Source of the DNA: Haladaptatus sp. R4
GTDB taxonomy: Archaea > Halobacteriota > Halobacteria > Halobacteriales > Haladaptataceae
Length of the DNA stretch: 64,000 nt
Reading direction: 5' to 3'
Assembly (NCBI RefSeq): GCF_001625445.1
Contig: NZ_LWHG01000021.1
Coordinates: forward strand, 62,001-126,000
Shown piece after piece: positions 1 to 64,000 of the stretch. Both the position numbers and the translations under genes were made by a program. Each line of letters starts with the position of its first letter. The stretch's first letter is position 1. The notes beneath the pieces are model-generated. The model saw only the letters and a program-made list of their open reading frames with translations. It did no database searches and was not told where the DNA came from.

Positions 1-1406
1 TTCGGCGTGACGACGCCGCTCTCCGGCGTCGAAAAGCTCCCGCCCGCGTCGGTCACGACCGTCGATGACGACGGGAACACGACGGAGTCACGTTGTTACT
101 GGCGGCCCGAATTCACCCCGCGAGACGAACCGTTCGAGAACTTCGTCGAGGAGTTCGTCTCGCGGTTCCGGCGAATCATCGACGAATGGGTACGGGAGGA
201 TCGAACGTACGGACTGCTGTTGAGCGGCGGGAGCGATTCGCGCCTGGTGATGTCCGCGATGAACCAGCCAGTGATCGGCTTTCACATGAACGACTGGCGA
301 AACCGCGAGGCGCGGATCGCCGACCGAATCGCGGCGGCCGCCGGGAACGAACTCCTCTTCCTGCCCCGCACCGACGACTATCGACGGCGAAGCTTGGAGC
401 GTAACCCGTCGCTCTCGAACTTCGACGGCTGGTACAAACAGGGGTATCCGACGGGGTTCGCGGAGGAACTCACGGGAACGGTGGACGTACTCCTCTCGGG
501 TCTGTACGCCGATACCCTGTTCAAGGGCCACCAGATACCGTCGCCGAAACTGTCGCTCGGTTCGTTCGGGAACGTCACGCTTCCGGTCGAAGATCGGATT
601 CGGACGATCGACGAGTTCATCGACGGACTGGCGGTCGAGACGCCGAGCTATTTCGACGGCGATGTGGACGTCGAATCGGTCCTCCGGGAGAACATCTCCG
701 TCACGGCGGACGGCGAAATCGACCACCACGGTGTCCGATACCGGTCGATGCGGGAACTCGTCCTCTGTGGCGAGTACTACCCGCTGTCGAACGACACCGA
801 ACTCATCTACACGAACAGCCTCCGACAGATTCGACCGTACCGGACGCCGTTTCTCGACAACCGGCTCATCGACCTCCATCTCTCGATGCCCATCCAATAT
901 CAGCTTCGGCGCAACCTCATGCACCGCGCCATCGAGCGGTTCGATTCGCGTCTCGCCGCCGTTCCGCATTCGGAATCCGGCGTTCGAATCGACCGCTCGT
1001 TCCCGGTCGAATACGCCGGTAAACACCTGAACGCGCTTCGGTGGAAGCTCTTCGAGAGGGAGGAACCGCCGCGACCGTGGTGCACGCACGGACCGTGGCC
1101 CGACGACGAGGAGTTCGTGCGGCAAAGCGAGTTCGTTCGGGACGCGCTCGCGGACGACCGGGACCTCGTGGACTCCCTCCCGTTCCTCGACTGGGACGGC
1201 GTGAACCGATGCTACGAGGACCACCTCGGCGGCGAGGACAACGCCGTCGAACTGTACACGCTGTTGACCCTGTTGGAGATGCCGGTCACGAAACGGATCG
1301 GTGGTGACTCGGATGCTGGCGGGACCCCGTTGAGCGCCCCCTCCGGACCGACCACCGAGCGACCACGTCTTCGACTGCGACCGCCGACGGAGGTGACGGG
1401 GAGTGA
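1..1406 (+). CDS. asparagine synthase-like amidotransferase domain protein, 5' partial, probable frameshift near its end
   Basis: The reading frame is open from base 1, so the N-terminal glutaminase domain, if present, lies upstream. The PP-loop SGGSDSR (about 223-243) identifies the ATP-pyrophosphatase synthetase domain of asparagine synthase B-type enzymes, which activate a carboxylate with ATP and amidate it. A conserved stretch with RPYRTPFLDN (about 835-865) fits the C-terminal half. The original frame stays open to 1917, but after about 1340 it reads as out-of-frame translation of the next gene. The frame that ends in TGA at 1404-1406 overlaps the GTG start of that gene. I infer one missing base around 1308-1345, perhaps in the CCCCC run near 1337. 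The neighbours suggest a surface-polymer cluster rather than free asparagine synthesis. Confidence 0.7.
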
Positions 1407-3085
1407 GCGAGGACGGGTTGGACGTGCTGGTGATCGGTCTCGACGGGGCGTGTCGCCCGATTCTCGAACCGATGTTCGAGACGGGGGCGCTCCCGAACCT
1501 CGAATCGCTGTTCGACGACGGGGTGTCCGGCCCGCTCGAATCCCAACTCCCGCCGTGGACGCCGAGCGCGTGGCCGTCGCTGTTTACCGGGGTGAACCCC
1601 GGCAAGCACGGCGTGTTCAGCTTTCTGGACTACGAGGGGTACGACTGGAACGTGGTGGACGGCGACGACGTTCGGGCCGAACCGCTCTGGGGACACCTCT
1701 CACGGCACGGGATCAGGAGCGTCGTCGTCAACGTCCCGGTCACGCACCCGCCACGCGACTTCGAGGGCGCGCTCGTGCCGGGATACATGGCTCCGGAATC
1801 ACCGGCATGTCACCCCGAGAACCTGCTCGCCGAACTCCGCGAGGCAATCGGGGAGTACCGGATCTATCCCGACACGACAGACGCGATGCCCGAGGAGGCC
1901 GCCGCCGAGTATCGTGACGTCGTGAAGTCCCGCGGTGGGGCGTTCCGGTATCTCGCCGACCGCTTCGAGCCCGATTTCGGCTTCGTGCAGTTCCAGCAGA
2001 CCGACACCGTGTTCCACGAGTTCCCCGACGAGCGGGAAACGGTTCGGGCGGTGTACGAGGCCGTCGACGAGCAGGTCGGGGAAATCCTCGACGCGACCAA
2101 CCCCGACACCGTGCTCGTCGTCAGTGACCACGGGATGGGGGAGATGACGGGGACGGGCTTCTACGTCAACGAGTTCCTCACGGATCACGGCTACACGGCC
2201 GTCTCACAGGGTGGCGAGGGCATGCCGTCGTGGGTTCCGACCCGGGAGTCGAAACTCAGGAACGGCGGGGACGAGGCGGGTCGCGGCGATCCGGACGACC
2301 GCCGCGGCCCGCTCCAACGAACGAATGACCCGCTCCAACGACTGACCGCCGTCGCGGCAAAAGTCGGTCTCACGACCCATCGGGCGGGAAAGCTGTTGGA
2401 CACGGTCGGACTTCGCGGGGTCGCGTCCGAACTCGTCCCGTCGGGGGTCGTCCGGGCGAGCAGTCGGCAGGTGGACTTCCCCGCCTCGCAGGCGTACATG
2501 CGTGCCAGGATCGAATGCGGCGTCCGAATCAACTTGGCGGGACGCGACCCCGACGGCGTCGTTCCACCGGAGCGATACGAGTCGCTCCGGTCGGAACTCA
2601 TCGACCTGCTCGCCGACGTCGAAGCGCCCGACGGAACTCCAGTGTTCGAGGACGTGGCCCGCCGAGAAGCCTACTTCGACGGGCCGGAGGCCGAGCGCGC
2701 GGTGGACATCGTCACGGTGCCGACGGACTTCGACAACTTCCTCTCGGCGGAGCTTTCGGGCCACGAGTTCGCCGAACCCGGCCAACCGTGGAACCACAAG
2801 CGGAACGGTATCGTTGCGATGGCTGGCGACGGCGTCCACGGAAGGATTTCCGACGCACACCTCTTCGACGTGACGCCGACGGTGCTCGCGCTGTTCGGGA
2901 TACCGAAGAGCACCGAAATGGACGGCGACGTTCTCTCGCCGGTCGAATCGGTCGGCGAGGAAGGGTACTCGACGCGACGGGAAACGGGCGGGACGACGGG
3001 TGGCGAACGGACCGATTCCGACGAACAGACCGCATCCGACGACCGGATGGCGAACCGACTCGCGGCACTCGGATATCTGGAGTGA
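1403..3085 (+). CDS. alkaline phosphatase superfamily protein (type I phosphodiesterase/nucleotide pyrophosphatase family)
   Basis: A 560-residue protein. The N-terminal VIGLDG and the TPSAWPSLFTG segment with NPGKHG (about residues 50-70) carry the metal site and nucleophile region of the AP superfamily. SDHGMG (about 243-248) supplies further metal ligands. The tail LAALGYLE is a terminus often seen in this subgroup. Such enzymes hydrolyse phosphodiesters or pyrophosphates; haloarchaeal copies often sit in exopolysaccharide or glycan clusters. No signal peptide is visible, so it is probably cytoplasmic. The GTG start at 1403 overlaps the previous stop codon, indicating translational coupling. 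The substrate is unknown. Confidence 0.85.
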   Translation: MSEDGLDVLVIGLDGACRPILEPMFETGALPNLESLFDDGVSGPLESQLPPWTPSAWPSLFTGVNPGKHGVFSFLDYEGYDWNVVDGDDVRAEPLWGHLSRHGIRSVVVNVPVTHPPRDFEGALVPGYMAPESPACHPENLLAELREAIGEYRIYPDTTDAMPEEAAAEYRDVVKSRGGAFRYLADRFEPDFGFVQFQQTDTVFHEFPDERETVRAVYEAVDEQVGEILDATNPDTVLVVSDHGMGEMTGTGFYVNEFLTDHGYTAVSQGGEGMPSWVPTRESKLRNGGDEAGRGDPDDRRGPLQRTNDPLQRLTAVAAKVGLTTHRAGKLLDTVGLRGVASELVPSGVVRASSRQVDFPASQAYMRARIECGVRINLAGRDPDGVVPPERYESLRSELIDLLADVEAPDGTPVFEDVARREAYFDGPEAERAVDIVTVPTDFDNFLSAELSGHEFAEPGQPWNHKRNGIVAMAGDGVHGRISDAHLFDVTPTVLALFGIPKSTEMDGDVLSPVESVGEEGYSTRRETGGTTGGERTDSDEQTASDDRMANRLAALGYLE

Positions 3086-3090
3086 GACAA

Positions 3091-4110
3091 ATGACGATAG
3101 AAATTCAGGAAGCGGACGATAGCACGCTCGAACGATGGAACAACCTCGTGGAACGCTCTGACGGGCCGACCCCGTTTCATCGCCGCGAGGCGCTCACGTA
3201 CCTCGCGGAAACGTCGAACACCGAGGTTCGATTCCTCGTCGGATACAAAGGGCAGGAGCCGGTCGGGCTGTTCCCGATTTTCGTGACGACGAAAGGACCG
3301 TTTCGGATGGTGTACTCGCCGCCACCGCACCTCGAAGTGTACTACCTCGGTCCGACGCTGCTCAACTTTGCGAAGCTGAAACAGCGGAAGGCCGAACGGC
3401 GACACCGGGAGTTCATCGACGGCGCGATCGAATGGATCGAGACGGAAATCGACCCGGCGTACGTGGACGTCCGAACCGTGGACGAGTACACCGACCTCCG
3501 ACCGTTCTCGTGGAACGGTTTCGACGTGTCCCCCTCCTACACCTACATCCTCGATTTGACGGGCGAAGACCTACTCATGCAGTTCAGCCGTGACGCCCGG
3601 AGCAACGTCAAGAACCGCGACGACGGCTGTACGATTCGGGAGGCTGGCGTGGCGGGAATCGAAGCGGTCATCACCCAGATTCAGGACCGTCACGCGGCAC
3701 AGGGGAAGGACTACCGGATCACCCCCGAGTTCGTCACCGAACTGTACGAGCGACTCCCCGATGGCTGTGTCAGGCCGTACGTCTGCGAGCGCGACGGCGA
3801 GATTCTGGGCGGCATGGTGACGCTCGAAACCGACGACACCATCTATCGATGGCAGGGTGGCGCGAAATCCGACGTCGAGTTCCCCATCAACGACCTGCTG
3901 GACTGGCACATCATTCAGGAGGCACAGGAGCGCGGCCTGACCCGATACGACCTCGTGGGAGCCAACCTGCCCCGCCTCTGCCGGTACAAATCGAAGTTCG
4001 GGCCGGAACCCGTCGCCTATCACACCGTCCAGCGAAAATCGACCCGGATGCAGGCCGTGACCGGCGTGTACCGACGGCTTCCCTCCGCGCTCAAGGTGGT
4101 TTCGGAATGA
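3091..4110 (+). CDS. FemAB/GNAT-type acyl or aminoacyl transferase (BioF2-like)
   Basis: A 339-residue protein starting at ATG 3091, five bases after the previous stop; the frame is open further upstream but that part only shadows the AP-family gene. The segment RDARSNVKNRD (about residues 165-175) followed by a C-terminal GNAT fold with GGMVTLE and YRWQGGA resembles FemAB-like or BioF2-like transferases. These use aminoacyl-tRNA or acyl-CoA donors to modify cell-envelope polymers in bacteria. The archaeal substrate is not known. Position between an AP-family enzyme and a Tat-exported protein suggests surface-glycan modification. Its stop overlaps the next start (ATGA). Confidence 0.8.
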   Translation: MTIEIQEADDSTLERWNNLVERSDGPTPFHRREALTYLAETSNTEVRFLVGYKGQEPVGLFPIFVTTKGPFRMVYSPPPHLEVYYLGPTLLNFAKLKQRKAERRHREFIDGAIEWIETEIDPAYVDVRTVDEYTDLRPFSWNGFDVSPSYTYILDLTGEDLLMQFSRDARSNVKNRDDGCTIREAGVAGIEAVITQIQDRHAAQGKDYRITPEFVTELYERLPDGCVRPYVCERDGEILGGMVTLETDDTIYRWQGGAKSDVEFPINDLLDWHIIQEAQERGLTRYDLVGANLPRLCRYKSKFGPEPVAYHTVQRKSTRMQAVTGVYRRLPSALKVVSE

Positions 4111-5147
4111 GCCGAACTCGACGGACGTCCCTGAACCGCCGGACCTTCCTCCGCACGGTCGCGGGAATCGCCGTCGGAGTCGGTGTCGGAGGCGTCACAA
4201 TCGCCAGCGCCGACGGCGCTGGCGACAACCTCGTTCAGACGGGACACGTCACGGATTCGAAGTACGCCCTTCAACAGGGCGATACCTGCGTTCCGCTCGC
4301 CGTCATTACCTCCGATTTGCCCGTCGAGAAGTTCTACAACTACCGTTCGTCGGACACCGATCCGAAGGGTTGGTACAGTTCCTACGGCCCGGCGAGCGCG
4401 CTCGAACGGGCCGAAACCAGCGAACTCTACCTCTACCGCGGGCCGAAGGGGACGAGCCTCGTCTTCATGCACGGCAAGCGCGGGAGCAATGGCGGCGGAT
4501 CGGTGACGTTCCACATCACCGGCCTTCCGGACGACGGCGAGTGGGCGGTGGCCGACGATCAGTACAACGCGTCGACCAACTACGACACGTTCCAAAAGGC
4601 GGACGACGAGTGGGACGTCGATTGGACGTGGGCGAGCGATGCAAAACACGGCGGCGGTGCCGACGGCGGTGCGTTCCGCGGGCTGACCCCCGACGATAGC
4701 GTGACGATACATCCCGCGTTCAACGAGGAGGCGCGGTTGTACGGCCAGCACTTGGAGCGGGACTACGCCGGAAAGGTCGAGAACTGGCGGGCACTTTCGA
4801 CCGATTCGGAGGGGAGTCAGTGGGCGTCGCTGAACATGACGAAACCGGTCGTCATCCACGCCGGACAGTGCGGCGGGTCCGGGGGAGGAAGCGGGACGGG
4901 AACGACGACGACGAAGTCCACGACAACCACGTCCACCGACACCTCGACCGGTACGACCACGACGACCACGACGGCGGAAACCACCGAGAAATCGGCGGGG
5001 AACGACACGGCCACGCAAACCGTCGCCAGCGGGCCGGGAACGCAGACCAGTTCGCCCGTCGGACAGGACGGGTTGGGCGTGATGACGGCCCTCTCCGGCA
5101 TCCTCGGAACGGGTCTCTACCTGTTCCGTAATCGAAACGAGGAGTGA
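4107..5147 (+). CDS. Tat-exported Thr-rich surface protein with C-terminal anchor
   Basis: A 346-residue protein. The N-terminus has a twin-arginine signal (NRRTFLRTVAG, then a hydrophobic stretch ending near ASA). A globular domain (about 40-260) follows with no family I recognise. A Gly/Ser then Thr-rich stalk (about 262-300) is typical of O-glycosylated haloarchaeal surface proteins. A C-terminal hydrophobic helix ends in RNRNEE. The end resembles archaeosortase substrates but lacks a PGF motif, so a plain membrane anchor is as likely. The ATG at 4107 overlaps the upstream TGA, making it the last gene of this operon. Confidence 0.75.
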   Translation: MSRTRRTSLNRRTFLRTVAGIAVGVGVGGVTIASADGAGDNLVQTGHVTDSKYALQQGDTCVPLAVITSDLPVEKFYNYRSSDTDPKGWYSSYGPASALERAETSELYLYRGPKGTSLVFMHGKRGSNGGGSVTFHITGLPDDGEWAVADDQYNASTNYDTFQKADDEWDVDWTWASDAKHGGGADGGAFRGLTPDDSVTIHPAFNEEARLYGQHLERDYAGKVENWRALSTDSEGSQWASLNMTKPVVIHAGQCGGSGGGSGTGTTTTKSTTTTSTDTSTGTTTTTTTAETTEKSAGNDTATQTVASGPGTQTSSPVGQDGLGVMTALSGILGTGLYLFRNRNEE

Positions 5148-5264
5148 ACGGCGCGTTGGAACTCCAGTAACGTCCGCTCGACCGTCGGTGGGTTCTGTTT
5201 TCGGAATACCGTTCGATACCCGACCTCCTGAAAGTTTATGCTATCCGAACGCAACCGATCCGCC

Positions 5265-5825
5265 ATGCCTTCCAGACGACAGGTCCTCGCCGCTTCGGGG
5301 GTCGCGTTCACGACCGGAAGTCTCGGGAGTTGCCTGTCCAAGGTCGGGCTTGCGAAGACGGGCGAACTCCAACTCAAGGCCATCTCCCTCGAATGGCAGT
5401 ACGGCAATCAAACCTACATAGACCAGCCACTCTGGATCGGATTTGACCACGGCGACGGAAGGATTTTCGGCAGATACGACCCGGCGTTCGTCGGGGGGAG
5501 CGTTCGCTCCCCCGACGATATCGTCGTGAGTGAAGACCGCCACCACAAGTTGTCCGCTCGATTCACCGTCGAGTATCTCCTCGGCGTCTGTGGAAAGAAT
5601 TTCGACAGCAGCGAAGAGGGCACTGGCTGTCTGAACACGTGGACGTCCCGAACGGATTTCAACCGCGTACAGTTGGACGATAGGGCCGAAGTCCGGGAGA
5701 CGAACAACCGATTCGACGTCATCGACGTCTACGAAGACTCCTACACGATTCGGTCCACGGATGTCCATACGTTCGACTTCGCGAAACTCCACGAGGACGA
5801 CGGCATCTCGGCCGACGGTTGGTGA
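5265..5825 (+). CDS. Tat-exported putative lipoprotein, unknown function
   Basis: A 186-residue protein if started at ATG 5265; an in-frame ATG at 5238 would add nine residues. SRRQVLAASG is a twin-arginine motif. The hydrophobic region ends in GSLGSC, which could be a lipobox with the cysteine as lipidated residue. No family is recognised for the mature part, which has two further cysteines (CGKNF, GCLNT) and an Asp-rich C-terminus. It stands alone behind the surface-protein operon, convergent with the M23 peptidase gene. Confidence 0.65.
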   Translation: MPSRRQVLAASGVAFTTGSLGSCLSKVGLAKTGELQLKAISLEWQYGNQTYIDQPLWIGFDHGDGRIFGRYDPAFVGGSVRSPDDIVVSEDRHHKLSARFTVEYLLGVCGKNFDSSEEGTGCLNTWTSRTDFNRVQLDDRAEVRETNNRFDVIDVYEDSYTIRSTDVHTFDFAKLHEDDGISADGW

Positions 5826-5844
5826 ATACCGTTTTCTGGACCGT

Positions 5845-6933
5845 TCAATCGTCCGCCGGAATCACGCGCTGTCCGGCGGTGATGTACTGCCGTGTGGGTG
5901 TTTCGTCGAAATCGTCCCGCTCGTCCGTCTTCCTGCCGTCGCGGGCGACGACACCGTCGAACCGAATCGGGAGTCCCATCCCGAGATAGAAGTTCGGTCG
6001 GTCCTGGACGTGGAAATGCAGGTGTGGCTCGGTGGAGTTACCGGAGTGACCACAACGACCGATCTGCTGCCCACGTTCGACACGGTCGCCCGGAGCCACC
6101 TCGACGCTACCGCACCGGAGGTGTGCCGAGACGCTGTACTCGCCGTCGGCATGTTCGATGGTGACCCAGTTTCCTCGGATATCACGTTGGAAGACGTCGA
6201 ACCACCCGTCCACCCGCCCGTGGTCGCGGTGGCCGTCGTGTGTTTCGACGACGACACCGTCCGCGGACGCATAAATCGGCTCACCGAAGCAGTAGTACTC
6301 CTCCGGACGTGACCCGTCGCCCGTGTGAGTGTTGCCGTCCCCATCAGTTATCACGAAGTCGTAAGCGTACCGTTGCGTGAGGACTCCCCACGAGTGGGAG
6401 TTCTCACGGTTCGGGCTGCCGTTGGCGACTGTCCACGTATCGTCGCACGAATCGGGAAGGGCGGCACCGTCAGCGGCGTCGTAATCGGATGGATCGGCGA
6501 ACGGCAAATGGAAGGACGTACTCTGCTCGAATCGTTCCGGATTCGGAAGTCGGCCGCGATGTCGGGCGAGGATGAGAATGTGGCCGCCCAACTGAAGCAG
6601 GCTCTTTCCCTGTACGAAGGGATTTAGCTGCATGAAAAGGACCGACAGGACCATACACCATTTCCGCTGTGCCTCGCTGAACCGTATCCAGTCCGTCGGA
6701 GAACTGCCGTTCACCCGTGCTGGAGCGACCATGCGAACGAACGGCCACAACCCGAAGAGAAAGAAGAGCGCGCACCGTCGGAGCGGGCGAAGCGACTCGA
6801 ACAGATAGCCGGGAATCGAGACGAAGCCGAGAAGGAAGAGGTTCGTCGGGTCGGGAACTTTTTTGAGGAGACCGCTCCGTCGATTTGATTCTCCACCGTC
6901 TCCGGAATCGGTCGGACTGCGTGCCCTGGACAT
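5845..6933 (-). CDS. M23-family (LytM-type) peptidase with N-terminal membrane segments
   Basis: A 362-residue protein. Hydrophobic stretches at about 30-70 and 92-125 should anchor it in the membrane. The C-terminal half is an M23/LytM domain: an upstream His and Asp (SHSW, AYDF) and the HLHFHV motif supply zinc ligands, and the PGDRVERGQQIGRCG segment is the usual beta-hairpin core. Bacterial M23 enzymes cut peptidoglycan cross-bridges. Haloarchaea have no peptidoglycan, so the substrate is presumably a surface or secreted protein. It faces the preceding lipoprotein gene tail to tail. Confidence 0.85.
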   Translation of the reverse strand: MSRARSPTDSGDGGESNRRSGLLKKVPDPTNLFLLGFVSIPGYLFESLRPLRRCALFFLFGLWPFVRMVAPARVNGSSPTDWIRFSEAQRKWCMVLSVLFMQLNPFVQGKSLLQLGGHILILARHRGRLPNPERFEQSTSFHLPFADPSDYDAADGAALPDSCDDTWTVANGSPNRENSHSWGVLTQRYAYDFVITDGDGNTHTGDGSRPEEYYCFGEPIYASADGVVVETHDGHRDHGRVDGWFDVFQRDIRGNWVTIEHADGEYSVSAHLRCGSVEVAPGDRVERGQQIGRCGHSGNSTEPHLHFHVQDRPNFYLGMGLPIRFDGVVARDGRKTDERDDFDETPTRQYITAGQRVIPADD

Positions 6934-7001
6934 CGGGAATAGGTGGGCCGGTCAGTCGTTTCAGTGTTTGGCGAACGATTCTTCGATTGGAAATCTGACA
7001 A

Positions 7002-7874
7002 TTACCCCACCGTCCGACGAGTCGTTTCCACCACGTGGGCGGTGTCGTCTACGGTGGCGGATAGCTCCTCGTCGTCGAGCCGAAAGGATAGCACGTATCG
7101 TCCGTTGTTCCCCTCTGAGACGAGCGACGCGTCGTTCCCCGCGAATTCGAGTTCCCACAGGTAGGAGGACCGAACGGACCGCCCGTGACGGTGGTAGAAC
7201 GCGTCCACATCCGACTGACCGAGCAGGCAGAATCCGACAGGGCCGATGATGAGACAACCGCACGTCCCGCAGTTCGCACGAAATCGCGGGGCGAGTCGCT
7301 CGGGTTCGACCGGTTCGACGGCCGTCGTCATCGGGTCGTAGCACTTCGGGCAGGTGCCGACCAGCGACAGTTCGACGGCGTGGAACACCAACGTCGTCGC
7401 CAGTTCGACCAGTTTTCCGACCGTCGCGTCCGCCGCAGCGTTGGGCGGCAGTCCCCACTGAAACAACAGGTGGTCGTTTTCGCAAGCGACCGAGAGGATT
7501 CCATTTTCGTACCGTCCGACGGCCGTTTCGTCGCAGTCGATGCACGTGCTGTCGAGTTCGACTGGGCCGAGCGTTTCGCGTTCGGTGTAGGTCCCGGCGA
7601 GGATGGACGCAGCCATCTCGATACCGGCGTAGTTGAGCCGATACCCTTCCTCGGTCTTCTCGATGAAGTGACCGCGGAGTTTTTTCAGGTGGTAGAGAAA
7701 CCGACCCGAATCCCGGACGCCGACGCCTTTCCGCAACTCCGCGAAGGGGAGAGCGGGGTCCCCCGGTGATTCGCGCTGGGCGTTCGAGAGTTCTCGAACG
7801 ATTTCGACACGCGTCGAGTCGCTCAACGTACTGAATGCCGCTGCCGGGTCGGTCGCGTCCTCTGGCGAACCCAT
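7002..7874 (-). CDS. winged-helix (ArsR-like) transcriptional regulator with zinc-finger-like C-terminal domain
   Basis: About 290 residues; a start at 7889 is also possible. The N-terminal 85 residues form an ArsR-like winged helix (FSTLSDSTRVEIVREL and a recognition helix near GRFLYHLKKL). The rest contains CxxC pairs (CIDCDE, CPKC, CGTC) that probably bind zinc, the haloarchaeal architecture of conserved but uncharacterised regulators. The ligand and target are unknown. It is flanked by a SnoaL-like gene on the same strand 57 bp upstream, so the two may be co-transcribed. Confidence 0.8.
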   Translation of the reverse strand: MGSPEDATDPAAAFSTLSDSTRVEIVRELSNAQRESPGDPALPFAELRKGVGVRDSGRFLYHLKKLRGHFIEKTEEGYRLNYAGIEMAASILAGTYTERETLGPVELDSTCIDCDETAVGRYENGILSVACENDHLLFQWGLPPNAAADATVGKLVELATTLVFHAVELSLVGTCPKCYDPMTTAVEPVEPERLAPRFRANCGTCGCLIIGPVGFCLLGQSDVDAFYHRHGRSVRSSYLWELEFAGNDASLVSEGNNGRYVLSFRLDDEELSATVDDTAHVVETTRRTVG

Positions 7875-7931
7875 GTTCGGTATCCGCATTCGAGCGTCGA
7901 GAGGCGTAAACCCTTCCCTTAGCCCGACAAT

Positions 7932-8348
7932 TCACACCGCGTCGAGTTGCTCCATGAGCGAGAGCATGTCGCTCTGCGTCCACGTTTCGATGAGACGCCC
8001 GTCCTCGAACCGGTCGATCTCGATGGCGCGGAGCGTCACCGCCGTTCCCGTCGGTTCGATGCCGACCATCGCCCCGTCCTGCGTGCCGACCATCGTCCAG
8101 CGAACGGCGACCTTGTCCTCGACCGCGAACGAATCCTCGATGGTGAACGACATGTCCGGGAAGATCTCGCGGGTCGAATCCGCAAGCGCCGTGTACAACT
8201 CCGGTCCACGCAGTTCCTCCGCGAGATCCCGGTCGTGAATGACGTACTCGGGATGGACGAGTTCCGTTGCGATGCCGGGATTCTCCCCGTTCCATACTCC
8301 CTCGTAGAGGCGGTGAACGCGATCTTCGTGTTCGTTGGCGCTCGTCAT
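7932..8348 (-). CDS. SnoaL-like ester cyclase/polyketide cyclase family protein
   Basis: A 138-residue single-domain protein of the NTF2-like SnoaL fold. Features are RLYEGVWNGEN at the N-terminus, the segment EYVIHDRD, and FPDMSFTIED, AVRWTMVGT and EIDRFEDGRLIETWTQSD. Family members range from cyclases to binding proteins of unknown role, so no reaction can be assigned. It lies upstream of the winged-helix regulator on the same strand. The sequence between this gene and the next + strand gene is AT-rich and should hold divergent promoters. Confidence 0.8.
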   Translation of the reverse strand: MTSANEHEDRVHRLYEGVWNGENPGIATELVHPEYVIHDRDLAEELRGPELYTALADSTREIFPDMSFTIEDSFAVEDKVAVRWTMVGTQDGAMVGIEPTGTAVTLRAIEIDRFEDGRLIETWTQSDMLSLMEQLDAV

Positions 8349-8536
8349 GTTCGTCCGATCAATCGTCGTCCCGATGCGTTACGTTTCCGGCGACCGGATC
8401 GTGCCCGAGATCCGCGCCGAACGTGTGTATCAGTCGGATATTCAACTAATAACCGAACTGATACAATAAGTCAACGAATATGACTGTATAGTTTAGATGC
8501 ATTTTTAGTTGGTTGAACGTATTCGTCCGTTTGCAC

Positions 8537-9202
8537 ATGCCTACAACACGACGCAACGTATTGGGCGCAGTCGCAACGCTCGCCGCCGTCGGCGCCGGTG
8601 CAACGCAGGTTATCGGAAAGAACGGACTCCCCATCGAACTCACGCAAGTCGCGTCCGAGGAGGAGTTCGTCGTGTTCGAGAACACGTCGATGGACGACGT
8701 GGACGTCTCCGGTTACGTCGTTGCGTTCGAGTACGGCAACCCGGACACGGACCAGCGAAGGACGCTGCCGGACGACACAGTCATCGGCAACGGCCAGTCG
8801 TTTATCGTCGCAACCGGTGCGAAACGGGTCCCGGAAGCGGACGTGAAGTTCGATTACGAGGGGGAGGTCCTGAACAACGACGACGAGGACGTCGTCGCCC
8901 TGCTCACACCGGACGAATCGACCGTCATCGCCAAGGGAACCGCCAGTTCCGTTTCCGACACGACGACCACTGACGGAAGCGAGTCCGGTGGGGACGACGG
9001 GAGCGACGAGACGACCACGACCGAAACCGAGGACGGTTCGGCCGACGAAACGACCGACGACGGCGGGTCGACCGATACCGAATCCGAGAACAGTGGATCG
9101 TCGAATGACGATACGACCGAGGGAGAATCCGACGACAGCGGCACATCGAACGGGAAAACGACTGAAAAGTCGGGCGACGACGATTCCGACCAGGATTGCT
9201 GA
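8537..9202 (+). CDS. exported lamin-tail-domain-like protein with Asp/Ser/Thr-rich tail
   Basis: A 221-residue protein from ATG 8537; the frame also opens at a TTG at 8513, which is less likely. TTRRNVLGAVATLAAVGAG is a Tat-like signal. Residues about 35-125 resemble a lamin-tail (LTD) beta-sandwich: EEFVVFENTS, VDVSGYVV, the FIVATG strand and DDEDVVALLTPD. The C-terminal 90 residues are almost entirely Asp, Ser, Thr and Glu, a flexible stalk probably glycosylated. No membrane anchor is visible. Function is unknown. Confidence 0.7.
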   Translation: MPTTRRNVLGAVATLAAVGAGATQVIGKNGLPIELTQVASEEEFVVFENTSMDDVDVSGYVVAFEYGNPDTDQRRTLPDDTVIGNGQSFIVATGAKRVPEADVKFDYEGEVLNNDDEDVVALLTPDESTVIAKGTASSVSDTTTTDGSESGGDDGSDETTTTETEDGSADETTDDGGSTDTESENSGSSNDDTTEGESDDSGTSNGKTTEKSGDDDSDQDC

Positions 9203-9268
9203 ATCGCCGGAACAGCCCCACCGTCTCGTGCGGTGATTTTTACTTTCGCTTCGGACCACCGCGTTAAG

Positions 9269-9874
9269 ATGACGCACGGCGAACCGAGTATCATGTCCGA
9301 CCCGACACTCGATGACGAGGCACAGCGACGATTTCCGGTTCCGGAGTACGACGAACTCCCCGACAACCTCCGAGAGCGTATCGACGTGGAGACCGAACGC
9401 GCGGGGTTCACGCCGAACGTGTTCGCGGCGCTCGCGTACAAGCCCTCGCACTTCCGCGCGTTCATGGCCTTCCACGACGCGCTCGTGGACGACACGTCGC
9501 TCGACCGTGAGGAAGTCGAGATGATCGTCGTCGCCGTCTCGGGCGTCAACCACTGTTATTACTGCAACGTGGCGCACGGTGCGCTCGTACGCATCTACGC
9601 GAAACAGCCGACGCTTGCGGACCAGTTGGTGGCGAACTACCGACAGGCGGACGTGAGCGAGAAACGGATGGCGATGCTCGACGTGGCGGTGAAACTAACC
9701 GAACGCCCGACGGAGGTCTCGGAGGACGACCTCCAACGACTGCGCGACGTCGGCTACAGCGACGAGGAAGTCTGGGACATCGGGAGCGTGACGAGCTTTT
9801 TCAACCTCTCGAACCGAATGGCGCTGTTCGCCGACTGGCGACCGAACGACGAGTTCCACACGATGGGCCGGTAG
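9269..9874 (+). CDS. peroxidase-related AhpD/carboxymuconolactone decarboxylase-family protein
   Basis: A 201-residue protein from ATG 9269 (ATG 9293 is an alternative). A T-rich box at about 9236-9244 sits roughly 27 bases upstream of 9269, the spacing expected for a leaderless transcript. The CMD core is visible as VSGVNHCYYCNVAHGA, with the CxxC pair and His of the AhpD-like redox centre (about residues 92-105). The C-terminal FFNLSNRMA is typical of the peroxidase-related subfamily. The reductant and substrate are unknown. Confidence 0.85.
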   Translation: MTHGEPSIMSDPTLDDEAQRRFPVPEYDELPDNLRERIDVETERAGFTPNVFAALAYKPSHFRAFMAFHDALVDDTSLDREEVEMIVVAVSGVNHCYYCNVAHGALVRIYAKQPTLADQLVANYRQADVSEKRMAMLDVAVKLTERPTEVSEDDLQRLRDVGYSDEEVWDIGSVTSFFNLSNRMALFADWRPNDEFHTMGR

Positions 9875-10042
9875 GCGGGAGCAGTCGGCGTCGGCCGCCA
9901 ACAAACCCCGGGTGAACACTGAGAGTAGCAAGAACGGCGTCCGACCGTTTTCGCGGTCGAGGAATATTCCGGATGCCGTGGTTCGAGAGTAACTTCCTCG
10001 GCTGAAAAAGTCAACCACGAAACAGACGATATCGTATCTATC

Positions 10043-10243
10043 GTGGACATGCACATCGCCGGTTTGGGCGTCCTCATTATCATCGTCGGGATTTCCCGGT
10101 TCTATTTCTCCGGACTGACGACGCTCCGAATCGGGGATGATGGCGAAGTCGGGAACAGTACGAAGCGATACACGAAAGCATGGGGAGTCGGACTCGTTGT
10201 ACTGGGACTCGCCGTGATAGGATTGGCGTTCTCGGGGTCGTGA
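10043..10243 (+). CDS. small two-helix membrane protein
   Basis: A 66-residue protein from GTG 10043, or 64 residues from ATG 10049. Two hydrophobic segments (LGVLIIIVGISRFYF and VGLVVLGLAVIGLAF) flank a short polar loop. No family recognised. A TATA-like run is not obvious immediately upstream. It lies in a locally AT-rich stretch with a second tiny membrane protein. Confidence 0.55.
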   Translation: MDMHIAGLGVLIIIVGISRFYFSGLTTLRIGDDGEVGNSTKRYTKAWGVGLVVLGLAVIGLAFSGS

Positions 10244-10300
10244 TATATATGTATTATTTCGGCCAAAAATGAATTTCTGAGGGTGCTCCTACTAAGTATC

Positions 10301-10540
10301 ATGAAGAATAGAATCAATGATGGTCTGATTATGACCGGCGTTGGTGCAGTCATGCTTATCGGACTTTATCTGACGATACCGCTTCCACTCCAAGGGAAAA
10401 CCGCGGAGTACAGTGGAGGAATGCGGACGATTCCACCGATCTTTCCGTTTGCTTTCGCGGCGATATTCTTCCTCATCGGTGTCACTGCACTTCTCGGAAT
10501 CTATCCCGGGTGGGGCCTCGCGTGGGATAACCAGAGTTGA
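10301..10540 (+). CDS. small membrane protein
   Basis: A 79-residue protein from ATG 10301. Two hydrophobic segments (MTGVGAVMLIGLYLTI and FPFAFAAIFFLIGVTALLGIY) are separated by a polar loop. No family recognised. The sequence just upstream (10241-10260) is AT-rich (tatatatgtatt) and could be the promoter. The preceding small membrane protein has the same topology but no clear sequence similarity. Confidence 0.55.
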   Translation: MKNRINDGLIMTGVGAVMLIGLYLTIPLPLQGKTAEYSGGMRTIPPIFPFAFAAIFFLIGVTALLGIYPGWGLAWDNQS

Positions 10541-10580
10541 AGGGTGAACTGCGGATTAACAGGTGATAGCGGCCGTCAGT

Positions 10581-11585
10581 TCAACTCGACCGGTTCCGAA
10601 CCGCCGTCGCCGCCACTTCGACGGCGTCTTTCATGCTCTTGGACGACGCGATATCCTCCCCGGCGATGTCGAACGCGGTACCGTGGTCGACGCTCGTCCG
10701 GACGATAGGCAGACCGACGGTCATGTTCACGCCGCTTACCTCTCCGCCCGTGCTGAACCCGAGCATCTTGATCGGGACGTGTCCCTCGTCGTGGTACATC
10801 GAAACGACGCAGTCGAACTCCCCGCGGGCCGCCCGGACGTATATCGTATCGGGTGATTCGGGTCCCTCGACGTCGATTCCATTCTCCCGAGCTGCCTCGA
10901 CTGCCGGTGCGATTTCCTCGGCCTCCTCGTCGCCGAGGAGACCGCCATCGCTCGCGTGCGGATTCAGCCCCGCGACGGCGATGCTCGGGTCGTCGATACC
11001 GAGGTCGAGCAGACCGTCCCGCGTAACCCGAATCGTTTCGAGGACGTTCTCGGTCGTCACGAGGTCACAGGCGTCCCGGAGCGGCACGTGCGTGCTCACG
11101 TGCGTGACGCGAAGGTCGTCCTCGACGAGCATCATCGAGTAATCCGTGACGCCGGTTCGGTCGGCGAGCAATCCCGTGTGACCGGCGTGTTCACTTCCGG
11201 CCATCCGAGTCGCCTGCTTGTTGATAGGTGCCGTGACGACGCCATCGACATCCCCCGCCAGCGCGAGTTCGATGGCTCGTTCGACGTACTCCAAACTCGC
11301 CGCACCGAAGTCCTCGCGGAGCGCGCCCCATTCGTGGTTCGCGACGTTGTCGAGGTCGAGAACGTCGATGGTATTCGGTTCGAAGGCGGCATCACCGACG
11401 TCCGGTATCGACCGGACACCGAGGTCGATAGCACCGTCTGGGATCGCCTCGCGCATCACGTCGGCGTCCCCTACCACGAGAAGGTCCGCATCCGCCCGTG
11501 CCTCGGGGTACGCCTTCGCTATCACTTCCGCGCCGATACCACCGGGGTCCCCCATCGTCAGCGCCAACCGTGGGTTTCCGTCCAT
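10581..11585 (-). CDS. pdxA2: PdxA2-like 4-phospho-threonate/erythronate dehydrogenase
   Basis: A 334-residue protein of the PdxA family. TMGDPGGIGAEV opens the fold; the metal-binding histidines are seen in EHAGHTG, NPHASDGG and YHDEGHVP. PdxA proper makes vitamin B6 in bacteria, but archaea use the PdxS/PdxT route. Next to a DUF1537-type kinase, the better assignment is the PdxA2 subgroup, which oxidises D-threonate 4-phosphate or D-erythronate 4-phosphate with NAD and decarboxylates to dihydroxyacetone phosphate. It is the third gene of a minus-strand operon, 107 bp after the kinase. Confidence 0.85.
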   Translation of the reverse strand: MDGNPRLALTMGDPGGIGAEVIAKAYPEARADADLLVVGDADVMREAIPDGAIDLGVRSIPDVGDAAFEPNTIDVLDLDNVANHEWGALREDFGAASLEYVERAIELALAGDVDGVVTAPINKQATRMAGSEHAGHTGLLADRTGVTDYSMMLVEDDLRVTHVSTHVPLRDACDLVTTENVLETIRVTRDGLLDLGIDDPSIAVAGLNPHASDGGLLGDEEAEEIAPAVEAARENGIDVEGPESPDTIYVRAARGEFDCVVSMYHDEGHVPIKMLGFSTGGEVSGVNMTVGLPIVRTSVDHGTAFDIAGEDIASSKSMKDAVEVAATAVRNRSS

Positions 11586-11692
11586 CGCTCATCGTTTCGC
11601 CGGTGAATCGCTTCACTGTTTTCCCGTCGTCGGATAATCGTTTCCGGCGCTGTGGAGTGGGTCGGAGTCGAACTGATCGTTCAGCGCCCGTT

Positions 11693-12946
11693 TCACATCG
11701 GTACGCGGCGAAGGTGGTCGAGCGCGTCCGAGATGGTACCGTCCTCGCCGAAGGCACCCGCCTTCGTCACGAGCGGTGTCCCGTCGGCGAGACCGCCGCG
11801 AACTTCGCCAACCGGAACGCCGCTGGTGACCTCCTCCCCGCGCAGGGCGATACCACGAGCGTCGAGTTCGCCGAGGACGCCCTTCGTGACGGCACCGCCG
11901 GTGAGAAAGAGACCATCTGGGGCGTGCTCCGTCCAGACCGATTCGGTCGCGGTGGCGAGGGCCTCCGTAACGCGCTCACGAGCCTCGCGGTCACTCACTC
12001 CGGCCTCGGCGGCGGCACCGAGCACCATGTCGACATCGGCCGGGTCGCACGCCGAGGTGAGGACGACTGTTTCCTCGTCAGCCAAACGGTCGGTACACGA
12101 CACGGCCGCGGCGCGAACGGCGGCCTCGACGTCGTGGACGGCCCGCACTGCATCGAGGTGGACGACACGGTCGGCGGGAAGCGCGTCGAGTTGCGCGAGC
12201 GTCCGCTCGTTCACGCTCCCCGAAACGCCGAACGCCGTTCCCGATGGGTTCTCGGCGAGCGAAGTGCGGTCCGCCGTCGGTGTCGCCCGAACGCGAACGT
12301 GTTCGGCGAGGCCGCCGCTCCCGACGAGGAGCACGTTCCCGTTGGCGTCGTCACACCCGCTTGCGATGGCGTCGAGATGAACGTCGTGGACGGCGTCGAA
12401 GGTGACGAGACGCCCATCGTCGAGTGCCGCTGGAACGTCGTTCGTGCCGACCACCTCGATACCCGCGTGAGAGACGTCACTCGCCCCTTGCTGACGGAGG
12501 TGGTCGGGAAGCCGAGGGGAGTGTACCGGACTGTCCGGGTCGTTTCCCGCCTCCGTGTCGGTGACGAGCACTCCCTCGGTGAGATGATACCCGCACGCCG
12601 TAACGCGACCGTTCGACGGGAACGCGGGTGCCACGGCCGCCGCGTCGGCGTCCATCGCGGCCATTGCTGCCTCGATTTCGGCGGCGAGGTTCCCGCGTAA
12701 CGTGGAGTCCACCTTCTTGTAGACGGTGGCGGCGTCGATATCGGAGATGACGGTTGCGACGCGGGAAGCGGCTTCGTTCGGGGCAACGTAGCGGGAGTCG
12801 GTATCCACGACGAGAACCGCGGCGTCGGGCGATTCGAAATCGGGGTCCAGTCGGACGACCGTCTCGAACCCGCGGGCCGCGAAGCCGTGGCCGGTATCGG
12901 TCGCTCCCGTGAGGTCGTCGGCGACGACCAGCGTTCGGTCAGTCAT
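11693..12946 (-). CDS. four-carbon acid sugar kinase family protein (DUF1537, DtnK/OtnK-like)
   Basis: A 417-residue protein starting at ATG 12946, where it overlaps the stop of the upstream gene by eight bases. N-terminal DDLTGATDTG binds the acid-sugar substrate and KKVDSTLRGN follows at about residue 80, both diagnostic of the family. The C-terminal nucleotide-binding loop reads LTGGAVTKG, where bacterial members usually have GGDTA, so an Asp is replaced by Ala. Known members phosphorylate D-threonate, L-threonate or D-erythronate at the 4-position. Context with PdxA2 supports the same pathway here; substrate stereochemistry is open. Confidence 0.85.
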   Translation of the reverse strand: MTDRTLVVADDLTGATDTGHGFAARGFETVVRLDPDFESPDAAVLVVDTDSRYVAPNEAASRVATVISDIDAATVYKKVDSTLRGNLAAEIEAAMAAMDADAAAVAPAFPSNGRVTACGYHLTEGVLVTDTEAGNDPDSPVHSPRLPDHLRQQGASDVSHAGIEVVGTNDVPAALDDGRLVTFDAVHDVHLDAIASGCDDANGNVLLVGSGGLAEHVRVRATPTADRTSLAENPSGTAFGVSGSVNERTLAQLDALPADRVVHLDAVRAVHDVEAAVRAAAVSCTDRLADEETVVLTSACDPADVDMVLGAAAEAGVSDREARERVTEALATATESVWTEHAPDGLFLTGGAVTKGVLGELDARGIALRGEEVTSGVPVGEVRGGLADGTPLVTKAGAFGEDGTISDALDHLRRVPM

Positions 12947-14258
12947 CGAACCCGAAGGCGAAGTCGCCGTCGTCATCGAACGCGAGGGGGCGCAGGTCAC
13001 CCACTCTCGTGTCGTCTCGCTCCCGGAGTTCATCCGCGACGGGTTCGGAGACGTAGAGTTCGTCCGGCTCCAGCGTGTTCCGGATGTAGCCGATACGCAG
13101 GTCTTTCGGGTCGCGGACGCCCGTCATCGAGTACGCCAGCAGGAGCGTCGTTCGATCGCTCGGCGAGACGATGGGGATGTGTGCCCGCGACGGTTCGCCG
13201 CTCGTCACCGTGTTCAGGTAGGTATCCACGAGGTCCAATCGCTCGACGAGGTCTTCGTAAACGAAGTCAGCAAGGCCCACCCCGAGACCGTTACCGTGCG
13301 AAGCGGCGGTGATCGTTCGGACGTAGATGCGCCGAATTTCCGGTGAGTCGGGTTCGTGCTCGTCGAGGAACTGATACCGCCCGAGGACGTTCGTGTCCAT
13401 TCCGGTTCCAGAAACCTCCTTTCCCATCTCGTCCACGATGAGGAGGTCGAGTCGATCGACCGGAAGCCCCGGAAAGAGCTCCTTCGAGCGCTCCAGCAGT
13501 TCGGGTTCCCGGTCGGGAATGTCCCCGACGGGAACGCCCTCGATGTGTGCCGCTCGGTCGCGTGCGTTCTCGACGAGGGCGATGCCGCCGACCACTGGCG
13601 CGTGTTCGAAAATTAGGGCGGCGCGCTCCGCGACGACGGTTCCGAGACCGCGCGTGATGGCGGCGTTATGCATCTCCTCCGCACCCCGTTGCTTTCCGAG
13701 GCCGACGACGCACATCTTGGTCACCCCCGATTCCACCTCCGCGTGGAAGTCGGTGTGGAGTTTCACGCGATTTGTGAGGAGGACGGCGTCCGCGTCGAGC
13801 GCGACCGTCGAAACGGGGACGGGACGACCGGTTTCGTCCTCGGCGACCGATTCCACCGTCATCGCGTCGCGTATCTCGCAACCGAGGCGTTCCTCGGTGA
13901 CGCCGTACTCCGCGAGAACTGACCGTTGACCCTCAGGGGTTCCACCGCCGTGACTTCCCATCGCCGGCATCACGAACGGCTGGTAGCCTCGATCCGCGAG
14001 TTCGGCGACCGCCGCCTCGACGAGTTCGGGCATGTCGTGGATACCACGGCTCCCGACAGTGATTGCGACCTCGGCTCCCGGGTCGAGATCGGAGAGTGCC
14101 GGGATGTCGTCCACCGCCGCGCGCGTCGCGGAGGCCACGTCGTCGATCTGGGGCGGGTCGCGTTCTCGCGTGGCATACGCGACCCGTGGGAGGTCCTCGA
14201 TTTCGACGTCGTTGACGTTCTCGAATTCCGTCGGGCGTGGAACGTCAAGCGTAACCAT
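12939..14258 (-). CDS. LarA-like nickel-dependent racemase/epimerase family protein (DUF2088)
   Basis: A 439-residue protein starting at ATG 14258. MGSHGGGTPEGQ, and later a His, Lys and His in FHAEVESGVTK and EEMH, lie at spacings close to those of the LarA residues that hold the nickel-pincer cofactor (in LarA, Lys184 and His200 are 16 apart; here Lys and His are also 16 apart). The family includes lactate, malate and sugar-acid racemases or epimerases. First gene of the operon with the acid-sugar kinase and PdxA2, so an aldonate epimerase is plausible. No larB, larC or larE is in the window, so cofactor loading cannot be judged. Confidence 0.8.
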   Translation of the reverse strand: MVTLDVPRPTEFENVNDVEIEDLPRVAYATRERDPPQIDDVASATRAAVDDIPALSDLDPGAEVAITVGSRGIHDMPELVEAAVAELADRGYQPFVMPAMGSHGGGTPEGQRSVLAEYGVTEERLGCEIRDAMTVESVAEDETGRPVPVSTVALDADAVLLTNRVKLHTDFHAEVESGVTKMCVVGLGKQRGAEEMHNAAITRGLGTVVAERAALIFEHAPVVGGIALVENARDRAAHIEGVPVGDIPDREPELLERSKELFPGLPVDRLDLLIVDEMGKEVSGTGMDTNVLGRYQFLDEHEPDSPEIRRIYVRTITAASHGNGLGVGLADFVYEDLVERLDLVDTYLNTVTSGEPSRAHIPIVSPSDRTTLLLAYSMTGVRDPKDLRIGYIRNTLEPDELYVSEPVADELRERDDTRVGDLRPLAFDDDGDFAFGFDD

Positions 14259-14603
14259 GCGTTCAGTTCTCGACAAATAGACTTAGTTCTGTCCGTGGGG
14301 AACAAAACTCCACGTCCGGTGGGCGTTCGTACCGCGTGCGAATGGAACACGGAACGAAGCTTCGATACGTAAACGAATCCCGCGGAGCGGACTGCTGCCG
14401 TGTCGCGACAGGAACGCGAAGGCTCGGACCGCGCGCCACCAGTATCCTGGAAATTGAGGGAGGTACAGGGAATACGCTGCGGTGAACGAATATCGAGTGA
14501 GCACAGTGAGAGTCTCTTCGTGCTTGAACGACGGAATGGCATCGGTCGCGGCGGAGTTCCCCGGCCACATGACTTTCTTAACTTCGAACGGATACTTCAC
14601 GTG

Positions 14604-15731
14604 ATGGCCGACTCGTCAAGTGGCCTCAAGACTACGGAGGGGTCGTCCACATCGAACCAGTCTTCGGACGCTAGCGCCGTGTATACGCCGCCGAAACTCA
14701 TGAACAGCCTCCGCGCTCCACTGACCAGAACACGCGAGTGGCTCTTTCTCGTCGAGAATCGGATGCTGATCGCGGTCGGCTTCCTCGCCGTGGTCTTCTT
14801 CATCCTCCTTGCCATCGAATTGCTAACCAGCTTCGACAAGGAGACGTTGCAGCCGTTGTTTTACATCTTCGGAGCGCTGATCGGCGGTAATTTCACGCTC
14901 ATCACGATCGTGATCTCGATCAACCAACTCGTCATCTCACAGCAGCTCGGCGCACCGGGTGATCTCCGCCGACAGATAGAGGAGACGAACAAATATCGGG
15001 AAGCGGTGGAAGAGGAGGTCGATCGTGACGTCGCGCCGGTTACACCCACGGACTTCCTGCAACTCCTGCTCGACCAGACCAAGGCCCAACTCGACACGGT
15101 AAGCGATGAGTTGGATGACGTCTCCGATACCGAAGCACGTGACGACCTCGAACAACTCGTTTCACGTCTACGGACGCATATCGAACACGTCGAAACCCTC
15201 CTGAGCCGGGCCGAAGTCGGGTTGTTCGAAGCCCTGTCGGTCACGCTTCAAACCAACTACTCACAGGAGATATTCGAGATACGGACGCTCATGGACGATC
15301 ATTCCGACCAGTATTCGGACAGGGTGGGGGACGCGCTGAACGACCTGGTGGTTCGACTCGAACAGATCGACGTGGCTCGTCAGTATCTCAAAACCCTGTA
15401 CATCCAGGACGAGTTGGCGAAGATTTCGCGCGTCCTACTCTACACCGGTATCCCCGCGGTGGTGGTCGCCATCATCATGATGCATCAGTTCGCCGCGTCC
15501 AACCAGGCAGTCCTGACGCCGACGGTATTGTCGGCCCTCGTACCGGTGGCGCTGACCATCGGTATCGCCCCACTGAGCGTTCTCTTCGCGTTCGTGTTAC
15601 GGGTCTCGATGGTCTCACAGCGGACCGTCGCCATCACGCCCTTCACCACGCCGAGCCAGGAGGAGAGCATCAGTCCTGATTCGTTAGTCGAGGATACGTC
15701 GGACTCGGATCCCTCAAGCGACGGGCAATAA
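14604..15731 (+). CDS. four-helix membrane protein with coiled-coil central domain, unknown function
   Basis: A 375-residue protein from ATG 14604; the frame is open further upstream but without coding character. Hydrophobic helices at about 50-70 and 85-110, then a charged helical stretch (about 112-275) with coiled-coil-like heptads, then two helices at about 280-300 and 305-335, and an acidic Ser-rich tail. No family recognised. It could be a membrane sensor or scaffold. It is convergent with the ROK kinase gene, 38 bases apart. Confidence 0.7.
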   Translation: MADSSSGLKTTEGSSTSNQSSDASAVYTPPKLMNSLRAPLTRTREWLFLVENRMLIAVGFLAVVFFILLAIELLTSFDKETLQPLFYIFGALIGGNFTLITIVISINQLVISQQLGAPGDLRRQIEETNKYREAVEEEVDRDVAPVTPTDFLQLLLDQTKAQLDTVSDELDDVSDTEARDDLEQLVSRLRTHIEHVETLLSRAEVGLFEALSVTLQTNYSQEIFEIRTLMDDHSDQYSDRVGDALNDLVVRLEQIDVARQYLKTLYIQDELAKISRVLLYTGIPAVVVAIIMMHQFAASNQAVLTPTVLSALVPVALTIGIAPLSVLFAFVLRVSMVSQRTVAITPFTTPSQEESISPDSLVEDTSDSDPSSDGQ

Positions 15732-15769
15732 AATTCGATTTACAGCGTTCACGTCGCGACCACGCGGGG

Positions 15770-16734
15770 TCAGTCGCTGACCTGCTCCGCCACGGGTGCG
15801 CTCTCGTTCGCACCGAAGAACGTCGCCGCCCCGCCGTACAGTTCGATGTCCGCGCCCAAACTCGTGAGCTGGACGACCGGCGGGTCGGCGAGGACGTACT
15901 CGTCCAAGTGGCGGTGGATCCCATCCAAGATCCGGTCGGGGTTTTTGAGCGCGACGACCCGCCGAGCGTGATGATCCCGGGGTTGAACATGTTCGCGATC
16001 GCACCGATACCGGCGGCGTTGTACCGCGCCACGCGGTCGAGGACGTCCCCTGCGAACTCGTCACCGTCGTCGGCCGCCGCGAACACGTCGGGGGCGGAAA
16101 CCTCGTCCATCGAGCGAAGCATCGAGGATCGATCGTCCGTCGCCAGGAGGTGACGAGCGAACTGCGGAATTCCTCGACCCGAGCAGTAGGCCTCCCACGC
16201 ACCCCGAACGCCGGTGCTCGACAAGTCGCCATCCGCGACGATGGGGACGAGTCCGACTTCCGCAGCGTAGCCCTCTTCACCCCGAACAGGCGTGCCGTCG
16301 ATGACGACGCCCGCACCGATTCCCGTTCCGAACGTGACGTGGACGACGGTATCGGATCGGAACCCCGATCCGAAGGTGTCCTCCCCGATTGCGGCCGCCG
16401 TGCAGTCGTTTTCGACGGCCGTCGGAAGACCGAAGGCGTCCTTCATCGCGGCGGCGACCGGAATGTCGTGAATCGTCTCGCCGTCCGCCGTATCGAACTC
16501 GTCGATGACGCCCCGCTCGGCGTCGACGAGTCCGGTCGTCGAAACGGAGACGTGCCGGATCGTTCCGGGCGATTGCGTGCGGAGACGGTCGACGATATCG
16601 ACGAGTTGCGCCGTCAATCGCATCGGGTCCGTCGGTTCGGTCTCGACCGTTACGGGCCCCTCACGCGTGGCGGGTCCGTACCGAATCCGCGTGCTCCCGA
16701 TATCGATGACTGCGACGGAGGATGTAACGCTCAC
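15770..16734 (-). pseudogene. ROK-family sugar kinase, single-base frameshift
   Basis: The N-terminal 250 residues are a normal ROK kinase: an ATP-binding start VIDIGSTRIRYG, ENDCTAAAIGE, GTGIGAGVVIDG and NPGIITLGGS. After LGGS the frame is lost near 15957. The other frame continues as VALKNPDRILDGI and ends at the stop in 15770-15772. The span is 965 bases, one short of a multiple of three, so adding one base restores 321 residues. The broken frame would overlap the convergent gene by 62 bases; the restored one does not. ROK kinases phosphorylate glucose or related hexoses. No Cys-rich ROK zinc motif is seen, which is not rare in archaea. Likely a sequencing error. Confidence 0.8.
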
Positions 16735-16749
16735 GGAACGGGCTTCGCT

Positions 16750-16796
16750 AGGTATTCATATTATTATGCCCCCCATAACTGTCTTTTTGAATACCT
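16750..16796. promoter_or_regulatory. inverted repeat upstream of ROK kinase
   Basis: aggtattca at 16750-16758 is the exact reverse complement of tgaatacct at 16788-16796, with 29 AT-rich bases between. It begins 16 bases upstream of the ROK start and overlaps where the minus-strand promoter should lie. An operator or an RNA hairpin is possible. Confidence 0.35.
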
Positions 16797-17146
16797 GAAG
16801 GTCATTTTACCATACGTTCGTAACTATCCGTCGAGGTTACTGTATCCCTGAAACGCCCCTCCGTATTTCGTCGCGTATCCACGGAGAAAGCCGTGAGATT
16901 CGATCCACTCGGGGAAGGAGGGACGTTACAGGCACCGATTGACTATTGAGCAAAGCGACCTTTCGAATGGGACCGCTGACTTCGACCGTCTTACTGTCGG
17001 CTTGTTGATTGATTCGTTTGGATGCGCGCATCCGGAAAGTCAGAGTACGAAAGCAGGCGACGCCGGTCCGGACTGCAACTGACAGGGTTCAAAATTCTTC
17101 GCGCGTCACGTTGCTCCCGCTCACGAAGTTGTTCGCGGAAGCAAGT

Positions 17147-17168
17147 GGGCGCTGCAGGATTGTGAACC
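17147..17168 (-). repeat. duplicated 3' end of tRNA-Arg
   Basis: gggcgctgcaggatt at 17147-17161 repeats the acceptor-stem 3' strand and T-arm start of tRNA-Arg (17255-17269), followed by tgaacc after one extra base. The flank upstream (ttcgcgcgtcacgttg and so on) also resembles the flank of the intact tRNA about 108 bases later. It is a vestigial tRNA copy or an old attachment site. Confidence 0.6.
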
Positions 17169-17253
17169 ACGGTCGTTTCGCTTCACTCCACTCCCTGATT
17201 CGAATCCTTCGCGTGACATCATTCGCTCGTCACGTTCGTTCCTCGCAGAATGA

Positions 17254-17328
17254 TGGGCGCTGCAGGATTTGAACCCGCGGCAACTTGGTCCGAAGCCAAG
17301 CACTCTGTCCAGACTGAGCTAAGCGCCC
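17254..17328 (-). tRNA. tRNA-Arg (anticodon TCG)
   Basis: On the minus strand the cloverleaf is complete. The acceptor stem GGGCGCT pairs with AGCGCCC. The D-arm GCTC/GAGT encloses AGTCTGGACA. The anticodon stem is CTTGG/CCAAG with loop CTTCGGA, giving anticodon TCG. The T-arm is GCGGG-TTCAAAT-CCTGC. The discriminator is A and no CCA is encoded. Confidence 0.93.
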
Positions 17329-17429
17329 GCACTCAATCGTACTGCCCCCTACTTTTTAAACGTCGTGGTTTCGTCTCGTGGAAATCACATTCCGACCATT
17401 TATACCGCGTCGCCCGAGTACGTCGCCGT

Positions 17430-18311
17430 ATGAGTACAGACGGACGTGCGAAGGGACTGTTCGAACTCACACGTCCGGGCAACACGTTCGCCGCGGGAAT
17501 GCTCACGTTCATCGGGGCGTTCGTGGCGGGCGGCGTGTTCACCGATTCACAGCCGGTGCAGGTGGTCGCGGCCGTGGTAGCGACGTGGTTGGCGACCGGC
17601 GCGGGCAACGCCATCAACGACTACTTCGACCGGGATATCGACCGCATCAACGCGCCGGACCGACCGATTCCACGGGGGGCGGTGTCCCCGAAAGGAACGC
17701 TGCTCTTCAGCATCGTCCTGTTCGTCGGGGCCGTCGCCGCGGCGCTCTTGCTCCCGGTGTTCGCCATCGCAATCGCGGCGCTGAACCTCGTCGCGCTCGT
17801 CGCGTACACGAAACTGTTCAAGGGGTTGCCGGGCGTCGGAAACGCGGTCGTCGCCTATCTCGGCGGCAGCACGTTTCTCTTCGGGAGTGCCGCAGTCGCG
17901 GCCGACGCCGGGAGCACCGCGATTCCGGTGGACGGAATCCGAACCGCGGCCATCCTCTTCCTGCTCGCCGCGCTCTCGACGTTCACGCGCGAGATCATCA
18001 AAGACGTGGAGGACATGGACGGCGACCGCGAAGAGGGGTTGAACACGCTTCCGCTGGCCATCGGCGCGCGACCCGCGACGATTTTCGGAACGGTATTGCT
18101 CGTCGTCGCCGTGCTCGCCAGTCCACTCCCGTACCTGTGGGGGGTGTTCGGACTTCCGTATCTCGCCGTCGTCGTCCCGGCCGACGCGGTCATGCTCTAT
18201 GCGGCCGCCGAAAGCTTCGGAGATCCGACAGCAGGACAAAATCACTTGAAGTACGGGATGTTTCTCGCCGCGGTTGCGTTCGTCGTCGGTCGAATCGCCG
18301 TTCTCTTTTGA
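17430..18311 (+). CDS. geranylgeranylglycerol-phosphate geranylgeranyltransferase (DGGGP synthase, UbiA family)
   Basis: A 293-residue membrane prenyltransferase from ATG 17430; the frame runs further upstream through the tRNA but that part is not coding. NDYFDRDIDRINAPDRPIPRG is the Asp-rich prenyl-diphosphate site of UbiA enzymes and DMDGDREEGLNTLP the second. Eight or so hydrophobic helices follow. It adds the second geranylgeranyl chain to glycerol phosphate in archaeal ether-lipid synthesis, at the membrane. It stands alone, next to tRNA-Arg. A different UbiA enzyme is the fallback, but the short length and motifs fit the lipid enzyme. Confidence 0.85.
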   Translation: MSTDGRAKGLFELTRPGNTFAAGMLTFIGAFVAGGVFTDSQPVQVVAAVVATWLATGAGNAINDYFDRDIDRINAPDRPIPRGAVSPKGTLLFSIVLFVGAVAAALLLPVFAIAIAALNLVALVAYTKLFKGLPGVGNAVVAYLGGSTFLFGSAAVAADAGSTAIPVDGIRTAAILFLLAALSTFTREIIKDVEDMDGDREEGLNTLPLAIGARPATIFGTVLLVVAVLASPLPYLWGVFGLPYLAVVVPADAVMLYAAAESFGDPTAGQNHLKYGMFLAAVAFVVGRIAVLF

Positions 18312-18468
18312 GCGTTCCTACCGTTTCAGATAGCAATCAAAAAGAATATAAGTAGAACCCAATATATTAATTCCAGATGAAACCGGGGGAGAAAACCGGC
18401 ACCCGTTTGCCTCCTCTGCCGTTCGCTGTCAGTCCAATGGGTGTGACCCTGTACACTGAGGAACCATC

Positions 18469-19104
18469 ATGTACAATTTAGGAGAGACGTTCTCGGGAAT
18501 GGAGGTTAGCCCGGGGACGAACCTGCTCGTTGCTGGTCCACCGATGACCGGAAAGCGGCGTCTCACGTTCGATGTGCTCGCACATGGAGATGACAGTGGC
18601 ACGATCATCGTGACGACGAAGAGCACCGGCAAGCAGGTGTTGTCGGAATACGAATCGCGTCGCACCGACGGTGATTCTCCGATCGGTATCGTAGACTGCG
18701 TCTCGAAGCAGCAAGGAATGAATCCGGGGCGCGTAGATGGTATCGAGTTCGCATCTTCCCCCGTGGACATGACGGGCATCGGAATCAAACTCTCGGAGTT
18801 CCTCCAGCGGTTTTACGATTCGGGCGTCCGGTCGAACCGAATCGCGTTCGACTCGCTTTCGACGCTGCTGATGTACTCGAATCTGCAGACTGTCTTTCGA
18901 TTTTTGCACGTCTTTACCGGCCGCGTACAGAGTGCGGAAGCGCTCGGACTGTTCGTCATCGACTCGTCGGCACACGACGCGAAGACGATGAGCACGCTTC
19001 GGCAACTGTTCGACGGCGAGATCGAGATCCGTGAAGCGGACGGGAACGAATCGGAAGTCCGAATGAAAGGCATCGGTCCGACGACCGACTGGCAGCGACT
19101 ATAG
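18469..19104 (+). CDS. KaiC/RAD55-like RecA-superfamily protein with degenerate Walker A
   Basis: A 211-residue protein. The P-loop position reads GPPMTGKR, where an active site would need Ser or Thr after the Lys, so nucleotide hydrolysis may be lost. SNRIAFDSLSTLLMYS carries the Walker B strand with its Asp, and FVIDSSAHD follows. Haloarchaea have many such short KaiC-like proteins, some linked to signalling. No partner gene adjoins it. The function is unknown. Confidence 0.75.
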   Translation: MYNLGETFSGMEVSPGTNLLVAGPPMTGKRRLTFDVLAHGDDSGTIIVTTKSTGKQVLSEYESRRTDGDSPIGIVDCVSKQQGMNPGRVDGIEFASSPVDMTGIGIKLSEFLQRFYDSGVRSNRIAFDSLSTLLMYSNLQTVFRFLHVFTGRVQSAEALGLFVIDSSAHDAKTMSTLRQLFDGEIEIREADGNESEVRMKGIGPTTDWQRL

Positions 19105-19145
19105 AAGAGCGAATCCTTTTGCGCGCCCGTCACGTCAGTTCCCCC

Positions 19146-19556
19146 ATGCCAATCGAACGAGATGACGAACTCCGAGACGTCCTCGAACTCGACACCGTTG
19201 CGGTGGTCGGTTGTTCCTCGACGCCCGGCAAGGACGCCCACGAGATACCGAAATACCTCCGAAATCACGGGTACGACGTGATCCCCGTCAACCCGTTCGC
19301 GGACGAGATTTTCGGCCGTGAAGCGGCAGACTCGCTCGCCGACGTGGACGAGGAAATCGACATCGTGGACGTGTTCCGACCGAGCGAAGAGGTACCGGAC
19401 ATCGTCGATGCCGTCCTCGAACGGGACGACGTGGACACCGTCTGGTTGCAACTCGGAATCCGTGACGACGAAGCAGCAAAACGGGCGGAGGACGCCGGAA
19501 AACGCGTCGTCCAGGACCGCTGTATGAAGGTCGAACACGGTCGGCTGATTGGATAA
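19146..19556 (+). CDS. CoA-binding domain protein (YccU-like)
   Basis: A 136-residue Rossmann protein from ATG 19146. VAVVGCSSTPGKDAHEIPKYL and VIPVNPFADEIFG are the nucleotide/CoA-binding signature; DRCMKVEHGRL closes the domain. Related bacterial proteins bind CoA; their role is not established. It is convergent with the PhoX-like gene. Confidence 0.87.
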   Translation: MPIERDDELRDVLELDTVAVVGCSSTPGKDAHEIPKYLRNHGYDVIPVNPFADEIFGREAADSLADVDEEIDIVDVFRPSEEVPDIVDAVLERDDVDTVWLQLGIRDDEAAKRAEDAGKRVVQDRCMKVEHGRLIG

Positions 19557-19601
19557 AAACGGGGGGAACTCCCTCGTCCTACTCCTCGGAACTCCCTCGC
19601 C

Positions 19602-21659
19602 TTATTCCGCTGGTTCGTAAACGTACAGACAGTCGTTGCTGTACGACCGGCCGAACTTATCCGCGTCCTCACAGCAGAGCACGCGACCGTCGTCCATCAC
19701 GTTGACGTTGTCCACGTTGATGAGGGCGTCGTCGGCGATGTCCGCCGGGTCGCTGGCGTCCGGGCCGACGATGACGGGTTCGAGCGTCGAGACGTTGTAG
19801 TCGTCTTCGAGTTCGGCGCGGTAGACGACACCGCCATCGACGCGGTCCAGTCGGATATCGCCCAACGTGTCCGCGAGCGCGTCGTTGAGCGCGGAGATGG
19901 CGAAGTAGACGTAGTCGCCGGGTTTCGCGCCGTCCTTGCTGTCGACACCCTCGGCTTTGTTGAACTCGATGGTCGCGCCGATCTCCTTGGCGGCGGCGCG
20001 GGTTTCGAGGAACGGAACCTTCCGGAGGTCGTCGTCCACGCCGTCCGGCCCGTCGCTCTCGTACTGTTTCGCCCACTCGACGATCTGCTCGTTCGTGATG
20101 TAGTTCCGGTTGCCGTTCTCGACGACCGCCTTGTCCGCCTCTTCCAGTGCCGCGTCGAGGTCGTCCTCCCAGTCGGTGTCGGCGTGGGTTTCGAGGTAAT
20201 CGACCTGCGTGACGTCGTCGTACTCGGCGATCCACTCCTCGACTTCGTAGTTGGCGGCGTGACCCAGTTCCAGCCATTCGAATTCTAGGTCCACGTCGGC
20301 TGGCGGGTTTTTCTTCGCGGCGTCCGCGTTGGTCACTTTGGGCGCGTACAGCGTGCCTGCGACGTTCATCGGGTCGCAGTAGCCGTCGATCTCCTCGTCG
20401 GCGACGAACTTGTAAATCCCCTTGCTGTCGCCATCCGAACAGCCGTACACCGTCCGTTTGTCGCTCTGGATGTCCGGACACTCCCACGAGGCGCGGCCCA
20501 TCACGTAGTATTTGATCGGCTGTGGCGTCTCGGCCGCCGGGTCGCGATAATCCACGAAGTAGCCGTAGCGGTACGGGTTCGGGTAGACGTCCCCGATGGG
20601 AGTCATCGTGTTCTTCCCGTCGGAGGATTCGTCCACCGCGAGCGAGGTCTGATCGACGCGCTCCGCGCCGAGATAGTACGCGAGAAATTCGAGTCCGGTC
20701 AACGCCCAGTAGCCTTGAACGCCCCACGATTCGTCGCCGTAGTAGTCGTCGATGGCTTCCTGAATCCCGTTCGGGTTCGGTCGGTTCCAGAATTGGCAGC
20801 CTCCGATGAGGTTCGTTCCGGTGCCCTTCTCCACGATGTCACCCACCGTGGCGGTCAGGGAAACACGGGGCTGTGCGTAGTTTTCCTCGGCGGATATCAT
20901 CGTGTTCCACGGGGAGGTGTCGCCGTAGCAGTTGATCCGCGTTCCGCCCAATTCGCGCAACTGCTCGGTGTTCGCGAGGTTGATGGCGTTTTCGAGGTCC
21001 GCGTCCCATTCCCCGTCCTCGCCCCGTCTGAGCGGAATACGGGAGACGTTTCCGGGGCTGTTCTCCCAGTTCGTGAACAGGTAGCCCTCGGTTCCGTCCT
21101 CGTTCGTCGGGATGAACTGGTTGCAGTCCGGGTTCGATGCGGTATCTCCGTACTGCGTCCCGGCGAATTTCTCCTGGGTGATGTCCCACCCGTCGGGGGT
21201 CTGTGAGACGCCGAGGCGTTCGGTTCCGCCGTTGATCCGGTCTTCCTCCTGTGCGATGAAAGTGAACTCCCCGTCCGCACCGCGAATGGTTCCTTGTTCC
21301 TCGTTCGTCTGCGGCGTGGATAGTTCGGAAAAGTCGTCGTTGGTTCCGTCCATCGAGAACTGGAACCCCTTGAAGTATCCCATCCCTGACCGGTTGTACG
21401 GTGCGGGGTTGTCGCGGCTCGGGTGCTGGAGGCTGAACATCGGCGTTCCGTCGTCGAACACGAACGGCCCGGTCACTTCCGCGCCGAACGCGGTCGAGGA
21501 GAAGCGCTTGAGGCTCCCCTTCACGTAGGGCGCTTTCGGCGTGTCGTCGTCCTCTGGCGGTTCGGTGCTCTCGATCGCTATCGCTTGCGGTGAAACGCTC
21601 GCTCCCAAGGCGGCAGCGGCGGACGTGGCCATCAGTTTGCGTCGGGTGAACTCGACCAT
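19602..21659 (-). CDS. PhoX-like (DUF839) Tat-exported phosphatase family protein
   Basis: A 685-residue protein from ATG 21659. TRRKLMATSAAAALG is a Tat signal, cleaved near AIA. The long beta-propeller-like body has DUF839/PhoX features, including NCYGDTSPWNTMISAEEN (about residues 250-267), SAEENYAQPR and a C-terminal GRVLCCEDADKFGRS. PhoX enzymes are calcium/iron-dependent phosphatases acting outside the cell on phosphate esters. Active-site assignment in this member is not certain. The promoter side is AT-rich (attataaatt at about 21693-21703), consistent with a regulated single gene. Confidence 0.8.
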   Translation of the reverse strand: MVEFTRRKLMATSAAAALGASVSPQAIAIESTEPPEDDDTPKAPYVKGSLKRFSSTAFGAEVTGPFVFDDGTPMFSLQHPSRDNPAPYNRSGMGYFKGFQFSMDGTNDDFSELSTPQTNEEQGTIRGADGEFTFIAQEEDRINGGTERLGVSQTPDGWDITQEKFAGTQYGDTASNPDCNQFIPTNEDGTEGYLFTNWENSPGNVSRIPLRRGEDGEWDADLENAINLANTEQLRELGGTRINCYGDTSPWNTMISAEENYAQPRVSLTATVGDIVEKGTGTNLIGGCQFWNRPNPNGIQEAIDDYYGDESWGVQGYWALTGLEFLAYYLGAERVDQTSLAVDESSDGKNTMTPIGDVYPNPYRYGYFVDYRDPAAETPQPIKYYVMGRASWECPDIQSDKRTVYGCSDGDSKGIYKFVADEEIDGYCDPMNVAGTLYAPKVTNADAAKKNPPADVDLEFEWLELGHAANYEVEEWIAEYDDVTQVDYLETHADTDWEDDLDAALEEADKAVVENGNRNYITNEQIVEWAKQYESDGPDGVDDDLRKVPFLETRAAAKEIGATIEFNKAEGVDSKDGAKPGDYVYFAISALNDALADTLGDIRLDRVDGGVVYRAELEDDYNVSTLEPVIVGPDASDPADIADDALINVDNVNVMDDGRVLCCEDADKFGRSYSNDCLYVYEPAE

Positions 21660-21945
21660 GCAAGCGGTGGTTTTCAATAGGAACTACATGTAAATTTATA
21701 ATAGGAGTATGTGAGATATGGCTTTCTCACGACCGAACTGGGAGTTATGTACAGATTATGCTGACACTGTCACCAGGAGGACTTTTTCGCCTCGAAACTC
21801 GATTTTTTCGACCGTCGGGGAGTTCCTCGAACGGTTGGCACGGGAACCCGTACCGATTACCGTCTATTGAGTACGATATGGTATCGAATCAGAGAAAAGT
21901 TGCGTGTAAATAGCGAGACATCGTGGAATCGGAAGTTCGGTGCGC

Positions 21946-22362
21946 TCACTCCATTCCCATCCCTGCCGCGCCCGTACGGATTTCCTCCGCGCGCTTTCGA
22001 ACCGTTTCGATGTAGCGCTCGATTTCCGGCGGGCGCTTGCCGTAAAACGATGCGACCCAGTTCAGGTCGGTGTAGGGCTGTGTGAGAAAGTACGCGGCCA
22101 ACGTGTCGCGTCCAGCCTGAATGATTTCCGGCGGAACGCCGCGGTCACCCGTTCCCTCCTCCTGGAAGCCGTTCACGTCGAAGTACACGTCGGCGTACAG
22201 TTCCGCCGAGTCCGGGTCGTCGAACCGAACTCCTCGATGGTCAGGTGCTTCGAACCGATACTGCGTCCCGTTCCCGTCCGCCCCGTCCACCGTGACGATG
22301 CGGACGCCCAATAGGTACTCCCTGTGCACTTGCGGAATCCCGCTCTCGTTGGTCTGCGACAT
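21946..22362 (-). CDS. DUF5820-like haloarchaeal protein
   Basis: A 138-residue protein from ATG 22362. It has no membrane segment or signal. Features are REYLLGVRIVTVDG, a hydrophilic middle, DVNGFQEEGTGDRGVPPEII, and a C-terminal helix after LNWVASFYGKRPPEI. It matches a conserved haloarchaeal family of unknown role, as far as I can recall. It sits downstream of cysteine synthase, 149 bases apart. Confidence 0.7.
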   Translation of the reverse strand: MSQTNESGIPQVHREYLLGVRIVTVDGADGNGTQYRFEAPDHRGVRFDDPDSAELYADVYFDVNGFQEEGTGDRGVPPEIIQAGRDTLAAYFLTQPYTDLNWVASFYGKRPPEIERYIETVRKRAEEIRTGAAGMGME

Positions 22363-22511
22363 GGCTGTATTGTCCCGCGAGAACCGATATTCGTCGGCTA
22401 CTCGCTGTCGGATGCGAGAACGAACGGGGATTAGTAGCTTCGTAATTTCACTATATACCGGTACGGAGAATAGGGTATAGAAACGCGTAGGATACCGAAA
22501 CCGCGTTTCGG

Positions 22512-23492
22512 TTATCCTTCCCACTCCGTGAACGACCGATAGATTCCCTTGGAGAGATAGCGTTCGCTGGAATCCGGGAAGATGGTGACGACGGTGTCGG
22601 CGGGCGCGTCGATTTCCCCGTCCCTTATCTTTTCGGCGACTTGCCGTGCCGCGACGCTCGCCGCACCGGCCGAGGAACCGACGAGGTGTCCTTCCTCGCG
22701 TCCGAGCCGTTTCAACTCGTCGTGTGCGGATTTATCGGGCACTTGGATGACTTCGTCCACGAGGTCGGGGTCGAACAGTTCGTTCGTCGAGGTGTCGTGC
22801 GTTCCGATCCCCTCGATTTTGTACTCCTCCTCCGGGACGTCGGCCCCCTTGGTGGTGGAGTACAGCGACCCTTCGGGTTCGACGGCGGCGACGTAGGTGT
22901 CGGGGTTCTGGTCGAGGGCGTACTTCGCCATCCCCATCAGCGTCCCCGCGGTGCCACACCCGGCGACGACTGCACCGATATTACCGTCCAGCGCCTCGTA
23001 CAGTTCCGGTCCCGTCGTCTCGTAGTGTGCTTCGACGTTCAGCGGGTTACCGAACTGCTGTGGGACCACCGCGTTCGGCGTCTCCTCGGCGAGTTGATAC
23101 GCGCGTTCGATCGCACCGCCCATGCCGTCCGACGTCGGCGTGTTGATGACTTCCGCACCGAGCGCGGCCATGAGTTGTTGTTTTTCCTTGCTGAACCGTT
23201 CGGGGACGACGAACACGGCGTTCACGTCGAGTTGCCCCGCCGCGACGGCGAACCCGATTCCGGTGTTCCCGGCGGTCGGTTCGATGACCGTTCCGCCCGG
23301 TTCGAGTTCGCCGCGTTCGAGCATCTGCTCGATCATGTACTTCCCGATGCGGTCCTTGACGCTCGCGCCGGGGTTGAACGATTCCAACTTCGCGTATACG
23401 GGTACTTCGTCCGGAGCGGCGTGAACGCGGACGAGCGGCGTCCGCCCGACCGTGTCGAGCACCGAATCGAGTGGCTCCCGATGTGTGGTCAT
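22512..23492 (-). CDS. cysK: PLP-dependent cysteine synthase family protein
   Basis: A 326-residue protein. SFNPGASVKDRIG carries the PLP lysine, EPTAGNTGIG the substrate-binding loop, and GCGTAGTLMG the phosphate-binding loop of O-acetylserine sulfhydrylases. EGHLVGSSAGA follows near the end. It makes cysteine from O-acetyl- or O-phosphoserine and sulfide. Cystathionine beta-synthase is an alternative, but no CBS regulatory domain is present. The next gene upstream, 54 bases away, is a small coiled-coil protein on the same strand. Confidence 0.88.
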   Translation of the reverse strand: MTTHREPLDSVLDTVGRTPLVRVHAAPDEVPVYAKLESFNPGASVKDRIGKYMIEQMLERGELEPGGTVIEPTAGNTGIGFAVAAGQLDVNAVFVVPERFSKEKQQLMAALGAEVINTPTSDGMGGAIERAYQLAEETPNAVVPQQFGNPLNVEAHYETTGPELYEALDGNIGAVVAGCGTAGTLMGMAKYALDQNPDTYVAAVEPEGSLYSTTKGADVPEEEYKIEGIGTHDTSTNELFDPDLVDEVIQVPDKSAHDELKRLGREEGHLVGSSAGAASVAARQVAEKIRDGEIDAPADTVVTIFPDSSERYLSKGIYRSFTEWEG

Positions 23493-23546
23493 GCGGCAAA
23501 AAATGACGGGAGGGCTGTTAGTCGTTATTATGTCCGTCGGCGAGCC

Positions 23547-23855
23547 TTACGTGCTCGCTTCGACCGTCTCGTCCGTCCCGTCATTCGATTCGTCGTTCGA
23601 TCCGTCGCTCGATTCGGACGACTCGATGTCGGCCAGCACTTCGTCCACGTCGATACCCTCCTCGCGGGCCAACGCTTCGATGAGCGCACGCTGATGTGCG
23701 TTTTCGGTTTCGAGCTTTTCGACGCGCTCGTTCGTCGTCTCCAGCGTATCGCGCATATCCTGTATCTGCTCGCGCAGTTCGTTGAGTTTGGCGTACAGTT
23801 TCTCCGCCGTTTCGGCGACCGTCTGAAGCTTCTTGGCCGTGCTTCCTAGACCCAT
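23547..23855 (-). CDS. DUF5798-like small coiled-coil protein
   Basis: A 102-residue protein. Residues about 8-60 form a heptad-patterned coiled coil (KLQTVAETAEKL to RVEKLETEN) and the tail is Asp/Ser/Glu-rich. A conserved haloarchaeal family of unknown function is the best match. Its gene shares strand and neighbourhood with cysteine synthase. Confidence 0.75.
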   Translation of the reverse strand: MGLGSTAKKLQTVAETAEKLYAKLNELREQIQDMRDTLETTNERVEKLETENAHQRALIEALAREEGIDVDEVLADIESSESSDGSNDESNDGTDETVEAST

Positions 23856-24189
23856 ACACCGCCGTTCGTTCCGAGGTAATGTGGGTTTTCCGACTCAAGC
23901 AAGGAAGTGCAGCCAACCCAAACTGGGAGCATATTCGACCATATTCGCGTGGTACTGGGCGTTATACCTCGGTATGGCGTCGAAATGGAGATTTTCGTAT
24001 CGGGAAACGCGGGGCGTCTGTAACGCTCGACGGCTATCGCCGACGATTTCGTTCGTCCCGTTCGACCTCCCAAAAGGAAGGCTTGGAACAACCAACTCAA
24101 CCGATAGTGGTCGCTTTGTCGTCGACAGCGGAGCGTTACCGACTGACAGTCGGCCTATAACAAAGTGACGTGAGGGTGAATGTGTTTCC
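23856..24189. other. intergenic region, no gene supported
   Basis: Divergent space between the coiled-coil protein and a membrane protein gene. Several short frames exist on both strands but none has coding character. Promoters for the two flanking genes are presumably here. Confidence 0.5.
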
Positions 24190-24522
24190 GTGTTGCCGAA
24201 CGCCATCGCTCGATCGTGGTCACACGTTTCCGCTCCGCTGCTAGCCGCCGTGCTAGGAGTGATGCTCGGCGACGTGGTGACGACCGGCGTCGGCCTTCGA
24301 CTCGGTTTGAACGAGGGGAACCCGTTCGTCGCACACCTGTTAGGGGAGATGGGTCTCCTCGGATTGTTACTTCTCAAGGGAGCGACGGTCGTCCTCCTGA
24401 TCGTCCTTTCGGGATGGACGCGCCGTTCCCGTCGGACGTTCCGACTCGGGAGTTTCGTCTATCTCGTCGTCGGGTTGTTGGTCGTCTGTTCGAACCTCGT
24501 GGCCATCGTCACGGTCGGCTAA
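24190..24522 (+). CDS. small three-helix membrane protein (DUF5658-like)
   Basis: A 110-residue protein from GTG 24190. Three hydrophobic segments: LLAAVLGVMLGDVVTT, LLGLLLLKGATVVLLIVL and LVVGLLVVCSNLVAIV, with the NEGNP motif between the first two. DUF5658-like proteins share that NEGNP-type loop; their function is not known. It is followed by the SRP RNA gene. Confidence 0.6.
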   Translation: MLPNAIARSWSHVSAPLLAAVLGVMLGDVVTTGVGLRLGLNEGNPFVAHLLGEMGLLGLLLLKGATVVLLIVLSGWTRRSRRTFRLGSFVYLVVGLLVVCSNLVAIVTVG

Positions 24523-24602
24523 CGTCGTTCCAGTCGGGTAAGTTTCGGCACGAAACGGGAAACGGGAACCGCGGATCACGAAACACGAAACCCGAAAGGC
24601 CC

Positions 24603-24609
24603 TTAAGGC
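24603..24609 (+). promoter_or_regulatory. TATA-like box for SRP RNA
   Basis: ttaaggc lies about 30 bases before the estimated 5' end of the RNA, the spacing of an archaeal promoter. Confidence 0.35.
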
Positions 24610-24632
24610 GGTGTGGTTTACTGTGAAGTGGA

Positions 24633-24928
24633 CTAGGTTGGGCAGTTAGGCCCTGCTCTTCGCCCGCGCTATGGTCTTGAGCGGGAACCGAACTCCGGAC
24701 ACGTCCGGTCAGACCGAGCCGGGCCCCGGAAGCCAACGCAGAAGCCTCGTCCTGCGGGGCCAGCGGTCTGCGGCGAACACTCGCAGGAGTGTCTCGGCGC
24801 AGTTAGTCGGTGGCAATCCGTCAGGCACGGAAGTGAGCAGCGGACCATCGAACAGCTGTCGCTCGTAGGATCGCGGGGTGGAGGAGGCAACAGGGATTCC
24901 CCGGTTCGGAACGCCGGGCAACTCCGGC
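24633..24928 (+). ncRNA. ffs: signal recognition particle 7S RNA
   Basis: The 5' domain reads ggttgggcagttaggccc with its hairpins, and the helix-8 SRP54-binding region reads ccgtcaggcacggaagtgagcagcgg (about 24817-24842), including the conserved ggaa and agcag asymmetric-loop bases. The 5' ggttg (24636-24640) can pair with caact near 24919 to close helix 1. The length of about 296 nt fits haloarchaeal 7S RNAs. Ends are estimated from pairing and may be off by ten bases. Together with SRP19 and SRP54 it targets nascent membrane proteins. Confidence 0.9.
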
Positions 24929-24974
24929 CGTCCACATTCATATCGCATTCTTCCCGAAGAGCTGAGAAGCCGTT

Positions 24975-25865
24975 CTACTCGTTCATCCGCGACGCCCGGA
25001 TTCCCCACGTATCGAGCATGCTATCCACGAACACCTTCGTCCAGCGGGCGCGCTTTTTCGGTTTTACGTCGTCCTGCGTGACCTCGAAGAGACACGAGGG
25101 AGTGTCGCGGTCGGCCCGCATCTTGTTGACGAGCATCGGTGTGCGGGCGTACTTCGTCTCGGTCAGGGGCGTGGAGACGAAGTCGTACACGTCGGAGTAG
25201 CCGGTGACGTACTCGTCGTTCAGCCGTTTGACGGCGTTGCCGACGCTGTTGACGATTTTCGGGTGCTTCGACCTGAGTACGTTCTGACCTACGCCGTCGT
25301 CACCCTCCCGTTCGAAGATTCCCTTCGAACTGTGGAGGTCGATGAACACGTCGGGGTCGTAGTCGCCGATGGCCGCCCAAATTTCCCGTGCGAGCGCGTT
25401 CTTCGGCGGGTCGCCGATGGGGAACTGCCGGTTCAAATCCATCTCGCCCGGCCATTCTCGTCGCTCGTGTCGTACCCCTCGGACATTCGCCTTGGGGAGA
25501 ACGATGAGCGTCCCGGCGTCGATGTCCCACGTTCGGATGTCCTCCGCGGCCCAGTAACCGCTCTCCTCGTTTCCGTGCATTCCGCCTTCGACGTACGCGG
25601 TCGGACCGGACGTGCCCGAATTGATTTCGTAGATGATCGTTTCCTGTTTCGTTCCCTTCCGAATCAGGGACGTCCTCACGGTCCGTTCCCCCGTCGTCGA
25701 GGACGTCGCCGTGCTCGTCTCGGTCGTTTCGGTCGTTTCCCTGTTCGACGTCGTCCTCCCCGCGGCCCGGTTCTTCGAATCGCCAGCACAGCCAGCGAGG
25801 GCGAGGGTACCGCCGACGGATACGGACCCGACGGTCGAGAGAAAGGCTCGTCTCCTATCGTTCAT
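24975..25865 (-). CDS. exported AspA/M14-like zinc carboxypeptidase-family lipoprotein
   Basis: A 296-residue protein. DRRRAFLSTVG with a lipobox ALAGC makes it a Tat lipoprotein, followed by a Thr/Ser-rich linker. The catalytic domain resembles succinylglutamate desuccinylase/aspartoacylase: GGMHGNEESG gives the His and Glu zinc ligands, DLHSS the second His, and CLFEVT the general-base Glu. Intracellular relatives cleave N-acyl amino acids; the extracellular substrate here is unknown. It is the first gene after the SRP RNA, on the opposite strand. Confidence 0.8.
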   Translation of the reverse strand: MNDRRRAFLSTVGSVSVGGTLALAGCAGDSKNRAAGRTTSNRETTETTETSTATSSTTGERTVRTSLIRKGTKQETIIYEINSGTSGPTAYVEGGMHGNEESGYWAAEDIRTWDIDAGTLIVLPKANVRGVRHERREWPGEMDLNRQFPIGDPPKNALAREIWAAIGDYDPDVFIDLHSSKGIFEREGDDGVGQNVLRSKHPKIVNSVGNAVKRLNDEYVTGYSDVYDFVSTPLTETKYARTPMLVNKMRADRDTPSCLFEVTQDDVKPKKRARWTKVFVDSMLDTWGIRASRMNE

Positions 25866-25937
25866 ACCGGCAGATAATTCCCGAACTACTTCAACGCTAT
25901 TTCATGACCGTTGAAATTTATAAAAAGTCAATCGGTC

Positions 25938-26819
25938 TCAGTCTTCCGAGAGAACGGCCAACTCCGAGGGGTTCGAGATCTCGATTCCGCCCGCGAGGTT
26001 GCGGTACGGGTACGGGATGTCGATTCCCTCCGCGTCGAAGCGTTCCTTGACCGCGGTGACGTACTCCCCGCGCGTTTTCACGAAGTCACTGCGCTTCGGG
26101 TCCGAAATCCAGAAGCGGGATTTGAGACCGACCGAGGAGTCCCCGAGTTCGGTGAGCCGAACGGAGGGCTCCGGGTCGTCCAGAATCTCGTCGTGCTTTC
26201 GAGCTTCTTCGAGGATTATCTCGGTCGCTCGGTGGATGTCGTCGTCGTAGCCGATACCGAACAGGAACTGGACGCGAAGCTTGTCCTTGGCGACGGGGTT
26301 TTTGATGACGCCATCGGTCAGCACCGAGTTCGGCACGGTCAACAGTTCGTTGTCGAAAGTCCGGATGCGCGTCACGCGGAGGTCGATGTCCTCCACGATA
26401 CCCGAGTAACTGTCGCCGTCCCACTCGATCCAGTCGCCGATCTTGAACGGTTTGTCCGTGAAGATGAACACGCCAGCGACGAAGTTGGCGATGATGTCCT
26501 GCAGGGCGAAGCCGACTGCCAACGTCGCTGCGGCGGCGATGGTAGCGAGTGCGGTCAGGATGTTCCCGTAGTCTGCGAGGGCGAACGCGATGCCGACAGC
26601 AGCGAACAGCACCGCGAACTGGGTGACTTTGGTGAGCGGGATTTTGACGCTCTCGTCGTACCCCTGTCTGTCGAGCAGTCGTTTGACCACCGGAATGACG
26701 AAGATACGGCCGAGCAGGTAGAGGACGACGAACGAGACGACGAAGTAGATCGCCTGCGTCACCGCCATCGCATACCCCGCTTCCATCATATCTTTCAGGA
26801 ACGGGAGGGGCTTTACCAT
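25938..26819 (-). CDS. MscS-family mechanosensitive channel
   Basis: A 293-residue protein with three or so N-terminal helices (about 15-40, 62-85, 88-120) and the pore-lining helix with Ala/Gly pattern LATIAAAATLAVGFALQDI. The beta domain signature FKIGDWIEWDG follows at about 127-137, then the alpha/beta C-terminal vestibule. It opens under membrane tension to release osmolytes. Its start overlaps the stop of the upstream CRM gene (TGATG). A second MscS gene lies at 39.9 kb. Confidence 0.88.
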   Translation of the reverse strand: MVKPLPFLKDMMEAGYAMAVTQAIYFVVSFVVLYLLGRIFVIPVVKRLLDRQGYDESVKIPLTKVTQFAVLFAAVGIAFALADYGNILTALATIAAAATLAVGFALQDIIANFVAGVFIFTDKPFKIGDWIEWDGDSYSGIVEDIDLRVTRIRTFDNELLTVPNSVLTDGVIKNPVAKDKLRVQFLFGIGYDDDIHRATEIILEEARKHDEILDDPEPSVRLTELGDSSVGLKSRFWISDPKRSDFVKTRGEYVTAVKERFDAEGIDIPYPYRNLAGGIEISNPSELAVLSED

Positions 26820-27064
26820 CAGTGGAACACCGCCGTGTTCCCGCGTGTTTCGATGAGTTTGGCGCTCACCTCGTCAGCCAGTTCCTCCGCGAGTTCGTCG
26901 GTCGAGGTGCCGCCGCGAGCCGCCCGAAGGAATTTCACCTTGACGAGTTTCTCGTTCTGCAGTTGTCCTTTCAACTCCTCGGTGACCGCATCGAGTCCGC
27001 TCTTGCCGACCCACACCGTCACGTCGAGGTCGTGTGCCTCCTTTCGCAACTCCTGATTGCTCAT
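26819..27064 (-). CDS. YhbY-type CRM-domain RNA-binding protein
   Basis: An 81-residue protein from ATG 27064; the open frame upstream is not coding. It contains the CRM fold: ELRKEAHDLDVTVWVGKSG, then LKGQLQNEKLVKVKFLR and the RGNTAVF end. Bacterial YhbY associates with the pre-50S ribosome, so ribosome assembly is likely. One-base overlap with MscS. Confidence 0.87.
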   Translation of the reverse strand: MSNQELRKEAHDLDVTVWVGKSGLDAVTEELKGQLQNEKLVKVKFLRAARGGTSTDELAEELADEVSAKLIETRGNTAVFH

Positions 27065-27218
27065 AAGTGCCGAATAGTTTGGCGCGACCGACTTTAAAGC
27101 TTGCAACCAACACGTCGGGTTTCGTCGCTGGACCATAAAATCAATCGAGGGAGACAATATCACACACTCGCTTGCGGGTTTCAACACCTTTGTATCGAAT
27201 GAATCCAGATGTCCGAGT

Positions 27219-28382
27219 ATGACTCAGAAGGTCGTCGTGCTCGGTGCTGGCTATGCTGGTGCTGGCGCGATACAGCAACTCGAAGAAGAACTCGACGACG
27301 CTGACATTACGTGGGTCTCGGAGAAGGACTACCACCTCGTCCTCCACGAGTCCCACCGTGTCATCCGTGATCCGCGGGCAATGGACAAGATCACGATCCC
27401 GATCCACGAGATAAAATCGCCGAGCACCCGATTCGTGCAGGACACCGTCACGGCCATCGACACCGACGACCGGACGGTCGAACTCGACGAGGGCGCTGAC
27501 CTCGACTACGACTATCTCGTCGTCGCGCTCGGAAGCAAGACCGCTTTCTACGGCATCCCCGGGATGGCCGAGAACGCGCTCACGCTCAAGAACCTGGACG
27601 ACGCGCTCGAAATCCACGAGCAGGTCAAGGAAGCCGCGAAGACGGCGTCCCGAAACGACCCCGCGAAGGTCGTCATCGGCGGGGCCGGACTGTCGGGCAT
27701 TCAGAGCGCGGGCGAAATCGCCGAGTACCGCGACAAGCACCGTGCACCGATCGACATCTACCTCGTCGAAGCGATGGACGAGATCATGCCCGGTATGGAC
27801 CCCGAACTGCAGGGAACGGTGAAGAAGTACGTCCTCGAAAAGGACATCAACATCCTGACCGGCGACCCGATCACGGAGGCCACCGAGGACGCGATCGAGT
27901 TCGACGAGGGCGAGGCGCTCGACTACGACGTGTTCGTCTGGACCGGCGGCGTGACCGGCCGCGACGCCATGGACGGCACCGAACTCGACAACCAGCACAA
28001 CCGCGTCACGGCGGAATCGGACTTCCAGACCAGTGACGAGCGCGTGTTCGCCATCGGAGACTGCGCCATCATCGATCAGGGCGAGAACCCGGCACCGCCG
28101 ACCGCACAGGCCGCGTGGCAGGCCGCGGAAGTCGTCGGCGAGAACGTCTCCCGCTCCATCTACGGACAACCGCTCAAGACGTGGACGTTCGACGACAAGG
28201 GGACCGTCATCTCCATCGGCGACGAGGCCGTCGCACACGGCGTCAAGGTCGCTGGCTTCGACTTCCCCGTCAGCACGTTCAACTCCGTCGCCGCGGAGAC
28301 ACTGAAGAAGACGATTGCGGCACGCTGGATCGCCGACGTCTCGTCGTTCAACCGCGCCGTCCAGGCGTGGAGCGTCCTCTAA
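27219..28382 (+). CDS. ndh: type II NADH dehydrogenase-like NAD(P)/FAD-dependent oxidoreductase
   Basis: A 387-residue protein. GAGYAGAGA binds FAD and GGAGLSGIQSAGEIAE binds NAD(P)H; VFAIGDCAI is the second FAD motif. Single-subunit NADH:quinone oxidoreductases feed electrons to menaquinone without pumping protons; sulfide:quinone reductase is the nearest alternative but lacks the paired cysteines here. It is likely a peripheral membrane protein through its C-terminal helix. It feeds the respiratory chain that includes the oxidase at 53-58 kb. Confidence 0.85.
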   Translation: MTQKVVVLGAGYAGAGAIQQLEEELDDADITWVSEKDYHLVLHESHRVIRDPRAMDKITIPIHEIKSPSTRFVQDTVTAIDTDDRTVELDEGADLDYDYLVVALGSKTAFYGIPGMAENALTLKNLDDALEIHEQVKEAAKTASRNDPAKVVIGGAGLSGIQSAGEIAEYRDKHRAPIDIYLVEAMDEIMPGMDPELQGTVKKYVLEKDINILTGDPITEATEDAIEFDEGEALDYDVFVWTGGVTGRDAMDGTELDNQHNRVTAESDFQTSDERVFAIGDCAIIDQGENPAPPTAQAAWQAAEVVGENVSRSIYGQPLKTWTFDDKGTVISIGDEAVAHGVKVAGFDFPVSTFNSVAAETLKKTIAARWIADVSSFNRAVQAWSVL

Positions 28383-28408
28383 CTAGCTCGGAAAAACGTC
28401 TTCGTTTT

Positions 28409-29140
28409 CTACGGACTACGCACGTCGTGTGAGAGCGTTCCGATTCCCTCGATTTCGACCTCGACCGTGTCACCGTCTTCCAGCGGTCCGACGCCCGCGG
28501 GCGTGCCGGTGATAATGACGTCGCCGGGTTCGAGCGTGAGGTAGGTCGTGATTTCCGCGATGAGTTCCGGCACGGAGAAGATGAACTGGTCGCGCGAGGA
28601 ATCCTGTTTCACCTCCCCGTTGACCCTGAGTTGGACGCCCGCGTCGTCCGGGACTTCGTCGGGTGTCGCCAGCACCGGACCGAGCGGACAGGAGTTGTCG
28701 AACGCCTTGCCACGAACCCAGTTCTGTTCCAAATCCTGGTCGTCGCGGTTCGAGATGTCGTTGACGCACGTGAACCCTTCCACGACGTCCATCGCCTCCT
28801 CCTCGGCGACGTTTCGACATTGCTCGCCGATGACGACGCCGAGTTCCGCCTCGTGGTCGATGCGCTCCTTTCCAGCGGGCAGTGAAACCGTGTCGCCGTG
28901 GGAGGCGACCGCGTTCGGCGGTTTGAGGAACAGGAGCGGACGCGTGGGAACGTCCTTGTTCCGTTCGGCCGCGTGGTCCGCGTAGTTCAGGCCGACACAG
29001 ACGATTTTCGTCGGTTCGCTCGGGGCGAGGATGTCGACGTCCTCCGGGTCGTAGCTGTCGTCCGCGAAGTGGAGTTTTCCGTCGCGCCATTCGCCAGTTC
29101 TGACTGACCCTGCCGGGTCTCGGAATCTGACTCGATGCAT
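28409..29140 (-). CDS. fumarylacetoacetate hydrolase family protein
   Basis: A 243-residue protein from ATG 29140; upstream open frame is not coding. VGLNYADHAAE, PPLLFLKPPN-like and the metal-binding triad in DHEAELGVVIG with GFTCVNDIS are the FAH signature; TPAGVGPLEDGD closes the fold. Relatives hydrolyse or decarboxylate beta-keto acids (fumarylpyruvate, 2-oxohepta-diene-dioate). No aromatic-degradation gene adjoins it, so the substrate is open. Confidence 0.87.
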   Translation of the reverse strand: MHRVRFRDPAGSVRTGEWRDGKLHFADDSYDPEDVDILAPSEPTKIVCVGLNYADHAAERNKDVPTRPLLFLKPPNAVASHGDTVSLPAGKERIDHEAELGVVIGEQCRNVAEEEAMDVVEGFTCVNDISNRDDQDLEQNWVRGKAFDNSCPLGPVLATPDEVPDDAGVQLRVNGEVKQDSSRDQFIFSVPELIAEITTYLTLEPGDVIITGTPAGVGPLEDGDTVEVEIEGIGTLSHDVRSP

Positions 29141-29461
29141 ATCCGGGATGTCGAAGGGGGAACGCAAAACGGTTCGGTTGCCGGAAACGACTCGCGACGG
29201 ACCTCGTTTCACGACCCGTGTTCGATCGCCAAGCGAAACGGTCGTGACGTTTGGGCTCCGAGCGTTCCTCTCACTTTTACCCACGCTCCGCGTGGGCCAA
29301 ATCCAATCGAACTGAGGTAAAAGATTGTTGGCCAAATCGAAGGACGAACCGCTTCACTCGCCCATGCTAACCACCTTTCGTACCGTTTCACTATATAAGG
29401 GAAGGCGGGAGACAAGGCCAGTTATTTAACCTTTTAAGGACTCCATCAGATAGACTAAACA
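29141..29461. promoter_or_regulatory. intergenic region with APC-Usp transporter promoter
   Basis: Divergent space. ctatataagg at 29391-29400 is a good TATA box and ttatttaacc at 29422-29431 a second, nearer one at the leaderless distance from ATG 29462. The rest (29141-29380) shows no supported gene. Confidence 0.5.
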
Positions 29462-31855
29462 ATGGCTGAGAATACGACGGAGGCGAACGAAAATGCCTCT
29501 CAGCGGGATGTCGGTACAGAGCTCTCGCGGGACATGAGTCTGTGGGACATCACCTTTATCGGAATCGGGGCGATGATCGGGGCGGGTGTCTTCGCGCTGA
29601 CCGGGTTCGCCGCCGGTCTCGCCGGTCCCGCGCTCATGCTCGCGTTCCTCTTGAACGGGATCGTTGCGACGTTCACTGCGATGTCGTACGCGGAGCTCGG
29701 GGCGTCGTTTCCCCAATCTGGCGGGGCGTACAGCTGGGTGACTGAGGCACTGCCGAGTCCGTACGGGTTCTACACCGGATGGGCCAATTGGTTCGCACAA
29801 GCTGTCGCCTGTGCACTCTATGCGGTCACCTTCGGCGTGTTCCTCACCGAGTTCATCAGCGTCTACACCGGTCTCGGTCACGAATTCGTCCTCTTCGGGT
29901 TTTTGACCCGTGGGCTGACCGAGCGACTCTTGGCCGGTCTCGTTATCGCCTTGTTCGCCTACATCAACTATCGCGGCGCGGAGGAAACCGGTACGATCGG
30001 AATCGTCATCACGACGGCGAAAATCATCATCCTCGGCGTCTTCGTCATCTTCGGCGCGCTGGCGACGTTCAAACAGCCGGACTGGTCGACCAAGTTCCTG
30101 TCCAGCCCGCGATTTGCCCCCGCCGGAATCGGCGGAATTCTCGCGGCGATGGGCTTCACCTACGTCGCGTTCGAGGGATACGACATCATCGTTCAGAGCG
30201 GTGAGGAGGTCATGGATCCCGGGACGAACATCCCGAAAGCCATCTTCTACTCGATCGCAGTCGTCATTCCGATCTACATTCTGGTCGCGTTCGCTTCCAT
30301 CGGTGGCATTCACATCACCGACACGCTGCTCGGTTTCGCGAACATGTCCGGAGAGACGGGACAGGTTTACACGTGGCAACTCCTCGGTAACCTCGGTGAA
30401 CTCGGTATCATTCGAGCGGCGGGCCAGTTCGTCCCGTACGGTCTCTCGTTGCTGCTCGTCGCCGGTCTGGCCGCGACGATGAGTGCGCTGAACGCCACGC
30501 TGTATGCGTCGAGTCGTATCGGATTCGCGATGGCTCGTGACAACCTCCTGCCGCCGAAACTCTCGGACATCCACGAGGAGAAGCGGTCGCCGTACCTCTC
30601 CATCGCGGTTTCCGGAGCCATCATCATGCTGATGGCCCTCACGCTCCCGATCGAAAGCGTGGCGGCCTCCTCCAGCGTCATGTTCATCCTCCTGTTCTCC
30701 ATGGTGAACATCGCCGCAATCGCGATGCGGAGGAACCGGCCGAACCTGGATCGTCCGTTCAAAATCCCGTTCATGCCGTGGATTCCGATCCTCGGTATCG
30801 TCTTCCAGTTGCTGCTCACCCCCTTCCTCTTGACTTCGCTCGGGCTCCGCCCGTGGGAGGACGGCTTCACCGCGTTGGTGACGATGGCCGCGTGGTTCGC
30901 CATCGGCATCGCCGTCTGGTACGCCTACTCCGAGGAGAAGGAGATGGAGAAACTCGAACAGGAGACCCCGACGGTCGTCTCGCATCGTGCGACCGAACGC
31001 CGTGACTATCAACTCGTGGTCCCCATCGCCAATCCGGAAAACGCGGACCAACTCATGCAGACGGCTATCGACCTCGCACGCGAGAACGACGGCGAGATAC
31101 TGGTGACGAGCGTCGTCACCGTCTCGCCGCAGACGCCGCTCTCCCAGGGTCGGCAGTTCGTTACCGACGAAAAGGAGAACGTCCTCAGTCGAGCCATCCA
31201 AATCGGCGAAGACGCGGACGTCCCCGTGAGCGGGACGATTCGAATCGGTCACGACGTGGCCGACGCCATCCTCAACACCATCGACCAACACGACAGTACC
31301 GCGGTCCTCCTCGGTTGGCAGGGCGGCGATCAAGCCCGACGCCGTGATATCGTTCTCGGGAGTACCGTCGATCGAATCGCACAGGACGCACAGGCCGACG
31401 TTCTCGTCGAGCGCATCGGTGAATCGGCGTCCTCCGACATCGACTCCATCCTCGTGCCGATGGCGGGCGGCCCGCACGCCGAGTACGCGACGACCATCGC
31501 GGAAGCAATCGCACGACCGGAGAACGCTCGCGTCGAAATTCTCCACATCATCTCTCCGGACGCCTCCGAGAGCGACCGGCAGGAAGCCCAGGAGCTCGTC
31601 AACGGAGCCGCGGAGGAGTTCGACACTGACGGCGAAGTCGATACCGCAGTCATCGAGAGCGACGACGTTTCGAACGCGATCTTGGAGCATTCGGCCGACT
31701 TCGACCTCACGGTGATCGGTGCGACGCGGGAAGGCCTCCTCGAACAGATCGTCTTCGGCGCAGTTCCCGAAGAGATCGCTCGGCGCTCGGAGAACATCGT
31801 CATCATGGCGAAGAAGAACCTCGGCATCACCTCGCTCCTTCAGCGCTGGTTGTAA
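29462..31855 (+). CDS. APC-family amino acid permease fused to two universal stress protein domains
   Basis: A 797-residue protein. Residues about 20-480 are a twelve-helix APC transporter with the first-helix signature GIGAMIGAGVFALTG. Two Usp domains follow (about 505-645 and 655-790), each ending with ATP-binding loops, for example GSTVDRIAQDA and GATREGLLEQIVFGAVPEEI. The Usp part probably binds nucleotides in the cytoplasm and may gate transport according to energy state. Haloarchaea carry several such fusions. The substrate is likely a cationic or neutral amino acid. Confidence 0.88.
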   Translation: MAENTTEANENASQRDVGTELSRDMSLWDITFIGIGAMIGAGVFALTGFAAGLAGPALMLAFLLNGIVATFTAMSYAELGASFPQSGGAYSWVTEALPSPYGFYTGWANWFAQAVACALYAVTFGVFLTEFISVYTGLGHEFVLFGFLTRGLTERLLAGLVIALFAYINYRGAEETGTIGIVITTAKIIILGVFVIFGALATFKQPDWSTKFLSSPRFAPAGIGGILAAMGFTYVAFEGYDIIVQSGEEVMDPGTNIPKAIFYSIAVVIPIYILVAFASIGGIHITDTLLGFANMSGETGQVYTWQLLGNLGELGIIRAAGQFVPYGLSLLLVAGLAATMSALNATLYASSRIGFAMARDNLLPPKLSDIHEEKRSPYLSIAVSGAIIMLMALTLPIESVAASSSVMFILLFSMVNIAAIAMRRNRPNLDRPFKIPFMPWIPILGIVFQLLLTPFLLTSLGLRPWEDGFTALVTMAAWFAIGIAVWYAYSEEKEMEKLEQETPTVVSHRATERRDYQLVVPIANPENADQLMQTAIDLARENDGEILVTSVVTVSPQTPLSQGRQFVTDEKENVLSRAIQIGEDADVPVSGTIRIGHDVADAILNTIDQHDSTAVLLGWQGGDQARRRDIVLGSTVDRIAQDAQADVLVERIGESASSDIDSILVPMAGGPHAEYATTIAEAIARPENARVEILHIISPDASESDRQEAQELVNGAAEEFDTDGEVDTAVIESDDVSNAILEHSADFDLTVIGATREGLLEQIVFGAVPEEIARRSENIVIMAKKNLGITSLLQRWL

Positions 31856-32005
31856 TCGGCGCTCGGATTCGAGTCTTTTTTCGGTCGTCCGTCGACGTGC
31901 GATCCACCGTCGTTTCGCAGTGACCACCGGACGGCGTCCGCTCGGAACACCCCATTCGTCGCCAACATCTTTTAAGACTGCTCAGGCACAATCCTACCCC
32001 ACACC

Positions 32006-32731
32006 ATGGAACTCACTTGGTACGGACACTCGACATGGCACGTTACCGTTGACGACACGGAACTCCTCATCGACCCGTTCTTCGACAACCCGAAGACGGA
32101 CACCGATCCGGAGGAACTCGACCCGGACTACGTCCTGCTCACGCACGGGCACGCGGACCACATCGCGGACGCCGACCGCTTCCGTGATGCGCACTTCGTC
32201 GCCACGCCGGAGGTCATCGGCTACGTCACCGACGAGTACGGCGTCGAGGACGGCACCGGGATGAACATGGGCGGCACCTTCGAAGCCGACGACGCGTTCG
32301 TCACGATGGTTCGTGCCGACCACACCAACGGCCTCGACACGGGCTACGGAGCCTCCGGCGGCATGCCCGCCGGATTCGTCATCAGCGACACGAAGCCGAC
32401 TCAAGTCTCCGACGAGGAGAGCGAATCGTTCTACCACGCTGGCGACACGTCCCTGATGACCGAAATGCGCGACGTCATCGGCCCGTTCCTCGAACCCGAC
32501 GCCGTCGCGGTTCCCATCGGCGACCACTACACCATGGGGCCGTGGCAGGCCGCCGTCGCGGTGGATTGGGTCGACGCCGACTACGCGTTCCCGATGCACT
32601 ACGACACGTTCCCGCCCATCGAGCAGGACCCGGAGGACTTCGTCCGCGAAGTGGAGGCCACCGGCAACGACGCCGAAGTCCACGTTCTGGACGGCGACGA
32701 GACGTTCGACCTCTCCGACCAACTCTGGTGA
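32006..32731 (+). CDS. UPF0173 metal-dependent hydrolase (MBL fold)
   Basis: A 241-residue protein starting at ATG 32006. [15 protein letters not shown] is the HxHxDH zinc motif and [12 protein letters not shown] and GDHYTMG supply the other ligands. [10 protein letters not shown] opens it, as in the UPF0173 family. Substrate unknown. It is a single gene. Confidence 0.88.
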
Positions 32732-32974
32732 CGGAGAACGGTAAGACGCGCTGGACGTGACGTTTCGTTTTCTACTTTTCAGGTGTTCGCGTACGTTGAG
32801 GGTTGCGATGAACTGAACAGGAGACCTTGGAACCGAAACTACCGCGATAAAAGTTCAGAAAGCCCCCGTCCGGTCGCACAACCGTGGCGGAGGCTTTCGA
32901 GGACTGCCCTCCAGTAACTGTAATCGTGAAACAATCAAAGACGTAATATTTCCGGATACCCAGTCTGGAATTCC

Positions 32975-33508
32975 ATGGAAGACATTCGTATCGAAATCGT
33001 GGAGTACGATCCGGAATGGCCGGTTCACTTCGAGCGGGAAGCGACCCGAATGGAGGAAATACTCGGGGAACACGTCGTCAGCATCGAACACATCGGGAGC
33101 ACCTCCGTGCCGGGATTGCCCGCCAAACCCATCGTGGACATTTGCCCGGTCGTTTCGGATATGGACGAGGGAAGAACGTGTGCCGAACTGCTGCAAGAGG
33201 CAGGATACTCTCCGGGAGAGCAGGACAGACCGGACGATTGGATTTCACTCGGGCGAAACCACGACGAGGGCCAGCAGTTCAACGTTCACATCCGGCCACG
33301 GTACTCCGACGCCGTGACGAGATATCTCCTCCTTCGGGAGTATCTCCGTGACCATCCGGAAGCACGCGAGGAGTACGGGGAGGTCAAGCGAAAAGCGGCG
33401 GAAAACCATTCGACCGACATCACCGAATACACCCGTGCGAAATCGGACATCATCCAGTCCATCTTGGAGTGCGCGCGAAACGAAGGGTACGACCCAAAAA
33501 TCGAATAA
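32975..33508 (+). CDS. GrpB-family protein
   Basis: A 177-residue protein of the GrpB/DUF4269-like nucleotidyltransferase fold. IEIVEYDPEWPVHFE and SIEHIGSTSVPGLPAKPIVDI are diagnostic, the latter holding the Gly-Ser and Asp residues of the fold. QFNVHIRP follows. The reaction is unknown. It precedes an OsmC gene on the same strand. Confidence 0.87.
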   Translation: MEDIRIEIVEYDPEWPVHFEREATRMEEILGEHVVSIEHIGSTSVPGLPAKPIVDICPVVSDMDEGRTCAELLQEAGYSPGEQDRPDDWISLGRNHDEGQQFNVHIRPRYSDAVTRYLLLREYLRDHPEAREEYGEVKRKAAENHSTDITEYTRAKSDIIQSILECARNEGYDPKIE

Positions 33509-33617
33509 CGGAACGTCATCTCCACTACTCCGTAAATCGTTCTCCGTTGTACATATTCCGACACACTCGGCCGGAAGAACAAGCCTTAGGAGTATTGGGG
33601 CGAACCTGGAAACTGCA

Positions 33618-34010
33618 ATGCCAGAAGTCACTACCACGTCGGAAGAGGGCTACAGCGCAGAAAACGACATCCGCGATTTCTCCGTCACCATCGACGCGAC
33701 GGGCGAGGACGCGCCGGACACGCTCGAAACGCTCCTCGCGGCGTACGGTTCGTGCTACGTCCCCGCCCTCCGCGTGGGTGGCGAACAGCGCGGTGCGGGC
33801 GACCTCGGCAAGATTGAGATCGACGTGAGCGGCGACCTGAACGACGACGACAAACTCGAAGCCGTCGCGTTCGACATCAAGTGGGAGACCGAAGCGGACG
33901 ACGAGACCGCACAGGACGTCATCGACCGTGCGTTCGAACTCTGCAAGGTTCACGACGCCGTCAAAGAGAGCCTGCACGCCGAAGCGACCGTCGAGACGGG
34001 CGCGTTCTAA
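33618..34010 (+). CDS. OsmC-family peroxide-reducing protein
   Basis: A 130-residue protein from ATG 33618. Two cysteines at YGSCYVPAL and ELCKVHD fit the redox pair of OsmC/Ohr proteins, which reduce organic hydroperoxides. The charged turn GEQRGAGDLGK lies between. It is separated by 57 bases from the zinc-ribbon gene; co-transcription is not obvious because that gene has its own TATA box. Confidence 0.85.
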   Translation: MPEVTTTSEEGYSAENDIRDFSVTIDATGEDAPDTLETLLAAYGSCYVPALRVGGEQRGAGDLGKIEIDVSGDLNDDDKLEAVAFDIKWETEADDETAQDVIDRAFELCKVHDAVKESLHAEATVETGAF

Positions 34011-34035
34011 CGCCGTCTCGAACCCCGAAAGGGAA

Positions 34036-34045
34036 GCGTTAAAAG
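34036..34045 (+). promoter_or_regulatory. TATA box for zinc-ribbon/aEF-1beta operon
   Basis: gcgttaaaag ends 22 bases before ATG 34068; its centre is about 27 bases before it, the leaderless arrangement. Confidence 0.5.
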
Positions 34046-34067
34046 TCGCGCGGCGGAACGTGGGGGT

Positions 34068-34244
34068 ATGAGTCAGACCCAAAAACAAGCACGAAAATGC
34101 GTCTCGTGCGGGATCAACATCTCCGGCACGAACGCTGCCTCGTTCAAATGTCCTGACTGTGGGCAGACCATCTACCGCTGTGCGAAGTGCCGCAAACAGA
34201 GCAACCTCTACGAATGCCCCAACTGTGCATTCCTCGGACCGTAA
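34068..34244 (+). CDS. HVO_2753-type zinc-ribbon small protein
   Basis: A 58-residue protein too small for many gene finders. It has four CxxC pairs (CVSC, CPDC, CAKC, CPNC), enough for two zinc sites. It matches the short haloarchaeal zinc-finger family of which Haloferax HVO_2753 is, to my recollection, the structurally studied member. It is three bases from the next gene, aEF-1beta, and the pair looks like an operon, hinting at a translation-linked role. Confidence 0.88.
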
Positions 34245-34247
34245 ACA

Positions 34248-34514
34248 ATGGGAAAAGTAGCAGCCAAAGTCAAAGTGATGCCGCAGAGCCCGGAAATCGA
34301 CTTGGACGACCTCCAAGAGAAACTCGAAGATTCGCTCCCTGAGGGTGCGAAAATCAACGGCTTCGAGCGCGAGGACGTCGCGTTCGGCCTCATCGCGCTC
34401 CTGCCGACGGTCATCGTCCCCGACGATGCCGGTGGCACGGAAGCCGTCGAGGAGTCGTTCTCGTCCGTCGAAGGCGTCGAGAGCATCGACGTGCAGAACG
34501 TCGGTCGAATATAA
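34248..34514 (+). CDS. ef1b: translation elongation factor 1-beta
   Basis: An 88-residue protein. [20 protein letters not shown] and the [14 protein letters not shown] middle are diagnostic of archaeal EF-1beta, the guanine nucleotide exchange factor for EF-1alpha. It ends in VQNVGRI. Co-transcribed with the zinc-ribbon gene. Confidence 0.95.
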
Positions 34515-34536
34515 TTCCTCGTTTCGTTTTTCGTTT

Positions 34537-35199
34537 CTACTTCGTGAGCGACTGGTACGTCGCTTCGACATCGGCGTCCTCGACGAACCCGCCGTGATAG
34601 CACAGCGTCCCGCTGGTGTCGAACGCGGCGAGTTTGCCGAGGGAACGTATCGCCATCTCCATCTCGGGGGTGAACGTTTCGTTCGGTCCCTGAAGTCCGT
34701 CTTCGTCCGCGACCGTGGCGTCGGCCGCGATGAGCAGTTCGGCCTCGGGCAGGACGACCGAGAGATGGCCGGGCGTGTGCCCCGGCGTTTCGACCACGCG
34801 CATCGGCCCGGCCTCGGTGCGGAACGTGACGCCGTCCACGACTTCGATATCGACGTTGATCGGCGGGTATCGGTCCGACTTGACGAGTTCTTCGTCGCCC
34901 TCGATGGCGGGTGTGTCACCGGTCGATGCCACGACGCTGGCGTGGGTTCGGTCGAGCAACTCGGCCGCGCCGCCGACGTGGTCCCCGTCCTGATGGGTCA
35001 AAAACAGCGTGTCCACGTCGTCCAGCGAAAAGCCGTCCTCGGCGAGCGCGTCGGCCAGCGTGTCGATTTTACCGGGTAACCCGGCGTCGAGGAGGATGAG
35101 TCCGTCTTCGGTTTCGACGCCGGAGGGGTATATCGTCATCTCCCGGTCACCGAGGTCGTACGTCAGTGGAAACGCGTACACGTGATCCGTGAGTTCCAT
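34537..35199 (-). CDS. MBL-fold metallo-hydrolase (glyoxalase II-like)
   Basis: A 220-residue protein from ATG 35199. LTHQDGDHVGGA replaces the first His of the usual HxHxDH with Gln, so metal binding may be altered. ETPGHTPGHLS and AADATVADEDG are the other ligands. Glyoxalase II or a lactonase are possible roles; no further assignment. It breaks the translation gene block and is convergent with aEF-1beta. Confidence 0.82.
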   Translation of the reverse strand: MELTDHVYAFPLTYDLGDREMTIYPSGVETEDGLILLDAGLPGKIDTLADALAEDGFSLDDVDTLFLTHQDGDHVGGAAELLDRTHASVVASTGDTPAIEGDEELVKSDRYPPINVDIEVVDGVTFRTEAGPMRVVETPGHTPGHLSVVLPEAELLIAADATVADEDGLQGPNETFTPEMEMAIRSLGKLAAFDTSGTLCYHGGFVEDADVEATYQSLTK

Positions 35200-35273
35200 G
35201 CACGAAGGGATGGGTCCCAACGTGGTGTATCATTGGGCACCGGCACTCGGTTCCGGATAAAAAGACGAAAACT

Positions 35274-36440
35274 CTAGTTCAACGCCGCGTCGAACGCCGA
35301 TTGAAGGTCGGCTTTCAGGTCGTCCACGTGTTCGATACCGATGCTGGCGCGGATGAGGCCGTCGGTGAGTCCGGCCGCCAAGCGCTCTTCCTTCGGAATC
35401 GCGGCGTGGGTCATCGTCGCGGGTTGCTCGATGAGCGATTCGACGCCGCCGAGGCTCTCGGCGAGCGTGAACACCTCGGTTTCGCTGACCACGTCGGCCG
35501 CCTCTTCGAGCGAGGCGTCGAGTTCGAAACTGACCATGCCGCCGAAGTCGCTCATCTGTTCGGCCGCGAGTTCGTGGTTCGGGTGTGATTCGAGGCCGGG
35601 GTAGTACACCGTGTCCACCGCTTCGTGGTCGTCCAACCACTGCGCGATGGCGCGGGCGTTGTCGCAGTGGCGGTCCATCCGGACGCCGAGGGTCTTCGTC
35701 CCGCGCAGGACGAGGAAACAGTCGTGCGGACCGGGAGTCGCGCCGACGCTGTTCTGGTAGAAGCCGAACTTCTCGTCCAGCGCCTCGTCGTTCGTGACCA
35801 GCGCGCCGCCGACCACGTCGGAGTGGCCGCCGAGGTACTTCGTCAGGGAGTGTGAGACGACGTCCGCGCCGAGTTCGAGCGGGCGCTGGAGGTACGGAGT
35901 GGCGAACGTGTTGTCCACCGCACAGAGCGCGTCGGCGTCCTCGGCGATGTCGGCCATCGCGGCGATGTCCACGACGTTGAGCAGGGGGTTCGTCGGCGTC
36001 TCGACCCACAACAGTTCGGTGTTCTCGCGCACCGCGTCGGACACTTCGCTCGGGTCGGTCATGTCCACGAAGGAGAACTCGACGTCGTAGTCGGCGTACA
36101 CCTGCGTGAAGATGCGGTGGGTTCCGCCGTACACGTCCTCGCTGGCGATGACGTGGTCACCCGAGGAGAGCAGGTTGAGGACGGTGTTGATGGCACCCAT
36201 CCCGCTGGAGAAGGCCCGACCGTACTCGCCGCCTTCGAGGCTGGCGAGATTGTCTTCGAGGTCGGTGCGCGTCGGGTTGCCCGTGCGCGAGTACTCGTAG
36301 CCGCGGTGGTCGCCCGGGCCGTCCTGCACGTACGTCGAGTTAGCGTAGATGGGGGTCATCAGCGCACCCGTCTCCTCGTCCGGTTCCTGTCCGGCGTGGA
36401 TGGAGCGCGTTTCGAACCTGAAATCGTCGCTGTCGGTCAT
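35274..36440 (-). CDS. metB: trans-sulfuration PLP enzyme (cystathionine gamma-synthase/lyase-like)
   Basis: A 388-residue protein from ATG 36440. Signature [12 protein letters not shown] and the PLP lysine in [17 protein letters not shown] mark the Cys/Met metabolism family. It makes cystathionine from an activated homoserine and cysteine, or cleaves it; the two activities cannot be told apart here. Together with cysK and the MetE pair, this gives the window three steps of sulfur amino acid metabolism. Confidence 0.88.
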
Positions 36441-36549
36441 ACGCGAGCGGACGAACCGGAGCGGGGTTATCCTTTCGTCTCGCGGTCGAGCGACTTTCGT
36501 TTCGCGGTCGGGCAAAGAGACAATGTAGTGAGAGTCCGTGTCGAACCGT

Positions 36550-37539
36550 ATGGACGAACGCAGGCTCGGAACGACGGGCTACGAGATAACTGAAATCGGC
36601 ATGGGAACGTGGAACATCGGGTCTGACTGGGGAGACGTCTCGGAGGAGACCGCTCACGAGGCTGTTCGCGCCGCTCTCGACGCCGGAATCACGTTCCTCG
36701 ATACGGCCGACGTGTACGGCGACGGACGGAGCGAGCGCGTCATCGCCGACGTGCTCGCGGAGTACGAGACGGACGAACGGCCCGTCGTGGCGACGAAGGC
36801 CGGACGACGACTCGACCCGCACGAGGCGTCCGGATACGCGGAATCGAATCTCCGCGAGTTCGTGGACCGGAGCCGGACGAATCTTGATATGGATTCGCTC
36901 GACCTGCTTCAACTACACTGCCCGCCGACGGACGTCTACTATCGGCCGGAAACGTTCGACGCGCTGGACGACTTGAAGGCGGAGGGTAAACTCGACCATT
37001 ACGGCGTCAGCGTCGAACGCGTCGAGGAGGGGCTGAAAGCCATCGAATATCCGGGTGTCGAGACGGTCCAGATAATCTTCAACCCGTTCCGTCAACGTCC
37101 GGCGGAGCTGTTCTTCGAGGAAGCGCGCCGACTCGACATCGGCGTAATCGTTCGCGTTCCCCTGGCGTCCGGCCTGCTGACCGGACAGCTATCGAAGGAA
37201 ACGGAGTTCCCGGAGAACGACCACCGGAACTTCAACCGCGAAGGGGAAGCCTTCGACCGCGGCGAGACGTTCGCGGGCGTTCCGTACGAACGGGGGCTCG
37301 AAGCGGTGGACGAACTCGAACGGTTGGTGCCCGAGGACGCGACGATGGCGCAGTTCTCGCTCCGCTGGATACTCGACCACGACGCGGTTTCGACCGTCAT
37401 TCCGGGGTCGACCAGTCCGGACCACATTCGGGAGAACGTCGTCGCCGCATCCCTCCCGCCGCTCACCGCCGAGGAGCGGGAGCGCACGAACGAGATTTAC
37501 GAAGCACACGTGGCCGACGCGGTTCATCATCGCTGGTGA
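36550..37539 (+). CDS. aldo/keto reductase
   Basis: A 329-residue protein from ATG 36550. FLDTADVYGDGRSE holds the catalytic Asp and Tyr, ATKAGRR the Lys, and LLQLHCPP the His. VIPGSTSPDHIREN binds NADP(H). Substrate not predictable. It is the last gene before the L21e operon and on the same strand. Confidence 0.9.
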   Translation: MDERRLGTTGYEITEIGMGTWNIGSDWGDVSEETAHEAVRAALDAGITFLDTADVYGDGRSERVIADVLAEYETDERPVVATKAGRRLDPHEASGYAESNLREFVDRSRTNLDMDSLDLLQLHCPPTDVYYRPETFDALDDLKAEGKLDHYGVSVERVEEGLKAIEYPGVETVQIIFNPFRQRPAELFFEEARRLDIGVIVRVPLASGLLTGQLSKETEFPENDHRNFNREGEAFDRGETFAGVPYERGLEAVDELERLVPEDATMAQFSLRWILDHDAVSTVIPGSTSPDHIRENVVAASLPPLTAEERERTNEIYEAHVADAVHHRW

Positions 37540-37642
37540 CTTCGAACTGAGACCCCGAACTGTGACGCCAAAACCGACGAACCGAAAACGAGTGTGAACG
37601 ATCGGCACGGGGAGGCGGTTTTCCCCGACGAGGAACGTATCT

Positions 37643-37650
37643 TTTATAAC
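37643..37650 (+). promoter_or_regulatory. TATA box for rpl21e operon
   Basis: tttataac lies about 30 bases before the expected start site, leaving a leader of under ten bases to ATG 37679. It is the only strong AT-rich box before the operon. Confidence 0.5.
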
Positions 37651-37678
37651 CGTCACTGAACAAGAGCGTCATACGACT

Positions 37679-37969
37679 ATGCCGAGCTCGAACGGACCGT
37701 ACAACACCACCCGAGAAAAACTGTCGAACAACCCCCGCGACCGTGGCACCTCGCCACCACAGCGTGCAGTCCAGCAGTACGAGAACGGACAGAAAGTCCA
37801 CCTCAAGATCGACCCGAGCGTGCGAAAAGGACGCTTCCACCCGCGATTCAACGGTCGCACAGGCGAAGTCGTCGGAAAGCAGGGTAAAGCATACAAGGTC
37901 ATCATCAACGACGGTGGCAAGGAAAAGACGCTCATCACCCAGCCCGCACACCTCCGCGAACAGAAGTAA
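37679..37969 (+). CDS. rpl21e: 50S ribosomal protein L21e
   Basis: A 96-residue protein. [28 protein letters not shown] is the core of L21e. First gene of the rpl21e-rpoF-DUF655-ksgA cluster conserved in archaea. The gap to rpoF is three bases. Confidence 0.96.
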
Positions 37970-37972
37970 GCT

Positions 37973-38329
37973 ATGACTATCTTCAAGGAAAAGCTCGACG
38001 AGGAGTATCTCACCACGCCCGAGGCGAAGGAGCTCCTCGCGGACATCGAGCGCGAACGTGCGCTGGATGAAACCCGCGAGATGCCGTACAACCTCTCCCG
38101 GGCCATCGAGCACGTCAACCGGTTCGCGGCCCTCGATGCCGAGGAATCCCGCGAGCTGGTCGCCGAGCTGCTCGAACTCGAAAAGGTGGACGAGCAGACG
38201 GGCTACAAAATCGCCGACCTTCTGCCGCAGGACCGCGACGAACTGCGCGCGGTGTACGCACAGGAGCGGTTTACCCTCTCGGGCGACGAGCTGGACGAGA
38301 TACTGAACGTCGTGGCGAAGTACGAGTAG
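37973..38329 (+). CDS. rpoF: RNA polymerase subunit F (Rpb4)
   Basis: A 118-residue protein. EEYLTTPEAKELLADIE and TREMPYNLSRAIEHVNRF fit Rpb4/RpoF, which with RpoE forms the stalk of archaeal RNA polymerase. Conserved position after L21e. Confidence 0.9.
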   Translation: MTIFKEKLDEEYLTTPEAKELLADIERERALDETREMPYNLSRAIEHVNRFAALDAEESRELVAELLELEKVDEQTGYKIADLLPQDRDELRAVYAQERFTLSGDELDEILNVVAKYE

Positions 38330-38372
38330 CTTCACCGATTCTTTAAGTTGCTCGTCGCCGTATTCCAGCCCA

Positions 38373-38945
38373 ATGAGTGAATCCGAGACTGACAGCGAAG
38401 CGTCGGCTGTTGTACTCGACTTCCTGCCGAACGGTCGGGCAGAAGACGACCGTCCGCAATACCAGAAAGAGCCAGTCGCCTACGTCCTCACCGAATCTGA
38501 TTTCCACCTCCTCGAACTCACGCTCGAACAGGGGGAGAGCGTCGGTATCGGCGACAGCATTCCGATCGAACCCCCGGAGGCGCGCGAAAACGTCACCAAC
38601 GTGCGCGAAATCCCCTACGATGACCTCACCTCCGCCGCACAGTCGGAACTCGAACACGCCGTCGCGGACATCGTCGACCGCCACGAGAGGCGGTTCGTTG
38701 ACTTCTACAACGACGCCCAACCGATCACCCTCCGACTCCACCAGTTGAACCTGCTTCCCGGTATCGGGAAGAAACTGCGAAACCACGTGCTGGAAACGCG
38801 AAAGCGGAAGCCGTTCGAGAGCTTCGACGACCTCGAAGACCGTGTTTCGGGACTTCACAACCCGAAGGAGGTCCTCGTCGAGCGGATCCTCGAAGAGATC
38901 CGCTCGGACGATCTGAAATACCGAACGTTCGCCCGTCACGACTGA
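38373..38945 (+). CDS. DUF655 family protein, HhH-containing
   Basis: A 190-residue protein. EPVAYVLTESDFHLLEL and VGIGDSIPI begin the domain; LNLLPGIGKKLRNHVLETRKRKPFESFDDL is a helix-hairpin-helix-type nucleic acid binding motif. Family members always neighbour rpoF and ksgA in archaea, suggesting a role with rRNA or polymerase. Confidence 0.9.
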   Translation: MSESETDSEASAVVLDFLPNGRAEDDRPQYQKEPVAYVLTESDFHLLELTLEQGESVGIGDSIPIEPPEARENVTNVREIPYDDLTSAAQSELEHAVADIVDRHERRFVDFYNDAQPITLRLHQLNLLPGIGKKLRNHVLETRKRKPFESFDDLEDRVSGLHNPKEVLVERILEEIRSDDLKYRTFARHD

Positions 38946-39052
38946 CGGGTATTACGTTTCTTCCGCGCATCGTTTCCGTGCGCATTTCCGGAACGACTCC
39001 CAGTCGCAACTCGGTGGGTTTACGCCACTCGCTCCGGTAGGAGGGGGCAACG

Positions 39053-39937
39053 ATGGAACGCTCGCCACCCGAGGAACCCGGACGGAGAGACCCCGATGCG
39101 CTGATCCGACGCGCCGGCGCGCGGGGGAACCCGAACCGTGACCAGCACTTCCTCGTGGACGACCGAGTCGTCGATAGAATACCGACGTACGCCGAGGAGA
39201 TGCGTCTCGACCACGTGCTCGAAATCGGTGGCGGACCGGGCGTCCTCACCGACCGCCTGCTCGCGGTCGCCGACCGCGTGACGGTCGTCGAACGCGATCC
39301 GAAATTCGCCGATTTCCTCCGCCGCGAGTTTCGAGCGGAGCGTGAAGCGGGGCATTTGACTGTTGTGGAGGGCGACGCGCTGTCGGTCGAACTCCCCGAC
39401 TTTTCGGCGTGTATCGCCAACCTCCCGTACGGAATTTCGAGCGAGATAGCGTTTCGATTGCTCCCGCTCGGCAAACCCATGATCCTCATGTTCCAGAGGG
39501 AGTTCGCCGAGCGCATGGCCGCCGAGGCCGGAAGCGACGAGTACGGCAGGCTGTCGGTGACGGCACAGCACTACGCCGACGTGGAGGTCGTGGAAACCGT
39601 CCCGCGCGAAGCCTTCGCGCCGCAACCCGAAGTCGAGAGCGCAATCGTTCGGACGACCCCCAGGGACCCGGAGTACGAGGTGGACGACGAGGCGTTCTTC
39701 CTCGACTTCGTGAAGGCGGTCTTCACCCAGCGTCGGAAGACGATTCGTAACGGGATCCGGAACACGGCCCACATCTCGGGGCTTGACGACCCGGACGCCG
39801 TCGTGGACGCGCTCGAATCCCCGGACGACGAGGTATTGGGTGAGGATATCCTTCGAAAACGCGCCGGAAAGGTCACGCCCGCCCAGTTCGCGGCGATGGC
39901 GCGCGTGGCCGACGAGTACGGACGGGGTGGTGGTTGA
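39053..39937 (+). CDS. rsmA: 16S rRNA dimethyladenosine transferase
   Basis: A 294-residue protein (also named KsgA). DQHFLVDDRVVDRI and LEIGGGPGVLTDRLLAV form the SAM site; IANLPYGISSEIAF is the NLPY catalytic motif. It dimethylates the two adenines at the 3' end of 16S rRNA during small-subunit assembly. Its stop overlaps the next start (TGATG). Confidence 0.94.
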   Translation: MERSPPEEPGRRDPDALIRRAGARGNPNRDQHFLVDDRVVDRIPTYAEEMRLDHVLEIGGGPGVLTDRLLAVADRVTVVERDPKFADFLRREFRAEREAGHLTVVEGDALSVELPDFSACIANLPYGISSEIAFRLLPLGKPMILMFQREFAERMAAEAGSDEYGRLSVTAQHYADVEVVETVPREAFAPQPEVESAIVRTTPRDPEYEVDDEAFFLDFVKAVFTQRRKTIRNGIRNTAHISGLDDPDAVVDALESPDDEVLGEDILRKRAGKVTPAQFAAMARVADEYGRGGG

Positions 39938-41136
39938 TGGCGGGGATGATCGATTGGTTCAGTGGCTTCGTGGGGATAGACGCACGCCTCTTCGTCTCGG
40001 CGTTCGTCCTCGTCGCGCTACTCGCCGGAATCGTCGTGGCGTGGCGCGGACGGCGGAGACTCCAAAAGACGCTGCCGAACGCGCTGGTGAACGTCATCGT
40101 AACCGCATCGTTCGTCGTCTTCGCCGCGTTGGCGGTGCTGACGCTGATGTTCGCGTGGGATTACGTCCACTCGACGTTGCTATTCTTCTCGGGTGAGGAC
40201 CTGGAGAAGGCCCTAAACTCGAAGAACGCGGCTCGACTTCTCCTCTCGGTAGTCGCCCTCGTCGTCGCCTACGTCGTCGTGGGAATCGTTCGGGAGGCCG
40301 TCGACCGACTCACCAGACACCGGGATGCCATCTCGCGCCACCAAGCCCAGATACTGCATCGTCTCACGCAGGTGACGGTGTACGTCACCGCCGGTGCGAC
40401 CATCCTCGGAATTTGGGGCCAGCACCTGACGGGAATCCTCGTCGGTGCGGGGTTCCTCGGAATCGTCGTCGGGATGGCCGCTCGGCAGACCCTCGGGGCG
40501 GTGCTGGCCGGGTTCATGCTGATGTTCGCTCGACCGTTCGAAATCGGTGACTGGGTGGAGATAGAGGAGCGAGAGGGAATCGTCACGGACATCTCGATCT
40601 TCAACACGCGAATACAGACGTTCGACGGGGAGTACGTCCTGATTCCCAACGACATCGTCGGCGGGAACACCATCATCAACCGGAGTCGGAAGGGACGACT
40701 GCGGTTGGAGGTGGACGTCGGCATCGACTACGACGGCGACATCGAGCGAGCCACCGAAATCGCGGAGGAAGCCATGGACGAACCGGAGGACGTGCTGGCG
40801 GTTCCGTCCCCGCAGGTCGTGACCAAGTCGCTCGGCGACTCCGCCGTCGTCCTCGGCCTTCGGTTCTGGATCGACAAGCCCAGCGCGCGCAGAAAGTGGC
40901 GGGCGAAGACGACGGTCATCAACACGGTGAAAGCCGCGTTCGACGAGGAGGACATCAAGATTCCGTACCCGCAGCGCGAACTGTCGGGGCGTGCGGAGAC
41001 GAACGGATTCCAGGTCGCCCGCGGGCGGGAACGCGAACTCGGGGCGACGACGGACGGCGGCGAAGCGACCGACGGTGGAACGGCGGCGGACGAAGGAGGG
41101 AACGACTCGGCGGACGGGGATGGTGACGAACGATGA
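39937..41136 (+). CDS. MscS-family mechanosensitive channel
   Basis: A 399-residue protein from ATG 39937. About four N-terminal helices, pore-lining ILVGAGFLGIVVGMAARQ, then FEIGDWVEIEEREG, the MscS beta-domain start. The C-terminus ends in an Asp/Gly-rich tail (TDGGEATDGGTAADEGG). Its start overlaps the ksgA stop by one base and its stop overlaps the methyltransferase start (ATGA), so it is coupled to a translation operon. Confidence 0.88.
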   Translation: MAGMIDWFSGFVGIDARLFVSAFVLVALLAGIVVAWRGRRRLQKTLPNALVNVIVTASFVVFAALAVLTLMFAWDYVHSTLLFFSGEDLEKALNSKNAARLLLSVVALVVAYVVVGIVREAVDRLTRHRDAISRHQAQILHRLTQVTVYVTAGATILGIWGQHLTGILVGAGFLGIVVGMAARQTLGAVLAGFMLMFARPFEIGDWVEIEEREGIVTDISIFNTRIQTFDGEYVLIPNDIVGGNTIINRSRKGRLRLEVDVGIDYDGDIERATEIAEEAMDEPEDVLAVPSPQVVTKSLGDSAVVLGLRFWIDKPSARRKWRAKTTVINTVKAAFDEEDIKIPYPQRELSGRAETNGFQVARGRERELGATTDGGEATDGGTAADEGGNDSADGDGDER

Positions 41137-41708
41137 CTGATCTGGCGGAACGACGCGGCGAGGAAACGCAGGTGTATCAACCGGCCGAGGACTCCCATCT
41201 GCTCGCGGCGGTCGCGGCCGAGGGGATAACGGCGGACGAGTTGGTTCTGGAGGTCGGCACGGGGTCGGGATACGTCTCGGAGCACGTGGCCGACGAGACG
41301 GGTGCCCGCGTCGTGGGGGCGGACGTCAATCCTCACGCGTGCGAGCGCGCACGTGAGCGAGGAATCGAAGCGGTGCGGGCGGATTTGGTGTCGCCGTTCC
41401 GTGACGGTGCGTTCGATGCCGTGCTGTTCAACCCACCGTATCTCCCGACCGACCCGGACGACGAACGCGACGACTGGATGGAAAAGGCGCTCTCCGGCGG
41501 CGAATCCGGGCGGGAAGTCATCGACCCGTTCCTGGACGCCGTCGGGCGCGTGCTCGCGCCCGATGGCCGGGTGTACCTTCTCGTCAGCAGTCTCTCGGGC
41601 GTGGAAGAGGTCGTCTCGCGGGCGGGCGAGAACGGCTTTAGTGCCGTCGCGCTCCGCGACGAGTCGTTCCCGTTCGAGACGCTGACGATTCTGAAACTCG
41701 TCCGTTGA
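41133..41708 (+). CDS. HemK2/MTQ2-type protein methyltransferase
   Basis: A 191-residue protein. VLEVGTGSGYVSEHVA is the SAM site and LFNPPYLPTDP the NPPY catalytic motif. The archaeal HemK2 homologue methylates the Gln of the GGQ motif in release factor aRF1; the family and this gene cluster support that. The coding end (ctgaaactcgtccgttga) is the first copy of the 23-bp tandem repeat that follows. Confidence 0.88.
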   Translation: MTDLAERRGEETQVYQPAEDSHLLAAVAAEGITADELVLEVGTGSGYVSEHVADETGARVVGADVNPHACERARERGIEAVRADLVSPFRDGAFDAVLFNPPYLPTDPDDERDDWMEKALSGGESGREVIDPFLDAVGRVLAPDGRVYLLVSSLSGVEEVVSRAGENGFSAVALRDESFPFETLTILKLVR

Positions 41709-41801
41709 TGATTCTGAAACTCGTCCGTTGATGATTCTGAAACTCGTCCGTTGATGATTCTGAAACTCGTCCGTTGATGATTCTGAAACTCGTCCGCTGA
41801 C
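41687..41801 (+). repeat. five-copy 23-bp tandem repeat at a gene end
   Basis: Unit gattctgaaactcgtccgttgat occurs at 41687, 41710, 41733, 41756 and 41779; the last copy differs near its end (gctgac). Copy 1 contains the last codons and stop (41706-41708) of the methyltransferase. The other copies are downstream of the stop. No spacers, so it is not a CRISPR array. Confidence 0.95.
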
Positions 41802-41840
41802 CGCCACCGAGATTACTGCGAAACATTTTCAGGAACGGAA

Positions 41841-41850
41841 AATATTAAAC
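41841..41850 (+). promoter_or_regulatory. TATA box for MetE pair
   Basis: aatattaaac lies 26 bases before ATG 41876, so the transcript is probably leaderless. Confidence 0.5.
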
Positions 41851-41875
41851 ACCAGCATAACTAACCCCGGAGTAC

Positions 41876-42871
41876 ATGACTGAACGAATCGCCACATCCA
41901 CGGGGCTGTTTCCGCTCCCCGATTGGGCGAAGGACGATCTCTCCGATCTGAAGGGCCACCAGAAACACGACCTCATCTCGGGCGACGAAGGGTCGGAACT
42001 GACCACGGTGTACGACGACGCACGGAAGGAAGTCGTCGCGGTGCAACAGGACGCCGGACTCGACCGGGTCGTAGAGGGGCAACTGCGCTGGGACGACATG
42101 CTGGCTCATCCGCTGACGGTACACGATTCGGTCGAAACCGGCGGAATCGTGCGCTACTACGACAACAACAACTTCTATCGCGACCCCGTGGTCGTGGACG
42201 AACTCACGTTCGACGGCGACGTGGCGAACGAACTGGAATCGACCGCCGAACTCGCCGACGACGTGCAGGCCGTCCTCCCCGGTCCCTACTCGCTCGCCGA
42301 CCTCGCTACCGATGACTACTACGGCGACGACGAGGAGTTCCTCGCCGCGGTCGCGGAGTTCCTCGCCGGGGAAGTCGAGGCGTTCCCGAGCGTCGAGACG
42401 CTGTTCCTCCTCGAACCCTCGCTCGTGGAGAACCCGCCCGCGGACGGTGAGGACGCCCGCGCAAGCGAGGCGATCGACGTCGTCGCGAACGCGACGGACG
42501 CCGACGTGGTGGTACAACCGTACTTCGGGTCGCTCACCGAGAAGGTCCACGCACACGTCCTCGACGCCGACATCGACGCGCTCGGCTACGACCTCGTGAC
42601 CGACCACGACGGCTGTCTGTCCAACATCAACGAGTTCGGGACGACGGATTCGGTGTCGCTCGGACTGGTCGACGGGCAGAACACGCTGGTCGAATCACCC
42701 GAGACGGTCGCCGAACGGGTCGATTGGTTCGAGGAGAACACGCCGGTCAACGAGTTCGAGAAAGTGTATCTCACCACGAACACGGAGCCGTTCTACCTGC
42801 CGTACAACAAATTCGAGGAGAAACTGGCCGCGCTCGGTGAGGCCGCGCGGTTGGAGGAGGTGGAAATATGA
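41876..42871 (+). CDS. MetE-like protein lacking the zinc ligands (non-catalytic half)
   Basis: A 331-residue protein with the (beta/alpha)8 pattern of MetE-type methyltransferases: N-terminal STGLFPLPDWAKDDL, LPGPYSLADLA and the C-terminal LTTNTEPFYLPYN. The H-x-C zinc motif present in the next gene is missing here, so this half is likely non-catalytic, perhaps binding folate or a corrinoid protein. Its stop overlaps the start of the catalytic partner (ATGA). Confidence 0.75.
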   Translation: MTERIATSTGLFPLPDWAKDDLSDLKGHQKHDLISGDEGSELTTVYDDARKEVVAVQQDAGLDRVVEGQLRWDDMLAHPLTVHDSVETGGIVRYYDNNNFYRDPVVVDELTFDGDVANELESTAELADDVQAVLPGPYSLADLATDDYYGDDEEFLAAVAEFLAGEVEAFPSVETLFLLEPSLVENPPADGEDARASEAIDVVANATDADVVVQPYFGSLTEKVHAHVLDADIDALGYDLVTDHDGCLSNINEFGTTDSVSLGLVDGQNTLVESPETVAERVDWFEENTPVNEFEKVYLTTNTEPFYLPYNKFEEKLAALGEAARLEEVEI

Positions 42872-43937
42872 CTGAAGATAGCCGAGAGCAATTCCGTCCG
42901 GAGGATCACGACAACGACCACTTCATCCTGACGACCATCGTCGGGAGTTACCCCAAGCCGAAGTGGGTGGACCGCTCGCGCGAACTCTACAACGACCCCG
43001 ACGCGGACTTCGACGGGAAGGCGTGGCAGGAAGCGAAAGACGACGCCTCCCGCCTCATCACGGACGAACACGAGCGCGCCGGACTGGACGTCGTGGTGGA
43101 CGGCGAGATGCGGCGCAACGAGATGGTCGAGTACTTCGCCCACCGAATTTCGGGCTACGAGTTCAACGGTCCGGTGAAAGTGTGGGGACACAACTACTTC
43201 GACAAACCGAGCGTCGTCACTGACGTCGAGTACGACGAAACGTGGCTCGTGGACGAGTACGAGTTCACCAGCGAGGTGGCCGAGCGTCCCGTGAAGGTGC
43301 CCATCACCGGCCCGTACACGCTGGCGAGTTGGAGTTTCAACGAGGCCTACGACGACGAGGAGTCGCTGGCCTACGACCTCGCGGACTTGGTGAACGAGGA
43401 GATCGAGAAACTGGTCGAAGCGGGCGCACGCTACATCCAGATCGACGAACCGGCACTGGCGACGACGCCGGACGATCACGCCATCGTCGGTGGCTGTCTG
43501 GAGCGCATCGCGGACGGCATCCCGGACGACGTCTACCTCGGTCTGCACGTCTGCTACGGCGACTACTCGCGTATCTATCCCGAGATACTGGAGTTCCCGG
43601 TGGACGAGTTCGACCTCGAACTCGCCAACGCGACTTCGAGCAGTTGGACGTGTTCCGCGACCCCGAATTCACCGCGAACCTCGCGCTCGGCGTCACCGAC
43701 GCCCACACCGCCGAAGTCGAGAGCGTCGAGGAGATCAAGGCGAACATCCGGAAGGGACTCGAAATCGTCCCGCCCGAGCAACTGACCGTCAGTCCCGACT
43801 GCGGTCTGAAATTGCTCCCGCGCGACGTGGCGTACGGCAAGATGGCCAACATGGTGCAAGCCGCGCGCGAAGTCGAAGCGGAACTCGATGCCGGTGAGAT
43901 CGATATCGGCGGCGAAGCGGTCAGCGCCGACGACTGA
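42868..43937 (+). pseudogene. metE: MetE-type methionine synthase catalytic protein, single-base frameshift
   Basis: The first 255 residues read normally: TIVGSYPKPKWV, VVVDGEMRRNEMVEYFA, IDEPALATTPDDH and LHVCYGDYS, which carries the H-x-C zinc ligands. Near 43636 the frame breaks after LELAN; the other frame resumes as DFEQLDVFRDPEF and ends with TVSPDCGLK, holding the second zinc cysteine. The span is 1070 bases, one short of a multiple of three; adding a G to aacgcgac restores 356 residues. It transfers a methyl group to homocysteine. Likely a sequencing error, since both halves keep all ligands. Confidence 0.85.
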
Positions 43938-44013
43938 CGCTCGACGGCGTCCCAAAGACGAGTCTCCTCCTGTTTTTCGACCAAAAAAGTTCGAGCGACG
44001 CGTTTTCGCTCCG

Positions 44014-46257
44014 TTACCTGCCGTAGTGGCCGTGGCCGCCGTGGTAACCGCCATGGCCACCGTAACCACCGTGATGTCCGTGACCGTGATGGCCACCATG
44101 ACCACCGTGCCCGTGATGACCGTGGCCACCGTGGTGTCCGTGTCCATCGCGCGCGTATTCGAACTCGACGCTGACCGGAACGCGGCCGCCCTCACCCGGA
44201 TGGGCCGCCCACGTCGAAGCCGCGATGACTTTCTCGAAGTTACCGTTGTGGAGGAAGTGTTCGAGTTCCTGTTTCTCGCCGTCGTCGAAGGTCCGCATGT
44301 CGAGTTGCTTCACCTTCGCGCGGCCGTTCTTCTTGATGCCGATGAAGGTGAACTGGTACTCGACCTTGTCACCCGTCGCCTCGCGGAGACTCTCGAACGA
44401 GTCCGTGGAGTCCGTGGCGACGTGCTCGCCGCCGACTTCGACGTTCCGGACGTACATGCCGGGATGAGTGGTCGCCCAGTCGGTCACGTAGCGGAAGGCG
44501 ACGAGAACGTCACCCTCGCCCTCGTATTTCGAGAGGTCGAACGACTGGTTGACCCAGGTTCCGTTGGTCGTGCCGGTGTATCCCGGTACGTTCTCCTTGA
44601 CCGTCGGGTGAGCGTCCGGGTTCGGGGAGTCGTCAGTCCGGTTGGATTCCAGACTCTCCCACGTCTCCCCGCCGTCCGTCGAGACCTGCACGAAGCCGTA
44701 GTCCCAGTTCTTCTCGATGTCGTAGTTCGTCTCGAACGACAGCGTCGATCCGTTCGAGAGGTCGGCATCCATGATGGCGTACCGGTCGAGCAGGGTTCCG
44801 GACCCGGAGTACAGTACCGTCCCCTCGCCGTCGACGGGATCAGTCGCGGTCTGCCACTGGGTTCCGATGTAGTCCGTTCCCGATAGCTCCACGCCCGTTA
44901 TCGGCCCTTTGTCGGACGTATCGACCTCCTTGTAGTTGGTTCCCCACGCGCCAGCGGTACCGACGTCGTTCGACGTGTTGAGGTTCAAATCGAGACCGTC
45001 GATGTCGTACTCGTCCCGGACGTGGTGGTCCGAGGAGTCGAGCACTGCCGCGGTCGAGAAGTCCTGGTAGAGGTGGTAGAAGTCGGTGTTCGCACCGGTC
45101 TCGTTCAGGGTTTCCTCGACGCCCGCGATTCCGTTCTTCTCGTCGTGTGCGAGGTTGCTGATGAAGTCGGTTCCGTACCTGTCGCTCAGGTACATCTGGA
45201 AGCTGAGCGCGATGCCGTAGTCCGAGAGGACGTTGATAGCCCCTTGGTCCTCCCAGTTGGTGAGGGAGTTCGACGGCAGTTCCTCGTAGGCGTCGATGTG
45301 CTCTTGGGCGATGCCGTAGCCGGTGACGGTTTCGGCGTAATCGGACATGCCTTCGTTCACCCACGTCGTCTCGTCACTGTCGAGGTCGTTGTGAATGAGG
45401 TGCTGGTACTCGTGTGCGAGCGTTCCCTCGGAGCCGACCTCGTCGTTGGTTTCGTTGACTTCCTGCCATCCCGCAGCATCGAGCGTGACGACGTTGCGGT
45501 CGGTGTACTGCTGAATCTGGGGCGAGTAGAACCCGGCCGTGTAGATGGGGTACGACGAGTTGTAGTAGTTCTCGTCCCGGATGTTGTCCACCAGCAGGAC
45601 GGTCTTGCCGGACCCGTTCTCGGTGTGGTAGTAGTCGTCGGGGACCGCACCGATTTCCTCCAGTTGACTGTCGGTCCCGTTACGGGCGTCGGGTTTACCG
45701 AACACGTCGGCTTCGGTGTCGTAGATGTTCTCGTCGAACGCCGTGCGAAGCGCTTCGGCCTGCTGTTCCGAGACCGTCGGGTCGGTGCGGGAGTCGTTTT
45801 CCGGCCACGTCATGTCGCGGGCGACCCACACTTCGACGTTGTCACCGACGGAGAGGAGCGTGAAGTTCTTGAAGTAGTAGCTGTCGTTGTCGGAGCCGAG
45901 GTACTGCTTGGTCGTTCCGATGCCGTCCGGGTCGGTCGCGTCGTCGGACGGGTCCATGATGATGGACGAGTCCGTATCCGCGAGGATGGATGCCGTCCCG
46001 GCCTGTTCCCTATCCGTCGTCGTGAACCTATCGGGAGCGGAATCGAAATCTATCGGCTTGTCGAGCGACTCCTGTGAGGGTTCGCCCTTCCGATATTCGA
46101 CCCCGTCCGAGGAGTTGTTCACGGGGTGCTTCGGGTCGAGGACGGTCGGACGAAGGTCGTCGCTCGTGTTCGGGTGTGTTGCTACAGTACCGCCGGCCCA
46201 GAGGGCCGACGTGGACAGTACGACTAATAAACTCAACGCCACCGCTTTTATTTTCAT
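44014..46257 (-). CDS. exported M6-like (immune-inhibitor A-type) metalloprotease with His/Gly-rich tail
   Basis: A 747-residue protein with a Sec signal peptide at residues 1-26. HEYQHLIH (about residues 283-290) is the HExxH zinc motif of the gluzincin/M6-like enzymes, with NEGMSDYAE about 15 residues later as third ligand. A C-terminal beta-sandwich follows, with GETWESL and a W-rich segment. The last 45 residues are a run of His, Gly and Tyr (GHGHHGGHGHHGHGG...), with few other residues, probably metal binding. No anchor is visible, so secretion into the medium is likely. Confidence 0.8.
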   Translation of the reverse strand: MKIKAVALSLLVVLSTSALWAGGTVATHPNTSDDLRPTVLDPKHPVNNSSDGVEYRKGEPSQESLDKPIDFDSAPDRFTTTDREQAGTASILADTDSSIIMDPSDDATDPDGIGTTKQYLGSDNDSYYFKNFTLLSVGDNVEVWVARDMTWPENDSRTDPTVSEQQAEALRTAFDENIYDTEADVFGKPDARNGTDSQLEEIGAVPDDYYHTENGSGKTVLLVDNIRDENYYNSSYPIYTAGFYSPQIQQYTDRNVVTLDAAGWQEVNETNDEVGSEGTLAHEYQHLIHNDLDSDETTWVNEGMSDYAETVTGYGIAQEHIDAYEELPSNSLTNWEDQGAINVLSDYGIALSFQMYLSDRYGTDFISNLAHDEKNGIAGVEETLNETGANTDFYHLYQDFSTAAVLDSSDHHVRDEYDIDGLDLNLNTSNDVGTAGAWGTNYKEVDTSDKGPITGVELSGTDYIGTQWQTATDPVDGEGTVLYSGSGTLLDRYAIMDADLSNGSTLSFETNYDIEKNWDYGFVQVSTDGGETWESLESNRTDDSPNPDAHPTVKENVPGYTGTTNGTWVNQSFDLSKYEGEGDVLVAFRYVTDWATTHPGMYVRNVEVGGEHVATDSTDSFESLREATGDKVEYQFTFIGIKKNGRAKVKQLDMRTFDDGEKQELEHFLHNGNFEKVIAASTWAAHPGEGGRVPVSVEFEYARDGHGHHGGHGHHGHGGHGGHHGHGHHGGYGGHGGYHGGHGHYGR

Positions 46258-46503
46258 CCGACGTGTACTGTTAACTCTATCTACATAATTATTTGCAAAA
46301 ATGATTGAATTATTTAATCACATTAAATACTAAATACAGATGTCTTTTACACTCGGTGTATCCCGAATTTCGATTCCGAGTGCCCTGAGATACCGTGGCT
46401 GTGAGACGAGCAGGGAGGTGGAGCGACTGTCGCGCGGTCGTTTTCACGCTCGCGTTTCCGCGAACGGTACCCTTTTCGCTTCGGAGAGGATGGTTTCGAA
46501 CGT

Positions 46504-47259
46504 ATGAGCGGGACATTCGACCACGTAATGATGCGTGTAGAGGATTTGGACGAATCGCTCGACTGGTACCAGACGCACCTCGGATACGAGGAGAAAAGCC
46601 GGTGGGAGGCGGATACGTTCACGAACGTCCACCTCGGTCCCGAAGACGTACACGAGGACGGGGCGACACTCGAACTGACGTACAACCACGACGGCCGTTC
46701 CTACGAGATGGGCGACGCGTGGGGTCACATCGCGGTCCGCGTCGAGGACGTGTACGACGCCTACGAGGAACTGATGGACGCCGGTGTGGAGGATTACCGC
46801 GACCCCGATTCCTGCGGTGGTCGCTACGCGTTCGTCAAGGACCCCGACGGACACGAGATCGAAATCGTTCAGCGCGACCACGGTGCTCGCTGGAGTATCG
46901 ACCACACCATGATCCGTGTCGAGGACGCCGACGACGCGCTCGGGTTCTGGACGCGTAAGTTCGAATACGTGCACACGGGGCGATGGGAGTCGGACACGTT
47001 CGCCAACTACTTCATGAAGCCCGAGGACGCCCCCGAAGAGGCGATGGCGGTGGAACTGACGTACAACTACGACGGCCGTTCCTACGAACTGGGCGACGCG
47101 TGGGGTCACTTCGCGGTGCGCGTGGACGACCTGCGCGACGACTGGGATACCCTGATGGAGCGCGAGGCAGTGGACTACCGCGACCCGGAATCGTGCGACG
47201 ACAGGTACGCGTTCACCAAGGATCAGGACGGACACGAGATCGAACTCATCGAGAACTGA
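46504..47259 (+). CDS. VOC-family protein with two glyoxalase domains
   Basis: A 251-residue protein made of two similar halves (about 1-120 and 132-251). Each half carries the full set of glyoxalase ligands: a His (DHVMMRVED; DHTMIRVED), a Glu (LELTYNHD; VELTYNYD), a His (WGHIAVRV; WGHFAVRV) and a Glu (HEIEIVQ; HEIELIE). Fused dimers of this kind act as lactoylglutathione lyases in eukaryotes; haloarchaea lack glutathione, so the cofactor may be gamma-glutamylcysteine. Confidence 0.85.
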   Translation: MSGTFDHVMMRVEDLDESLDWYQTHLGYEEKSRWEADTFTNVHLGPEDVHEDGATLELTYNHDGRSYEMGDAWGHIAVRVEDVYDAYEELMDAGVEDYRDPDSCGGRYAFVKDPDGHEIEIVQRDHGARWSIDHTMIRVEDADDALGFWTRKFEYVHTGRWESDTFANYFMKPEDAPEEAMAVELTYNYDGRSYELGDAWGHFAVRVDDLRDDWDTLMEREAVDYRDPESCDDRYAFTKDQDGHEIELIEN

Positions 47260-47742
47260 GCGCGAATACGGACGGTTCTTTTTCGGCGATATCGAACAAT
47301 ATTTACTGGGAACTGCATAACAGATCCGTAAATATCAGTTAATATCCAGTCATCGAATTCTATCATAATCACTTCGAGACCATGTCTTGTATTCGAGGTC
47401 CCCATCCGTTCCTACTTAAAGACTGGAATGGTGAATCTCCGACTTAATGGCTCCTTGTACAATTTCGGGATCGCTCCGAAACACTCTATTGGTCTCCTCT
47501 ATTACCTTTTTCTCGAATTTTCATTGACGCCGCTATCGCCTGATTTCGGGCGCGTAAGTGCGTAATGACCGATTACCAGACCACAAAGCATTTATAATAA
47601 GGGAATAACTTTCTTCCTGTACCCCTACCCATGGTGGCAGATGGAGTACTACTTCCTCCCGAACCGGTTCGGGTTGGACGAAATGTCTATACGGTCGTGG
47701 GAAAAGAACTGTCGCCGACAAAGAAACAATCAACGAGAAAGC
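47260..47742. promoter_or_regulatory. long AT-rich leader/promoter region of S-layer gene
   Basis: No gene is supported in 47260-47580. tttataataa at 47591-47600 is the strongest TATA box in the window; a start site near 47622 would give a leader of about 120 bases before ATG 47743. The frame is also open from an ATG at 47641, but that part has no signal-peptide character. Long leaders are known for highly expressed S-layer genes. Confidence 0.55.
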
Positions 47743-49851
47743 ATGACAGGAAATAACTCAAAGGTTCGCAGCCTCGCCCTGACCGCGATGCTCGTGCTGT
47801 CGGTCTTCGCCGGCACCATGGCGTTCGCAGGCACGGCTGCTGCTACGACCCACTCCGCAAGCGACGGTGACGACACACTGTCGAACGGAGGAACCTACTT
47901 CCAAGGTGAACAGCTATTCATTTCGAACAGCACACAGAACAGCAGCGGAAACCAGAACCTCGACTCCAGCGACACGACGTACGAGGTTCGAACCAACGAT
48001 GACGACGAAACCCTGAGCAGTGCAGGATCTGTCGGAGATAACGGTAACATTCTCCTCGACACGAGCGCACTCGACAAGGGGAAGTACTTCATCGAGGACC
48101 AAGACAACAACAAGATCGCTTCGTTCGAAATCGTCGAGCAGGACCTCAGTGCCAGCTTCGATGACGACTCCGTTGTGAACTCGGACACGGACACGAACGC
48201 GACGACGCTGACGCTCAAATCCCCGAAGCGTCCGAGCTACAAGGTTAACGTCTCGGCGGACGACCTTTCGTGGGAGGATCTTCAGGACGTATTCGGTAGC
48301 GCAGTTACCGACACGTACAAGGACGACGATATTGTCACAATCAGCGGCAGCACCTCGGAAGATGTCAACGCTCAATTCGGCAGCATCGACGCCGGTACGT
48401 ACAACTTCACGTTCAATGTTGTCGACACCGAAGCTTCGTCGGAAGCCTCGATCACCGTGGACAAGGCTGGCGACAAGACGGCGACCTTCGTGAACGAAGA
48501 GTCCACCCCTCGCGGTGACATCGCCAACATCACGATCAACCTCGACAATACCGACACCGCATACGTTCAGATTGGAAGCTTCGCAGATTCCAACTTCCAG
48601 TCGAACCTCAACGTCACGGACTCTGACGACGACGGTCAAGTGGTTCTCAACCTCAACACGTTCAACACGAACAACGCAAGCGTCAACTACGTTACTGAAG
48701 GAGACGGAACGAAGATTACGGGCCGTAACTCCTCAGTGCTTAGCTCCGAACCGCTCGCCTCTGGAAACTACGACCTCGCCGTCAGCACGACTGGCTGGGA
48801 AACCCAGAGCGACAACAACGGAATGGACGTTGCGAAGAGTCCCTCGGACAAGACGCAGCTCCGTATCAGCGACCGCTCGACCGACTCGATCAGCACGTGG
48901 ATCCAGCCCCAGAGCGTTGACACCCACGATGACGTTGCAGACATGACGGACACCGTCACGCAGCGTAGCACCGTCGCAGGTAGCGACAACGTCGTCCTCA
49001 AGGTCGACGCAACCGGTATCTACGGTGCAATCGATAACAGCGACCTCGAATCGCAGCAGAACATGTCGCTGACGCTCGAAGAGACCGGCGACAACGTCGA
49101 GAAGAACACCGAGGCAGACACGCTCAGTGCCAGCGACTTCACCATCGTCCCTGACGGTGACAACGGCACGTTCTACGCGGTCATCTCGGCAGACGAACTC
49201 GCAGATGCGGACGGTGCAGATGGCTACGGCGACTGGAAGGCGACGTTCACCGTCGACGAGAACTACGTTCTCAACGGCGATGACGAGGACCAGTCCGTCT
49301 CCACCACCTTCACGTACGAAGAGCAGGACACTTCGCTGAACGGCGGCGAAGACTTCCAGGCTCCGAAGGGTAACTCCACCGTCTCCGGTAAGACGAACCT
49401 CGCACCGGGTACGGAACTCAGCGTTGTTGCCGACAGCAACATCTTCTACATCCCACAAGATGTGACCGTCAACGACGACGGTACGTTCTCGGCGAAGTAC
49501 AACTTCGACCGCGATGACGTCGACAACGGCACCGAGTTCTCCGTCTACGTCAGCAGTGACGAAGACAACACCAAGATCGGTGGTGTCGTGAACGCTGACA
49601 TGAACGACGGCACGACGACCACGACCACGACGACGTCGTCCACGACGACCACGACGACGTCCTCGACGGACACGACCACGACGTCTTCGACGGACACGAC
49701 GACGTCCACGACGTCCTCGTCCGAGACGACGACGTCCTCGACCTCGACCTCGACCTCGTCGAACGACGACGGTCAGCCTGGTTTCGGCGTCGCAGTCTCC
49801 GTCGTTGCACTCCTCGCCGCTGCGCTCCTCGCGCTCCGCCGAGAGAACTAA
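47743..49851 (+). CDS. S-layer-type surface glycoprotein with PGF-CTERM
   Basis: A 702-residue protein from ATG 47743. A signal peptide (SLALTAMLVLSVFAGTMAFA) is cleaved near AAA. The mature chain is rich in Asp, Ser, Thr and Asn with many N-x-S/T sequons and little Cys or Lys, as in haloarchaeal cell-surface glycoproteins. A run of Thr/Ser (about 617-675) is a glycosylated stalk. The end, GQPGFGVAVSVVALLAAALLALRREN, is a PGF-CTERM: cut by archaeosortase A and replaced by lipid. Probably the major S-layer protein; no second candidate is in the window. Confidence 0.9.
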   Translation: MTGNNSKVRSLALTAMLVLSVFAGTMAFAGTAAATTHSASDGDDTLSNGGTYFQGEQLFISNSTQNSSGNQNLDSSDTTYEVRTNDDDETLSSAGSVGDNGNILLDTSALDKGKYFIEDQDNNKIASFEIVEQDLSASFDDDSVVNSDTDTNATTLTLKSPKRPSYKVNVSADDLSWEDLQDVFGSAVTDTYKDDDIVTISGSTSEDVNAQFGSIDAGTYNFTFNVVDTEASSEASITVDKAGDKTATFVNEESTPRGDIANITINLDNTDTAYVQIGSFADSNFQSNLNVTDSDDDGQVVLNLNTFNTNNASVNYVTEGDGTKITGRNSSVLSSEPLASGNYDLAVSTTGWETQSDNNGMDVAKSPSDKTQLRISDRSTDSISTWIQPQSVDTHDDVADMTDTVTQRSTVAGSDNVVLKVDATGIYGAIDNSDLESQQNMSLTLEETGDNVEKNTEADTLSASDFTIVPDGDNGTFYAVISADELADADGADGYGDWKATFTVDENYVLNGDDEDQSVSTTFTYEEQDTSLNGGEDFQAPKGNSTVSGKTNLAPGTELSVVADSNIFYIPQDVTVNDDGTFSAKYNFDRDDVDNGTEFSVYVSSDEDNTKIGGVVNADMNDGTTTTTTTTSSTTTTTTSSTDTTTTSSTDTTTSTTSSSETTTSSTSTSTSSNDDGQPGFGVAVSVVALLAAALLALRREN

Positions 49852-49984
49852 ATCGGACACCGCGTCTGATTTCGACTGACGAAAACTAATTCATTTTTCG
49901 CGTACTCGACCCCTCAGCGACGGCGTTACTGAACAGGTCAAAATAATCGAAAAGAAGCCATCCTCCGTTTTACGACGTACCGAC

Positions 49985-50785
49985 TCACACGACGTTGAGC
50001 AGTTCGCTCGGCGCGTCCGCGAGCGACGCGAGGGCGTCTGCCTCGATGTGATGGAGATCGCCGGGGACGACGAGCAGGTGGAGCGGGTCGCCGAAATCGC
50101 GCTCCGCGAGTACTGATAGTCGATCGGCTTCGACGAGCGGGTCGGGGCTTCCGGCACGCGCGACGACGACGGCGAGCACGTCGTCGTAGCCATCGGCGAG
50201 CAACTCGGCCGCGTGGTTCGCCGTCATGTACTCGTCTTCGGTCTCCGACTCCTTTCGCGGATTCCAACCGACTTTGATGTCGAGGTAGACGAGCGTATGG
50301 AGTCCCCGTTCTCGGTTATCGTCGAGCACGTCGGTCACGCTCGCCGGAAGCCCATCCGCGCCGTGGGCGTACTCGAACGGGAGCGTGGTCGCTTTGCCGA
50401 ACCGATAATTCTGGAGACCGGTGAGACCGCTGGCCGCGGATTCCGCAGTCGGCGCGTGGATGACGCGGGTGTCGATACCGCGGTCTTCGGCACGCAGGCG
50501 GAGGTCCACGTGGGTCGTCGAAATCATGGTGTCGCCAGCGGTGAGAAAGGCGGCGTGTCCGGATTCGGCGGCGTCGAGGATATCCTCGGGATCCTGTTCG
50601 ACGCCCGGGCGATCACGAACTTCGATGTCCGTCCCGTGAAACGCTTCGAGGTCGGCGACGTCAGCGCCGATGAGTTTGCTGGTGTAGAATTCGGCGAAAA
50701 CTTCGTCCGCGTCGGCGATCGCTTCGCGGCCCTCGACGGTAATCGAGCGCTCGTCGTACAGGCCGAGACCGATGAAAGTGAGCAT
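49985..50785 (-). CDS. dphB: diphthine synthase
   Basis: A 266-residue protein from ATG 50785; the open frame beyond is a shadow of trm5. LTFIGLGLYDERSITVEG and AGDTMISTTHVDLRLRA are typical; it methylates the modified histidine of elongation factor 2. It lies divergently to trm5, starts 81 bases apart. Confidence 0.92.
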   Translation of the reverse strand: MLTFIGLGLYDERSITVEGREAIADADEVFAEFYTSKLIGADVADLEAFHGTDIEVRDRPGVEQDPEDILDAAESGHAAFLTAGDTMISTTHVDLRLRAEDRGIDTRVIHAPTAESAASGLTGLQNYRFGKATTLPFEYAHGADGLPASVTDVLDDNRERGLHTLVYLDIKVGWNPRKESETEDEYMTANHAAELLADGYDDVLAVVVARAGSPDPLVEADRLSVLAERDFGDPLHLLVVPGDLHHIEADALASLADAPSELLNVV

Positions 50786-50866
50786 GAGGAGGGTTTGGAA
50801 AGATGCACGTTTAAGCGATGCGACCCGAAGCGTCAGCGTTAACGCCCGCTTCCGGCAAGGTGACGT

Positions 50867-51845
50867 ATGGAAGTACCTTGCGTGCGCGTCGAACGGGAAC
50901 AGGGGGAAGCGGCGCGCCGCGAACTCGCGGAGTCGGATTTGGTGGTGGACGAGGTGGAAATCGTGGTCGAAGACGGTTGGCTCTACATTCCCGTCACCGA
51001 CCCCGACGCGGTCCCATCCGAGTTCGAACTCGTCTCCCACGATCTCCCGACCCGCACGACACAGCAGATGCCCGCCGACATCCTCGGCTTCGAACCGAGT
51101 TACGAACGACTCGGGAACATCGTCCTCATCGACGAGGACGACTCGGAACTGGCGGGGGAAATCGCGGACGCCATCATCGCATCGGCGTTGCCGGTCGAAA
51201 CGGTGCTCAACCGCGCGTCGAAGGTGAAAGGAGAAACCCGGGTGCGCGACTGGGACGTGCTGGCCGGAAACGGCACCGAAACCGTCCACCGCGAGTACGG
51301 TTGTGAGTTCCTGTTGGACGTCGCACGCGTGTACTTCTCGCCGCGTCTCGCGACGGAGCGACACCGTGTCACCGAGCAGGTCACGCCGGACGAGCACGCG
51401 TTCGATATGTTCGCCGGTGTCGGGCCGTTCGTGATCCCGTTCGCAAAGCGCGATGCGACCGTCGTCGGCGCGGACGTGAACGAGGTCGCTATCGACTACC
51501 TCCAAGAGAACGCACGCCGGAACGGGGTCGAAGACCGCGTGACGGCGATTCCGCGACGTTCGAGGGACGGCCACGGAGTACGAGGACTGGGCCGACCGCC
51601 TCGTGATGAACCTCCCCCACAGCGCCGACGAATTCCTCGATACCGCCGTCGCGCTGGCGAGCGACGACTGCGTCATCCACTACTACGATATCCAACACGA
51701 GGACGACCCGTTCGGACCTGGAGAGGAGGCGATTCGGTCGGTTGCGGAACCGGAGTACGACGTGACGGTCGAAACGCGACGGGAGGTCCGGTCCTACGCA
51801 CCCCACGAACTCAACGTCTGTTTGGACGTGCGGTTGACGCGGTAG
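50867..51845 (+). pseudogene. trm5: tRNA (guanine37-N1)-methyltransferase Trm5, frameshift
   Basis: The frame reads normally through FDMFAGVGPFVIPFAKRDATVVGADVNEVAIDYL, the SAM-binding core, up to VTAI at about 51550. It then switches: the other frame continues as RDVRGTATEYEDWADRLVMNLPHSADEFLD, with the NLPH catalytic motif, to the stop at 51843-51845. The span is 979 bases, one over a multiple of three, so one extra C in attccgcg fits and removal restores 325 residues. It forms m1G37, needed to prevent +1 frameshifting, so a real defect would be harmful; error is likely. Confidence 0.85.
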
Positions 51846-51994
51846 TTCGTGACAAGTAACGCCATACTCGACACTGATTTCGCAACCCTTATGCCACCTG
51901 TGGGGTCTATAATTGAATGTAGTTCGAAGCACACCAATGCGGTGTCCGACCGAGCGAAGTGAGGTCGGATTCGGGACGCTGAATGTAGACGCGT

Positions 51995-52069
51995 GCCGGT
52001 GTAGCTCAGACTGGCTAGAGCGATTCCTTCGTAAGGAATAGGCCGAGGGTTCAAATCCCTCCACCGGCT
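51995..52069 (+). tRNA. tRNA-Thr (anticodon CGT)
   Basis: The acceptor stem GCCGGTG pairs with CACCGGC. The D-arm is GCTC/GAGC. The anticodon stem ATTCC/GGAAT has loop TTCGTAA, giving anticodon CGT. The T-arm is GAGGG-TTCAAAT-CCCTC. The discriminator is T at 52069, which also starts a short T-rich stretch (tctttttcattt), a likely terminator. No intron seen. Confidence 0.93.
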
Positions 52070-52345
52070 CTTTTTCATTTCCGCCGTGCCACACGACATG
52101 CGATCCTGTTTCTGGTTAGGATGTTCCTACTCCCTGTAAAAAACGGAATTGGTGAGAGCTGCTCGATCTCCATTCGTTCGTAGGGAACAGACGTTAGACG
52201 GCATAAATAGCAATTTCAATTGTCATTTGTAGAAATACTCCCATCGACAGGGACGAACTGAATCGGACGGAATCGAGGTGATCAATATGAACGGTTTCAA
52301 CGATCTGCGCCGCTTTTTCTCGTGGGTGACGAAGGGAAAGCCGCA

Positions 52346-52705
52346 ATGAGAGTAACCTCGCAGAGAGTCCTCGCAAGCCTACTGGTTGCCGTCCTCCTCG
52401 TCAGCGGCGGAACGGGTGTCGCACTCGCCGACGGCCACGCCACAACGAGCGACGTCACGAAGCTCGGGGGGCAGGATATCACCGTTAGCGACGTCACGAT
52501 AACCGTCTCGGACACCCATCTCTCCGGACCGGGATTCCCGGACGTCTCCATCGATCATCGAACCTACACCCTCGACGATTCCACGATGAGTATCGACGGC
52601 CTCCACGTATCCGTCAACGGGCACCAGTACGAGATCTGTAACATCGACGTGACGCTGAAGAACATCGGCGTGACGCTGGACAACGTCCAAATATCGAGCA
52701 ACTAA
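52346..52705 (+). CDS. small exported protein, unknown function
   Basis: A 119-residue protein from ATG 52346. LASLLVAVLLVSGGTGVALA is a signal peptide, cleaved near ALA. The mature 80 residues are beta-rich (ITVSDVTITVSDTHL, MSIDGLHVSV, IDVTLKNIGVTLDNVQ) with alternating hydrophobic residues like a beta-helix. No family recognised. Confidence 0.6.
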   Translation: MRVTSQRVLASLLVAVLLVSGGTGVALADGHATTSDVTKLGGQDITVSDVTITVSDTHLSGPGFPDVSIDHRTYTLDDSTMSIDGLHVSVNGHQYEICNIDVTLKNIGVTLDNVQISSN

Positions 52706-52788
52706 ATCGAGCTAGAAATGTCGACGGCTACGACCTAGCACACCGAAAACGGCACGAGAACTAACACGGAGCGGTGACGCGTTCGTCG

Positions 52789-53643
52789 TCACCCGGCCGT
52801 TTTGGCCGACGCGTTCCGCGTCGCCGCCGAACCGTTCGTCGATGCCGTCTTTTTCGACTTGTTTCGCAACCACTGACGGTACTGCTTTTTCGGAAGCACG
52901 CGGACTTTCGTCCGCATTCGAGCGTGTCCCGACCCGCAGAACTCGGTGCAGTAGCCGCGATACGTTCCGGTTTTGTAGACGCGCGTGTGGATGATCGTCG
53001 TTCGTTTGGGGAACACGTCCTGTTTGACCCCTAATTGGGGAATGAACAGCGAATGGATCACGTCCGCGGAGGTCATCCGAATGTAGATGTCCGTGTGTGC
53101 GGGCAGGACGAGGTCGTCGTGCGTCGTGACGTTCGTCCCTGGATACTGGAACTGCCACCCCCACTGATAGGCGAGGGTGTGAACCGTCACCGCATTCGAT
53201 GTGTTCGCGGCGTCGGCGACGCCCATTCCCGCACCGCTTCCGCTCGCACCTCCCAGACTCGAACCGCCCGCGCCACCGCCGGTCCCTGCGCTCCTCGGTT
53301 GTGTCGGCGTGATGTACGGGTTCGTCAACACGGTGAACGCGGCGACACCGACGAACAGCAGGATGATGGCGGTAGCGATGGTCCACGTGATTTCGAGCGG
53401 CTTGTCTTCCGCGGTCGGTTGCGGGTCGTCGTTGTTTCGAAACCGAAAGACCGCATACACCAAAATGAGCTCGACGAGGAGCGTCAGTGGCAGCGCTACG
53501 TACGCGAGCTGGTAGTTCAGCGAATCGATGAGTCGTTTGTTTACGGACTGTGCGGCCGCTGGTTCGACGGCGGTGATTCCGGCGGTGAGGAGAAGGCATG
53601 CTATCGTCCCCCACCGAACCCCTCCAGTGCGACGGCGTCGCAT
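52789..53643 (-). CDS. coxB: cytochrome c oxidase subunit II
   Basis: A 284-residue protein. Signal peptide, two membrane helices (about 45-67 and 88-110), a long Gly/Ser linker (about 120-145) and a cupredoxin domain. CTEFCGSGHARM is the binuclear CuA site, with the upstream His in DVIHSLFIPQLG. It receives electrons from a copper protein (halocyanin is usual in haloarchaea). Transcribed divergently from coxA. Confidence 0.92.
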   Translation of the reverse strand: MRRRRTGGVRWGTIACLLLTAGITAVEPAAAQSVNKRLIDSLNYQLAYVALPLTLLVELILVYAVFRFRNNDDPQPTAEDKPLEITWTIATAIILLFVGVAAFTVLTNPYITPTQPRSAGTGGGAGGSSLGGASGSGAGMGVADAANTSNAVTVHTLAYQWGWQFQYPGTNVTTHDDLVLPAHTDIYIRMTSADVIHSLFIPQLGVKQDVFPKRTTIIHTRVYKTGTYRGYCTEFCGSGHARMRTKVRVLPKKQYRQWLRNKSKKTASTNGSAATRNASAKTAG

Positions 53644-53811
53644 CGTTCCCGAGTCAACTGACGTGCGGATATAGCTATCGTGCGTTCGTTGAACTGTCTT
53701 TCATCCATCATTATCTCCGAATTGCCCCCCGTCTTTATTGTGGTCGACAGTGACACGAAGGAGTATGCACGGGGGGAGGGGAACGAGCGGGTGCCACCGG
53801 GAGGGGCCCCG
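53644..53811. promoter_or_regulatory. divergent coxB-coxA promoter region
   Basis: 168 bases between the divergent oxidase genes. tttattg near 53731 is the best TATA candidate for coxA and tatagctat near 53669 for coxB. Confidence 0.35.
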
Positions 53812-56079
53812 ATGACGAACCGAGCGCTAATCGAACTCACCGTCTTGGGTCTTCTCGTCGGCGGATGTTGGTTGCTCACCCGCTTGGCCCGTCAACGGTC
53901 GGCGAAACCGGACGGCGGATATCCGTCCCCGCGCGAGTTCGATTTCGACCTCGGTTCGATCTGGAACTCGATAACCTACTGGACGACGACGACGAATCAC
54001 CGTGACATCGGGAAACTGTACATCGTCTTCGGGACGTTCGCGGCGCTCTGGGGCGGCATCGAGGCGATGATGATGCGGACGGAGCTGTTGACCCCGAACG
54101 CGAGTATCTGGTCGACCGAGACGTACAACGCGCTGTTTACGTCCCACGGGTTGACGATGCTGTTCTTCTTCGTCACGCCGGTCTTCTTCGGCATCGCCAA
54201 CTACTTCCTGCCGCTGCTCATCGGCGCGGACGACATGGCGTTCCCGCGGTTGAACGCCATCGGGTTCTGGTTGTTGCCCCCTTCGTTGCTCCTCGTCCGT
54301 GGGGGGCTTCCCTCACAGGTCGTCGGCCAGTTCCTCGATCTGGTCGGGATACACGGACCGCTGTATCAGTTCTTCTGGACGCTTCACGATCCGGAACTCG
54401 GATGGACGCTGTACACGCCGCTCGCGACACAGAGCACGGACCCACAGGTGAACTTCCTCCTCCTCGGCCTGCACCTCTCCGGCATCGCCACGACCCTCGG
54501 TGCCATCAACTTCATCGTCACCATCTTCTACGAACGTGAGGAGGGCCTCGACATGGGGTCGCTCGACATCTTCGGGTGGAACATGCTCGTGACGAGCGCA
54601 CTCATCATCTTCGCGTTTCCACTGCTCGGCAGCGCCGCGATCATGATGCTGCTCGACCGCGTGTTCGGGACGACGTTCTACGCGGCGAGCGGTGGCGGAC
54701 CGATGCTGTGGCAGAACCTGTTCTGGTTCTTCGGCCATCCGGAGGTGTACATCATCTTCCTCCCGGCGGCCGGGTTGATGAGTTTCATCCTCCCGAAGTT
54801 CGCGGGCCGGAAACTGTTCGGGTTCAACTTCATCGTCTACTCCACGATGGCCATCGGTGTGCTCTCGTTCGGTGTCTGGGCCCACCACATGTTCGTGACC
54901 GGAATGGATCCACGTCTCCGCGCGAGTTTCATGGCCGTCTCGGTCGCCATCGCGGTGCCGAGCGCCATCAAGACGTTCAACTGGATCACGACGATCTGGT
55001 CCGGGGAAATCCGACTCACGGCACCGATGGTGCTCTGTATCAGCAGCATCGGTACGTTCGTCGTCGGCGGCGTCACCGGCGTGTTCCTCGCGGCGATTCC
55101 CATCGATATCGTCCTCCACGGCACCTACTACGTCGTCGGTCACTTCCATCTGATCCTCATGGGGATCATCCCGTTCATGATGATCGCCGCGAGCTACTAC
55201 TGGTACCCGATCCTGACCGAACGGATGTACGACCGGCAACTCGCGCTGTTCCAGTCCCTGCTGTTCGTCGTCGGATCGATCGTGACCTTCGGGACGATGA
55301 TCATCCTGGGACTGTTGAACCTCCCTCGCCGCTACGCCGTCTACCCCCCCGAGTTCGCCTCGTTCCAACGCATCTCGACCATCGGGGCGTACATCATCGG
55401 TCTCTCGGTGCTGCTGTGGCTCTACAACATGCTCTGGTCGTACTGGAACGGCACACCCGTCACGGACGCCGACGTGTGGGGGCTGAAACGAACCAACCAG
55501 TTCACCCGCGAGTGGCAGTGGTTCGAACGACGGCTGGAGGCGAAGTACGGCATCGAACCGACCGAACCGGAGACGACCCGAGCGGCCGCCACGGACATCC
55601 CGAGCGAGGGGAGTCCGAACGTCTTCCAGGGCGTCAGATCGCTCGGTGTCTCGTTTCCACGAGTCGTCGCAGCGGCCGCGATCGGCGGTCTCGTCGGGAC
55701 GGTCCTCATGTCCGGCGTGTTGTTCACGGCGACGATTTTGAACGTGTTCAGCCTCTCGTCGTTCGTCAACCTCGCCGGCTTCGTCGGACAGCAGAGCGTG
55801 GTCGTCGGCTACTTCCTCTTCCTCATCGGTGGCATGACGACGTGGGCGCTCCTGTTCGCCGTGCTGGCCGAGTACCTGCCGGGTGAGCCCCGTATCATCA
55901 CCGGGTTGGCGTTCGCGACGGTGATCGCCGTCGGGTTCGCCTTGGCGTTCTACACGGGACAAACCGGTCTCCATCTGCTCGCGTACGTCGTCTTCGTCCT
56001 CATCGCCCACTGGTTCTACGGGTTCGGCCTGTCCGCCACGTTCGAATACCTCACGGAACGCTGGCAGGTGACCGAATGA
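53812..56079 (+). CDS. coxA: heme-copper oxidase subunit I with C-terminal extension
   Basis: A 755-residue protein from ATG 53812; upstream frame is open but lacks character. Motifs are HGLTM, FFGHPEVYI (CuB His with cross-linked Tyr; the Glu marks A-type), WAHHMFVTGM and the heme ligands in HGTYYVVGHFHLI. Twelve core helices are followed by about 190 extra residues with four more (about 640-755), which may replace a small subunit. Reduces oxygen at the membrane. Its stop overlaps the next gene (ATGA). Confidence 0.93.
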   Translation: MTNRALIELTVLGLLVGGCWLLTRLARQRSAKPDGGYPSPREFDFDLGSIWNSITYWTTTTNHRDIGKLYIVFGTFAALWGGIEAMMMRTELLTPNASIWSTETYNALFTSHGLTMLFFFVTPVFFGIANYFLPLLIGADDMAFPRLNAIGFWLLPPSLLLVRGGLPSQVVGQFLDLVGIHGPLYQFFWTLHDPELGWTLYTPLATQSTDPQVNFLLLGLHLSGIATTLGAINFIVTIFYEREEGLDMGSLDIFGWNMLVTSALIIFAFPLLGSAAIMMLLDRVFGTTFYAASGGGPMLWQNLFWFFGHPEVYIIFLPAAGLMSFILPKFAGRKLFGFNFIVYSTMAIGVLSFGVWAHHMFVTGMDPRLRASFMAVSVAIAVPSAIKTFNWITTIWSGEIRLTAPMVLCISSIGTFVVGGVTGVFLAAIPIDIVLHGTYYVVGHFHLILMGIIPFMMIAASYYWYPILTERMYDRQLALFQSLLFVVGSIVTFGTMIILGLLNLPRRYAVYPPEFASFQRISTIGAYIIGLSVLLWLYNMLWSYWNGTPVTDADVWGLKRTNQFTREWQWFERRLEAKYGIEPTEPETTRAAATDIPSEGSPNVFQGVRSLGVSFPRVVAAAAIGGLVGTVLMSGVLFTATILNVFSLSSFVNLAGFVGQQSVVVGYFLFLIGGMTTWALLFAVLAEYLPGEPRIITGLAFATVIAVGFALAFYTGQTGLHLLAYVVFVLIAHWFYGFGLSATFEYLTERWQVTE

Positions 56080-56633
56080 GCACGAACGACCGACAACCTG
56101 AATCCGTCACGGAGGAAGGATCGGTTCGAGATGCGCTGTTGACCTACGGCGCGCCGTTCCTCGGAACGCTCCTCATCGCCATCGGAATCGCGGGCGGCGT
56201 CCTCGGCGGCTACGCCGTCGTCCAGACGCATCTCAATCTGTGCGGGCACGCGACCATCGACGTCTATTCGCCCGACGAGACGAACCAGCTGACGGCGGCG
56301 ACTCAACGCGGTCCGTTCCAGCAGTTCAGCGTCGATGAACTCGCCCCCGCCGAACGCCGGGCGTTCGAGTACGCACTCGACAACCCGCGGAGTACCGGTG
56401 ACGTTCGTGGCCGGTTCGTCCACCGCGCCGCGTTCCGGAGGGGGGTACTCGTCACCTCGGGGGGCGAAACCCACTACGTGACCATCTCCTCCGCCAACCC
56501 GTGTCTCGGCGTGGACCCGCTGCTCTTCCCGCTCGGCATCGTGTCCATCCTGCTCGGTATCGGCGGCATTCTCACGCCGCCGCTCTACCGAAGGCTGCTC
56601 GAACGCGAGGAGCGCGAGGGGAACGCGGGATAG
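56076..56633 (+). CDS. two-helix membrane protein coupled to coxA
   Basis: A 185-residue protein. One helix (FLGTLLIAIGIAGGVLGGYAVV) near the N-terminus and one (LFPLGIVSILLGIGGIL) near the C-terminus bracket a polar domain with paired cysteines (NLCGHA, NPCLG), suggesting an extracellular disulfide. No family firmly recognised. The ATGA overlap with coxA suggests an accessory or assembly role. Confidence 0.7.
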   Translation: MSTNDRQPESVTEEGSVRDALLTYGAPFLGTLLIAIGIAGGVLGGYAVVQTHLNLCGHATIDVYSPDETNQLTAATQRGPFQQFSVDELAPAERRAFEYALDNPRSTGDVRGRFVHRAAFRRGVLVTSGGETHYVTISSANPCLGVDPLLFPLGIVSILLGIGGILTPPLYRRLLEREEREGNAG

Positions 56634-56725
56634 AAGTAGACACCCGACAGCACGGGGTCGTATATGCGTCCAGCACGGGGTCGGGTATATCGTGTTCGCC
56701 GTCGTCATCTCTGCGGGGGAAAACC

Positions 56726-57145
56726 ATGCAGCAATCGACCGGCCACGTCTCGCGGATCACCCACTTCGCGCTGATCGTCGAGGATCAGGAGGAAGCGCTC
56801 GATTTCTACACCGAAACGCTCGGCTTCGAGAAGAAAGAGGACAGCGAGATGGGCGAGGACAGATGGCTCACCGTCGCTCCCGCCGGACGGGACGGGGTGC
56901 ACGTCATCCTCCGTTCCCCGACGTGGTTCGGCGGGAAGGACGCCGACAGGTTCTCGCATCTCGTCGGGCACAACCCGATGATAGGGTTGGCGGTGGACGA
57001 CTGTCACGCGACGTACGACGACCTGCGTGAGCGGGGCGTCGAGTTCGTCTCCGAACCGCAGGAACGGGAGTACGGCGTCGAAGTCATCGCGCTCGACCCG
57101 GAGGGGAACGAACTCCTGTTCGTCGAACCGAGGAGGACGGCGTAG
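56726..57145 (+). CDS. VOC-family (glyoxalase-like) protein
   Basis: A 139-residue single-domain protein from ATG 56726. THFALIVEDQEEALDFYTETLGF opens it, and NELLFVEP holds the terminal Glu. It differs from the double VOC protein at 46.5 kb in having only one domain. Substrate unknown. It sits between coxA and coxC on opposite strand to coxC. Confidence 0.85.
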   Translation: MQQSTGHVSRITHFALIVEDQEEALDFYTETLGFEKKEDSEMGEDRWLTVAPAGRDGVHVILRSPTWFGGKDADRFSHLVGHNPMIGLAVDDCHATYDDLRERGVEFVSEPQEREYGVEVIALDPEGNELLFVEPRRTA

Positions 57146-57151
57146 CTCCTC

Positions 57152-57982
57152 TCATCCGGAGATGCTCGACCCGAAGTACAGCACGACGACGAGAAGCAGC
57201 CATATCGCGTCCACGAAGTGCCAGTACATCGAGACGGTGCTGACCGAGGCGTCCCTGTCGGGAGCGTACTGGCCGCGTATCGCTCGCGCGAAGACGACGC
57301 ACAACAGAATCACGCCGAGCGTGACGTGCAGGCCGTGCAGGCCGGTCAGCCCGAAGAACGCGCTCCCGAACAGTCCGGAGGTCAGCGTGAATCCCTCGTG
57401 GGAGATGAAGTCGTAGTACTCGTAGGCCTGTCCGGCGACGAATCCCGCACCGAGGACGACGGTGACGCCGAGGAGGGTCAGGAACCGCTTTCGTTTCCCC
57501 TTCCCCAGCGCGATGTGCGAGAAGTGGAGCGTGAAACTGCTCAGAACGAGGACGGCCGTGTTGACGAGCAACAACGAACTCAGCACGTCGGGGAGTTCCG
57601 TCGGCGGCCACGGCTGTACCCGGATGAAGAAGTAGTAGGTGAACACCGCGCCGAACGTCGCGATGTCGGTCAGCAAAAACGTCACCATCGTCGCCTCGTA
57701 GGTGTACTTCGTCTTGCTCACGCGCCCCTGCCAGTAGTCGTGTACGTAGGCCTGGTTGAGCCACCCGCCGAGTCCGACGACGAGCACGGCCAACCCCCCG
57801 ATAGCGATCACCCATCCGGCGAGTTCGGGGAACACGTCCGTGACGTGACCGAGTATCGTGAGCGCCGCGCCGAGATACATCGTTCCCGCCCCGATGGCAC
57901 CGATGATGGGCCATCGACTCCCCTCGTGATGCGCCGAACCGTCGGTTCCCGACGACTCGCCGTGTGCCACTGACTCGGACAT
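57152..57982 (-). CDS. coxC: cytochrome c oxidase subunit III
   Basis: A 276-residue protein from ATG 57982. Seven hydrophobic helices, with ATMVTFLLTDIATFGAVFTYYFFIR and GLTGLHGLHVTLGVILL and the end VSMYWHFVDAIWLLLVVVLY, all characteristic of subunit III. It stabilises the oxidase and lacks redox centres. Convergent with the VOC gene. Confidence 0.93.
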   Translation of the reverse strand: MSESVAHGESSGTDGSAHHEGSRWPIIGAIGAGTMYLGAALTILGHVTDVFPELAGWVIAIGGLAVLVVGLGGWLNQAYVHDYWQGRVSKTKYTYEATMVTFLLTDIATFGAVFTYYFFIRVQPWPPTELPDVLSSLLLVNTAVLVLSSFTLHFSHIALGKGKRKRFLTLLGVTVVLGAGFVAGQAYEYYDFISHEGFTLTSGLFGSAFFGLTGLHGLHVTLGVILLCVVFARAIRGQYAPDRDASVSTVSMYWHFVDAIWLLLVVVLYFGSSISG

Positions 57983-58036
57983 AACCGGTAGAGACACACC
58001 GCGGAGTGACAAAAATTCGACGGCAATCGGGGTCGG

Positions 58037-58708
58037 TCAGTTCCCGTTCGACATCGACTCGATGAACACGAGCGGGTCGCGGGTCTGGAGCCACACCGTC
58101 CCCTCGCCGGAGAAGTGTGTCACGCGCCCCTCGCCGCCGAGGATCGAGGATTTGATCCCGCCGTCCGTCTTGCGCGTGAGGTTCAACCCGTCCGTCCACG
58201 CGATGAGGTGATCCTCGTCCACGACGAGCGGATCGTCGTCGGTGATATCGATCTCGTACAGCGATCCGTACGAGGAGAGGAAGGCGATGCCGTCGCCCTT
58301 CAGGGCGAGGACGGTCAGTTCGCCCGACGAGAAGAAGTTCCCGGCCTCGTTGACCGCGGTTTCGTGCTCGACCTCGGGCGTCCACGCGACCGGTGCGCCC
58401 GATTGGGCCTTGATGCGCCCGGTCTCCCGGAGATCGATCGGGACGATGTCGCCCGGCATATCGGGCGCGAGCGTGACGTGTGCACCGTCGACCGACGCCG
58501 TGAACGTGTTCGAGACCATCTCCCGTTCGTCGCTGATGGCCCGGGAGAGCATGCCCGAGATGCCGCCGCCGCCCCCGATTTGGGCGTCCGCCTTCATGCT
58601 CTCGCTCCGACTCACCATCGCACCCGTCTTCGCCTCGATGTGCTCGTCCGCGTCGAGCGTCACGGTAAGGATCGCGTTGCTCGGTCCGTTGGTAATTTCG
58701 TACTCCAT
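58037..58708 (-). CDS. AIM24/TIGR00266-family protein
   Basis: A 223-residue protein from ATG 58708. Repeated beta-strands with Gly-rich GGGGGISGM and FFSSGELTVLALKGDG match the AIM24 family. Its function is unknown in archaea. It adjoins pantoate kinase, 61 bases downstream of it. Confidence 0.88.
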   Translation of the reverse strand: MEYEITNGPSNAILTVTLDADEHIEAKTGAMVSRSESMKADAQIGGGGGISGMLSRAISDEREMVSNTFTASVDGAHVTLAPDMPGDIVPIDLRETGRIKAQSGAPVAWTPEVEHETAVNEAGNFFSSGELTVLALKGDGIAFLSSYGSLYEIDITDDDPLVVDEDHLIAWTDGLNLTRKTDGGIKSSILGGEGRVTHFSGEGTVWLQTRDPLVFIESMSNGN

Positions 58709-58769
58709 ACGGAAAAATGAGGGCACCACAGTATATGAATCTACTTGCCTGAGCGGTTGAGTCGCCGTT

Positions 58770-59549
58770 TTATAGCAATTCCGCACCCGTGAACGAAATT
58801 TCCGTTCGGTTCGGAAGCGCGTCCTCGACGCCGACGGCGAAGACCGTTTCGCCGAGCATGGCCATGCTCGCCGCGCCGCCTGATTCCTCCACGTCGGCCA
58901 CGGTGCGTCGAACCCGTTCGGTCGGCAACCCGATTTCTCGTGCGAACGACCAGGCATCCCGCGTCAGGCGTTCGAGCGACGGTTCGTCGGGAAGCGAATC
59001 GAGGGTTCGCCCGCCGACGGTTTCGATTTTCGCCATGATGTCGGCGTCGCCGAGCGTCTCGCTGGTCGCCATCCCGCCGAACGAGACGTACTCGATGGCG
59101 TTCGTCGGTTCCCACCGTCGCCGTCCCGTGCCGTCGTCCATCATCAATCCCCCGGCGGATTGGATGAACACGTCCCCGAGTCCGGTTCCAGCGTTCACCT
59201 CCGCGACGTGTGCGGCCTGTACGAGGTCCTCGCGCGAGCGCCCGAGGTCGAACGTTGCGTTCGCGGACAGCGCCGTTGCGAGCGTGGCCGCGCCGCTCGC
59301 TCCGAAGCCACAGCCGATGGGAATCGCCGATTCGAGTTCGACGCGCGCCGTCACGGCCAAGCCGTCGAGGACACCGGTGACCGGTTCGAAGTCGGTCCGC
59401 TTGCCGTCCAGCAGTATCTCGGTTCGGTCGGCCTCCCGAACGTCGGCCACGATGCCGTCCTCGATAGCCATGCTCGCGCCTTTCGACCCGTCGCCCGATT
59501 CGGCCGGTGCGAACACCGCCGTCACGCTTCCCGGAGCGAACGCTCTCAT
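58770..59549 (-). CDS. pantoate kinase (GHMP family)
   Basis: A 259-residue protein from ATG 59549. MRAFAPGSVTAVFAP starts it, and PIGCGFGASGAATLATALSAN is the GHMP ATP loop. Pantoate kinase is the archaeal first step replacing bacterial pantothenate synthetase in CoA synthesis, together with phosphopantothenate synthetase (not in the window). Length is slightly short for the family but the fold is complete. Confidence 0.87.
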   Translation of the reverse strand: MRAFAPGSVTAVFAPAESGDGSKGASMAIEDGIVADVREADRTEILLDGKRTDFEPVTGVLDGLAVTARVELESAIPIGCGFGASGAATLATALSANATFDLGRSREDLVQAAHVAEVNAGTGLGDVFIQSAGGLMMDDGTGRRRWEPTNAIEYVSFGGMATSETLGDADIMAKIETVGGRTLDSLPDEPSLERLTRDAWSFAREIGLPTERVRRTVADVEESGGAASMAMLGETVFAVGVEDALPNRTEISFTGAELL

Positions 59550-59632
59550 ACTCGTATGGATGCAAAAGTGGGCCTTGAATCCCCCGTCACCGGAACCGCG
59601 TATTAGCAGGTGTATAAATCGAACGCGGGCGT

Positions 59633-59974
59633 TCACATCGCCCCGTCGTCGAATTCGAGCGTCACGTCGAGCAGGTCCGACAGAATTTCCGGAAATTCGA
59701 CGACTTCGACCCGTTCTTCGTCCTCGTGGAGGCGGACGATTCCGGCGGCGACGAGACGGGGGATGTCTGTGTGGTGCAGTTCGGTGTAGATGTGGACGTG
59801 TTCCTGTCCGGAGAGCGGTTCGTCCTGTTCGGCGTCCATCCACCCCGCCACGCTGTCCGCGAGGCGCGTAACGGTCGTCCGGTCGTGCCGTCGGAGATGA
59901 TACAATGCGTACCGCCGACGCGGTTCCGCGAGAATCTGAAGCAGTGCGCGTAACGAGTGTTCGTCGCCGTCCAT
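59633..59974 (-). CDS. DUF7344-like winged-helix protein
   Basis: A 113-residue protein from ATG 59974. LLQILAEPRRRYALYHL and LHHTDIPRLVAAGIV are the winged-helix turns of the haloarchaeal DUF7344-type regulators. No ligand domain. It faces the membrane-anchored winged-helix gene divergently, sharing a promoter region at 59975-60073. Confidence 0.82.
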   Translation of the reverse strand: MDGDEHSLRALLQILAEPRRRYALYHLRRHDRTTVTRLADSVAGWMDAEQDEPLSGQEHVHIYTELHHTDIPRLVAAGIVRLHEDEERVEVVEFPEILSDLLDVTLEFDDGAM

Positions 59975-60073
59975 GCCTTCGCTACCGGATGGTGTATTTT
60001 TATGGTAGAATAATAAGATACCGGATTCACCTGTGTCGGGCAAAGTTATAGTCCCCCCTTGGAATGATAGGGT

Positions 60074-60945
60074 ATGGTCGACTTCCTGCCCTCCACCGTC
60101 GATTCCGTCGCGGACGAGGACCGCGACCCGCGGGTCGTCGGCGTCGACAGCGAAGATGCGGACGCGTTAGTCGCGGCCCTCTCCTCGCAAACCGGCCGGA
60201 CATCCTCGCCACCCTCTACGAGGAACCGGCGACCCCGGCCACTATCGCCGAACGCGTCGATACCTCCCTTCAAAACGCCCAGTACCACCTCGGCAAACTG
60301 GAGGACGGCAATCTCGTCGAAGTCGCGGACACGGCCTACTCCGAGAAGGGTCGCGAGATGAAGGTGTACGCCCCGACGGCCGAACCGCTCGTCCTCTTCG
60401 CCGGGAACGAATCGGACACGGGAGGGCTACAGTCAGCCCTCAAGAACCTGCTCGGCGGAATCGGCGTCCTCGGACTGGCGAGCCTCGTCGTTCAACGACT
60501 CGCCGACGGCAAGCCGCTTCTCGGAACGTTGACCCTGAGTTCCGGAGGCAGCGACAGCACTTCGGGCAGAAATGCCGACAACGGTGCCGATAGCGGGGCC
60601 ACGACGCACGCCAACAACGCGGGCGGCAGCGCCCCCGATACGACTCACACAAGCGGGACGCACGCGAGCACGACCGCCCACAATGCGGGCGGAGCGGCCG
60701 ACAACGCGACGTCCACCTTGAGTAAGACGGCGGATCACACGACGACGGCGGTGCATCACGCGACCACGACGGCCTCGGATCAACTGACGACCACGGTGCA
60801 GTCGAGTACGACGAGCACGACGCGGACGGTCGCAGAAAGCGCGGCGAGCGCCGGAATCCCGCCGGGACTGCTCTTTTTCGCCGGTGGGGCGTTGATTCTC
60901 GTCCTCGGCTTCGCAGTCTGGTATCGCCGGGTGTATCGACGCTGA
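60074..60945 (+). pseudogene. membrane-anchored winged-helix protein, single-base frameshift
   Basis: Residues 1-43 read in one frame (MVDFLPSTVDSVADED... ALSSQTG) and the rest in another, beginning RDILATLYEEPATPATIAERVDTSLQNAQYHLGKLEDGNL, an ArsR/winged-helix core. The span of 872 bases lacks one base; adding a G at about 60202 (ccggac to ccgggac) restores 290 residues. After the winged helix comes a hydrophobic segment (GGIGVLGLASLVVQRL), a Ser/Thr/His-rich stalk, then a clear C-terminal helix (PPGLLFFAGGALILVLGFAVWY). So it may be a membrane-bound DNA-binding sensor. Confidence 0.75.
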
Positions 60946-60981
60946 ACGCTAAGGGCCTCCGTACCGTCTTCTTGAGCTATC

Positions 60982-61296
60982 GTGCTCGACCGGACGACCC
61001 TCGGCGTCGCCGGGACGGTTTGTACCGTACTGGGAGCGGCGCTCCTCGTCGTCTCGTTTCCGGTCGTCATCGTCGGGATTTCCGACGTCGTCTCGCAGAC
61101 ACGGACGGTGACCGCCGCACTCGCCGTGCTCGTGCGGACCGCCCCGAGCGACACGGCCCTTCACGGACCGCGGTCACGGCTCTCCTTCGGATTGCTCGGG
61201 GTCGGCGTCGGGTGCTGGTTGCTCGGTGCCGGACTGCTCGCACAGGGGCGCATCGAGCGGTTGGAAAAGCGGGACGGGAGAAACGGCGGAGCGTGA
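60982..61296 (+). CDS. small membrane protein
   Basis: A 104-residue protein from GTG 60982. Two hydrophobic stretches (GVAGTVCTVLGAALLVVSFPVVIVG and LSFGLLGVGVGCWLLGAGLL). No family recognised. It lies 36 bases downstream of the membrane-anchored winged-helix gene and may be its partner. Confidence 0.6.
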   Translation: MLDRTTLGVAGTVCTVLGAALLVVSFPVVIVGISDVVSQTRTVTAALAVLVRTAPSDTALHGPRSRLSFGLLGVGVGCWLLGAGLLAQGRIERLEKRDGRNGGA

Positions 61297-61369
61297 CGAC
61301 TGAAGCGTCCGTGAAGCGAAGCGGATCGAAAAGGGGGAGGGGTGTGACAAGTGAAGCGTTCGTGAAGTG
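61293..61369 (+). repeat. imperfect 51-bp-spaced direct repeat at a gene end
   Basis: gtgacgactgaagcgtccgt at 61293 recurs as gtgacaagtgaagcgttcgt at 61344. The first copy overlaps the stop codon (61294-61296) of the small membrane protein gene. Confidence 0.55.
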
Positions 61370-61654
61370 GTGGGGTGTGGCGCGAGGTTCCGAAGAACCT
61401 CGTGAGCGGCGAACACCGTCACGTGGCGAGTCGTCGGCGACGACACGGGACGACGGTGCAACCGCAGGTATGGTGCTATTCGATGGATGATGGCAGGATT
61501 TGTCACGTCAACGTTGGATGCGCCACGAATCGTGAGAGATGCTGCTCGCAAAAAAGCGTCGCTAAGTGGTCTATATAGCGGAAAATAGCCGCGGATCGGC
61601 TCGGGGGCTGTAAATATGCAAAACCATTTGGTTCTCCCGTCGGTTGCGAACGAT
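61297..61654. other. intergenic region, no gene supported
   Basis: Holds the direct repeat above and, near 61609, an AT-rich box (gtaaatat) suitable for a leaderless start at 61655. Short open frames here have no coding character. Confidence 0.5.
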
Positions 61655-61969
61655 ATGGACGCGTTCGAGCGACTGGAGGCCTTTCTCCAGCAACTCCGTC
61701 GGAACGTCGGCGTCGAAACCGTGTACGGCACTCCGGTTCATCTCAAGAACCGGACCATTATCCCGATCGCCAAGGTCGGCTACGGGTTCGGTGGCTTCGG
61801 CGGCGGGGGAAGCAGTCGAGTGGGTGGCGGCGCGACGGCGAAACCGGTCGGCGCGCTCGAAGTCACGCCGGACGGGACGCGGTTCGTCCGGTTTTCCGAA
61901 TCCCGGCGAACGCTGATGGCGGTCGGCGTCGGCCTCGTCCTCGGTGTACTCCTCGGACGCGGGAACTGA
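61655..61969 (+). CDS. GerW/YtfJ-like small protein
   Basis: A 104-residue protein from ATG 61655, or 117 from ATG 61616. GTPVHLKNRTIIPIAKVGYGFGG is the family signature, followed by a Gly/Ser loop and a C-terminal hydrophobic helix (LMAVGVGLVLGVLLG). In Bacillus the family is a spore protein; in non-sporulating archaea the role is unknown. Confidence 0.78.
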   Translation: MDAFERLEAFLQQLRRNVGVETVYGTPVHLKNRTIIPIAKVGYGFGGFGGGGSSRVGGGATAKPVGALEVTPDGTRFVRFSESRRTLMAVGVGLVLGVLLGRGN

Positions 61970-62000
61970 TTTTGGGGTAGGTGCGGTAACCGATTTCGAT

Positions 62001-62858
62001 TCAGCGGGACGCGGTGACCGAACGGAGGACGGCGAAGTCGAAGCGGTCGATCCGTCGGAGGCCGACGAACAACAGGACGGCGACCCCGACGGGGAGCCAG
62101 TGGGTGAAGTAGGCGTTCATCGCCCCCCAGAGGATGACGAAGCTCACCATGTCGTCCAGCATAAATTCACAGGAATCGAGGCGGTCGCGGAGCGCCCGCC
62201 AGTCGAAGCCGAGTTCGACCAGTCCGACCGCGACGGCGCCGCTGACGACCCAACCGAAGTAGTTCGAGAGCGGGACGCCGTAGTAGATACCGCCGCCGGG
62301 GTACGTCCAAAACCGGAGCGCGACGGCCGCCGGGTCCAACACGAGGTCGATGACGACGACGACGGCGAGCGAGGCCGCGAAGCGGGCGAACCGCGAGTCC
62401 GCACGCGGGCCGAGCAGGAGGAGACAGAGCAGGTAGCTGTTCAGTACGAGCGGGAAGAAGAAGACGGGAAGCCCCGCCGGAACCGTCCCGAACAGCATCG
62501 GACCGAGTTCGAGGACGTAGTGGAACTGCCCGTACGGGAACCCCGTCGTCACGCCGACGAACTCGATGAGATAGGTGTAGACGGTCAACAACAACAGCGC
62601 GATACCCGCCCGTCTGTCGATGAGCGGCAACAATCCGGCGACGAGCGGCGAGCGCATGACGACCGTACCGAAGATGATGAGGAAGGGGTTCCGTGCGAGC
62701 CACGCCGGAACCCACGGCTCGGTGCCCGCGATGAACATCACGGCCCCGATGAGCGGAAAGACGACGGCGATGGTGAACCGGTTCTCGCGGACGAGCGCGG
62801 AGAACCGGGCTTCGATTCTCCGCCTGTCCATCTCCCGCCAATCGGTTCCGCTATCCAT
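62001..62858 (-). CDS. cruF: bisanhydrobacterioruberin hydratase CruF
   Basis: A 285-residue membrane protein with about seven helices. LLLTVYTYLIEFVGVTTGFPYGQFHY and VLDPAAVALRFWTYPGGGIYYGVPLSNYFGW are typical of CruF (C50 carotenoid 2'',3''-hydratase). It adds water to the isopentenyl ends to complete bacterioruberin. It starts inside lyeJ (8-base overlap). Confidence 0.88.
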   Translation of the reverse strand: MDSGTDWREMDRRRIEARFSALVRENRFTIAVVFPLIGAVMFIAGTEPWVPAWLARNPFLIIFGTVVMRSPLVAGLLPLIDRRAGIALLLLTVYTYLIEFVGVTTGFPYGQFHYVLELGPMLFGTVPAGLPVFFFPLVLNSYLLCLLLLGPRADSRFARFAASLAVVVVIDLVLDPAAVALRFWTYPGGGIYYGVPLSNYFGWVVSGAVAVGLVELGFDWRALRDRLDSCEFMLDDMVSFVILWGAMNAYFTHWLPVGVAVLLFVGLRRIDRFDFAVLRSVTASR

Positions 62859-63696
62859 GCAGAACACCCCACAGGCCGCCCATCGTCAACACGGCCCCGA
62901 CTGCGGTGTTGATGGCCGGATACCACCAGTAGGCCCGCGAGATGGTCACGTCGCGGGCGACCCACGCGAGGACGAGAAGGGGATAGACCAACAGGAGCAC
63001 GCCCGCTCGCACGTCGAGGAGCGCGAATAGCCCCGCCGCTGCCAGCCAGCAGGCCGCGCAGTACGCCAGCGTCCTCGACTCGCCGAGGATGGTTGCGGTG
63101 GTTCGAATTCCGGCCCGCCTGTCGGGTTCGATGTCGGGAATCGCCGAGAACGTGTGCATGCCCATCGCCCAGAGCCACCCGCCGAGGACGGCGAGGAACG
63201 GCGGCTGACTCCCGGACAGCGTGGCGTAGGCCATCGCGCCGGGAAGGACGTACAGCCCGTTCGAGACCGAATCCAGAATCGGCGTCGTCTTGAACCGCAG
63301 CGGCGGCGCGGAGTACTCCGCGCCGAGAACCAGAAAGCCGAGCAGCCACGGCCACGCGGCGGGCGGCGTGACGAGGAGGAACCCGAGGCCGAGGAGGGCA
63401 CAGACCGCGACGGCGACCGGAACCGTCCGGTCGCCCCGATACCGCGTTTCACGCTCGTCCTTCTTCGGGTTCTCCTCGTCGATGTCCGCATCGAACACGT
63501 CGTTGATGCCGTAGAGGAAGACGTTGGCCGGGAGCAGGAAGTAGACGAAGAGGGCGAGCGAAATCGGCGAGAGCAGATCACCGAGCGACGACGCGCCGTA
63601 GGCGAGACCCACCAGTACCGGCCCGGCGAGGTAGAGCCAGAATCGCGGCCGCGACAGTTTCAGTAGGGAGCGGATCATCGTTCGATAGTCGAGCAT
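62851..63696 (-). CDS. lyeJ: lycopene elongase/1,2-hydratase LyeJ
   Basis: A 281-residue UbiA-family protein (start could also be 63678). NVFLYGINDVFDADIDEENPKK is the first Asp-rich motif; SAIPDIEPDRRAGI the second. It adds C5 prenyl units to lycopene and hydrates them, giving the C50 skeleton. It lies between cruF and crtD, the standard bacterioruberin cluster. Confidence 0.9.
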   Translation of the reverse strand: MLDYRTMIRSLLKLSRPRFWLYLAGPVLVGLAYGASSLGDLLSPISLALFVYFLLPANVFLYGINDVFDADIDEENPKKDERETRYRGDRTVPVAVAVCALLGLGFLLVTPPAAWPWLLGFLVLGAEYSAPPLRFKTTPILDSVSNGLYVLPGAMAYATLSGSQPPFLAVLGGWLWAMGMHTFSAIPDIEPDRRAGIRTTATILGESRTLAYCAACWLAAAGLFALLDVRAGVLLLVYPLLVLAWVARDVTISRAYWWYPAINTAVGAVLTMGGLWGVLHG

Positions 63697-63712
63697 CGGT
63701 TGATACTCGAAG

Positions 63713-64000
63713 TTAGTAATCCTCGATCATGGCGTCTGCGGTGTGTTGGCCGCCGATGAGACACATCGGAACGCCGATGCCGGGGTTCGTGTACGACCCG
63801 GTGAAGTAGAGGCCGTCGACCTTCGAGGAGCGGTGGCGGGGGCGCATCGGACCGGTCTGCATGAGCGTGTGGGCGAGTCCCAGCGCCGTCCCCTTCGTGC
63901 TGTTGTAGCGGTCGGCGAACTCCGAGACGGAGAAGGACTTCTCGAAGACGATGCGGTCCTGGAGCGAGACGCCGGTGTTCTCCTCGATGTCGGCGAGGAC
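63713..64000 (-). CDS. crtD: carotenoid 3,4-desaturase CrtD, 3' part
   Basis: The reading frame is open from the window end and stops at 63713-63715. It ends with SKVDGLYFTGSYTNPGIGVPMCLIGGQHTADAMIEDY, the C-terminal FAD-binding end of the CrtI/CrtD phytoene desaturase family. Position beside lyeJ and cruF supports CrtD, which desaturates the C50 precursor. The start lies outside the window. Confidence 0.87.
   Translation of the reverse strand, partial: VLADIEENTGVSLQDRIVFEKSFSVSEFADRYNSTKGTALGLAHTLMQTGPMRPRHRSSKVDGLYFTGSYTNPGIGVPMCLIGGQHTADAMIEDY

Follow-up and report, generated by a model that had tools for sequence, protein, structure and literature searches.

What would a nickel pincer cofactor (NPN)-dependent isomerase contribute to a pair of enzymes for acid-sugar breakdown? 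The question is raised by the window analysed here, a stretch of 64,000 nucleotides from Haladaptatus sp. R4, in which a larA-like gene stands beside genes for a DUF1537 kinase and a PdxA-type dehydrogenase (Table 1). The sequence-only reading had described these genes as one set, and coordinates and family models confirm that the set is real: all three reading frames are intact and point in the same direction, the proposed overlap between larA and the kinase gene measures exactly eight bases, and a spacer of 107 bases separates the kinase gene from pdxA. No transporter or regulator was recognised in the flanks of the window operon. On balance, we lean towards a tetronate catabolic operon, in which a putative NPN-dependent C2-epimerase for D-erythronate/D-threonate would join the kinase and PdxA2 in a route to dihydroxyacetone phosphate.

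Table 1 Coordinates of the operon and of selected codons of the larA-like gene in the window.
Feature	Position	Strand	Remarks
larA-like gene	14258 (ATG) to 12939 (TGA)	-	439 aa; NPN-dependent isomerase group 22; predicted tetronate C2-epimerase
DUF1537 acid-sugar kinase gene, DtnK-like	12946 (ATG) to 11693 (TGA)	-	417 aa; SBD_N + NBD_C
pdxA, PdxA2-like	11585 (ATG) to 10581 (TGA)	-	334 aa; TIGR00557; predicted 4-phospho-threonate oxidative decarboxylase
larA stop / kinase start overlap	12939..12946	-	8 bases, ATGACTGA
His103 codon	13950..13952	-	aligns with catalytic His108 of LarA (profile alignment)
His168 codon	13755..13757	-	aligns with second catalytic His174 of LarA
Asp170 codon	13749..13751	-	loop after His168; candidate substrate-recognition residue
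Lys181 codon	13716..13718	-	aligns with NPN-binding Lys184 of LarA
His197 codon	13668..13670	-	aligns with nickel ligand His200 of LarA
Arg358 codon	13185..13187	-	C-terminal domain; candidate substrate-recognition residue

Judged by its sequence and modelled fold, the LarA-like protein is a member of the LarA superfamily of NPN-dependent 2-hydroxyacid isomerases, with a predicted activity. It matched the NCBIfam model for nickel pincer cofactor-dependent isomerases of group 22 (NF052515) with 479.8 bits (cut-off 400), a model that carries no assigned substrate. Because the Pfam Lar_N match alone is borderline (22.3 bits against a cut-off of 23.3, a score shared by Pfam DUF362; 24.2 and above the cut-off in the genome search), membership was based on NF052515 together with profile-profile alignment and a structure model. 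A PDB sequence search with the group-22 profile gave no match, so LarA kinship was decided by profile alignment and fold. When the AF2 model (pLDDT 94.8) was compared with PDB structures, 19 LarA chains were the sole matches with E < 1e-3; the LarA entries reached Z 19.0-21.1 over 304-325 residues, at rmsd values of 3-5 Å, against 6.8 for the next, unrelated chain. Structural alignment places the protein at ~12-16% identity to the solved LarAs. With LarA of Lactiplantibacillus plantarum it shares the fold, the two catalytic histidines, the NPN lysine and the nickel histidine, and the spacing of 16 noticed earlier between Lys181 and His197 equals that between K184 and H200 of LarA; H103, H168, K181 and H197 are invariant among 64 group-22 proteins. 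It differs from this lactate racemase in its predicted substrate and in its substrate loop.

A search for larB, larC and larE, which the sequence-only reading had proposed, found all three in the genome. A second, canonical LarA (L001) is encoded there as well, so that the larBCE genes by themselves do not single out the larA-like gene. Among 391 haloarchaeal genomes, group 22 was found in 179, and LarB is present in 177 of these as compared with 144 of the 212 without group 22. When the comparison was restricted to haloarchaeal genomes without canonical LarA, LarB accompanied group 22 in 151 of 153 cases vs 71 of 132 genomes without it, and LarB was kept in all haloarchaeal kinase genomes of this kind (42/42).

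A local coincidence of the trio was rejected, as it recurs in other genomes. Of the 61 kinase/pdxA loci in haloarchaea, 32 carry a group-22 LarA gene no more than 2.5 kb away, and four gene arrangements occur among them; about half of the loci have no adjacent LarA. Group 22 is present in 52/55 haloarchaeal kinase genomes vs 127/336 others, the association of larA with kinase/pdxA being clearly above chance expectation, and in the LarA tree the supported branches require at least seven changes between linked and unlinked labels. A GntP permease is encoded near 11 of the 32 haloarchaeal kinase loci with larA vs 1 of the 29 without. The trio is also found in Bacillota, in one actinomycete and in uncultured bacteria; in other bacteria the majority of group-22 proteins are not close to a kinase. 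Three bacterial arrays carry further genes: kinase-TRAP-PdxA-LarA-ALDH-Fe-ADH-LarE-LarB-LarC in Alkalihalobacillus (L092), GntP-LarE-regulator-kinase-PdxA-LarA in Neobacillus (L070), and kinase-TRAP-PdxA-LarA with a nickel-permease-like protein (L113). The company of the trio in Bacillota, NPN-cofactor genes and transporters of the acid-sugar type, is what one would expect if a C2-epimerase supplied a tetronate kinase with its substrate. The candidate archaeal tetronate pathway of the sequence-only reading thus gains from a trio kept across haloarchaea and bacteria and from the cofactor genes present, but it is not specifically archaeal. Linkage is also mirrored in the protein itself: position 170 is Asp in each of the 37 LarAs linked to kinase/pdxA, and the pair Asp170 and Arg358 occurs in 37/37 linked vs 9/62 unlinked group-22 proteins, four of these nine falling within the two linked clades.

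By its domains, the kinase is a DUF1537 four-carbon acid sugar kinase (Pfam SBD_N, 173.3 bits, cut-off 25; NBD_C, 85.3 bits, cut-off 28.3), with 4xfm as its top PDB match. The top NCBIfam model, D-threonate kinase DtnK (NF047819), scored 244.8, under its equivalog cut-off of 450, and ranks first for three linked kinases as well (L092, L102 and L096). Loci with and without larA cluster in the kinase tree, yet they are intermixed, and the kinase by itself is therefore not diagnostic of the acid used. For PdxA (Pfam PdxA, 343 bits), the general TIGR00557 (350.6 bits, cut-off 290) is the only curated PdxA model passed, the D-threonate 4-phosphate dehydrogenase model NF002891 remaining at 297.3, under its equivalog cut-off of 583; the PdxA2 structures 2hi1 and 6e85 were matched with 268 and 259 bits, vs 167 bits for E. 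coli PdxA. The earlier pairing of a DUF1537 kinase with PdxA2 is accordingly borne out by the families and the nearest PdxA structures, but both proteins fall under the curated D-threonate cut-offs. These low scores agree with a reading that we hold possible though unlikely, in which the same scheme serves a different 2-hydroxy acid, either L-erythronate/L-threonate or an aldonate with a longer or branched chain, whose product is taken to the matching keto-phosphate. The DUF1537 family does include kinases for several acids, with D-threonate and D-erythronate among their substrates (PMC10971088), and models for 3-oxo-tetronate and 3-oxo-isoapionate kinases match the window kinase too; against this stand D-threonate kinase as top family for the window kinase and the three linked kinases, and a window PdxA that is among those nearest D-threonate 4-phosphate dehydrogenases.

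In the tetronate scheme that we favour, LarB, LarC and LarE would make NPN, to be carried by the LarA-like protein, which would take a hydride off C2 of the free acid and put it back on the opposite face, turning D-erythronate into D-threonate and vice versa. One epimer, with D-threonate the likeliest, would be phosphorylated at O4 by the DUF1537 kinase; the PdxA2-like dehydrogenase would oxidise C3 with loss of CO2 to yield dihydroxyacetone phosphate, so that a single kinase/PdxA2 pair could take both epimers to this product. The C4 substrate, the stereochemistry, the direction and the placing of epimerisation before phosphorylation are what we infer here. The sequence of steps is not given by gene order alone, and 4-phosphoerythronate is a known metabolite according to the pathway text of PMC9997740; the isomerase might instead follow the kinase, with 4-phospho-erythronate/4-phospho-threonate as its substrates, and might in addition remove 4-phospho-erythronate that arises in side reactions. 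We think this improbable, as the active LarA homologues in PMC7583248 and PMC11770544 take unphosphorylated 2-hydroxy acids and the TRAP/GntP transporters in the arrays are of types importing free acids. Slightly less probable again is that the LarA-like protein catalyses another NPN reaction in the same acid-sugar pathway, for example a one-way oxidation or reduction or another rearrangement: its distance from the characterised LarAs in PDB sequence search, Lar_N score and rmsd would allow this, but each catalytic histidine of LarA has an aligned counterpart in it that does not vary across the 64 sequences, from which single-histidine LarAs differ (PMC12611868).

A part in the vitamin B6 pathway or its salvage, in which the kinase would rescue 4-hydroxy-threonine and PdxA would yield a B6 precursor, is suggested by the name PdxA and by the DUF1537 kinase STM0162, which phosphorylates 4-hydroxy-L-threonine (PMC10971088). 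We regard it as very improbable: the genome contains PdxS and gave no match for PdxJ, which makes PdxA unlikely to act in vitamin B6 synthesis and led us to reject this role; LarA would be left without a role, and related arrays carry GntP/TRAP-type transporters. That the larA gene adjoins the kinase/pdxA pair by chance and without a functional tie is the least credible reading, since, although bacterial group-22 genes are mostly located elsewhere, the linkage arises in several separate branches (those label changes) and four arrangements, larA overlaps the kinase gene, and the trio occurs in archaea and bacteria.

In a paper that PMC10971088 cites, Zhang et al. (2016, PNAS E4161) are said to have described the catabolism of D-threonate by the DUF1537 kinase DtnK and PdxA2. 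The tetronate operon proposed here resembles that system in its kinase and dehydrogenase families, its adjacent genes and the acid-sugar transporters at related loci, but adds a LarA-family NPN-dependent isomerase and, in some bacterial counterparts, NPN cofactor genes. GntE, the D-gluconate 2-epimerase of LarA groups 19/20 in Thermotoga maritima and Corynebacterium glutamicum (PMC7583248), is likewise a LarA-family aldonate C2-epimerase among sugar-acid genes; however, it belongs to another LarA group, acts on a C6 substrate and is not tied to DUF1537/PdxA. The E-V signature that follows its second catalytic His is not found in the window protein, which has T169-D170-F171. C2-epimerisation of 4-deoxy-threonate/4-deoxy-erythronate was measured for LarA homologues (PMC11770544). 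The inversion is identical and is made on 4-deoxy analogues of the acids predicted here, but the enzymes are of other groups, and the reaction is one among many activities and not a dedicated pathway step. Gene context has been misleading for several LarA groups before (PMC7583248).

A literature search, with the supplementary per-group neighbour tables of PMC7583248 outside its scope, returned no relevant paper in which LarA is connected to DUF1537, threonate or PdxA. We put at about even the chance that group-22 proteins with Asp170/Arg358 are dedicated nickel-pincer tetronate 2-epimerases (D-erythronate to D-threonate) common to haloarchaea and bacteria, in some bacteria forming one transferable unit with transport and the whole NPN pathway. 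Such an epimerase would be a step of C4 acid-sugar catabolism absent from the papers searched, aldonate C2-epimerisation by a LarA homologue being already known (GntE, PMC7583248). If this is true, four-carbon acid-sugar metabolism would gain a step that depends on nickel. The large LarA group 22 now has a concrete substrate prediction with a residue signature, which, together with the self-contained bacterial arrays, can be tested directly in laboratory strains. The larB/C/E genes of Haloferax volcanii are an open annotation issue (PMC8305020), and the genome of that species matches group 22 and not the canonical Lar_N model, which suggests a group-22 protein as their client enzyme.

The larA-like gene, the DUF1537 kinase gene and pdxA form a real and conserved association. 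All three were found on the minus strand as reading frames placed as in the sequence-only reading, which was also right about the eight bases (ATGACTGA) common to the larA-like stop and the kinase start; a gap of 107 bases separates the kinase gene from pdxA. The window (C21:62001-126000) belongs to a haloarchaeal host genome of 4.9 Mb and 34 contigs, placed in class Halobacteria by its relatives. Of 391 haloarchaeal genomes, 55 encode a homolog of the window kinase and 64 one of PdxA; a LarA of the same class as the window protein (NCBIfam NF052515, group 22) is present in 52 of the 55 kinase genomes versus 127 of the 336 others. A LarA of at least 52% identity lies within 2.5 kb at 32 of 61 kinase loci, the window being one of the 32; flanks of about 8 kb in each direction were examined, or less if the contig was too short. 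Where all three genes are present, the arrangement is kinase-pdxA-larA (20 loci), divergent larA (7), convergent larA (2) or larA-kinase-pdxA (2: the window and the haloarchaeal locus L183). A GntP permease, its family checked on one protein, lies near 11 of the 32 larA-bearing kinase loci versus 1 of the 29 without larA; no transporter was recognized beside the window operon, and two GntP genes sit elsewhere in that genome.

Coordinates of the genes discussed
Gene	Sequence	Position	Strand
larA-like	window	14258-12939	-
kinase (DUF1537)	window	12946-11693	-
pdxA	window	11585-10581	-
ROK-family kinase/regulator	window	15670-16734	-
canonical larA, host genome	C21 (in brackets, as locus L001)	147669-148175 (1429-2658)	
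larC, two frames	L092	12684-13916	
tandem group-22 larA genes	L049	7001-8248 and 8352-9641	
kinase	sampled genome G152	317812-319059	

A tree built from 104 group-22 proteins gathers the LarAs linked to the kinase or pdxA in haloarchaea into one clade (32 rows, support 98), with 28 linked and one more at 7 kb; the unlinked member L044 probably has a kinase about 18.5 kb away, taking its contig as that of G152. The remaining linked LarAs belong to a Bacillaceae clade (6 of 7 linked), to the pair of loci L102/L110 and to locus L096, and supported branches force at least seven changes of the linked/unlinked label. The pathway had been proposed as archaeal; the trio is indeed conserved in haloarchaea, but it is not limited to them and occurs in bacterial arrays too. 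In Alkalihalobacillus macyae (L092), a sigma-54-type regulator, the kinase, a DctP/DctQ/DctM TRAP transporter (DctQ assigned by eye), PdxA and LarA are followed in the same direction by an aldehyde dehydrogenase, an iron alcohol dehydrogenase, LarE (367 bits), LarB (295 bits) and LarC. This LarC is spread over two frames, one covering positions 1-235 of Ni_insertion and the other 237-375, a split also reported for L. plantarum (larC1/larC2). L113 encodes kinase-TRAP-PdxA-LarA and then a protein that weakly resembles nickel permeases: NicO gave 24.5 bits, short of its cut-off of 27.7, and DsbD_2 scored above NicO. L070, L089 and L094 combine LarE, a PrpR-like regulator, kinase, PdxA and LarA, with GntP additionally in L070 and L094; these neighbors were named by eye, except the profile-scored GntP of L070.

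The LarA-like protein scored 479.8 bits against NF052515, 'nickel pincer cofactor-dependent isomerase, group 22' (cut-off 400). Pfam Lar_N was borderline (22.3 versus 23.3), as was DUF362, and LarA membership was therefore probed further through residues, profile alignment and a structure model. R71, H103, H168, K181 and H197 are invariant across 64 group-22 proteins, and profile-profile alignment with two canonical LarAs equates H103/H168 with the catalytic histidines, K181 with the cofactor lysine and H197 with the nickel histidine, roles described for H108, H174, K184 and H200 of LarA (PMC12611868, PMC11770544); the LarA-like Lys-His spacing of 16 holds. With the AlphaFold model (pLDDT 94.8), structure search returned E < 1e-3 for LarA-family entries only, and the modeled fold gave Z of 19-21 for every LarA-family entry (best other chain, 6.8). 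The group numbers in NCBIfam names are those of Desguin et al. (PMC7583248); the group 22 name carries no substrate, and Table 1 of that paper contains no group 22 member with a tested substrate.

Genes for the nickel-pincer nucleotide cofactor, which the sequence-only reading had proposed to seek elsewhere in the genome, are all present on contig C11 (larC, larE, larB). They do not by themselves implicate the LarA-like gene, because a canonical LarA is also encoded outside the window (nearest models malate racemase, 228 bits, below the cut-off of 500). In raw counts that ignore kinship, LarB occurs in 177 of 179 group-22 genomes versus 144 of 212 without group 22; where no canonical LarA was found, in 151 of 153 versus 71 of 132 with neither; and in 42 of 42 kinase-bearing genomes lacking canonical LarA. 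Since those 71 genomes keep LarB with no LarA by either model, haloarchaea may hold additional undetected LarA-like clients. Haloferax volcanii has larB/C/E with no LarA named (PMC8305020); as the control in our profile searches it was hit by NF052515 and missed by Lar_N, which makes group 22 a possible client of its cofactor genes.

Both DUF1537 domains are present in the kinase. Among NCBIfam models it scores highest against D-threonate kinase, at 244.8 bits and so short of the cut-off of 450; its closest solved structure is 4xfm. PdxA passed the general PdxA model and scored 268 and 259 bits against the PdxA2 structures 2hi1 and 6e85, versus 167 bits against E. coli PdxA. A B6 role for pdxA is unlikely, because the host genome lacks PdxJ and has PdxS.

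C2 is the only center at which D-erythronate (2R,3R) differs from D-threonate (2S,3R), and Zhang et al. reportedly described in 2016 a bacterial DUF1537/PdxA pair converting D-threonate to dihydroxyacetone phosphate. Through proton-coupled hydride transfer, LarA enzymes invert 2-hydroxy acids at C2, and 4-deoxy-threonate and 4-deoxy-erythronate are epimerized by other LarAs (PMC11770544). LarA aldonate epimerases are already known, and the trio appears to ally one with the DUF1537/PdxA route; substrate, direction and order are predictions. The LarA-like protein would epimerize D-erythronate/D-threonate at C2, allowing one kinase/PdxA2 pair to serve both acids. Either epimer could be the kinase's substrate, because DUF1537 kinases exist for each (DtnK and DenK are named in PMC10971088). 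Epimerization would precede the kinase step, an order we infer because the arrays' transporters are of the free-acid type and the LarAs characterized in PMC7583248 and PMC11770544 use free acids.

All 37 linked LarAs combine Asp170, which lies two residues past the catalytic His168, with an Arg358 in the C-terminal domain, versus 9 of 62 unlinked ones, four of the nine lying inside the two linked clades. Because shared ancestry accounts for part of this pattern, the residues are candidates for mutagenesis and do not prove the substrate.

L183, the closest relative of the window trio (LarA/PdxA 70-75%, kinase 64%), comes from a different haloarchaeal family, and no kinase or pdxA was found in the other genomes of the window's own family among the 391 searched, which together suggest horizontal transfer. 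Upstream of the operon, the ROK-family gene appears frameshifted near 15950: similarity to ROK ends past ITLGG in its frame and the C-terminal part resumes in another. A Haladaptatus halobius plasmid (L049) carries two differing group-22 LarA genes in tandem, with no kinase or pdxA nearby. Kinase/pdxA loci without larA (e.g. L186, L188-L190, L194, L198, L241) instead carry altronate-dehydratase-like and FAH-like genes, recognized by eye, and IclR-type regulators, which suggests that haloarchaea have another type of acid-sugar cluster with this kinase/PdxA pair at its center.
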